From a virus, in the IMG/VR virus record IMGVR_UViG_3300027522_000017, positions 1 through 32,089 of that record: 32,089 nucleotides of DNA; one strand, given 5' to 3'. Each line of letters starts with the position of its first letter. Position 1 is the first letter of the stretch. Positions 1-32,089 of this stretch are shown here, piece by piece. Both the position numbers and the translations under genes were made by a program. The notes under the pieces were generated by a model, which saw only the letters and a list, made by a program, of their open reading frames with translations, was not told the origin of the DNA and made no database searches.

Positions 1-14
1 GAGTTGAAATCATT

Positions 15-722
15 ATGGTAAAAATAGTATCGGAGGGCCAAAACGTGAATTTACAATTTACACCAGAACTGGCAAATGATTGGAAGAATGCAATGTTAGC
101 TTCCAGTGAGTTGAATGCTGGAAATTATCATTATATGACTAGAAGGGTTCTAGATTCTATGAACGCCTCTCAATTAGAAAGTAAACTCTGGTTGGTAGAG
201 ACATTAGAGAAATTAGATGTTCAACCGAAAAGAGTAGCTCTACTTGCTGGTTGGTTTGCTCAGTATATTGTGCCTCTTATGTTCGACACATTTCCAGAGT
301 GTGAGTGGATTGAAAATTTTGAGATTGATCATGATGTGTCACCTATAAGTTATAAGTTTAATAAACGATATAAGGAAGAAAATAGATACAAAATTAATAT
401 GAGAAACGTTATGATTAAACCCCTCAAGTTTATACAAAATCCTAACGCACCAATATCAAAAGAAGATGTATATGATGTTATTATAAACTGTGCTTGTGAA
501 CACATGTATCCTATGTGGAAGTTTAGAGAATTGAATAATGCAGTACAGAAAAATCCTTTGTTTGTATTGCAGTCATCAGATGATGATCAACATGAAGATC
601 ATATAAATTGTGTTCAGTCAGAAGAAGAGTTAATAGATCAAGCTAGAATTAAACATGTTATGTATTCTGGTTCAAAGGTGTTGTCAAATAAGAGTAAAAG
701 ATTTATGGTGATTGGTAGATGA
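15..722 (+). CDS. Putative class I SAM-dependent methyltransferase
   Basis: This 235-residue protein looks like a Rossmann-fold methyltransferase. A glycine-containing strand-loop motif (VALLAGWF, about residues 74-81) is followed by an acidic strand end (FEIDHDV, about 102-108), as in SAM-binding motifs I and II. A later segment, DVIINCACEHM (about 153-163), resembles the motif IV strand of small phage methyltransferases. The target is unknown. It is the first of a chain of overlapping genes: its TGA overlaps the next ATG in an ATGA, which implies translational coupling to the oxygenase downstream. No signal peptide or membrane segment is seen. The fold assignment rests on these short motifs, so the family is only moderately certain and the substrate is not inferred. 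Confidence 0.55.
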   Translation: MVKIVSEGQNVNLQFTPELANDWKNAMLASSELNAGNYHYMTRRVLDSMNASQLESKLWLVETLEKLDVQPKRVALLAGWFAQYIVPLMFDTFPECEWIENFEIDHDVSPISYKFNKRYKEENRYKINMRNVMIKPLKFIQNPNAPISKEDVYDVIINCACEHMYPMWKFRELNNAVQKNPLFVLQSSDDDQHEDHINCVQSEEELIDQARIKHVMYSGSKVLSNKSKRFMVIGR

Positions 723-1408
723 CTCCTGTAGAATGGTGCAGGGAAAATGACATTTGGTATCTAAAAATGGATTTAGAAATACCAGAGGTAATCATTAAAG
801 AGGCTCAATCAGTATATGATGAGGGCTTTTTTGTAGAGCATCGACTACAAGATGGTGATGAATGGTGGTCTGCTGCAATACATGGATTTGTACATGAGGA
901 TGAATCTGATACGTCTTTGGGTTGGCGTAATACTATGAATCCTAATGGACACCATTACACGGAAGATACCGTGAAGTGGGGTTGGACTGAGGTTGCCGAA
1001 GTTGCGCCAGAGATGAAGAGGTGGTTGGAAGACTTTCCACATAAACACTACAGGCGTTGTCGATTTATGTTGATCAAGCCAAGTGGAAGTATTACTGCTC
1101 ATCATGATGCTAGTGATGTTAGGATAAACGAAGGACGTACAAGGAACATATCTGCTGCGATCAATCTAGCAATCTATCAACCAAAAAATTGTTATCTACG
1201 AAGAGTGGATACAAAAGAGGAGTTGCCCTTTGAGAACTGTACAGGCTTTTGGTTTGATAATGGGGTGACACATGAAGCACTAAACAGTTCAAACGAAAAT
1301 CGTTTTCACTTCATCGTTCATGGTGGATCAAACAAAGAAAGAATTGAATTAATGAAAAAATCTATGGTTAAACAATTTGGTAAAGATGTATTGAGGGAAC
1401 TTGATTGA
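719..1408 (+). CDS. Fe(II)/2-oxoglutarate oxygenase, aspartyl/asparaginyl beta-hydroxylase-like
   Basis: The 229-residue protein has a complete 2-oxoglutarate oxygenase facial triad. The HHD motif (H128/H129, D130, in SITAHHDASD) and a distal histidine (H185, in GVTHEALN) would bind Fe(II). R195 (in ENRFHFIVHGG) would bind 2-oxoglutarate. The spacing and the strand pattern RFMLIKPSG...HHD match the aspartyl/asparaginyl beta-hydroxylase (cupin) type. Members hydroxylate protein Asp/Asn side chains or small molecules; the substrate here cannot be told. The gene starts within an ATGA overlap with the methyltransferase-like gene and is itself followed by a TTGA overlap, so it appears to be co-translated with both neighbours. 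Confidence 0.75.
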   Translation: MTPVEWCRENDIWYLKMDLEIPEVIIKEAQSVYDEGFFVEHRLQDGDEWWSAAIHGFVHEDESDTSLGWRNTMNPNGHHYTEDTVKWGWTEVAEVAPEMKRWLEDFPHKHYRRCRFMLIKPSGSITAHHDASDVRINEGRTRNISAAINLAIYQPKNCYLRRVDTKEELPFENCTGFWFDNGVTHEALNSSNENRFHFIVHGGSNKERIELMKKSMVKQFGKDVLRELD

Positions 1409-1929
1409 TAAAATCTTTTGAAATGCTGTATCTATGGCCGCAGTTGGAGGATTACAAAAAAACTCTTCTTCTGATTATGGGCGACTATACTCAAATTGGT
1501 AGAAGAAAATCAAACGTGGGTGGGGTGCAAAGTGTCTTATTGGGCCCAGAAGATATGCCAGATAAATTAAAATCTGATATAGATGCTAAAGTGTTGTCTA
1601 TGAACCCAAATTTAAAGATGATAAGTTGGTGGGTAAACATAAACGGAAATGGTCATAGAAACGACATTCATGATCATCATGACAGGACTCCTCCAGCTAA
1701 ACTAGCAGGAATTAGTGGAGTATTTTATGTAGATATTCCAGATGATAATATGGGAGATATTTTATTTTTTGGGAAAGCTAGCTCGTCATCTCCTATATTA
1801 AGGTTTGAAGCAAGACCGAATAGACTAATACTATTTTCCTCTGATTATCCTCATTCAGTAGAAGAAAATTTAAGTGATAAAGATAGGATTAGCTTATCAT
1901 TTAATTATATTGAGAATGAAAATGATTGA
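1405..1929 (+). CDS. Putative Fe(II)/2-oxoglutarate oxygenase
   Basis: The 174-residue protein has the pattern of a small double-stranded beta-helix oxygenase. A metal-binding cluster HDHHD lies at about residues 89-93 (after GNGHRNDI), followed by a strand pair around SGVFYVDIP, a distal His at about 150 (DYPHSVEEN) and an Arg at about 161 (DRISLSFNY). The layout resembles the TIGR02466-type oxygenases common in marine phages, and another member lies at 27694. I chose the TTG at 1405 because GAGGG lies 7 nt upstream and the TTG overlaps the previous stop as TTGA. The first ATG (1423) has no visible ribosome binding site. The 3' end overlaps the radical SAM gene by 14 nt. Confidence 0.6.
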   Translation: MIKSFEMLYLWPQLEDYKKTLLLIMGDYTQIGRRKSNVGGVQSVLLGPEDMPDKLKSDIDAKVLSMNPNLKMISWWVNINGNGHRNDIHDHHDRTPPAKLAGISGVFYVDIPDDNMGDILFFGKASSSSPILRFEARPNRLILFSSDYPHSVEENLSDKDRISLSFNYIENEND

Positions 1930-2509
1930 GAATGTATTATCTAGAAAAAGTATAAATCTTGATATCACTCACCGATGTACATTAGAGTGTCCTAAATGTC
2001 TTAGGCGATCCATTCCTACAAACAAGCTTGGAGATTTATCTCTAAACAATTTTAAAAAGATTATTAAACATTTTGATCAGATAGAATTTTGTGGTCAGAT
2101 ATCTGACCCAATCTTTCATCCACAGTTTATAGAGTTTCTTGAACTTACCAAAGATAAGAGAGTTTTTGTACACACTGCGGCTTCTCATAAATCTATGGAT
2201 TGGTATAGAGATGCATTTATTGCAAATAAAAATGCTACATGGGAGTTTGGTATTGATGGACTTCCACAGGACAGTCATAAATATAGGATAAATCAGAACG
2301 GAAAATACTTGTTTAATGTGATGAAAACTGGTGTTGAACTTGGGAATGATATCAGGTGGCAGTATATAATTTTTAAGTATAATGAAAATGATATTACTCA
2401 AGCGATAGACCTTGCTAAACGTCATAAAATTCCCATCCACATCAACAAGTCTTCACGATGGTCTGGACCCAATGATCCATACAAGCCAAGAGAGGATAAT
2501 TGTGCTTAA
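1916..2509 (+). CDS. Radical SAM core protein (copy 1), lacking its C-terminal Fe-S domain
   Basis: The protein of about 197 residues begins MKMIENVLSRK and carries the radical SAM CxxxCxxC motif at C21-C25-C28 (HRCTLECPKCLR), which would hold the [4Fe-4S] cluster that cleaves SAM. Conserved downstream segments include ISDPIFHPQF, HTAASHKS and FGIDGLPQDSHKYRINQ. The reading frame stops after SSRWSGPNDPYKPREDNCA, before any auxiliary-cluster cysteines. Those lie in the next, overlapping frame (GTG at 2502). A close paralogue at 10041 is split at the same domain border. The start was placed at ATG 1916 because it overlaps the upstream gene; ATG 1922 is the alternative. Substrate unknown. Confidence 0.8.
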   Translation: MKMIENVLSRKSINLDITHRCTLECPKCLRRSIPTNKLGDLSLNNFKKIIKHFDQIEFCGQISDPIFHPQFIEFLELTKDKRVFVHTAASHKSMDWYRDAFIANKNATWEFGIDGLPQDSHKYRINQNGKYLFNVMKTGVELGNDIRWQYIIFKYNENDITQAIDLAKRHKIPIHINKSSRWSGPNDPYKPREDNCA

Positions 2510-2810
2510 ACCAAAATGTGCCAAAGGAAAATCATTTGCGTTGAATGCTCAAGGATATCTATTACCTTGTTGTTGGACAGACCCACTACGAAAATTAAAA
2601 CCAAACTACGATGGTAACATGGATGGTATGGATGATTTGTTCAAAGAAGAATTGAAAATAGAAAATGTTGATACGATTGAAGATATTATACTGTCAACAG
2701 AATGGCTTGATTTTTTTAATGGTCTAACCAAGAGAACATGTATTCCTAAAATCTGCATGAAATATTGTGGTGATGATAGGGGAACTAGAGAGGCAGAAGT
2801 TCATGACTAA
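2502..2810 (+). CDS. Stand-alone SPASM-like Fe-S domain protein (copy 1)
   Basis: This 102-residue product carries the cysteine pattern usually found at the C-terminus of radical SAM/SPASM enzymes: PKCAKG, then GYLLPCCW, then CIPKICMKYC near the end. Such cysteines ligate one or two auxiliary [4Fe-4S] clusters. The likely start is GTG 2502, with AGAGG about 6 nt upstream. It overlaps the stop of the radical SAM core by 8 nt. It therefore looks like the missing half of that enzyme, made as a separate polypeptide by coupled initiation. Removing one T near 2500 would instead fuse the two frames (...KPREDN-VLKPKC...), so a frameshift mutation, a sequencing error or recoding cannot be excluded. 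The gene ends inside the next radical SAM gene. Confidence 0.7.
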   Translation: MLKPKCAKGKSFALNAQGYLLPCCWTDPLRKLKPNYDGNMDGMDDLFKEELKIENVDTIEDIILSTEWLDFFNGLTKRTCIPKICMKYCGDDRGTREAEVHD

Positions 2811-4074
2811 GTTAACAGACATAGAATGGTTTTGTCCACAACCATTTATAAATACTGTTTCTACACAGGACGGTGCATCTAAACCATGTTGTGTTCTAAA
2901 AGAATGGCCAAATAGACAGTTGGTTAATGATGGAATTATCGGCCCAAAAGCTTTACATGAATCTCAGTTGATGAAAGATTTTCGTAATGAGTTTCTTACT
3001 GGCGGTGGGCCGATGCAAAACAAGTTTTGTCAAGTTTGTAAAGAACAAGAAAAACATTCTGCTACAGAAAGTCATAGGATTATGTACCTTGACAAGTTTG
3101 ATGCAGAGCATGGTGAACACAGAGAACACCTAGAAAAATTAGAGGAGTATATTGATACAGATTGCAGTGAACCATTTTACTTGACTATGGAATATAATGC
3201 TCCAAATAATTTTTGTAATCTGAAATGTAATATGTGTGGTCCTTATAACTCTTCCACTTATGCAAAAGAAAATCAAGCAATAGGCATAGACAAAGGTAAA
3301 GGTGCTACTAGTTCTTGGCTCAAAGGTAGAACTTGGGTTAATGAAGAAGATGATATGACAAAGTTTGAGGAGGTGTTAGAGACAGCTGTTCAAATGAAAC
3401 TCGTAGGTGGTGAAACGTTAGCATTGCCTCAAAATTATGAAATGATGGACAAAGCTATTGAGATGGGTGTTGCAAAAAACATGCATCTTACCATAACCAC
3501 AAATGCAACTTTAACTCCAGAGATGGGTAAGTTGGGTGACATATTTAATTATGTTCCAGAGTTCAATGGCTGTCAGATGAACATTTCGGTGGAGTGTTGG
3601 GGAGATAAAAATAATTACATAAGGTTCCCGTCAAAGTGGGAAAAAATAATGAAGAACGTGGGACGATTCTCAAAGATGCCTGACACTAAGATATTATTTG
3701 CTACTTGTGTTAGCTCTCTTAATATTGGTTATTTGAATGAGGTGGCTGATGGTGTAGATATTTTACAAGAACAGGAACCAGATATCTATAACGATTTTGC
3801 TACTGGTAGTCTTGTTTATGGTGGAGATAATTTGTATATTGTTACGGCACTCCCACTAGATATTAGAGAACAATATCTTGAAAGAATTTATACTTTAGTA
3901 AAACCGCATCACACAAAAACGTTTATGAAGTTGGCTAATTATCTCACTGACATGGAGTGGGATGAGAAACTACATAAAAAAATGATGATTGATGTTGCAA
4001 AACGAGACAAGTTTCGGGGCACGTGTTTAACTGATGTGTTTCCAGAATGGAAACCTTATTATGAAAAACTTTGA
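2803..4074 (+). CDS. Radical SAM protein with N-terminal SPASM/twitch-like Cys domain
   Basis: The 423-residue protein has the radical SAM motif CNLKCNMC at C138-C142-C145. A cysteine-rich module precedes it: C11 (WFCPQPF), C29-C30 (SKPCCVLKEW) and C76/C79 (FCQVCKEQEKHS). It resembles a SPASM/twitch auxiliary-cluster domain placed before the core instead of after it. Marine phages and bacteria carry a family with this order, usually annotated as twitch-domain radical SAM proteins. Later motifs include KLVGGETLALPQ and MNISVECWGDKNNYIRFP, typical of the radical SAM barrel strands. ATG 2803 is chosen over upstream alternatives because GAGG lies about 10 nt before it and it overlaps the preceding stop. 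The reaction is unknown. Confidence 0.8.
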   Translation: MTKLTDIEWFCPQPFINTVSTQDGASKPCCVLKEWPNRQLVNDGIIGPKALHESQLMKDFRNEFLTGGGPMQNKFCQVCKEQEKHSATESHRIMYLDKFDAEHGEHREHLEKLEEYIDTDCSEPFYLTMEYNAPNNFCNLKCNMCGPYNSSTYAKENQAIGIDKGKGATSSWLKGRTWVNEEDDMTKFEEVLETAVQMKLVGGETLALPQNYEMMDKAIEMGVAKNMHLTITTNATLTPEMGKLGDIFNYVPEFNGCQMNISVECWGDKNNYIRFPSKWEKIMKNVGRFSKMPDTKILFATCVSSLNIGYLNEVADGVDILQEQEPDIYNDFATGSLVYGGDNLYIVTALPLDIREQYLERIYTLVKPHHTKTFMKLANYLTDMEWDEKLHKKMMIDVAKRDKFRGTCLTDVFPEWKPYYEKL

Positions 4075-5401
4075 GGAATTTAAAGACCTTTGGTTAAATG
4101 AAACAAACAAGATAAAAATCAAAAAAGGTTTTGAACATTTGGTTTTCATTGTTGTGCAGCCAGAAAATTTGGGTTGGAATTTTGGAATAGAAAAACAATT
4201 GCAAACAACGTTGTTGCAAACCTCTGGTGGTTTTACTGGAGCTGGAACAGGACATAATCAAAAGTTATGTCATCTAACAGAACTAAACGATGTATTAGAT
4301 ACTTGTGATGAATACACTTATGCTATGATTGTTTCTACTGGTATGGTTTTTGATATGATAAGCTATCCAACATCAATTGAAAGTTTTTGTAAGTGGACTG
4401 AAGGTGATGAATTCTGTAGAGCTCACATAATTGTACATCCAGATAAACCAGCGTTTTTGCATCACCAACATATGGAATTAAATCTTGATATCTGGAGAAG
4501 GAAGGAAAAACCTAACCTCCATAATAAGTGGGAAAAATACATAAGGTCTAGTGATAATTTTCATGATGACTATACGCCATCTACATTAAAGGTATCTGGA
4601 TTTCCTACTATCACAAATTTTTCTATAGTAGATAGAAAACATAAAGCTTGGTCTTATGGCCATCTGGAGGATCGTAAAAAACTCCATGATCTAAATTGGA
4701 ATATTATAGTGGATAGAACATTTGGTTGGCGTGATCAGTTAGATATGACTGATAATTATTTTAAAATATTAATGACCAGAATGTATGAAACGTTTTATGT
4801 AGAGAATACGGAAAATTTAGGTAAGCTTCCTGACGATGAGTTTAATTTAATTATTACTCCTACAGCTGGATATAGTGGTGAGGTATTTGCTGATAGGTTA
4901 AATTTTAATGGTGATATTGTATTCTATGATTATTGTAGTGAGAATGTAGATATAAAACAAAATATAGTTGAAATGAATATGACTATGGATGATATAAAGT
5001 TATATTCAAAAAATGAAACACAGATGTTTATTTTTAATGATTACGGTGGGGATATACCACACACAGATGAATTGAAAAAACGAGGTATGACCTTTGGAAC
5101 TCATGAGGAGCTAAGAAAACTACAACTGAATATGTACGAAGAATGTGATATAGAGTATAAAGTATTTGATGTTATAGACAGCTGTCTTGCTGGAAACAAA
5201 TGGTTCGTAGAAAAAATAAAAGATAAACGGGTGTTCATGGATATTAGTAATATATACGGCTATCATGTATCTCATGTTTGTTATACCTTTCCAGAACTAC
5301 TTAAAAGTTTTGATAAACTAATTGAACTATTGGATACCCACACTGAACATTATTACTTGAGAGGCACAAGACCTACGAAGGACAAATATGCTAAACGATA
5401 A
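4061..5401 (+). CDS. Uncharacterised two-part protein, possibly nucleotide-sugar or methyl transferase related
   Basis: I do not recognise this protein of about 446 residues with confidence. The start is placed at ATG 4061 (MKNFEEFKDLW), overlapping the end of the radical SAM gene. The N-terminal half has hydrophobic strands (HLVFIVVQ, YAMIVSTGMVF) and a histidine-rich stretch (PAFLHHQHMELN) that loosely resemble GT-A-like proteins. The C-terminal half has strand-like blocks (FNLIITPTAGYSGE, GDIVFYDYC) and an FMDISNIYGYH motif resembling the SNI-type region of some putative methyltransferases. No membrane segment is apparent. Its setting between a radical SAM enzyme and an oxygenase, with overlaps on both sides, suggests it belongs to the same pathway. 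Confidence 0.4.
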   Translation: MKNFEEFKDLWLNETNKIKIKKGFEHLVFIVVQPENLGWNFGIEKQLQTTLLQTSGGFTGAGTGHNQKLCHLTELNDVLDTCDEYTYAMIVSTGMVFDMISYPTSIESFCKWTEGDEFCRAHIIVHPDKPAFLHHQHMELNLDIWRRKEKPNLHNKWEKYIRSSDNFHDDYTPSTLKVSGFPTITNFSIVDRKHKAWSYGHLEDRKKLHDLNWNIIVDRTFGWRDQLDMTDNYFKILMTRMYETFYVENTENLGKLPDDEFNLIITPTAGYSGEVFADRLNFNGDIVFYDYCSENVDIKQNIVEMNMTMDDIKLYSKNETQMFIFNDYGGDIPHTDELKKRGMTFGTHEELRKLQLNMYEECDIEYKVFDVIDSCLAGNKWFVEKIKDKRVFMDISNIYGYHVSHVCYTFPELLKSFDKLIELLDTHTEHYYLRGTRPTKDKYAKR

Positions 5402-6206
5402 GTTCACAGAACTAAATCATAAGTATAATGCTTTTGATTACTACAAAGAAAAATTAGATGTAAACTTTCTAGAGTTTACCTTGGAAGAATTAGGTTTGCC
5501 AACTGCAAATGAGTTGTATAAACAAACCTTAAAAATTGTGGATGAGATTGGTGGTATCAAAGGATGGCAAAGAGATAACAAAGAGTCAAAGAAATACAAA
5601 GGGTTTAGTATTTGTATGAATCCAAACGGTGATGAACATTTACAAGGTCCACACGCAAGTCTTGGCCATCCAGAATTAAACTGGGCTTATTCTCGAATAA
5701 ATAATCCAAACCCGCCTTGGGAAACTGACAGAGATACTTATTATGACACATATGGATTTTCCACAGTTCATCCAGTAGTCAAAAAACATTATGGTAAACT
5801 TTTAGATAGTGTAGATTTACTACCAACAAGATCAAGAGTTATGTGGGCTTATCCTGGCCACGAACAGTCTTGGCATATAGATGAAGTTTTGTGGAGTGCG
5901 ATAAGATTTAATATTCCACTGGTTACAGAACCATCTTATATTTTAGAGATTGATGGAACAGATGACTATGACAATTCTTTGACACTAACAAAACATTTAG
6001 AAGTGGGTAAAGCTTATATGTGGAATACAAGAATAAAACATAGAGTTAGGGATACTGGTGGTGGAACTAAACCAAGAATTCACATTGTTGCTGCATTCAT
6101 TCCTTGGTTTGAAAAAGACGGCATTGATTGGAAACCGAATAAATACTTTGGAGTACAACCTATGGACATGATAAAATCAAAAATGATTTTTCCTTACGCA
6201 CCATGA
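5388..6206 (+). CDS. Fe(II)/2-oxoglutarate oxygenase, aspartyl/asparaginyl hydroxylase-like
   Basis: The 272-residue protein has a full iron- and 2-oxoglutarate-binding set: WHID (H163, D165), a distal His in TRIKHRVRD (H218) and an Arg in KPRIHIV (R230). The preceding strand RVMWAYPGHEQS and the GKAYMWNT segment fit the aspartyl/asparaginyl beta-hydroxylase fold. The first 140 residues form an extra N-terminal part of unknown role. ATG 5388 overlaps the end of the preceding gene and has a GAAGGA-type ribosome binding site. The stop overlaps the glycosyltransferase start as ATGA, so the two are probably co-translated. It may hydroxylate a small molecule or peptide; nothing in the sequence identifies which. 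Confidence 0.75.
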   Translation: MLNDKFTELNHKYNAFDYYKEKLDVNFLEFTLEELGLPTANELYKQTLKIVDEIGGIKGWQRDNKESKKYKGFSICMNPNGDEHLQGPHASLGHPELNWAYSRINNPNPPWETDRDTYYDTYGFSTVHPVVKKHYGKLLDSVDLLPTRSRVMWAYPGHEQSWHIDEVLWSAIRFNIPLVTEPSYILEIDGTDDYDNSLTLTKHLEVGKAYMWNTRIKHRVRDTGGGTKPRIHIVAAFIPWFEKDGIDWKPNKYFGVQPMDMIKSKMIFPYAP

Positions 6207-6904
6207 AGATATTTGCAGTTAGAATAGGCGAAAAGTATGGGCCCGAATATGAAACATACTTAGAGAAAAAACTTTCGGACTACGAGATGGTTTGGATTCG
6301 AGAACCATATAATCCAGAAGTTGTACTTCAATGGAATAAGATGTATGCCATGAATACGGGCATTGATGAGCCTGTTTGTGTTATTGATATTGACATGTTA
6401 CTTATTAATGACTACAAGAAAATATTTGAATTTCCTATTGAACGTGGTGAATTTGCTGCAATGCCTGGGTGGTGGAGAGATACAGATAAAGAAGGATATC
6501 AAATCAATGGAGGGTTTTTTAAATATTACCCTACGGACTGCCAGTATATCTATGATAAATTTATGAAAGATTATAAACACTGGCAGAGTTATTATATCTT
6601 GAATGGAACAACAAACGGGCCTGTTAATGGAGAACAGTATTTTGTTGAGGATTCTGTTAAGGAGAAATTAAAGTTAAAAGTTCTTCCCCCTGAGTGGTTT
6701 ACTCGTTGGGTAACAGGGGAAGACATTATATACGGTAAGAGTATAATGAAGTTTAACGTTCAGCTAACAAGAAAATATAGAAAAATAACTGGTAATGATT
6801 ATGTATTTTTAGGAGATGAGTTTCATCCTGACATAAAATGCGTCCACTTTTCTCATAGATTTAATAAACCACATGAGTGGAAGGGGTTTAAAAATTATGT
6901 ATAA
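6203..6904 (+). CDS. GT-A type glycosyltransferase-like protein
   Basis: The 233-residue protein begins MKIFAVRIGEKYGPEY and has a DxD metal/nucleotide-sugar motif at D62-D64 (CVIDIDMLLIND), the signature of GT-A glycosyltransferases. It is followed by an acceptor-side loop, QINGGFFKYYP, and a late KCVHFSHRFNKPHEW segment with a histidine, as in GT8-like enzymes. It probably moves a sugar from an NDP-sugar to an unknown acceptor in the cytoplasm, since no membrane anchor is visible. It starts in an ATGA overlap with the oxygenase upstream and overlaps the acetyltransferase downstream, which places it inside the accessory block. Family assignment is good; donor and acceptor are unknown. Confidence 0.65.
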   Translation: MKIFAVRIGEKYGPEYETYLEKKLSDYEMVWIREPYNPEVVLQWNKMYAMNTGIDEPVCVIDIDMLLINDYKKIFEFPIERGEFAAMPGWWRDTDKEGYQINGGFFKYYPTDCQYIYDKFMKDYKHWQSYYILNGTTNGPVNGEQYFVEDSVKEKLKLKVLPPEWFTRWVTGEDIIYGKSIMKFNVQLTRKYRKITGNDYVFLGDEFHPDIKCVHFSHRFNKPHEWKGFKNYV

Positions 6905-7406
6905 AGTTGAAGAGATAGAGTGGGAAGATATTAAAGAAGTATGGGAACAACATTTATGGCCAGAAAAGAAAGGTGGAGTGAAACAAACTAATAATTGGAC
7001 ACTAACGATGGAGCCGTATTTATTCACAACCGTATTAAAGAAGGGGGGGATACCAAAGTCAGAAAACACAATCCCACAGTTCTTTGGTATTAGAATTAAT
7101 AAAGAGCTAGTTTGTGTTAACAGCTGCTTTATAACTTCATCTAGTCATCCATTTAGCTATAAGGAAGATCGTTATTGGCGTTCTAGAGGTCTTTGGACTT
7201 CTCCTAATCATCGACGAAAAGGTCTTTCATTTAAAATTCTAACTCATACATCTGAGTTTGTAAGTAAACGTGGAGCAACTTGGTTGTGGACGGTTCCAAG
7301 ACAATCAGCTCTTCCTGCTTACGAAAAGGTAGGTTTTGTTAAAAAAAGTGATTGGTTTGATGATGGACAGTATGGACCCAATTGTGTGGCATCTAAATAC
7401 TTATAA
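6897..7406 (+). CDS. GNAT-family N-acetyltransferase
   Basis: Starting at ATG 6897 (MYKVEEIEWED), which overlaps the glycosyltransferase stop, this gives 169 residues. The acetyl-CoA binding motif A is visible at about residues 97-111 (RGLWTSPNHRRKGLS). The later stretch SALPAYEKVGFVKK (about 137-150) is the usual GNAT C-terminal strand that frames the acceptor site. GNAT enzymes acetylate amines on small molecules, aminosugars or proteins; the acceptor is not evident here. The stop codon lies inside the TATAAATA late promoter of gp13, so this gene closes the accessory block directly against the virion genes. Confidence 0.7.
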   Translation: MYKVEEIEWEDIKEVWEQHLWPEKKGGVKQTNNWTLTMEPYLFTTVLKKGGIPKSENTIPQFFGIRINKELVCVNSCFITSSSHPFSYKEDRYWRSRGLWTSPNHRRKGLSFKILTHTSEFVSKRGATWLWTVPRQSALPAYEKVGFVKKSDWFDDGQYGPNCVASKYL

Positions 7407-7409
7407 ATA
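7402..7409 (+). promoter_or_regulatory. T4-type late promoter for the neck-gene block
   Basis: An exact TATAAATA lies 20 nt before the gp13 start and overlaps the stop codon of the acetyltransferase gene. In T4 this octamer spans -13 to -6 and is recognised by gp55, which is encoded at 30359. Initiation near 7415 would give a leader of about 15 nt containing AAAGGAG. Confidence 0.7.
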
Positions 7410-7429
7410 TAGGACAAAGGAGTGACATA

Positions 7430-8245
7430 ATGGCAATCCCAACAACAAGAGAAACATTTAAATTCTACTGTCTTAGGTCACTTGGGCATGGTGTAATTGA
7501 TATTAACGTATCAGAAGATCAGATTGATGACCGTATTGATGAAGCTCTTCAGTATTTTGCAGAATATCATTACGATGGAATTGAAAGAGTATACCTTAAA
7601 CATCAAATTACACAAGATGAAATTGATAGAGCAAAAACAAATCTTAGTTCATCTGCAACAGATACCGTTGATGATTCTGTATCTGCTACATGGTTAGATG
7701 GTGCAGGGTATATTCCTACACCAGATGCAGTTATTTCCGTTGTACAAGTATTTCCTTTCACAGACAGTACTGGCGGCGATATGTTTGATATTAGATATCA
7801 GCTCCGACTGAATGACCTATACGATTTTTCGTCATCCTCTATTATGGAATATCAGATGACACTTCAACACCTAGACTTTTTAGAACACATCCTTGTAGGT
7901 GAAATTCCAATTCGTTTCAATCAACATCAACAGAGACTTTATCTAGATATGGATTGGAGTAATTCTGTTAGTGTAGGTGAATATATAATTATTGAATGTT
8001 ATAGAAAGCTTGATCCAACACAATTCCCAGACATTTTCAACGACATGTATCTTAAAAAATATACATCAGCTCTTATTAAAAGACAATGGGGAGCAAACCT
8101 ATCTAAGTTTAGTGGAGTAGAAATGCTTGGTGGAGTTACAATGAATGGTGCAGATATTTTCTCTCAAGCTTTAGATGAAATTACTAAGTTGGAGGATCAG
8201 ATTCAATTGCACTTTGAATTACCTGTTAATGGTATGATAGGATAG
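7430..8245 (+). CDS. 13: Neck protein gp13
   Basis: The 271-residue protein matches the T4 gp13 neck-protein family. It has the characteristic opening (PTTRETFKFYCLRSLG) followed by VSEDQIDDRIDEALQYFAEYHYDG. The C-terminal half has the conserved KKYTSALIKRQWGANLSKFSG segment and a helix-rich end. gp13 sits at the head-tail junction and, with gp14, seals the filled head and provides the site for tail joining. The ribosome binding site AAAGGAG lies 8 nt before ATG, behind a TATAAATA late promoter. gp14 follows after 4 nt. The length is close to that of T4 gp13 (about 309 residues), though somewhat shorter. The identification is firm from sequence pattern and gene order. Confidence 0.9.
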   Translation: MAIPTTRETFKFYCLRSLGHGVIDINVSEDQIDDRIDEALQYFAEYHYDGIERVYLKHQITQDEIDRAKTNLSSSATDTVDDSVSATWLDGAGYIPTPDAVISVVQVFPFTDSTGGDMFDIRYQLRLNDLYDFSSSSIMEYQMTLQHLDFLEHILVGEIPIRFNQHQQRLYLDMDWSNSVSVGEYIIIECYRKLDPTQFPDIFNDMYLKKYTSALIKRQWGANLSKFSGVEMLGGVTMNGADIFSQALDEITKLEDQIQLHFELPVNGMIG

Positions 8246-8249
8246 TCTC

Positions 8250-9275
8250 ATGGCAGTAAATTCAGCATTCCACACGAACAATGTTGCTGCTCTCGCAACT
8301 GAACAAAATCTTTATAAAAACTTGATTGCTGAAGTAATCCAGATTTATGGGCATGATGTTCATTATATTGATAGAACACTTGTTGCAGAAGACAACATGT
8401 TTGGAGAGGACACACTTTCTAAATTTAGGAACTCTGCAAAAATTGAAATGTATGTTGAGGACACTAGTGGTGGGTATGCTGGTGAGAAAGAACTTATGTC
8501 TAAATTTGGATTGGAAAATCTGAGTGAGATTACATTTGTAGTTGCAAAACATAGATTTCAAGAATTAACAAAACAATTCACTATTGAAGACGCAACAGAT
8601 ACAGCTTCGGGTGGTTCTATTCTCATGGAGACTGCAACTATAAGCCAGACAGGAAATTCTGTTGTATTTGAAGGAACTGATTTTTATCTTCTTAACGAAA
8701 CTGATGCAACAGATTCAGATAGGCCATTAGAAGGTGATTTAGTTTTTCACCCAATACTTAAAAAATTGTTTCAAGTTAATTTTGTAGATCATGATGCCCC
8801 GTTCAATCAATTAGATAATAATCCAGTTTACAAATTACAGTGTCGCACATTCGATTACAGTTCGGAAGCTTTGGATACTGGTATTTCAGCTATTGATGCA
8901 ATTGAAGATGCGTTGTCTGTAGATACGTTATTATATCAAGTTACATTGGAACAGTCTTCGTCTGTTAATGAAACTATTCGTATACATGATACATTCACAA
9001 CTAGAGGCCTGTTGTTACAGGAACAAGAGAATTCACCCTTCTCAAATGTGTTTGATAACATAATATTTGAGGATGACTCAACTTCAGTTGGTGAGAGCTT
9101 ATTACTTGAAACTGGTGAGTGGTTGTTACAAGAAGACTATATAATAGGAGAAGGTAGTAGATTATCTACTGACGTTGATCCGTCAGCTCAAAATGAGTTA
9201 TTCGATAGACTAGATGATACAGTTTTAGATTTTACAGAATCTAATCCATTTGGTGATGCAGGGAGTTTAGGTTAA
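8250..9275 (+). CDS. 14: Neck protein gp14
   Basis: The 341-residue protein has gp14 hallmarks at both ends: the N-terminal EQNLYKNLIAEVIQIYGHDVHYI and a C-terminal QNELFDRLDDTVLDFTESNPFGD. gp14 joins gp13 in the collar of the virion. Between about residues 220 and 310 is an insertion rich in short hydrophobic-acidic repeats (GLLLQEQEN, SLLLETGEW, WLLQEDYI). Its style is also seen in the sheath protein. Such repeats probably form an exposed beta structure. The gene starts 4 nt after gp13 and its last base overlaps the gp15 start (TAATG), so all three neck and tail-completion genes are coupled. Confidence 0.9.
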   Translation: MAVNSAFHTNNVAALATEQNLYKNLIAEVIQIYGHDVHYIDRTLVAEDNMFGEDTLSKFRNSAKIEMYVEDTSGGYAGEKELMSKFGLENLSEITFVVAKHRFQELTKQFTIEDATDTASGGSILMETATISQTGNSVVFEGTDFYLLNETDATDSDRPLEGDLVFHPILKKLFQVNFVDHDAPFNQLDNNPVYKLQCRTFDYSSEALDTGISAIDAIEDALSVDTLLYQVTLEQSSSVNETIRIHDTFTTRGLLLQEQENSPFSNVFDNIIFEDDSTSVGESLLLETGEWLLQEDYIIGEGSRLSTDVDPSAQNELFDRLDDTVLDFTESNPFGDAGSLG

Positions 9276-10048
9276 TGTTAGGTACACAATATTATCATGA
9301 GACAATCAGAAAAGTGGTTGTCGCATTTGGTACAATGTTTAATAATATATCATTAGTTCGTAAAGACAGCGATGGTAAAGTAGTTCAGTCTATGAAGGTG
9401 CCATTAGCATATGGGCCTCGGCAAAAGTTTTTGGTTCGACTAGCTGAAGACCCTGACTTGACAAAACAAGTTGCAGTAACTCTACCTAGAATTGGTTTTG
9501 AGATTAACGGTCTTACCTATGATTCTACTAGAAAACTAAATCGTATTCAAAAATTCAAAAAGACTAAGAGTGGAAATTCTAAGCAACTTGAAACACAGTA
9601 TATGCCTGTTCCATATAATGTTGGATTTGAGTTATATGTTCTTGCAAAAAATTCTGATGATGCTTTGCAGATTGTTGAACAAATTTTACCATACTTCCAA
9701 CCTGAGTATACTCTTACTCTTAATGATATGGCGGAGATGGGAATTAAACGAGATGTTCCTATCGTATTAAATAGTATATCATATGAAGACGATTATGCTG
9801 GAGATTTTACATCCAGACGAGCTTTGATCTATACTTTAAGTTTCACTGCAAAATTCTATCTATATGGCCCAGTTACTTCGCAGTCAATTATTAAGACTGT
9901 ACAAGTTGATCAGTTTACAGATATTAAGACAAATATTCCTACACGGGAACAGAGGCTTGTTGTTACACCCAATCCTAGTACAGCTGATGCTGATGATGAC
10001 TTTGGATTTAATGAAACAACTTCATTCTTCCAAGGAGTGGATGAGTAG
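9275..10048 (+). CDS. 15: Tail sheath stabilizer and completion protein gp15
   Basis: The 257-residue protein matches T4 gp15, which caps the completed tail and binds the neck. The N-terminal block YYHETIRKVVVAFGTMFNNI, then RKDSDGKVVQSMKVPLAYGPRQKFLVR and the central NVGFELYVLAKNSDDALQIVEQILPYF are typical family segments. The length is close to T4 gp15 (272 residues). The start ATG overlaps the gp14 stop as TAATG. The 3' end overlaps the start of the second radical SAM gene by 8 nt, and AAGGAG within its own last codons serves that gene. The insertion of accessory genes after gp15 thus left no non-coding scar. Confidence 0.9.
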   Translation: MLGTQYYHETIRKVVVAFGTMFNNISLVRKDSDGKVVQSMKVPLAYGPRQKFLVRLAEDPDLTKQVAVTLPRIGFEINGLTYDSTRKLNRIQKFKKTKSGNSKQLETQYMPVPYNVGFELYVLAKNSDDALQIVEQILPYFQPEYTLTLNDMAEMGIKRDVPIVLNSISYEDDYAGDFTSRRALIYTLSFTAKFYLYGPVTSQSIIKTVQVDQFTDIKTNIPTREQRLVVTPNPSTADADDDFGFNETTSFFQGVDE

Positions 10049-10736
10049 TGTGTATGATGAACGTAAGTCTATCAATATAGAAACATCTATTAGATGCAAC
10101 CTAGAATGCCCTAAATGTGAAAGAAAATATTTACTGGCAAATAATTTACCATTTTTAGGTGGTGATATGTCGGTATCTGACTTTGAAAAGGTTGTAGAAT
10201 ATTATGATAGCATACATCTTATAGGAAACATTTCTGATCCTATTTTTGCTACAAATTTAATAGACTTTCTCAAACTAACTTATGAAAAAAATAAAAAGAC
10301 TATCTTGCACACTGCTGCATCACACAAATCTTCAACTAGGTACACAGAAGCATTTAAGGCTAACGTAAATGCAAAGTGGATTTTTGGTATTGATGGACTT
10401 CCACAAGACAGTCATAAATATAGAATAAACCAAGACGGTAAACATTTGTTTGATATGATGAAACTTGCATTAAACTATGGGTTAACTCCTGTGTGGAAAT
10501 ATATTGTTTTTAAATACAATCAAAATGATATTGCCGAGGCAAGAGCTTTGGCAAAACATAATGGAATAAAATTTAAACCAGTAATGTCAAGTAGGTGGGG
10601 TGAGTCGTATAGATATGGTGAGTGGCAAGATGAGATGTGGGATAAATTTTTATTTGAACCCCGTGCTGTGTATGTCATGGGCAGAGGGATCGTATCTCCG
10701 ATGAGCGACAGCCTCATCAACGATAATAAAGAATGA
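10041..10736 (+). CDS. Radical SAM core protein (copy 2), lacking its C-terminal Fe-S domain
   Basis: The 231-residue protein starts MSSVYDERKSINIE and has CxxxCxxC at C19-C23-C26 (RCNLECPKCERK). It is a paralogue of the protein at 1916. They share SDPIF, HTAASHKSS and FGIDGLPQDSHKYRINQDG, and 51 of 56 bases match between 2246-2301 and 10383-10438. The frame extends about 30 residues further than copy 1 after the SSRW block and then stops, with the auxiliary-cluster cysteines in the next frame (ATGA overlap at 10733). ATG 10041 lies only 3 nt after AAGGAG, so GTG 10050 is a possible alternative start. The gene sits between gp15 and gp16 and overlaps gp15. Its substrate is unknown. Confidence 0.8.
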   Translation: MSSVYDERKSINIETSIRCNLECPKCERKYLLANNLPFLGGDMSVSDFEKVVEYYDSIHLIGNISDPIFATNLIDFLKLTYEKNKKTILHTAASHKSSTRYTEAFKANVNAKWIFGIDGLPQDSHKYRINQDGKHLFDMMKLALNYGLTPVWKYIVFKYNQNDIAEARALAKHNGIKFKPVMSSRWGESYRYGEWQDEMWDKFLFEPRAVYVMGRGIVSPMSDSLINDNKE

Positions 10737-11008
10737 CACTTAATCCCCGTTGTCTTAGAGAAAATGGAAACGATGTATTTTTTTGTGCCACAGGTCATCT
10801 GCTACCATGCTGTGGTTTACAAAGAACTCGTTCTGAAGAAGAAGAAAAAGAGATATCTCGATTCTATAAGGACAGTATGAAGGTTAGTAATGTAGAAAGG
10901 ATTGAAGATATTGTCGAAGGAGAAGAATGGCAATCTTGGTTTGACACACTTATAAATAATCCAGAACAAGCTCCTAATATATGTAAGAGGTATTGTGACG
11001 ATGAGTAA
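10733..11008 (+). CDS. Stand-alone SPASM-like Fe-S domain protein (copy 2)
   Basis: The 91-residue protein parallels the one at 2502. It has an opening TLNPRCLREN, then FFCATGHLLPCCGLQ, a VSNVERIEDIVEGEEWQSWF block matching the partner's VDTIEDIILSTEWLDFF, and a terminal NICKRYCDDE. These cysteines would bind auxiliary [4Fe-4S] clusters. The start ATG forms an ATGA overlap with the stop of the radical SAM core. The offset between the two frames is opposite in direction to that of copy 1, so one shared frameshift event does not explain both splits. The small terminase starts within its last codons, and a TATAAATA late promoter (10951) lies inside its coding sequence. Confidence 0.7.
   Translation: MTLNPRCLRENGNDVFFCATGHLLPCCGLQRTRSEEEEKEISRFYKDSMKVSNVERIEDIVEGEEWQSWFDTLINNPEQAPNICKRYCDDE
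10951..10958 (+). promoter_or_regulatory. T4-type late promoter for gp16, inside the SPASM-like gene
   Basis: An exact TATAAATA lies 42 nt before the gp16 ATG, within the coding sequence of the upstream accessory gene. Initiation about 6 nt downstream would give a leader of about 37 nt that includes AAGAGG. It would let the terminase be expressed late without the radical SAM pair. Because it lies in coding sequence, chance occurrence is possible. Confidence 0.55.
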
Positions 11009-11405
11009 TGAAATTGATAAGGCCTTAGGTGTGGTCGAAAGTCTTCCTAAAAAAATTATTAAACAAGAAGTAGTATCCTCATCTCAAGAAGATTGGGGTG
11101 ATACGAATGAGCATGTGGAGAAAGATTATGAATACCAAAGACAAAACTTCTACAATTTGGTCGAAAAAGGAACGGATGCAGTGGAAGGCATATTGGAGCT
11201 CGCCAAAGAATCGGACCATCCACGAGCATACGAAGTTGCCGGTAACCTTATCAAACAAGTTGCTGAAGTTACTGAAAAACTTGGTGACTTACAAGAGAAA
11301 ATGAGAAAACTAAAAGAGGTGCCTAACAACGCACCAAAGAGTGTGACAAACGCATTATTTGTTGGAAGTACTGCTGAATTGCAAAAGATGTTAAAGGAAA
11401 AATAA
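11001..11405 (+). CDS. 16: Small terminase subunit gp16
   Basis: The 134-residue protein starts MSNEIDKALGVVESLP and fits the T4-like small terminase of marine phages. An acidic N-terminal region (DWGDTNEHVEKDYEYQRQNF) is followed by a coiled-coil-prone central helix pair (DAVEGILELAKES, HPRAYEVAGNLIKQVAEVTEKL, QEKMRKL). The end ALFVGSTAELQKMLKEK is typical of the family. The small terminase forms a ring that regulates the gp17 motor and helps select DNA for packaging. ATG 11001 is preferred over GTG 10995 because AAGAGG lies about 10 nt upstream. In T4, gp16 and gp17 are adjacent; here about 3.5 kb of accessory genes separate them. Confidence 0.85.
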   Translation: MSNEIDKALGVVESLPKKIIKQEVVSSSQEDWGDTNEHVEKDYEYQRQNFYNLVEKGTDAVEGILELAKESDHPRAYEVAGNLIKQVAEVTEKLGDLQEKMRKLKEVPNNAPKSVTNALFVGSTAELQKMLKEK

Positions 11406-11414
11406 AGGATTGTT

Positions 11415-12779
11415 ATGATTGAATTAATGATGGTTGTGATTTACACAATGGCTATATGGGTTATGACCTACCTATTTTCAAAAGGTTATAATACTACAGA
11501 TAAATTTTTAGTTGCTAATCGTGATATCGGAACGGTATCGGGAGGGTTAAGTATTGCAGCGACATGGATATGGGCGCCTGCTTTATTTGTGAGTGCAACA
11601 AAAGCATATACTGATGGGATACCTGGCTTATTTTGGTTTACAGTTCCAAACGTTCTTTGTTTGGTTCTGTTTGCATACTTTGCTTCTTATCTAAGGGAGT
11701 TAGTTCCAGAAGGATTTACTCTTAGTGGATACATTCGTGACAAGGTGAGTCCTAGAGTACAAAAACTCTATTGGGGAGAGATGGGTTACTTGACTATTAG
11801 TGCATTTGCAATTCAACTGCTTGCTGGTGGTATGCTGATGCACAAGATGACAGGTGTTGACTTTACACTCATAACCGTAATCATGGCTGCTATTGCACTT
11901 AGTTATAGTTTGTTTAGTGGAATCAAGGGGTCTATTGTAACTGATTGGGTACAGATGGTAATCATTGCTGTTATGTGCCTTACATTGGTTCCTTGGGCAG
12001 TATCAGAAGGTGGTGGTTGGGAAACCGTTGCTAAGGGTGCGACAGGAAGTGTTTTTGACTTGGATGTTTTTCTGTCCTTTGGTATTGCTGTTAGTATCGG
12101 TCTACTTGCTGGACCGTTTGGCGATCAGATGTTCTATCAAAGAGCATTTAGTATTAAAAAAGAAAAGTTAAAAAAATCATTCTTTTTAGGAGCTGCAATT
12201 TTTGCTATCGTGCCTATCAGTATGGGTATTCTAGGATTTATTGCTACTGGTCTGGATATGAAGGTTGCAGCTGGCTTGGTCAACTACGAGGTAATTAAAG
12301 AGCTGTTGCCTGTGTGGGCAGTCTATCCTTTCTTATTTGCAGTTATGTGTGGACTTCTATCTACATGTGATTCTGCAATGTGTGCTGTAAGTAGTCTTGC
12401 AGCTAAAGATTGGTTTCCTACTTCAGAAATAACTGGTGCTAGAGTTGCTATGGTTGCTCTTGCTGTTCTTGCGGTTGGAATTGCAAATACGCCGGGACTT
12501 GCAGTAGTACATCTGTTCTTATTTCATTCTGCATTTAGAGCATGTACACTTCTTCCTACAGTGCAGGCTGTTCTTTATGATGATATTTATGAACCATCAA
12601 TGTTTTGGGGAATTATTGCATCTCTTATATTAGGATTACCACTGTTCTGTTATGGAATGTTATTCGGTGGCGGTTGGATGTTTATTGCGCCTGGCGCAAT
12701 TATTACAGCTGGTGCAAGTGGTCTGATTGTTTATGTGGGGAGGAAACTTGCGAATGACCGCACTAACGTTGCCAGGTAA
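11415..12779 (+). CDS. Sodium:solute symporter (SSS family) membrane transporter
   Basis: The 454-residue protein is very hydrophobic, with about 12-13 probable transmembrane helices. It carries SSS-family hallmarks: GGLSIAATWIWAPALFVSAT near residues 42-61, EGFTLSGYIRDKVSPRVQ, SLFSGIKGSIVTDWVQM, GDQMFYQRAFS, and LLSTCDSAMCAVSSLAAKDW, which matches the family's Na+-site helix. The first helix block resembles urea (DUR3-like) members, but the substrate cannot be fixed. It would act in the host inner membrane, importing a small solute with Na+. It begins after AAAGGA, 9 nt past the gp16 stop, and overlaps the first synthetase-like gene. The full length and intact motifs argue for function. A transporter between the two terminase genes is unusual. 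Confidence 0.85.
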   Translation: MIELMMVVIYTMAIWVMTYLFSKGYNTTDKFLVANRDIGTVSGGLSIAATWIWAPALFVSATKAYTDGIPGLFWFTVPNVLCLVLFAYFASYLRELVPEGFTLSGYIRDKVSPRVQKLYWGEMGYLTISAFAIQLLAGGMLMHKMTGVDFTLITVIMAAIALSYSLFSGIKGSIVTDWVQMVIIAVMCLTLVPWAVSEGGGWETVAKGATGSVFDLDVFLSFGIAVSIGLLAGPFGDQMFYQRAFSIKKEKLKKSFFLGAAIFAIVPISMGILGFIATGLDMKVAAGLVNYEVIKELLPVWAVYPFLFAVMCGLLSTCDSAMCAVSSLAAKDWFPTSEITGARVAMVALAVLAVGIANTPGLAVVHLFLFHSAFRACTLLPTVQAVLYDDIYEPSMFWGIIASLILGLPLFCYGMLFGGGWMFIAPGAIITAGASGLIVYVGRKLANDRTNVAR

Positions 12780-13827
12780 TCCTTATGTTCCAATTGAGGA
12801 ATTTCCAGAGAGCTCTCGACATTTATCTTCATTTGATAAGAAATATTCAAATATGATGCCGAAAAGATCGGGAATTCTTATTGACAGAAGTAAGACGATT
12901 GATTTCTATAATGGGTCGTTAGATTTTCCAAATACAACTCCCATTCCTAAAATAACTACATCATTGTCCATAGAGGAATGTATAGAGGAGAGTGTATTTA
13001 AATTATGTGAAATTGCTAAAAATAAAAGAATCTATATTCTTTGGAGTGGTGGCATTGATAGTTCCGCTGCTCTTTTAGGTATTTGGAAATATGGAAAGAT
13101 ATTATTTGATAATAATAAAGTAAGCTTATTACATAGTCGCAGCAGTGTGCGAGAAAGTCCTTTTTTATATGATTGGATTGTAAGAAATAAAATATTAACT
13201 GAAGAAGTTGGGTCAGTAACAAAGTTTATTAAAGACCAACCCCAAGGCTCTTCCGACACCAATGATAAAAGTAACATCTATGTCACAGGGGAGATCGGCG
13301 ATCAGATTATGGGCAATTTTCATAATTTATCATCTTTTCCAAATTTGAACGATGAGGAAAACCTTTTAAGTAAGGATATATTTTCTTTCCTAAAACCAAT
13401 TCAAGACAAAGAAAAAAAAGAAGCTTGGAGTTCAGTTGCCCATTTATTATATGATAATCGTAAAACAGAGATTGAAACAGTATTTGACATGTTATCGTGG
13501 TTCACCTTTACCTGTAAATACGAACATCCAAAATATAGATTTTGGTTGGCAGCTGCCAGAAGGATACCCACATACAATTTTTTTGATACAGACGAATTTC
13601 AAAATTGGTCTATGAATAATAATTGGAAAGAAAAGTGTAATGGTAATTGGTGGACGCATTATAAGATGCCATTGAAAAAATTTATATATGATATCACTGG
13701 AAGTGAATATGCACTAACAATGTATAAACAATCGAGTCTAATACAAGATCACAGTGATGAAATAATACAAGAGCGTCGATTTCGTTACATTGATGAGAAT
13801 TTTGAAGTGAGGAGCATCTTTGAATGA
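12754..13827 (+). CDS. Asparagine-synthetase-like PP-loop ATPase (copy 1), no glutaminase domain
   Basis: The protein of about 357 residues has the PP-loop SGGIDSS at residues 98-104 (ILWSGGIDSSAALLG), which binds ATP pyrophosphate. A second motif, VTGEIGDQIMGNF (177-189), stands where asparagine synthetase B has its SGEGADELFGG loop. The N-terminal Cys-nucleophile glutaminase domain is absent, so ammonia, or an amine already on the substrate, would be the nucleophile. Adenylation and amidation or ring closure are the known family reactions. ATG 12754 has GGGGAGGA upstream and overlaps the symporter stop. The stop overlaps copy 2 as ATGA. The second motif is less canonical (IMGN for LFGG) than in copy 2. 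Confidence 0.75.
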   Translation: MTALTLPGNPYVPIEEFPESSRHLSSFDKKYSNMMPKRSGILIDRSKTIDFYNGSLDFPNTTPIPKITTSLSIEECIEESVFKLCEIAKNKRIYILWSGGIDSSAALLGIWKYGKILFDNNKVSLLHSRSSVRESPFLYDWIVRNKILTEEVGSVTKFIKDQPQGSSDTNDKSNIYVTGEIGDQIMGNFHNLSSFPNLNDEENLLSKDIFSFLKPIQDKEKKEAWSSVAHLLYDNRKTEIETVFDMLSWFTFTCKYEHPKYRFWLAAARRIPTYNFFDTDEFQNWSMNNNWKEKCNGNWWTHYKMPLKKFIYDITGSEYALTMYKQSSLIQDHSDEIIQERRFRYIDENFEVRSIFE

Positions 13828-14921
13828 AAGTAAAATATAATGCTCCACATATTTTTGAGGTAGCGCCGCCGTTGCACCATGTAGGTCAATTAGTTCAATC
13901 ATATACGACTGTAGATAGAACTGGTAAGTTTAATACTTTTGATATGATGTATGATGAAATTCCAACTGTAGGAAAATTCAATAAGTCTTGGGAAGAGTGT
14001 TGCATGGATGCAGCCAAAGAACTATGGAAATTAGGAAAACCCATAGAACTATTTTGGAGCGGTGGAATTGACAGCAGCGGAGCTTTGATAGCACTATTAG
14101 AAACTAAATCTGATTCTGATGTATTGAATATTAGATACACGCAAGATTCTATAGATGAGTTTCCTCTGATGTGGGAGAAATTAGTAAAACACAGAAATGA
14201 TCCTCTTCCACATAAAGAAATGTTGGTTGATACTTTATTTGAGAATCATGATATCATAAAAGTTACAGGTGAGTGTGGTGACCAGTTATTCGGTAGTGAT
14301 GCCTTACATGCAAACTTAGATAAACATGCAGATGATTGGGAGAATATTTTTTCTTGGTCTAATAATAACTTATTTAATATAAAATCTGATACGCCAGTGG
14401 ATACACAAGAAAATTACGAATATAAAAAAAATCAGTTAGCTAAAGTTTTATTTGAACATGTGGACTACTCGCCAGTTGAAATAAAAACAATATTTGATTT
14501 ATTTTGGTGGTGTAATTTTTGCTTTAAGTGGCAAGATGTAGATAGTCGTATGATTTTTACGTTTTCTACTACAGCAGATTGGAAGTCCACGATAAGTTTT
14601 TTTAACACTGAGGATTTTCAGAGATGGTCTATAACTAACCACGATATAAAACATGGGGGTACTTGGGAGACATATAAACAACCGGCTAAGGAATATATCA
14701 ACAAATACATTAAAGATGAAACTTATAGAAAAAGTAAAACAAAAGAACCCTCATTAATTAAAATTTTGGCTGGATCAATTGATATAGAATATAATTATGA
14801 ATATAGACAGATGCGGAGAAAAAGGCCTAATATAATTAAGTTAGTATTAGAGGATGGTAGATATTGGAGGAATAGTGATAAAATTCCACAGGAGGTTTAC
14901 GAATCATGCCTAAAAATTTAA
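13824..14921 (+). CDS. Asparagine-synthetase-like PP-loop ATPase (copy 2), no glutaminase domain
   Basis: The 365-residue protein has SGGIDSS at residues 79-85 (LFWSGGIDSSGALIAL) and VTGECGDQLFGSD at 147-159, so both ATP-binding signatures of the asparagine synthetase C-domain are present. It shares with its upstream neighbour the segments ETVFDML/KTIFDLF, a Trp-rich block before FFDTDEFQNWS/FFNTEDFQRWS, and MPLKKFIYD/QPAKEYINK, so the two are tandem paralogues. It has no glutaminase domain. The products may act in sequence or as a heteromer, since their frames are coupled by an ATGA overlap. About 30 nt separate the gene from the large terminase. Substrate unknown. Confidence 0.75.
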   Translation: MKVKYNAPHIFEVAPPLHHVGQLVQSYTTVDRTGKFNTFDMMYDEIPTVGKFNKSWEECCMDAAKELWKLGKPIELFWSGGIDSSGALIALLETKSDSDVLNIRYTQDSIDEFPLMWEKLVKHRNDPLPHKEMLVDTLFENHDIIKVTGECGDQLFGSDALHANLDKHADDWENIFSWSNNNLFNIKSDTPVDTQENYEYKKNQLAKVLFEHVDYSPVEIKTIFDLFWWCNFCFKWQDVDSRMIFTFSTTADWKSTISFFNTEDFQRWSITNHDIKHGGTWETYKQPAKEYINKYIKDETYRKSKTKEPSLIKILAGSIDIEYNYEYRQMRRKRPNIIKLVLEDGRYWRNSDKIPQEVYESCLKI

Positions 14922-14939
14922 ATGAACATTTCTATTTAA

Positions 14940-14947
14940 CCTAAATA
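14940..14947 (+). promoter_or_regulatory. Possible degenerate late promoter before gp17
   Basis: CCTAAATA matches TATAAATA at six of eight bases and lies 4 nt before the gp17 ATG. No Shine-Dalgarno sequence is visible in the 30-nt gap. If used, it would give an almost leaderless message. This is weak evidence and the site may be spurious. Confidence 0.25.
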
Positions 14948-14951
14948 AATC

Positions 14952-16598
14952 ATGGTAGAACAATCAGTATATCTAGGAAATCCTAACCTCAAAAGAGCCA
15001 ATGTTGCTCAGTCGTGGACAAAGGAAGAACTTAAAGAGTATCAACGTTGTATGGCAGACCCACAGTATTTTGTGGAAAACTATATTATGATTGTATCTTT
15101 GGATGAAGGTCTAGTACCTTTTAAACTCTATGATTTTCAGAAGGAAATGATAGGAACGTTTCATCAGAATCGTTTTACTATATGTAAGCTTCCTAGACAG
15201 TCTGGAAAATCTACTACTATTATTGCATATTTACTTCATTATGTTTTGTTTAATCCTAGTGTGAATGTGGCTATCCTTGCCAATAAGGCTGCTACTGCAA
15301 GGGACTTACTTGGGAGACTTCAACTCGCATATGAACACTTACCCAAGTGGTTACAACAAGGCGTTATGTCTTGGAACAAAGGCAGCTTGGAGTTAGAAAA
15401 TGGTAGTAAAATACTCGCATCTTCTACTTCTGCAAGCGCTGTTCGTGGTGGGTCTTATAATATTATATTTCTGGATGAGTTTGCCTACGTCCCAGCAAAC
15501 GTTGCAGAACAGTTCTTTAGTTCAGTCTATCCAACAATTAGTTCTGGTAAAACAACCAAGGTAATGATTGTTTCAACTCCACATGGTATGAACATGTTTT
15601 ATAAGTTGTGGACGGATGCAGAGGAGGGAAGAAATACTTATGTTCCAATTGAAGTACATTGGAGCGAAGTTCCTGGCCGTGATGATAAGTGGAAAGCAGA
15701 AACTATTAAGAATACCTCTCAATCTCAATTTAACACAGAGTTTGAATGTGAGTTTCTAGGGTCTATTGATACACTAATCACACCAGCTAAACTTAAACAG
15801 TTGACGTATAGAACTCCAATTCAGTCTAATGCTGGACTAGATGTTCATGTTTCACCACAAGAAGGACACACATACTTTCTTACCGCTGATGTTTCTAGAG
15901 GAACAAAGAATGATTACTCAGCATTTGTAGTGGTTGATGTAACAGAAATACCTTATAAGATTGTTGCAAAATTTAGAGACAACGAAATTAAACCTCTTAT
16001 ATTTCCAGCAAAAATTCATGATGTTGCTCGTGCATATAATCAAGCATTTGTTATGATTGAGGTTAATGACATTGGAGAACAAGTTGCTAGTGCTATGCAG
16101 TTTGACTTGGAGTACGACAACATAATAATGGCTTCCATGCGTGGGCGAGCGGGACAAGTCCTTGGAGGAGGGTTCTCAGGGGGCAGAGCTCAATTGGGGG
16201 TAAGAACCACTAAAGCAGTAAAACGTATTGGTTGTTCTAATCTTAAACAATTAGTCGAGGACAATAAGTTAATTGTTGAAGACTTGGAGATTATCACAGA
16301 GTTATCTACATTTATTGTCAAAGGGCAATCATTTGAGGCTGATGAAGGATGTAACGATGATTTGGTAGCATGTCTGTTTATGTTTGCATGGGCAACAGAC
16401 CAACAATATTTCAAAGAATTATCTGATCAAGACATTCGAGCTACTATGATGAGGGAACAACAAGACTCATTAGAACAAGATATGGCTCCGTTTGGATTTG
16501 TGCTTGATGGTCTTGAAGAGGAAAACTCTGGTCAAATGACTGATGAGTATGGAACTAAATGGAATCCAGTGGTTAGAGACAATCGTTCAAATTGGTAA
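14952..16598 (+). CDS. 17: Large terminase subunit gp17 (packaging ATPase and nuclease)
   Basis: The 548-residue protein is a complete T4-type packaging motor. The ATPase domain has an adenine-binding FKLYDFQKEMI segment (57-67), Walker A in LPRQSGKSTT (about 80-89), Walker B IIFLDE (171-176) and a coupling motif VSTPHG (208-213). The RNase H-like nuclease domain has D313 (FLTADVSRG), E370 (VMIEVND) and D469/D470 (GCNDDLVA). It cuts concatemeric DNA and drives it into the prohead through the gp20 portal. The length is close to T4 gp17 (610 residues). No Shine-Dalgarno sequence is visible before the ATG. It ends 4 nt before the convergent minus-strand gene, with no obvious terminator between them. 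Confidence 0.95.
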   Translation: MVEQSVYLGNPNLKRANVAQSWTKEELKEYQRCMADPQYFVENYIMIVSLDEGLVPFKLYDFQKEMIGTFHQNRFTICKLPRQSGKSTTIIAYLLHYVLFNPSVNVAILANKAATARDLLGRLQLAYEHLPKWLQQGVMSWNKGSLELENGSKILASSTSASAVRGGSYNIIFLDEFAYVPANVAEQFFSSVYPTISSGKTTKVMIVSTPHGMNMFYKLWTDAEEGRNTYVPIEVHWSEVPGRDDKWKAETIKNTSQSQFNTEFECEFLGSIDTLITPAKLKQLTYRTPIQSNAGLDVHVSPQEGHTYFLTADVSRGTKNDYSAFVVVDVTEIPYKIVAKFRDNEIKPLIFPAKIHDVARAYNQAFVMIEVNDIGEQVASAMQFDLEYDNIIMASMRGRAGQVLGGGFSGGRAQLGVRTTKAVKRIGCSNLKQLVEDNKLIVEDLEIITELSTFIVKGQSFEADEGCNDDLVACLFMFAWATDQQYFKELSDQDIRATMMREQQDSLEQDMAPFGFVLDGLEEENSGQMTDEYGTKWNPVVRDNRSNW

Positions 16599-16602
16599 GT
16601 TA

Positions 16603-16902
16603 CTATATAAACTCAATAAGATCGTTATCTATTTTAATAAAACAATTTGAACAAAGGACAGTAGATTGATATATTAGTTCAGTAACTTCCCTTCGGCTTT
16701 CATCATTCATACCTTTACGTTGAGTTAATTTTCTTATTTTGTTGTTGTGTGGATAAAATTTTAAACATACAGTCTCACTTTCACCACAATGAGAACATGA
16801 CTTTTCTGCAAGATATTCGTTAAGCCATACAATGCGCTGACGATAATTACGTTTTGATACACTTTTTATAGTATCTTTATATTTTTCATAATGTTCATTC
16901 AT
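16603..16902 (-). CDS. Small HNH-like zinc-binding protein, degenerate
   Basis: The 99-residue protein is the only gene on this strand. It has two zinc-knuckle pairs, CSHCGE and VLCSNCF, with LKFYPHNNKIRKL between them. That is the layout of small HNH proteins (CxxC, a His-containing strand, then CxNCH). The usual first catalytic His of the HH pair reads FYPH here, and the final CxNCH reads CSNCF. It is therefore either a divergent nuclease or a non-catalytic relic of a homing-type element. The start is placed at MNEHYEKYKDT because a TATAAATA on the same strand lies exactly 5 nt upstream. A start 24 nt earlier would have to lie upstream of that promoter. It converges on gp17. Confidence 0.6.
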   Translation of the reverse strand: MNEHYEKYKDTIKSVSKRNYRQRIVWLNEYLAEKSCSHCGESETVCLKFYPHNNKIRKLTQRKGMNDESRREVTELIYQSTVLCSNCFIKIDNDLIEFI

Positions 16903-16907
16903 AGGAT

Positions 16908-16915
16908 TATTTATA
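16908..16915 (-). promoter_or_regulatory. Late promoter for the minus-strand gene, predicted leaderless
   Basis: TATTTATA on the + strand reads TATAAATA on the minus strand. With T4 geometry (-13 to -6), +1 falls on 16902, the A of the ATG. There is no room for a Shine-Dalgarno sequence. The same spacing occurs at 26143. Confidence 0.55.
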
Positions 16916-16958
16916 AGAATCCTCACATATAAAAACAGTGTTTTAGGAATCTGTTTTT

Positions 16959-16966
16959 TATAAATA
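16959..16966 (+). promoter_or_regulatory. T4-type late promoter for gp18/gp19
   Basis: An exact TATAAATA lies 65 nt before the sheath gene. An 8-bp inverted repeat, AAAAACAG (16931-16938) with CTGTTTTT (16951-16958), lies directly upstream. Initiation near 16972 gives a leader of about 60 nt, the longest in the late block. The promoter is divergent from the minus-strand late promoter about 45 bp away. Confidence 0.7.
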
Positions 16967-16984
16967 TTCGTAATGAAAAGAATA

Positions 16985-17011
16985 AACTCTAACGTAGAGT
17001 TGGTTCTCTAC
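16985..17011 (+). promoter_or_regulatory. Two mutually exclusive hairpins in the sheath-gene leader
   Basis: AACTCTA-ACG-TAGAGTT (16985-17001) can form a 7-bp stem. GTAGAG-TTGGTT-CTCTAC (16994-17011) can form a 6-bp stem. They share GTAGAG, so only one can exist at a time. The ribosome binding site AAAGGAG follows at 17017-17023, 8 nt before the ATG. Any regulatory role is inference. Confidence 0.4.
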
Positions 17012-17031
17012 AGATAAAAGGAGTAAGGAAA

Positions 17032-19161
17032 ATGAGTTTTTTAGTGTCGCCTGGCGTACATGTTCGAGAAATTGACTTAACAAACATTGTTCCTTCCATC
17101 CAAACTAATATCGGTGCTGTGGCCGGACCTTTCGAAAAGGGTCCAGTTTCTTCCGTTGTTAATATTGGGTCGGAGGCTGAGTTGGTTGCCATTTTTGGTA
17201 AACCAAACTCAAGTAACTTTGAATATTTTTTCACTGCTGCAAACTTTTTGCAGTATTCAAATGCACTTAAAGTTGTGCGTTGTGAGTCTGCTGTTTTGAA
17301 CGCCTGTTCAAACCTTGGACTTTTAATTAGAGATGCAGATCACTATACTAACTCATTTAGAGATGGTCAAGGTAGTGTTGGTCCTTTTGCCGCACGAACT
17401 GCTGGTGATCATGGTAATAGTCTCGCTGTTTCAATCTGTGCTACTTCTACAGCATTTTCGCAAGACATTACAGGTGCTAACCAAGTTAACGGTACACCAG
17501 CAAGTGGTGCAACATCTATAACAGTTGATGACGTTGATCTTGCATCTAATGTAATTAACGTTGGTGACATTGTTTCATTTTTCACAGACAGTGGTTTCGG
17601 AACTCCTGCTACAGGTCATGCTGGCAAAGAATACGAAGTAACTGCTAGAGATACTGCAAACGATACTATCACGGTTCGTGACTTAGATAACCCAAGTGGA
17701 ACTGGCCTTGCTGCTTCCCTTGCTGACAACTCATTTATTAGACGCCGGTGGAAGTTCTACGATTTGTTTGATTCCGCACCGGGCACATCTACTTGGTCTA
17801 CTAAAGAAGGCCGTGGTGCTAATGATGAAATGCATATCGTAGTATATGATACAACTGGTAAAATTTCAGGTTTTGCTGAAAATGTTGCTGGTCAACGTAC
17901 ACTTTCTGTTTTAGAAACTTATACTGCTCTTTCCAAAAACCCTAATGCTAAAAATGCACAAGGTGGAACAAACTACTATGCAGAAATTCTTTATATTCGT
18001 TCAGCATTTGTTTTCTGGATGGATCATCTTTCAGCCGGAACAAACTGGGGAGTAGACCTTGATGCAACTAATGCTCTTGTCTTAGACGCCACGGATGCAA
18101 ATAGTGCTGATGAAGGTGATAATGTTCTTGCTGAAACGGGCGATAACATGGTTTTAGATACAGATGCTGGTTCATTTACAGCTGTAGATACACCAACACT
18201 TGACTCTCTTACAGGTGGTACTGATGATTATGCAGTATCCCTTGGTGAAAAACGTACTGCATATGACTTATTTGCAAATGCTGAACTCCATGATATTAAC
18301 TTTATTCTTGGTGGTCCTTCTGTTACAGTTAGTGGTAGTTCATTCGGTACGCCTGGCGATGAGTTTGATACACACGGTACAATGTTAACTGATCTTGCAG
18401 AATTAAGAAAAGACCTTGTTGCATTTATATCGCCTGCTAGACAGTCGGTTGTTAATGTTCAAAGTTCAAACACGCAAACAGTAAATGTTAAAAATTCTTA
18501 TGATACACTACCATCATCTTCCTATGTGGTTTATGACAGTGGTTACAAATACATGTATGACAAATATAACGATTTGTATCGTTATGTTCCACTGAATGGT
18601 GACATTGCTGGTTTGTGTGCATTCACAGACAGCGTTGCTGACCCTTGGTTCTCACCAGGCGGTTTCAATCGTGGTAATATTCGTGGTGCAATTAAACTTG
18701 CATATAATCCACAACAAGCAGAAAGAGATATTCTCTACAAGGCTCGTATCAACCCAGTTGTTGATTTTCCAGGCCAAGGTGTAGTTCTCTTTGGTGATAA
18801 AACTGCTCTAACAAAACCAAGTGCATTTGATCGTATTAACGTGCGTAGATTGTTCCTTGTTCTTGAAAAAGCAATTGCTACTGCTGCTAAATTCCAACTC
18901 TTTGAGTTCAACGATGAGTTTACACGGGCTCAGTTCCGTAACTTAGTTGAACCTTTCTTGAGGGATGTGCAGGGTCGTAGAGGTATTACTGATTTCCAAG
19001 TTGTTGCTGATGGCACAAACAACACGGGTGAAGTCATTGACCGAAACGAATTTATTGCCGACATCTATATTAAACCAGCAAGATCAATTAACTTTATCTC
19101 TCTTAACTTTGTTGCAGTTCGCACAGGCGTTGAGTTCAGTGAAGTAATTGGTCAATTTTAA
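17032..19161 (+). CDS. 18: Tail sheath protein gp18
   Basis: The 709-residue protein matches the T4 gp18 contractile sheath. It opens MSFLVSPGVHVREIDLTNIVPS and goes on AVAGPFEKGPVSSVV. The conserved C-terminal part is present: SPGGFNRGNIRGAIKLAYNPQ, INVRRLFLVLEKAIATAAKFQLFEFNDEFTR, and VDGRNE-type blocks near the end. Copies assemble around the gp19 tube and contract at infection. It is somewhat longer than T4 gp18 (659). The excess includes a middle insertion (about residues 340-390) with ALVLDATDANSADEGDN and NVLAETGDNMVLDT repeats, similar in style to those in gp14 and probably on the exposed domain. It has its own late promoter and an unusual leader. gp19 follows after 14 nt. Confidence 0.95.
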   Translation: MSFLVSPGVHVREIDLTNIVPSIQTNIGAVAGPFEKGPVSSVVNIGSEAELVAIFGKPNSSNFEYFFTAANFLQYSNALKVVRCESAVLNACSNLGLLIRDADHYTNSFRDGQGSVGPFAARTAGDHGNSLAVSICATSTAFSQDITGANQVNGTPASGATSITVDDVDLASNVINVGDIVSFFTDSGFGTPATGHAGKEYEVTARDTANDTITVRDLDNPSGTGLAASLADNSFIRRRWKFYDLFDSAPGTSTWSTKEGRGANDEMHIVVYDTTGKISGFAENVAGQRTLSVLETYTALSKNPNAKNAQGGTNYYAEILYIRSAFVFWMDHLSAGTNWGVDLDATNALVLDATDANSADEGDNVLAETGDNMVLDTDAGSFTAVDTPTLDSLTGGTDDYAVSLGEKRTAYDLFANAELHDINFILGGPSVTVSGSSFGTPGDEFDTHGTMLTDLAELRKDLVAFISPARQSVVNVQSSNTQTVNVKNSYDTLPSSSYVVYDSGYKYMYDKYNDLYRYVPLNGDIAGLCAFTDSVADPWFSPGGFNRGNIRGAIKLAYNPQQAERDILYKARINPVVDFPGQGVVLFGDKTALTKPSAFDRINVRRLFLVLEKAIATAAKFQLFEFNDEFTRAQFRNLVEPFLRDVQGRRGITDFQVVADGTNNTGEVIDRNEFIADIYIKPARSINFISLNFVAVRTGVEFSEVIGQF

Positions 19162-19175
19162 GGAGGTAACATAAC

Positions 19176-19754
19176 ATGGTTGGAACAATAGATCAATTTA
19201 GAGCCCAACTAATTGGTGGCGGTGCCAGAGCTAACCAATTTAAAGTAGAAGTTTTAGTACCTCAATTGCCTGGTATTAGTAACTTTGATATTAGAAAGGC
19301 TTCTTTTCTTTGCAAGGCCACTGCGCTACCAGCAATGGCTCTTACAGAAATTGAAATTCCTTTTAGAGGAAGGAAGATTTTTCTTGCAGGGGATAGAGAC
19401 TTTCCTGATACATGGGATGTAACATTCCTTAACGATACAGATTTTGCAATCCGTAACGCTATGGAACAATGGTCAAATGCTATTAATAACCTTGCAACGG
19501 GTCAAGGTGAAAGTAATAGTTTGGCATACTGTGCTGATATGACCGTATCTCAGTTAGATAAAGATGATAGAGTTTTGAAACAATATAAGTTTATTAATGC
19601 TTGGCCGTTGACTATAAGTAATATTGAACTTACTACTGAGGCAGCAACTGCTGTTGAAGAGTTTCAAGTATCATTTAGATATCAACACTTTCTAACAAAC
19701 GAAGTTGAGACATCAGGAGCTTCATTTACAGTTACTGCGTCACTCACTGTATAA
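19176..19754 (+). CDS. 19: Tail tube protein gp19
   Basis: The 192-residue protein matches T4 gp19 (163 residues), the subunit of the inner tube through which DNA passes. It starts MVGTIDQFRAQLIGGGARANQF, and has the KATALPAMALTEIEIPFRGRKI and GDRDFPDTWDVTFLNDTDF segments and a beta-rich C-terminus (TAVEEFQVSFRYQHF), all typical of the tail-tube fold. The strong ribosome binding site AAGGAGG lies 9-10 nt before ATG. It is expressed with gp18 from the promoter at 16959. A related tube-like protein (gp3-like) is encoded at 26156. No clear terminator follows; a 5-bp hairpin at the end of the gene lacks a proper U tract. Confidence 0.92.
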   Translation: MVGTIDQFRAQLIGGGARANQFKVEVLVPQLPGISNFDIRKASFLCKATALPAMALTEIEIPFRGRKIFLAGDRDFPDTWDVTFLNDTDFAIRNAMEQWSNAINNLATGQGESNSLAYCADMTVSQLDKDDRVLKQYKFINAWPLTISNIELTTEAATAVEEFQVSFRYQHFLTNEVETSGASFTVTASLTV

Positions 19755-19793
19755 GTGACTTTATAAACCTACTAAATAAAGGAGTAGGGAGAT

Positions 19794-19811
19794 ATGAAAT
19801 ATTATGGCTGA
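19794..19811 (+). other. Five-codon upstream reading frame overlapping the gp20 start
   Basis: ATG AAA TAT TAT GGC TGA encodes MKYYG. AAGGAG (19779-19784) lies 9 nt before its ATG, a better spacing than to the gp20 ATG, which is 19 nt away. The frame ends after the gp20 start (19804), so ribosomes ending here could re-initiate on gp20. A weaker AGGGAG (19786-19791) lies 12 nt before gp20. Translation of the mini-frame is unproven. Confidence 0.3.
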
Positions 19812-21492
19812 ACTTTTCGGTTTTACAATTAATCGGGCTAATAAGGAAACGGGTGGTGAACAAGTCTTCACCACCCCAACTCCTGATGATGGCGCTATCG
19901 ACGTTGCTGGTGGTGGTTTCTTTGGACAAGTTTTAGATACCGATGGTCGTGAAAAAACAGAACTAGATTTAATTCGAAGATATAGAGACATTGCACAACA
20001 ACCAGAATGCGACAGTGCAATTGAGGATATTATAAACGAAGCAGTGACAGCTGATGAGGTATCACAATCGGTAACTCTTAGTACTGACAGGCTTCCATAT
20101 CCAGACAAAATCAAAAGAGCAATCAGAAAAGAATTTGATACAGTATTATCCCTTATGGAATGGGAACAAAAAGGTCATGACATCATGCGTAGGTGGTATG
20201 TTGATGGTCGAGTTTTCTACCATAAAGTAATTGATACAAAAAATCCCAAACGAGGTATTGTTGACCTCCGTTATATTGATCCTATAAAAATTAAAAAAGC
20301 CAGACAGGTCAAAAAAGATAAAGACATAAAGACTGGCGTAGATATGATAACAAAAATTGATGAGTACTTTATCTATAATGAGAAAGGACTTTTCTCAGCA
20401 GGATACGGTGGAGCTAGTCAAGGATTGAAGATTGCAGCAGATGCAATTGCATATTGTCCTTCTGGTGTTATTGATCAGAACGGTGGTAAGGTTCTGTCTT
20501 ATTTGCATAAGGCAATTAAACCTGTCAATCAATTACGTATGATTGAGGATGCATTGGTTATCTATCGTATCTCACGTGCTCCAGAACGTAGAATTTTTTA
20601 CATTGATGTTGGTAATCTACCAAAGGTAAAAGCAGAACAGTATCTTAAAGACGTTATGAATCGTTACCGTAATAAATTAGTGTATGATGCATCTACTGGT
20701 GAGATTCGTGATGATAGAAATCAGATGAGTATGCTAGAAGATTTCTGGCTTCCACGGCGTGAAGGTGGTAGAGGTACAGAAATTACTACTTTAGCCGGTG
20801 GTCAAAATCTTGGTGAAATTGACGATATTGAATATTTCAGACAGAAATTATATCGTTCACTTAACGTTCCTATTTCTCGTTTAGAAGCAGAGAATCAATT
20901 TAGTATGGGACGTAGTAGTGATATTACTAGGGACGAACTAAAATTTACTAAATTTATTCAAAAGATCAGAAAGAAATTTACACCAATATTCACTGATATT
21001 TTAAAGACTCAGCTGTTGTTGAAGGGTATTATATCTTTGGATGATTGGGATGTGATGAAAGAACACATTCAATATGATTTCTTAAAAGATGGTCACTTTG
21101 CAGAACTAAAAGAAGCTGAACTTATTAATGATCGTATTCAAACACTAGATTCAATTCAGTCTTATATTGGTACATTCTTCAGTAAAGAATATGTTCTTAA
21201 ACATGTTCTACGTATGAACGATACTCAGATTGATGAGATGAGAGATCAAATTGCTCGTGAACTTGAAAAAGACCCAATGGACGGTGGTATAAGTTTACCA
21301 GATGGTGGCGATGGTGTTACACGTTATCCAGAAGTTGGTGGCGCTCCTATTCCTGCTGATGATTATGGTAAGTTCCAAGGTGAAGAAGACCCAGAAGATG
21401 ACTTGAAGAAAGCACAAGCTGCTCAAGCATTGGGTGCAGCTGATCAAGCAAAAGCAACTGCGAAAGCAACTGAAAATGGAGGAGATAAATAA
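19804..21492 (+). CDS. 20: Portal vertex protein gp20
   Basis: The 562-residue protein matches T4 gp20 (524 residues), the dodecameric portal through which gp17 pumps DNA. Family segments include TELDLIRRYRDIAQQPECDSAI, DIINEAVT, GHDIMRRWYVDGRVFYHKVID, LRYIDPIKIKK, EDALVIYRISRAPERRIFYID and a later EDFWLPRREGGRGTEITTLAGG. The central ENQFSMGRSSDITRDELKF block is the conserved crown/stem region. The C-terminus is an Ala/Asp-rich tail (DDLKKAQAAQALGAADQ). The start is fixed by homology to the MAELFGF opening. The stop overlaps the gp67 start as TAATG. Confidence 0.95.
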   Translation: MAELFGFTINRANKETGGEQVFTTPTPDDGAIDVAGGGFFGQVLDTDGREKTELDLIRRYRDIAQQPECDSAIEDIINEAVTADEVSQSVTLSTDRLPYPDKIKRAIRKEFDTVLSLMEWEQKGHDIMRRWYVDGRVFYHKVIDTKNPKRGIVDLRYIDPIKIKKARQVKKDKDIKTGVDMITKIDEYFIYNEKGLFSAGYGGASQGLKIAADAIAYCPSGVIDQNGGKVLSYLHKAIKPVNQLRMIEDALVIYRISRAPERRIFYIDVGNLPKVKAEQYLKDVMNRYRNKLVYDASTGEIRDDRNQMSMLEDFWLPRREGGRGTEITTLAGGQNLGEIDDIEYFRQKLYRSLNVPISRLEAENQFSMGRSSDITRDELKFTKFIQKIRKKFTPIFTDILKTQLLLKGIISLDDWDVMKEHIQYDFLKDGHFAELKEAELINDRIQTLDSIQSYIGTFFSKEYVLKHVLRMNDTQIDEMRDQIARELEKDPMDGGISLPDGGDGVTRYPEVGGAPIPADDYGKFQGEEDPEDDLKKAQAAQALGAADQAKATAKATENGGDK

Positions 21493-21659
21493 TGAGTAGA
21501 GAAATTATTGATGCGTTGTCTAATGGTAACAACGTAGAAGCAGAAACACAATTTAGTACTGCATTGTCTAGTAAAGTTGGAGATGCTTTAGAATCACAAC
21601 GAAGAGAATTAGCTAAGACTTTTGTTAAAACAATGAGTGTAGAAAATGAAGAGGATTGA
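21492..21659 (+). CDS. 67: Prohead core protein gp67-like
   Basis: This short gene of 55 codons directly follows gp20, sharing one base with its stop (TAATG). The product begins MSREIIDALSNGNNVEAE and contains FSTALSSKVGDALESQRREL followed by AKTFV. That matches the pattern of T4 gp67 (FAEAMAARTIDLIKEEKIAIARNFL, from memory) and its marine counterparts. It ends in an acidic stretch (ENEED), much shorter than the acidic tail of T4 gp67 (80 residues). gp67 is a minor component of the internal scaffold core and is later degraded by gp21. Position between gp20 and gp68/gp21 supports the call. The last 14 nt overlap the next gene. Confidence 0.75.
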   Translation: MSREIIDALSNGNNVEAETQFSTALSSKVGDALESQRRELAKTFVKTMSVENEED

Positions 21660-21894
21660 GGAAATCTATGAATCTACAGTTGTAGAGAGGGATGAACACA
21701 AGAAATCTAAACAATATAAGAAGCTTTCTCCTAAATTAAAGGATGCAGTGGACGATATATTCAAAAAAATGGATGCTAAACCTTCTGATTTCCTAAATAG
21801 TTTCGAGAAAACTATTACAGATATTTCAAGAAAATATAAAGTTCCTGAGAAAGAACTTCTTGGATATTTTGAAAAAGAAATGCTAGCTATCTAG
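21646..21894 (+). CDS. 68: Prohead core protein gp68-like
   Basis: The 82-residue, charged, helical protein (MKRIEEIYESTVVERDEHKK...) occupies the place of gp68 in the T4 order 20-67-68-21. Half of it (SPKLKDAVDDIFKKMD, KPSDFLNSFEKTITDIS, KYKVPEKELLGYFEKEM) looks like amphipathic helices suitable for a scaffold core component. It is shorter than T4 gp68 (141 residues), and similarity is judged by position and character rather than by a clear motif. It overlaps gp67 by 14 nt and so is probably translated by coupling. An IYE-S site near the N-terminus could be cut by the gp21 protease. Confidence 0.55.
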   Translation: MKRIEEIYESTVVERDEHKKSKQYKKLSPKLKDAVDDIFKKMDAKPSDFLNSFEKTITDISRKYKVPEKELLGYFEKEMLAI

Positions 21895-21904
21895 GAGTAA
21901 AAAA

Positions 21905-22339
21905 ATGGCTTTTGCTACAAGAACATTAAGAGACACACCTGTAGCAAATGCAGGCGATGGTGGATATGTCACCATCTTGGTTGATATCGAAGATGATACA
22001 ACTGCAAATAATGCTATTCTAGATGCAAGTGCATTAGCTGGTCACGCAAACGGTGCAAAACTACATTTAAACCGTATTTGGTGGTCATTGGTACAGGGTA
22101 CAGCAGATGACGATACAGGTCATGTAGAAATCATAGAAGTGGGTGCTGCGGCAAACAATTCACAAGATTCTACACAGTTTAGATGCGCTGGTACAGGACA
22201 CTATGACGGAACTGCTAGTAAAATTGCAGGGACAGCCGTAAACACTACTGCAAGTTCTGGTGATCATGAAGCTAGTTGTTTTGGTACATCTGGTACGATC
22301 ATCATCGAATTTAAGAAAGACGAAAACTATACGTCATAG
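21905..22339 (+). CDS. Uncharacterised probable virion protein, candidate capsid decoration protein
   Basis: The 144-residue protein lies between the core genes gp68 and gp21, a place with no gene in T4. It is rich in Gly, Ala, Thr, Asp and Asn and probably beta-stranded (GGYVTILVDIEDDT, RIWWSLVQGT, GHVEIIEVGAAAN, GTIIIEFKKDENY). There is no membrane segment or signal. A strong ribosome binding site (AGGAG, 9 nt upstream) suggests high expression. A small, compact beta protein embedded in the head operon would fit a capsid decoration or outer-capsid role, but I recognise no family motif. Two cysteines (FRCAGTG, EASCFGTSG) could pair. Function is inference from position. Confidence 0.5.
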   Translation: MAFATRTLRDTPVANAGDGGYVTILVDIEDDTTANNAILDASALAGHANGAKLHLNRIWWSLVQGTADDDTGHVEIIEVGAAANNSQDSTQFRCAGTGHYDGTASKIAGTAVNTTASSGDHEASCFGTSGTIIIEFKKDENYTS

Positions 22340-22349
22340 GGGATATGAG

Positions 22350-23006
22350 ATGCAGACCGTAAAATTATTTTCAGAATCCGTTGAAGAGGTGGAGTATATC
22401 ACCGAAGAAAAAGAAGGCGGAAAGAAAGAATACAAAATTAGAGGCATTTTCATGCAGGCTGATATCAAGAACCGTAATGGTCGAGTATATCCTATGGAAA
22501 TCCTTAATAACGAAGTTACTAAGTATAACAAGAATTTTATCAAAGAAAATCGTGCCTTTGGGGAACTGGGACATCCAGACGGACCAACCGTCAATTTGGA
22601 ACGAGTGTCCCACATGATCACTTCTTTGACCCCTGATGGTAAAAATTTCATTGGTGAGGCAAAAATTATGGCCACACCAATGGGTGAGATTGTTAAGAAC
22701 CTCATGGATGAAGGTGCTAAGTTAGGCGTTTCATCTAGGGGCATGGGAAGTTTGGACCAAAAAAATGGTGCTAACTATGTGAGAGATGATTTTTACCTTG
22801 CAACAGCTGCTGATATTGTTGCCGATCCTTCTGCCCCTAATGCTTTTGTTGAGGGTATTATGGAAGGTAAAGAGTGGGTTTGGAACCACGGATCGTTAGT
22901 TGAAGCACACGTTGCTAAGTTAAAAACAGAATTTGACGTTAAAACCCGTCAAAGAGAGGCGAACAAAGAAGCTTTAGAGTTCGCTAAATTCCTCAAAATG
23001 TTGTAA
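22350..23006 (+). CDS. 21: Prohead core protease gp21
   Basis: The 218-residue protein is a T4-type prohead protease, a serine protease that cleaves scaffold and capsid proteins after LxE/IxE sites. The catalytic histidine is in AFGELGHPDGP (H75) and the serine in KLGVSSRGMGSL (S128 or S129). The RNGRVYPMEILNNEV block (about 42-56) is a further family signature. The length is close to T4 gp21 (212). ATG 22350 is preferred over other in-frame starts because AGGGGA lies 6 nt upstream and the MQTVKLFSES opening fits the family. Its probable targets gp67, gp68, gp22 and gp23 are its immediate neighbours. A late promoter begins 3 nt after its stop. Confidence 0.92.
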   Translation: MQTVKLFSESVEEVEYITEEKEGGKKEYKIRGIFMQADIKNRNGRVYPMEILNNEVTKYNKNFIKENRAFGELGHPDGPTVNLERVSHMITSLTPDGKNFIGEAKIMATPMGEIVKNLMDEGAKLGVSSRGMGSLDQKNGANYVRDDFYLATAADIVADPSAPNAFVEGIMEGKEWVWNHGSLVEAHVAKLKTEFDVKTRQREANKEALEFAKFLKML

Positions 23007-23008
23007 AG

Positions 23009-23016
23009 TATAAATA
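23009..23016 (+). promoter_or_regulatory. T4-type late promoter for gp22
   Basis: An exact TATAAATA begins 3 nt after the gp21 stop and ends 25 nt before the gp22 ATG. Initiation near 23022 leaves a 20-nt leader carrying AAAAGGAG. Confidence 0.75.
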
Positions 23017-23041
23017 ATATAATTGCAAAAGGAGACATTCC

Positions 23042-24283
23042 ATGTCCGAATTAGAACAAACAATTGAGGAGCTTGAAGCAGAGGTATTGGCGGAACTAGA
23101 AGAAGCCAGTCAACCATCCGATTCGGGTGGAAAAGCAGATGCTCCCCAAAAAGTAAAAGATGAGGTCAACGACGAAGAAGACCTCGGCGGTGCAGAACCC
23201 GAAGCAAAAGTAGAGAAGGGTGCTGACGAAGATCGTAAAGAAAAAGAACTTGGTAAGAAAGCATCTGCTTCTGCTAAAGCTGTTTCTGGTGATGCACAAC
23301 AGAAAAGTGCTGGTAAATCTGATGGTCCTCAGAAGCTTGCTGCATCTCACGAACCAGAAGAAGGTGAAGTTGTTTCAGAAGCAAAACTTACTAAAGCACA
23401 GGCAATCGAACAGATTGGTAAGATGAAGAAGTCTGAAATCGAAGAGATGCTTGCTTCTCATGCTTCTAAACTTGCTGAAGCTGGTAAAGCTCAGACTGAA
23501 GAAGAACTTGAAAAACTTCAAGCTGAGAAAGATGCTATCGAAGAGAAAATTAAGTCAATTAACGTTGCAGAAGATGTTGATGCTCTAATGGCTGGTGAAG
23601 ACCTCTCCGAAGAATTTAAAGAAAAGGCTGCAACAATTTTTGAGGCAGCTGTTAAATCTAAGATACGTAGTGAAGTTGTGCGAATGGAAGAAGGCTACAG
23701 TGTTGCTCTTGATGAAGCTACTGATACAATAAAAGAAGAATTGTCAACTAAAGTTGATAACTATCTTGGTTACGTTGTTGAAGAGTGGATGAAGGAGAAT
23801 GAACTTGCTGTTGAACGTGGTCTAAAAGGTGAAATCGCCGAGGACTTTATTGTTGGTCTAAAACAATTGTTTGAAGATCATTACATTGATGTTCCCGACG
23901 AAAAGTATGACGTTCTGGAAGCTCAAGCAGAAAAGATTGCTGAGTTAGAAGAAAAACTCAACGAAAAGATTGAAGAAAACGTTGAGAAAAGAAAAGTGGT
24001 TGAATCTCTAACAAGAGAACAGATTACCAGTGAAATTTCACATGATCTGGCTAGTACTGAAGTAGAGAAATTCAAGTCGCTTACAGAAGATGTTGATTTT
24101 GTTTCTGAAGATTCCTTCCGGGCCAAACTAGACACCTTGAAAGAAAGCTATTTCCCAAAAAGTCTTGGGGAAGCACAATCTTTCTTAATTGATGATGAGA
24201 ATAGTGAGACTGCACAGGACATTGATACGACTGAAAGCATTCGTGCTTACATGTCGGCAATCAGTCGTACAAAGAGTGCATGA
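23042..24283 (+). CDS. 22: Prohead scaffold protein gp22
   Basis: The 413-residue protein is highly charged, lysine- and glutamate-rich and strongly helical, as expected for the T4 gp22 main scaffold. An acidic, Ala/Lys-rich disordered N-terminal part (about 1-120) precedes long coiled-coil-prone helices. The conserved C-terminal block contains VDNYLGYVVEEWMKENELAVERG, EIAEDFIVGLKQLFEDHYIDVP and KYDVLEAQAEKIAELEEKLNE. It is longer than T4 gp22 (269), mainly in the N-terminal part. Sequences such as SKLAEAGK and VVSEAKL fit gp21 cleavage sites. It builds the internal core of the prohead and is then degraded. It has its own late promoter just upstream, and gp23 has another just downstream. Confidence 0.9.
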   Translation: MSELEQTIEELEAEVLAELEEASQPSDSGGKADAPQKVKDEVNDEEDLGGAEPEAKVEKGADEDRKEKELGKKASASAKAVSGDAQQKSAGKSDGPQKLAASHEPEEGEVVSEAKLTKAQAIEQIGKMKKSEIEEMLASHASKLAEAGKAQTEEELEKLQAEKDAIEEKIKSINVAEDVDALMAGEDLSEEFKEKAATIFEAAVKSKIRSEVVRMEEGYSVALDEATDTIKEELSTKVDNYLGYVVEEWMKENELAVERGLKGEIAEDFIVGLKQLFEDHYIDVPDEKYDVLEAQAEKIAELEEKLNEKIEENVEKRKVVESLTREQITSEISHDLASTEVEKFKSLTEDVDFVSEDSFRAKLDTLKESYFPKSLGEAQSFLIDDENSETAQDIDTTESIRAYMSAISRTKSA

Positions 24284-24287
24284 TTTT

Positions 24288-24295
24288 TATAAATA
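24288..24295 (+). promoter_or_regulatory. T4-type late promoter for gp23
   Basis: An exact TATAAATA lies 4 nt after the gp22 stop and 28 nt before the major capsid gene. The leader carries AAGGAG. With the terminator after gp23, it makes the capsid gene a self-contained transcription unit. Confidence 0.8.
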
Positions 24296-24323
24296 ACTGT
24301 AGAAAATAATAAGGAGAAACTCA

Positions 24324-25673
24324 ATGTTTCAGACAGAACATCTACAAGAAAAGTGGGCGCCCGTCCTAGAACACCCCGATCTTCCTAAGATTGAGGATGC
24401 TTATAAACGTGCGGTCACAACCGTTATCCTAGAAAACCAAGAAAAAGCCATGAAAGAAGATGCAGGGTTCCTTTCGGAAGCTGCACCTACTAACTCCACT
24501 GGTGGTTCCATCTCAAACTGGGACCCAATTTTGATCTCGCTCGTTCGCCGTGCCATGCCTAACTTGATTGCGTATGACATTTGTGGTGTTCAGCCAATGA
24601 CTGGTCCTACGGGTCTGATCTTCGCAATGCGTGCTTCCTTCATCTCTTCTGATGGTGCTGAAGCTCTTGTTGATGAAGCTCTTCCAGGCGGTCAAGGTAA
24701 ATCTAACCAGAACGCCGCCGGTACAACTGGTGGTGGCGATGTTGGTGCCACAGAAACAAACCCTGCCGTTCTTAACGACAGTCCTTCTGCTGGTACTTAC
24801 ACAAGTGCAACTGGTCAGACAACTGCTCAAGGTGAAGCATTGGGTGATACATCCACAAACGCTTTCGCTGAGATGGCATTCTCTATCGATAAGTCAACGG
24901 TTACTGCCGTTACACGTGCTCTGAAGGCTGAGTACACGATGGAACTTGCTCAAGACCTCAAAGCGATCCACGGTTTGGACGCTGAAACAGAACTTGCGAA
25001 CATTCTTAGTTCGGAAATTCTTGCTGAAATCAACCGTGAGGTTGTTCGTCGTGTTTACGTTTCCGCTGTTAAAGGCGCACAAGTCAACACAACAACTGCT
25101 GGTATCTTTGATCTCGACACCGACTCGAATGGTCGTTGGTCGGTTGAGAAGTTCAAGGGTTTGATGTTTGGTATCGAAAGAGATGCTAATGCGATTGGTC
25201 AACAGACTCGTCGTGGTAAAGGTAACATGCTAATGTGTTCTGCTGACGTTGCGTCTGCATTGCAGATGGCTGGTATCCTTGATTACACGCCTGCTCTTAA
25301 CAATCAACTCAACATTGATGACACAACGACAACGTTCGCTGGTGTTCTTAATGGTCGTTATAAAGTATATGTTGATCCATATGCTGCCAACGTATCTGCT
25401 TCTCAGTACTACGTTGTCGGATATAAGGGTTCTTCGCCTTATGACGCTGGTATGTTCTACTGCCCATACGTTCCGTTGCAAATGGTTCGTGCGGTTGGTG
25501 AAAATACGTTCCAACCTAAAATCGGGTTCAAGACTCGTTACGGGATGGCTGCTAACCCATTTGCTCAGACTGCTGGTGCAGTTGCTGCGAATGACACACA
25601 GAACACTGATGCATCTATTGATGACGGTGCTAACGTTTATTACCGTAGAGTTAAGGTTGCAAATCTCATGTAA
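24324..25673 (+). CDS. 23: Major capsid protein gp23
   Basis: The 449-residue precursor matches T4 gp23 in its HK97-fold segments: WDPILISLVRRAMPNLIAYDICGVQPMTGPTGLIFAMR, MAFSIDKSTVTAVTRALKAEYTMELAQDLKAIHGLDAE and RRGKGNMLMCSADVASAL. The N-terminal 52 residues form the delta domain, and FLSE-AAPT at E52/A53 fits gp21 cleavage (LxE). It is shorter than T4 gp23 (521), as is usual in marine relatives. A Gly/Thr/Asn-rich loop (about 128-175) is the most variable part. Codon usage differs from the neighbours: AAC, TAC, CGT and GTT/GCT are frequent and local GC is higher, as expected for the most highly expressed gene. It has a private late promoter and terminator. Confidence 0.96.
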   Translation: MFQTEHLQEKWAPVLEHPDLPKIEDAYKRAVTTVILENQEKAMKEDAGFLSEAAPTNSTGGSISNWDPILISLVRRAMPNLIAYDICGVQPMTGPTGLIFAMRASFISSDGAEALVDEALPGGQGKSNQNAAGTTGGGDVGATETNPAVLNDSPSAGTYTSATGQTTAQGEALGDTSTNAFAEMAFSIDKSTVTAVTRALKAEYTMELAQDLKAIHGLDAETELANILSSEILAEINREVVRRVYVSAVKGAQVNTTTAGIFDLDTDSNGRWSVEKFKGLMFGIERDANAIGQQTRRGKGNMLMCSADVASALQMAGILDYTPALNNQLNIDDTTTTFAGVLNGRYKVYVDPYAANVSASQYYVVGYKGSSPYDAGMFYCPYVPLQMVRAVGENTFQPKIGFKTRYGMAANPFAQTAGAVAANDTQNTDASIDDGANVYYRRVKVANLM

Positions 25674-25708
25674 GATTTGTTTCTAATAAGAAACTTTACT
25701 ATAAACTT

Positions 25709-25738
25709 AGAGGGTGCTTTCGGGCACCCTCTTTTTTT
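25709..25738 (+). terminator. Rho-independent terminator after gp23
   Basis: AGAGGGTGC (25709-25717) pairs perfectly with GCACCCTCT (25724-25732) around the loop TTTCGG. Seven T residues follow. The 9-bp GC-rich stem makes it by far the strongest terminator in the window. It insulates the capsid gene from iscU, which starts 18 nt later. Confidence 0.92.
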
Positions 25739-25756
25739 ATTTCGCCTATATAGAGT

Positions 25757-26140
25757 ATGGCATATAGCAAAGAACTATTAGATCATTATGAGAACCCACG
25801 AAATGTAGGCTCATTTGATAAAGAAGATGACGGAGTAGGAACAGGACTTGTTGGAGCTCCTGCTTGTGGAGATGTTATGAAACTCCAAATTAAAGTTGAA
25901 GAAGGAATTATAACTGACGCTAAATTTAAAACATTTGGGTGTGGAAGTGCAATCGCTTCATCTAGTCTGGTTACAGAGTGGGTCAAAGGACGCACACTAG
26001 AAGCAGCAAATGATATTAAGAATACAGAAATTGCAAAAGAACTAGCACTACCACCTGTCAAGATACATTGTTCAATTCTTGCAGAAGATGCCATAAAGGC
26101 TGCTGTCAGTGACTATGTGAAAAAATGTGAATGTAAATAA
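25757..26140 (+). CDS. iscU: IscU-type iron-sulfur cluster scaffold protein
   Basis: The 127-residue protein is a near-canonical IscU. It starts MAYSKELLDHYENPRNVGSF and has all cluster-binding residues: C37 and D39 (GAPACGDVMK), C62 (FGCGSAIASSS) and H104-C105 (KIHCSILAEDA). The chaperone-recognition loop LPPVK is intact at 98-102, so it could engage host HscA/HscB. Length and sequence are close to E. coli IscU (128 residues), except for a C-terminal CEC (C124, C126) that E. coli lacks. IscU assembles [2Fe-2S] and [4Fe-4S] clusters from sulfur delivered by IscS. Several phage proteins here would need such clusters. It lies just after the gp23 terminator with no clear ribosome binding site, so expression may depend on read-through. 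Confidence 0.95.
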   Translation: MAYSKELLDHYENPRNVGSFDKEDDGVGTGLVGAPACGDVMKLQIKVEEGIITDAKFKTFGCGSAIASSSLVTEWVKGRTLEAANDIKNTEIAKELALPPVKIHCSILAEDAIKAAVSDYVKKCECK

Positions 26141-26142
26141 CA

Positions 26143-26150
26143 TATAAATA
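26143..26150 (+). promoter_or_regulatory. Late promoter of the gp3-like gene, predicted leaderless
   Basis: An exact TATAAATA starts 3 nt past the iscU stop codon. By T4 geometry +1 falls on 26156, the A of the ATG. No Shine-Dalgarno sequence can be present on the resulting message. The same 5-nt spacing is seen for the minus-strand gene. Confidence 0.65.
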
Positions 26151-26155
26151 GAAGT

Positions 26156-26725
26156 ATGGTAGATTCAACAGCTCTTTCTAGACAACCAGATAAATTGGAT
26201 TATCTAAATCCAAGTCAATTTAGGTTTACTATTAATCAACTTCCTAAAGTTGAATTTTTTACTACGGCTTGTAACATCCCTGGCGTTTCTGTTCCTAATA
26301 CAGAAATGTCAACCCCTTTTACAAATGTACCTATTGTTGGTGAGAAAGCAGAATTTGAAGATTTTAGTCTTTCATTTATTGTTGATGAGTATTTAGAAAA
26401 TTATCTCTCATTGCATGAATGGATTACTGGCCAAGGATTTCCAGAAAGTACAAAACAATATACAACGTTTAGAGATGTTACAGGTGATACTAGTTCTACA
26501 AACACATCTAAGTTTGGAAGAACTGGCGATAGATCAATGTACTCAGATGCAACATTGACAGTGCTTAGTAACAAGAACAATCCAATTATTGAAATTAGAT
26601 TTAGAGATATGTTTCCTGTAACACTTGCAGCCTTAGATTTTGATCAGGGTGCAACTGATGCTAGTTTAATATCTTGTAGTGCTACCTTTAAATACCAACA
26701 ATATAAAATTGTACCTATTAAATAA
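26156..26725 (+). CDS. 3: Tail-tube-like protein, probable tail completion protein gp3
   Basis: The 189-residue beta-rich protein has the tail-tube layout: NPSQFRFTINQLPKVEFFTTACNIPGVSVP, then a TNVPIVGEKAEFEDFSLSFIVDEYLENY segment like the gp19 core, and a C-terminal strand (SLISCSATFKYQQYKI). In marine T4-like phages the gene between gp23 and uvsY is usually the gp3 tail terminator, so position supports gp3, which ends tube growth at the head-proximal tip. It is distinct from gp19 at 19176. There is no later methionine that would keep the conserved start, so the ATG directly after the promoter is the likely start. Identification as gp3 rather than another tube paralogue is moderate. Confidence 0.65.
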   Translation: MVDSTALSRQPDKLDYLNPSQFRFTINQLPKVEFFTTACNIPGVSVPNTEMSTPFTNVPIVGEKAEFEDFSLSFIVDEYLENYLSLHEWITGQGFPESTKQYTTFRDVTGDTSSTNTSKFGRTGDRSMYSDATLTVLSNKNNPIIEIRFRDMFPVTLAALDFDQGATDASLISCSATFKYQQYKIVPIK

Positions 26726-26735
26726 TGGAGAATAA

Positions 26736-27170
26736 ATGGATAAGTTAAGTGAATTGCAGGCGGAAGCCAAAGAAGACCTTATTATATTAGATGATGAAGA
26801 TTTACACCAACAATCATATAAAAATCAAATCATAAAACCAAAATGGTTAGACTATAAGTCTAAGTATCGATTACTCATGTTTCAATTGAAAGCTGATCAT
26901 AAAAGGTTGTATAGACAAAAATGGGAGTATTATGGAGGCAAGTCAGGTGCTAAAGTATATGCTGCAAAACCGTTTGACTTGAAAGTTTTAAAAACTGATA
27001 TGGGAGTTTATATAAACTCTGATGATGAGATAATTGATATAGAGTTAAAAATTGAATATTATGAAACTCTGGTTCAGTATGTTGACGGTATAATTAAGTC
27101 TATAGACAATCGTAGTTGGGATATTAAACATGCACAAGATTGGAAGAAATTTGTGGCTGGTGGTTTCTAA
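26736..27170 (+). CDS. uvsY: Recombination mediator UvsY
   Basis: The 144-residue protein matches UvsY (T4: 137 residues), which loads the UvsX recombinase on ssDNA covered by gp32. Family signs are the paired KPKWLDYKSKYRLLMFQL and KRLYRQKWEYYGGKSG segments, LKTDMGVYINSDDEI, and the end NRSWDIKHAQDWKKFVAGG. The ribosome binding site TGGAG lies about 7 nt before ATG. The stop overlaps the next start as TAATG. Its location ahead of uvsW, gp55 and gp47 matches the usual marine T4-like recombination module, although two oxygenase genes are interposed. Confidence 0.9.
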   Translation: MDKLSELQAEAKEDLIILDDEDLHQQSYKNQIIKPKWLDYKSKYRLLMFQLKADHKRLYRQKWEYYGGKSGAKVYAAKPFDLKVLKTDMGVYINSDDEIIDIELKIEYYETLVQYVDGIIKSIDNRSWDIKHAQDWKKFVAGGF

Positions 27171-27706
27171 TGAAGAAATGGATTGGATACTATGAAAACA
27201 TTATAGATGATGCTGGGTGTAAATCTATTATGAATTACCCTTGGGAGTTAAAACCATCAACTTATGCTAATCATAAAGGACAAAGCCGCAATAGCGAAGA
27301 ACGAGTTAAAATGGATGAGGTTTGGTGTAAGGAAGATAATAAGCCATATCCATTACTTAAAAAGTCTGTTATTGAGGTTATGAATATATATTCACAGGAA
27401 CAGAAACATTTTTCTTGTGTACATCATACAGATTTTAGGCTTAATAAATATGATGTTGATGGGTTTATGTCACCACATTGTGATAACATCCATCATTCTC
27501 ATGGACAACTTTATGGATACCCTCAAGCAACGGTATTATTTTTTCTAAATGATAATTATGAAGGTGGGGAGTTTTATGTTGCAGAAAATTGTTATAGTCC
27601 GAAATCTGGGTCTGCTATAATTTTCCCAGCAAACTTTATGTTTCCACATGAAGTAAAAAAAATAACAAAAGGCGAAAGGTGGAGTATAGTATCATGGCTG
27701 ATGTGA
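27170..27706 (+). CDS. Prolyl-4-hydroxylase-type Fe(II)/2-oxoglutarate oxygenase
   Basis: Starting at ATG 27170 (MKKWIGYYENII), the 178-residue product has a full P4H-type active site: H103 and D105 (SPHCDNIH), H160 (MFPHEVKK) and R170 (GERWSIVSW). FRLNKYDVDGFMSPH and ATVLFFLNDNYEGGEF are typical beta-helix strands of this family. Such enzymes hydroxylate prolines or other side chains, and phage members near uvsY are common in marine T4-like genomes. The start overlaps the uvsY stop as TAATG and the 3' end overlaps the next oxygenase by 13 nt. The protein target is unknown. Confidence 0.85.
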   Translation: MKKWIGYYENIIDDAGCKSIMNYPWELKPSTYANHKGQSRNSEERVKMDEVWCKEDNKPYPLLKKSVIEVMNIYSQEQKHFSCVHHTDFRLNKYDVDGFMSPHCDNIHHSHGQLYGYPQATVLFFLNDNYEGGEFYVAENCYSPKSGSAIIFPANFMFPHEVKKITKGERWSIVSWLM

Positions 27707-28290
27707 AAGTTAGTATAGATGAATTTACAGCATTTCCAACAATGATTTATAAATTTAAATCAGACCTTGGAGAAGATAGACATTCGAATATGTCTGCATA
27801 TATTAAAGCAAAAAATACAATGCAGACAGAAGATGATTTATATAAGTTATCTTCGTTTGGAGCTCTTTTAGAAACTGTTCATAATACAACAAACGATATT
27901 CTAAAAAAATTAGAATATCAATATGACAAACTAGAAATGACAAGTATGTGGGGAAATCATATGACGCCTGGAATGTCACACCCACCACATACACATTCTA
28001 ATAATGTATGGTCTGGTGTTTATTATGTTGAGTCTTCAGAGGGATCAGCTCCAATTCAATTTTTTGATCCTAGACCACAAGCTAATACGTTACATCCAAA
28101 AAATAAGCCTAACTGGAAAAATTCTAGTATGTTACAATTTGATGCTGAAGTTGGCACTGGTTTAATTTTTCCATCTTGGTTGCAACATTGGGTTCCACCT
28201 ACACAATCTGAACGTACTAGCGTTTCTTGGAATATGATTCTTAGGGGTGACTACGGTTCCCACCAAGATTATCAACATGCTAATATCTAA
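27694..28290 (+). CDS. Putative Fe(II)/2-oxoglutarate oxygenase, TIGR02466-like
   Basis: The 198-residue protein (start MADVKVSIDEFTAFPT) contains a metal-binding cluster in HPPHTHSNNVWSGVYYV (H99, H101), a PRPQANTLHPKNK loop, and a distal PSWLQHWVPP (H165) with a following SERTSVSWN (R174). This arrangement fits the TIGR02466 family of putative 2OG-Fe(II) oxygenases. ATG 27694 is chosen because GGTGGAG lies 9 nt upstream and it overlaps the preceding gene. It makes an oxygenase tandem with the P4H-type gene between uvsY and uvsW. The N-terminal helical part (about 25-80) is of unknown role, and no substrate can be assigned. Confidence 0.75.
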   Translation: MADVKVSIDEFTAFPTMIYKFKSDLGEDRHSNMSAYIKAKNTMQTEDDLYKLSSFGALLETVHNTTNDILKKLEYQYDKLEMTSMWGNHMTPGMSHPPHTHSNNVWSGVYYVESSEGSAPIQFFDPRPQANTLHPKNKPNWKNSSMLQFDAEVGTGLIFPSWLQHWVPPTQSERTSVSWNMILRGDYGSHQDYQHANI

Positions 28291-29740
28291 AAAGAATGAA
28301 GTTTATATAAAACTTGAGGAAGTTGAACCCTCATTAGCCGCAGAGTTGAATGATTTTTTCACCTTTGAGGTGCCAGGCCATAAATTTATGCCGAGCTTTC
28401 GGAATAAAATGTGGGATGGTAAAATTCGTTTATATAATGTAATGAATGGTGAAATTTATATGGGATTACTACCCTATATAGAAGAGTACCTTAAAAAAAC
28501 TGGTGAAGATTATGAGCTTAAAAACGGAGTTACAAACGAACGAGAAATTTCAAGGAGTGTTGTCCAAGGGTTTGTACGGGGACTTAGACCTACTCTTGGA
28601 GGAACTAGAATTAAAATCCGTGATTATCAGCTTGATGCCATTGCCCACGGTATTGCCACAAATCGTGCTCTTCTTATTTCTCCTACTGCTTCGGGTAAGT
28701 CATTAGTAATATATTGTCTTGTTCGATACTACCAAATGATGGAATTAAAAACTTTAATTTTAGTTCCTACTACCTCTTTAGTAGAACAAATGTATAAAGA
28801 CTTCGAAGATTATGGGTGGAGCTCTGGAACATACTGTCAAAAAATATATCAAGGCCATGATAAAAAAGTAACAAAGGATGTTGTAATATCCACTTGGCAA
28901 TCTATTCATAGAATGCCCAGACCATATTTTCGACAATTTGGCGTAGTATTTGGTGATGAGGCTCATTTGTTTAAGGCAAAGTCTCTCACTGGAATCATGA
29001 CAAAGCTTGATACTTGCAAGTATCGTTTTGGATTGACAGGCACACTAGATGGAACACAAACGCATAGATTGGTGTTGGAAGGACTATTTGGTAAAGCAAA
29101 ATATGTGGTAACAACTAAAGAGCTGATTGATAATAAAACTTTAGCCTCATTACAAATTAATTGTTTAGTTTTAAATTATCCCGAAGAGGATAGACAAATA
29201 GTAAAGGATTTCGACTATGCATCAGAATTGGAATACATCGTCACTAAGGCTGAAAGGAATACTTTTCTATGCAACCTTATGGATAGGGTCAATGGGAATA
29301 CTCTATGTTTATTTCAGTTTGTAGAAAAACATGGGGCAGTGCTTTATAAATTAATAGAAGATAAATATAAAGACAGGAAAGTATTTTTTGTTTATGGTGG
29401 TGTCAATACTGATACCAGAGAAGAAATTAGAAGGATTGTAGAAAATGAAGAGGCGGCTATCATCGTGGCGAGTTATGGGACTTTCAGCACTGGTATTAAT
29501 ATTCGCAATATTAGTAACATCGTGTTCGCAAGCCCCTCGAAAAGCAAAATTAGAGTGCTTCAGTCCCTTGGGCGTGGTTTGCGACTTGGAGACAAAAGCA
29601 AAAGCCTCAGAGTTTTTGACATCGCCGACGATCTCTCCATCGATTCTAGGCAAAATTTTACGTTAAGACACTTTAAAGAACGTATAAATATATATGAGGA
29701 ACAGAGGTTTAATTATAAAGTAGACAGGATAAAACTATGA
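28277..29740 (+). CDS. uvsW: UvsW-type SF2 DNA/RNA helicase
   Basis: The protein of about 487 residues is an SF2 helicase matching T4 UvsW. An N-terminal domain (FFTFEVPGHKFMPSFRNKMWDGKIRLYN) precedes motif I SPTASGKS (135-142), DEAH (227-230), GLTGTLDG (252-259) and motif VI QSLGRGLRLGDKS. UvsW unwinds branched DNA and R-loops and so shuts down origin-dependent replication, pushing the phage to recombination-dependent replication. The start is placed at ATG 28277 (MLISKKNEVYIK); GTG 28247 is less likely because the upstream codons have no family resemblance. It overlaps the oxygenase gene by 14 nt and the next gene by ATGA. The length is close to T4 UvsW (503). Confidence 0.92.
   Translation: MLISKKNEVYIKLEEVEPSLAAELNDFFTFEVPGHKFMPSFRNKMWDGKIRLYNVMNGEIYMGLLPYIEEYLKKTGEDYELKNGVTNEREISRSVVQGFVRGLRPTLGGTRIKIRDYQLDAIAHGIATNRALLISPTASGKSLVIYCLVRYYQMMELKTLILVPTTSLVEQMYKDFEDYGWSSGTYCQKIYQGHDKKVTKDVVISTWQSIHRMPRPYFRQFGVVFGDEAHLFKAKSLTGIMTKLDTCKYRFGLTGTLDGTQTHRLVLEGLFGKAKYVVTTKELIDNKTLASLQINCLVLNYPEEDRQIVKDFDYASELEYIVTKAERNTFLCNLMDRVNGNTLCLFQFVEKHGAVLYKLIEDKYKDRKVFFVYGGVNTDTREEIRRIVENEEAAIIVASYGTFSTGINIRNISNIVFASPSKSKIRVLQSLGRGLRLGDKSKSLRVFDIADDLSIDSRQNFTLRHFKERINIYEEQRFNYKVDRIKL
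29683..29690 (+). promoter_or_regulatory. Possible late promoter inside the 3' end of uvsW
   Basis: An exact TATAAATA lies in the last part of the uvsW coding sequence, 46 nt before the next gene. It could serve the Sm-like protein gene. Because it is coding sequence in an AT-rich genome it may be fortuitous. Confidence 0.4.
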
Positions 29741-30177
29741 GAGACTCAATAAGGGTATTTAAGCTATCTAACGGCGAAAGTATTATTGGCTCAACGTTGA
29801 ATAATAATGAGTTATTTGAATTTAATAAATCTATTCAAGTCAGTTACCCCCTAAAAATGGTGATAGTACGTCAACCATCAAGAAGAGGAGCCTCAGAATC
29901 TTTGAGCTTATCTCCTTGGGTTCACCCTATGACAGAAGAAGAGTATATTGACATTAATGCAAATAATGTAATTATGTCAGCTCCAGCATCATCTGGGTTA
30001 ATAGGTTATTATATGCATTGTATAAATCAATTTGATTTTAAAGAAGAACCTTATCTAGATATGGACGAACCTTCGGATAGAGATTTAGATTCTATTGAAT
30101 TTGAAGAAGAGGTGGAAGCTATAGAAGAAGCATTAGATGAACTAACTGATCCTAATAGGTCTGATACAATACACTAA
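29737..30177 (+). CDS. Sm-like (LSm/Hfq-fold) phage protein
   Basis: The 146-residue protein has an Sm-like beta barrel pattern in its first 100 residues: VFKLSNGESIIGST, KSIQVSYPLKMVIVRQP, SLSLSPWVHPMTEEEYIDINANNVI and MSAPASSGLIGYYM. These resemble the Sm-like proteins seen in many marine T4-like phages, usually near uvsW and gp55. The C-terminal 40 residues are strongly acidic (DLDSIEFEEEVEAIEEALDEL) and probably disordered. Sm-like proteins often bind RNA, so a role in phage or host RNA regulation is possible, but RNA binding is not shown by the sequence. It overlaps the uvsW stop as ATGA. A non-coding gap of 181 nt follows. Confidence 0.6.
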   Translation: MRDSIRVFKLSNGESIIGSTLNNNELFEFNKSIQVSYPLKMVIVRQPSRRGASESLSLSPWVHPMTEEEYIDINANNVIMSAPASSGLIGYYMHCINQFDFKEEPYLDMDEPSDRDLDSIEFEEEVEAIEEALDELTDPNRSDTIH

Positions 30178-30299
30178 GCTTTAATCTATACTCTATAGTT
30201 TATCATCAACCGACTACAAGCGTAGTATATACAGATTTTGCTACAGAGTCAATACTCTTTTTAAATTAAAATAGTAATGTATTTGTATCTCAAAAGGTA

Positions 30300-30328
30300 T
30301 TGACTTTCTGGCCTTTTTAGTCTATAGT
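30300..30328 (+). promoter_or_regulatory. Sigma70-type promoter for gp55
   Basis: TTGACT (30300-30305) and TATAGT (30323-30328) are separated by exactly 17 nt. Initiation near 30335 gives a leader of about 24 nt carrying CAGGAG. It lies in the only plus-strand non-coding stretch over 100 nt (30178-30358), where no RNA gene or second clear promoter was found. gp55 is thus likely made by host polymerase before late transcription. Confidence 0.65.
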
Positions 30329-30358
30329 TAATTATATTAAAAATATACAGGAGTTATT

Positions 30359-30895
30359 ATGGCCAAAAAGAAATCCCAACACTATGTTGATAACAAACAA
30401 TTTTTAGCAGCAATGGTAGAATGGCGAGAAAAGTGTCTAGAGAACGCCGCCGTCGATGAAGAAAATCCACCACTAACTAATTATATTGGTGAGTGTTTTC
30501 TAAAGATTGCCACCCATTTATCTTACCGCCCTAATTTTATTAATTATTCATATAGAGATGAAATGATTTCTGATGGTATTCAAAACTGTTTGCAATACGC
30601 ATATAATTTTAATCCAGAGAAATCTCAAAATCCTTTTGCATATTTTACTCAAATAATTTACTATGCGTTTTTACGTAGGATCATGGCTGAGAAGAAACAG
30701 GTACATATCAAAAATCAATCTATACAGAAACAACATTATGAGGCATACACTACTATGCCTGGAGATACAACTGTTTATAATATGGATGAGACTTTGATGA
30801 ATAATATGCTTCCTGATGAAGATGTTTATAAACCTAAGAAAAAGGAAATTGTTAAGGCCAAAGGCCTTGAAGTTTTCATGGAGAAGGAAGATTGA
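30359..30895 (+). CDS. 55: Late transcription sigma factor gp55
   Basis: The 178-residue protein matches T4 gp55 (185 residues), the minimal sigma factor that directs host RNA polymerase to TATAAATA promoters. The conserved region includes SYRDEMISDGIQNCLQYAYNFN, NPFAYFTQIIYYAFLRRIMAEKK (a region 2-like helix pair) and QVHIKNQSIQKQHY. The C-terminal GLEVFMEKED resembles the flap-binding tail. It has a sigma70-type promoter and a good ribosome binding site. The stop overlaps the gp47 start as TTGA. The many exact TATAAATA elements in this window are its expected targets. Confidence 0.93.
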   Translation: MAKKKSQHYVDNKQFLAAMVEWREKCLENAAVDEENPPLTNYIGECFLKIATHLSYRPNFINYSYRDEMISDGIQNCLQYAYNFNPEKSQNPFAYFTQIIYYAFLRRIMAEKKQVHIKNQSIQKQHYEAYTTMPGDTTVYNMDETLMNNMLPDEDVYKPKKKEIVKAKGLEVFMEKED

Positions 30896-31941
30896 AAATT
30901 GCACTTATAACGGATACGCATTTTGGTGCTAGAAATGATAATTCAAATTTTAATGAGTATTTTTTTGAGTTTTACGAAAATCAATTTTTTCCGTATCTAA
31001 AGGAGCATAATATAACTGATGTAGTCCATCTAGGAGATGTGATGGACAGAAGGAAATATGTTAGCTATCGTATTGCAAAAGATTTTCGTGAACGATTTGT
31101 TGACAAATTTGCAAATATTAATTTACACATGTTAGTTGGGAACCACGACACCTTTTATAAGAACACTAACGCTGTAAACTCACTACATGAACTCGTAGAC
31201 GGCCGTTATGACAATATATCGGTATATGAGGAAACAACAGAAGTTGAGTTTGATGGGTGTAAAATTCTGTTTGTTCCTTGGATTAATGCAGATAATATGA
31301 ATCATACCATGAAAATGTTAAAACAATCTGATGCCCAGATTGTTATGGGTCACTTAGAATTAAATGGTTTTGAGATGCAAAAGGGTATGATCATGGATCA
31401 TGGCTGGGACAAACAAGAGTTCAATAGATTCGATATGGTGATGAGTGGTCACTACCATCACAAATCAGATGATGGCCAAATATATTATCTTGGCACACCA
31501 TATGAAATCTATTGGAACGATTGGAATGACCCCAAGGGATTTCATGTGTTCGATACAGAGAAGAGAGAGTTAGAACGAATTGTAAACCCGCTTAGTATTT
31601 TCTCTAAGATTTATTATGATGACAGTCAAGAAATTAATTATGATATGTCCTCATATAAAAATAAATATGTGAAGTTGGTTGTAGTGAATAAGAAAGACCT
31701 TTATGGGTTCGACAAATTTGTTGACAAATTGCTGCAAGCTGATTGTTATGAAGTCAAAATTATTGAAGACTTTTCAGAACTTGATGCAAGTAATGTATCA
31801 GATGATATTGTAAATAATACAGAAGACACGATGACGCTTCTGGAACGATACATTGATGATCTAGATGTTACCCTAAGTAAAGATAGGCTCAAAAATACAA
31901 TGAGAACTTTATATACTGAAGCACAGGATTTAGAAATTTGA
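30892..31941 (+). CDS. 47: Recombination endonuclease subunit gp47 (Mre11-like)
   Basis: The 349-residue protein is a calcineurin-like phosphoesterase matching T4 gp47 (339), the nuclease subunit of the gp46/gp47 Mre11-Rad50-like complex. Metal-binding motifs are intact: DTHFG (D8, H10), HLGDVMDRR (D49), VGNHD (N84, H85) and SGHYHH (H187, H189). The start is TTG 30892, forming a TTGA overlap with the gp55 stop, with AAGGAAG just upstream. The next methionine would remove catalytic residues, which makes the TTG start nearly certain. The expected partner gp46 does not follow directly; a GNAT-like gene starts at the stop codon. Confidence 0.93.
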   Translation: MKIALITDTHFGARNDNSNFNEYFFEFYENQFFPYLKEHNITDVVHLGDVMDRRKYVSYRIAKDFRERFVDKFANINLHMLVGNHDTFYKNTNAVNSLHELVDGRYDNISVYEETTEVEFDGCKILFVPWINADNMNHTMKMLKQSDAQIVMGHLELNGFEMQKGMIMDHGWDKQEFNRFDMVMSGHYHHKSDDGQIYYLGTPYEIYWNDWNDPKGFHVFDTEKRELERIVNPLSIFSKIYYDDSQEINYDMSSYKNKYVKLVVVNKKDLYGFDKFVDKLLQADCYEVKIIEDFSELDASNVSDDIVNNTEDTMTLLERYIDDLDVTLSKDRLKNTMRTLYTEAQDLEI

Positions 31942-32089
31942 CAACTATTAGAGAGGGTCAATCTGGTGATTTTGCTTATATAGATTCTTTGAGAAAAAAA
32001 GAGGGTTCTGCTCTAGGGTTTCTTCCAAAAGATGCATATACTAGTGTCCTAGAAAAAAGAAGGGTTGCAGATCGAAATCGTTGGAGATA
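31938..32089 (+). CDS. GNAT-like acetyltransferase, 3' end cut by the window
   Basis: An open frame runs from TTG 31938, overlapping the gp47 stop as TTGA, to the window end without a stop (about 50 codons). It reads TTIREGQSGDFAYIDSLRKK followed by EGSALGFLPKDAYTSVLEKRR. The TIREG...D...I..LRKKEG..LGFLP pattern is typical of the N-terminal strand and helix of a GNAT-fold family found in marine phages. The acetyl-CoA motif would lie beyond the window, so the call is provisional. It stands where gp46 is often found. Confidence 0.5.
   Translation, partial: MTTIREGQSGDFAYIDSLRKKEGSALGFLPKDAYTSVLEKRRVADRNRWR

Follow-up and report, generated by a model that had tools for sequence, protein, structure and literature searches.

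Why would a marine phage place a membrane transporter and a pair of ATPases between the two subunits of its terminase? The arrangement lies in a 32,089-base IMG/VR virus record of a marine, T4-like myovirus, the whole of which is referred to below as the window. The window terL shares 70% identity with its counterpart in Methylophilales phage Melnitz and 68% with the one in Pelagibacter phage HTVC008M; on sequence, the phage is T4-like and near the Methylophilales and Pelagibacter phages, and its host is likely a marine heterotroph. The late block runs gp13-gp14-gp15-terS-...-terL-gp18-gp19-gp20-gp23, gene names other than those tested with profiles having been assigned by sequence and order. 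Three genes, encoding a 454-aa membrane protein and two proteins of ~365 aa, separate terS from terL:

10951..10958, + strand: T4-type late promoter motif TATAAATA, 44 nt upstream of terS
10995..11405, + strand: terS, terminase small subunit (phrog_445, 3.6e-46; Pfam DNA_Packaging, 8.9e-7)
11415..12779, + strand: sodium:solute symporter (SSS) of a phage-dominated subfamily, phrog_20720 (Pfam, fold model, Na2 residues, dN/dS)
12754..13827, + strand: PP-loop ATPase 1 (PPL1), AsnB-like synthetase without a glutaminase domain (SGGIDSS and GEIGDQ motifs)
13824..14921, + strand: PP-loop ATPase 2 (PPL2), of the PPL1 superfamily (motifs; model pLDDT 91.5)
14952..16598, + strand: terL, terminase large subunit, closing the block (Pfam Terminase_6N, 2e-22)

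The genes are tightly packed. The PPL1 frame is open from 12727, with an ATG at 12754 that overlaps the 3' end of the SSS gene, and the successive gaps from terS to terL are 9, -20, -4 and 30 nt when the PPL1 start is taken as 12760. The same terS-SSS-PP-loop-terL order recurs in independent contigs from several datasets (L002-L005), so the SSS locus is not chimeric; an assembly artefact or host contamination was ruled out on the same grounds.

Several other genes of this phage deserve mention. A small gene with CxxC motifs and no Pfam match (16603-16926, - strand) lies between terL and gp18, a position kept in many related contigs. At two places, 9864-10736 with 10733-11008 and 1874-2509 with 2412-2810, a radical-SAM gene is followed by a separate overlapping ORF that resembles the cysteine-rich, SPASM-type C-terminal half (LLPCC motif); the split is also present in several other marine phage contigs (for example L188, L421 and L424), and split genes and programmed frameshifting are both candidate readings. 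A NifU/IscU-type Fe-S scaffold (25757-26140; Pfam NifU_N, 7e-53) directly follows the capsid gene, and an IscA-like Fe-S protein adjoins terL in a related phage (L424, 7696-8001); these Fe-S proteins possibly serve the radical-SAM enzymes of the same phages. Genes resembling 2OG-Fe(II) oxygenases or Asp/Asn hydroxylases are found by Pfam at 719-1408, 1405-1929 and 27140-27706.

The SSS gene has an ATG start and no internal stops. Its product matches Pfam SSF (PF00474) at E=1.9e-11 (43.9 bits against a cut-off of 22.8), reaches 7.6e-20 with the TIGR00813 superfamily model, which is under that model's curated cut-off, and matches phrog_20720, annotated as 'unknown function', end to end (1.4e-117). 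An AlphaFold model built from 63 aligned rows (mean pLDDT 93.8) predicts a LeuT-type fold of about 13 TM helices with helices 1 and 6 broken, and its best PDB matches are CHT1, DUR3, SGLT2 and SiaT, at a TM-score of about 0.8. Among the 63 aligned relatives the Na2-site residues S316 and T317 are conserved in 62 and 61, and the TM5 residues (TDxxQ) T176, D177 and Q180 in 57, 62 and 59. The dN/dS between the window SSS and six viral copies is 0.05-0.15, and the complete viral copies, with 63-100% identity to the window, all have open frames; together these rule out a decayed gene. The Pfam match, the model, the Na+-site residues and the dN/dS point to a working transporter under purifying selection. 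The original prediction of a full-length SSS between the terminase subunits, with its hallmarks intact, is thus borne out by the SSF match, the LeuT-fold model and the retained Na2 and TM5 residues, and the intact predicted Na+ site and dN/dS likewise favour its proposal that the phage carries what looks like a Na+-driven importer.

What the importer carries had been suggested from a likeness of its first conserved helix to DUR3, and hence to urea transport and nitrogen supply. The likeness holds in part: among solved structures DUR3 gives the best sequence-profile match (E=5e-40), and it has a similar TM1 (W-x-W-A). By fold, however, the top-ranked structure is CHT1, with DUR3, SGLT2 and SiaT on a par behind it, and the SSS tree contains no DUR3 sequence. 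The DUR3 chains in the PDB are urea-proton symporters by name. Identity in the structural alignment is ~18%, and DUR3 is 704-773 aa long against 454 aa for the window SSS. A DUR3 Ser-Ala pair aligns with S316-T317 of the window family, the Ala replacing the Na2 residue T317, and urea specificity was not accepted on account of this difference in the cation-site pair. No curated SSS equivalog or substrate model in NCBIfam reaches its cut-off with the window SSS, and the protein fits no substrate clade. Because DUR3 lacks an equivalent of T317 and no substrate clade fits, the step from resemblance to urea or nitrogen supply is unsupported.

A broader form of that idea is that replication is fed by imported urea or by some other source of nitrogen or carbon, the PP-loop genes being unrelated or sharing the nitrogen. 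The DUR3 profile match is in its favour, as are the transporter genes pstS and amt known as auxiliary genes of marine viruses (PMC6359870). We nevertheless consider it unlikely: the Na2 residue T317, which the window family keeps, is absent from DUR3, and the neighbouring enzymes, the timing signals and the company kept by related loci, described in turn below, all count against it.

The two genes that follow the SSS gene had been described as amidotransferase-like, a description that did not survive closer analysis. Both products carry the PP-loop SGGIDSS and a GExGDQ motif, and S79, G80, G81, D83 and S84 are invariant in 26 aligned PP-loop rows. Neither a class I nor an Ntn class II glutaminase domain was found in PPL1 or PPL2 with Pfam and NCBIfam, and PPL2 has no room for one, since its PP-loop starts at residue 79. 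A glutamine-amidotransferase identity was ruled out for both on this basis, and the lack of a glutaminase domain also weighs against nutrient supply. PPL1 has no Pfam or NCBIfam family, and both proteins fall below detection by Pfam Asn_synthase. In the PDB the PPL2 model matches asparagine, beta-lactam and carbapenam synthetases best, although these matches are weak (E 1e-3 to 1e-2, TM about 0.3). We read PPL1 and PPL2 as PP-loop ATPases resembling divergent AsnB-type synthetase halves, which would activate an acid with ATP. They share with asparagine and beta-lactam synthetases the SGGxDS and GExGDQ motifs and these weak fold matches, and differ from asparagine synthetase in lacking the N-terminal glutaminase domain. 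A search of phage isolates with the PP-loop enzyme gave one distant match, in Pseudomonas phage Cygsa01 (27%), so no isolate close to the window has the enzyme.

The block also carries a signal for when it may be expressed. The motif TATAAATA has an established late promoter role in T4 and would be expected to act likewise here. Its copy at 10951..10958 is the only exact one in the terS-terL block and the 80 nt upstream, and other copies precede gp13, gp18, the gene at 23042 and gp23. The window holds 9 exact copies against 3.7 expected, a number reached in 0 of 100 shuffles. From the motif before terS and the overlapping or nearly touching genes we infer one late transcription unit that includes the terminase, and SSS and PP-loop expression is accordingly predicted to be late, with packaging. 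Such timing would fit a product used in packaging or assembly better than supply for replication; the late-promoter position and tight packing with the terminase genes are a further point against a nutrient role.

Whether the importer and the enzymes belong together can be judged from other loci. Viral and bacterial collections were scanned for SSS relatives, giving 158 loci and 106 rows after dereplication. The subfamily is found chiefly in phages and prophages, and a PP-loop gene lies at most five genes from the SSS gene in 82 of the 106 rows; the partner is PAPS-reductase-like in 69, a full AsnB-like enzyme in 7, a member of the window PP-loop family in 4 and another type in 2. The remaining 24 rows have no PP-loop gene within five genes and include the marine L010, L012 and L013, although in the L010 phage other parts of the contig do carry PP-loop genes. 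In the SSS tree the marine phage copies form one clade with support 100 and a long stem, and the prophage clade is adjacent (support 91); deeper placement is unsure because of very long outgroup branches.

In Clostridia and Treponema the SSS gene lies in prophage-like loci, and several of the carriers come from animal guts. The typical prophage order is [small gene]-SSS-PAPSR(260 aa)-ParB-PAPSR(384 aa)-ParB-TerS-TerL, where PAPSR denotes the PAPS-reductase-like protein; other viruses have ParB-SSS-PAPSR(433 aa)-ParB, and the complete SSS-PAPSR-ParB-PAPSR-ParB cassette is present in a cultured lysogen, Anaerotruncus colihominis DSM 17241 (L097). PAPS-reductase and ParB-like partners do not suggest bulk nitrogen, which again disfavours nutrient supply. 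Cellular chromosomes of Desulfobacterota, Armatimonadota, Kaiserbacteria and Moraniibacteriota also have the SSS gene adjoining an AsnB-like or PP-loop gene, and in Kaiserbacteria (L102), Moraniibacteriota (L115) and Xanthobacteraceae (L127) the neighbour is a homologue of the window PP-loop enzymes. In the full-length AsnB-like genes beside cellular SSS genes the catalytic Cys2 of the glutaminase is missing (MG for MC), so the nucleophile donor of these enzymes need not be glutamine. In two phage contigs a small protein is encoded directly after the SSS gene (L307, 3312-3920; L309, 3417-4025); its N-terminus is signal-like and it weakly resembles porins (Pfam Porin_2, E=0.002, in L307), as if an outer-membrane entry accompanied the importer.

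This distribution bears on a second alternative, that the SSS takes up proline, betaine or ectoine against salinity and adjoins PP-loop genes by coincidence. Both the SSS and TRAP families include osmolyte carriers. In a 2026 survey, solute/sodium symporters found in estuarine viruses are interpreted as genes for coping with salt stress (PMC13288924). Adaptation to salinity is however not obvious for the Clostridia and Treponema prophages, several of which come from animal guts; the proline transporter PutP is distant from the window subfamily in the SSS tree, and the recurrent PP-loop partners are left unexplained. We regard an osmolyte importer as distinctly improbable.

Residues W51, W53, P55 and Q238, which from general SSS architecture we take to surround the ligand, are invariant or almost so in copies from marine phages, gut prophages and chromosomes alike, a pattern suggesting that all members of the subfamily bind a single class of ligand.

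A search with the PP-loop enzyme alone, in which the SSS was not used, added 106 loci, where the window PP-loop enzymes have relatives next to TctA/TctC (L191-L193, L195, L212 and L218), the TRAP components DctQ/DctM/DctP (L204 and L238) and TRAP-TAXI systems with fused permease and a binding protein (L236, L241, L244 and L250). Across the 106 loci, proteins with at least six predicted TM helices make up 16 of 518 within three genes of the PP-loop gene and 0 of 402 beyond (p=1e-4), or 11 of 340 against 0 of 293 after dereplication (p=0.001); the three-gene limit was picked after seeing the data, and a two-gene limit gives a weaker p of about 0.03. The PPL2 clade of the PP-loop tree (16 rows, support 96) has members next to SSS genes, in two separate places, others next to TctA and others with no importer. 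The importer is thus exchanged while the PP-loop enzyme stays. Exchange is not universal pairing, as 43 of the 80 PP-loop tree rows have no importer within the stretch examined.

The PAPS-reductase prophages present a similar picture. Where the SSS gene is absent, the slot before ParB-PAPSR may hold an ABC permease with an NMT1-type binding protein (L298, L306 and L308) or a 333-aa protein that hhalign relates to the SSS at 92.9%. The PAPS-reductase profile was derived from SSS neighbours, so the enrichment of SSS genes obtained with that query is biased and was not counted as independent; the swapped importers are free of this bias. This short protein occupies the SSS slot in six loci (L293, L294, L295, L299, L304 and L305), at 332-353 aa and with 7-8 TM helices and a SIAATWAG motif; it has no Pfam family and looks like a shortened SSS relative.

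Two features of the TRAP-type loci were also recorded. DctP-type solute-binding proteins without a visible signal peptide occur in L204 (12316-13275), L213 (4603-5622) and L236 (192-1136), and would remain cytoplasmic; those of L236, L241 and L250 directly precede the PP-loop gene. Tandem divergent PP-loop genes stand beside a single TRAP importer, five in L238 (3497-9482) and three in L204 (5890-9403).

The exchanged importers inform the question of cargo. SSS, TctA/TctC and TRAP systems typically carry organic acids and zwitterions, and AsnB-type enzymes activate carboxylates; on these two grounds the cargo is most likely an acid or an amino acid. Since PP-loop relatives adjoin TctA, TRAP and TRAP-TAXI systems, an acidic cargo is favoured over ammonia or urea, and the association of the same enzymes with organic-acid importers is a last point against nutrient supply. 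The SSS cargo is probably a small, acidic molecule.

A third alternative is that gaps among late genes gather metabolic cassettes, importers and PP-loop enzymes both being frequent there with no joint function. The terS-terL gap is indeed highly variable in isolates, holding a tryptophan halogenase and a dioxygenase in HTVC008M and an F5/8 type C protein in Melnitz, and importers are found without PP-loop genes and vice versa; part of the pairing may therefore reflect a shared site preference. As a control, 78 new loci centred on terL were collected. Importers were present in 8 of the 20 with a window-family PP-loop gene and in 6 of the 58 without (p=0.006). A search of the whole records of the six importer-only loci found no window-family PP-loop gene, all six being fragments, and one of them (L401) has a QueC-like PP-loop gene directly behind TctA. 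Given these counts and exceptions, the pairing is a real enrichment and not a rule. The enrichment thus survives the terL-centred control; moreover, unrelated prophages repeat the pairing in the fixed order SSS-PAPSR-ParB-PAPSR-ParB-TerS, and several different PP-loop families pair with SSS genes, in cellular chromosomes as well. A shared insertion site as the whole explanation therefore seems to us rather unlikely.

Our main reading is that the SSS and the two PP-loop ATPases form one functional unit, in which a working Na+-driven importer feeds an ATP-dependent activation, and we give it a probability of about one half (0.5). The reading starts from an intact importer and intact PP-loop motifs in a tight block, purifying selection, a pairing repeated in unrelated phages and the exchange of importers. 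Under it, the importer would be produced late in infection alongside the terminase and would take up a small organic compound, probably an acid, which would also be the substrate of the enzymes. The AsnB-like proteins would activate that substrate by ATP (adenylation), and the activated substrate would be joined to a partner that the phage needs modified, candidates for which are a DNA base, a tRNA, a protein, a glycan or a free metabolite. That PP-loop enzymes are kept while importers are swapped suggests that the virus imports a small molecule to process it and not just to feed the cell. A wider generalisation, which we put forward tentatively as possible but doubtful, is that phages carry widespread 'import-and-attach' cassettes, each a PP-loop ligase or transferase with an interchangeable importer (SSS, short SSS-like, TctA/TctC, TRAP, TRAP-TAXI or ABC), the molecule being put on phage DNA or another component; swaps of importer and ligase would then change the attached group.

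Transporter genes of phages are generally interpreted as a means of feeding the host cell during infection. Should this importer serve a partner enzyme instead, 'auxiliary metabolic genes' assigned to sulfur (cysH-like), nitrogen and carbon could be one system, and the chemistry of the product becomes directly testable, with the cultured lysogen (L097) opening an experimental route.

Compared with known members of the SSF family (TC 2.A.21; PutP, SiaT, SGLT and CHT1), the window SSS shares the SSF profile, the LeuT-type fold and the Na2 and TM5 motifs, and differs in belonging to a subfamily of its own, dominated by phages and prophages, which lies below every curated equivalog cut-off and has near-invariant W51-x-W53-A-P55 and AGPFGDQ motifs. 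The original view that phage-encoded secondary transporters are uncommon is fair, but there is precedent: ORF234c of Aeromonas phage 44RR2.8t is annotated as SSF (PMC1524935). That protein is an SGLT-like SSS; BLAST shows no similarity between it and the window SSS, its gene has no annotated PP-loop neighbour, and orthology was ruled out as the two do not align. The gene tctA has been reported on SUP05 viral contigs, where its role is given as unknown (PMC4164917). Along with pstS and amt, these resemble the present case as importer genes in tailed phages. Phage SSS, tctA and prophage PAPS reductases are each on record, but a search of the open literature gave no account of importer and PP-loop genes paired in this way with exchange of the importer. 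PAPS reductases in Clostridium prophages have been recorded (PMC11318856), listed there as single host-metabolism genes and not as a cassette with an exchangeable importer, whereas the PAPS-reductase (cysH-like) and ParB-like genes of the temperate phages analysed here accompany the same SSS subfamily in a fixed order ahead of TerS.
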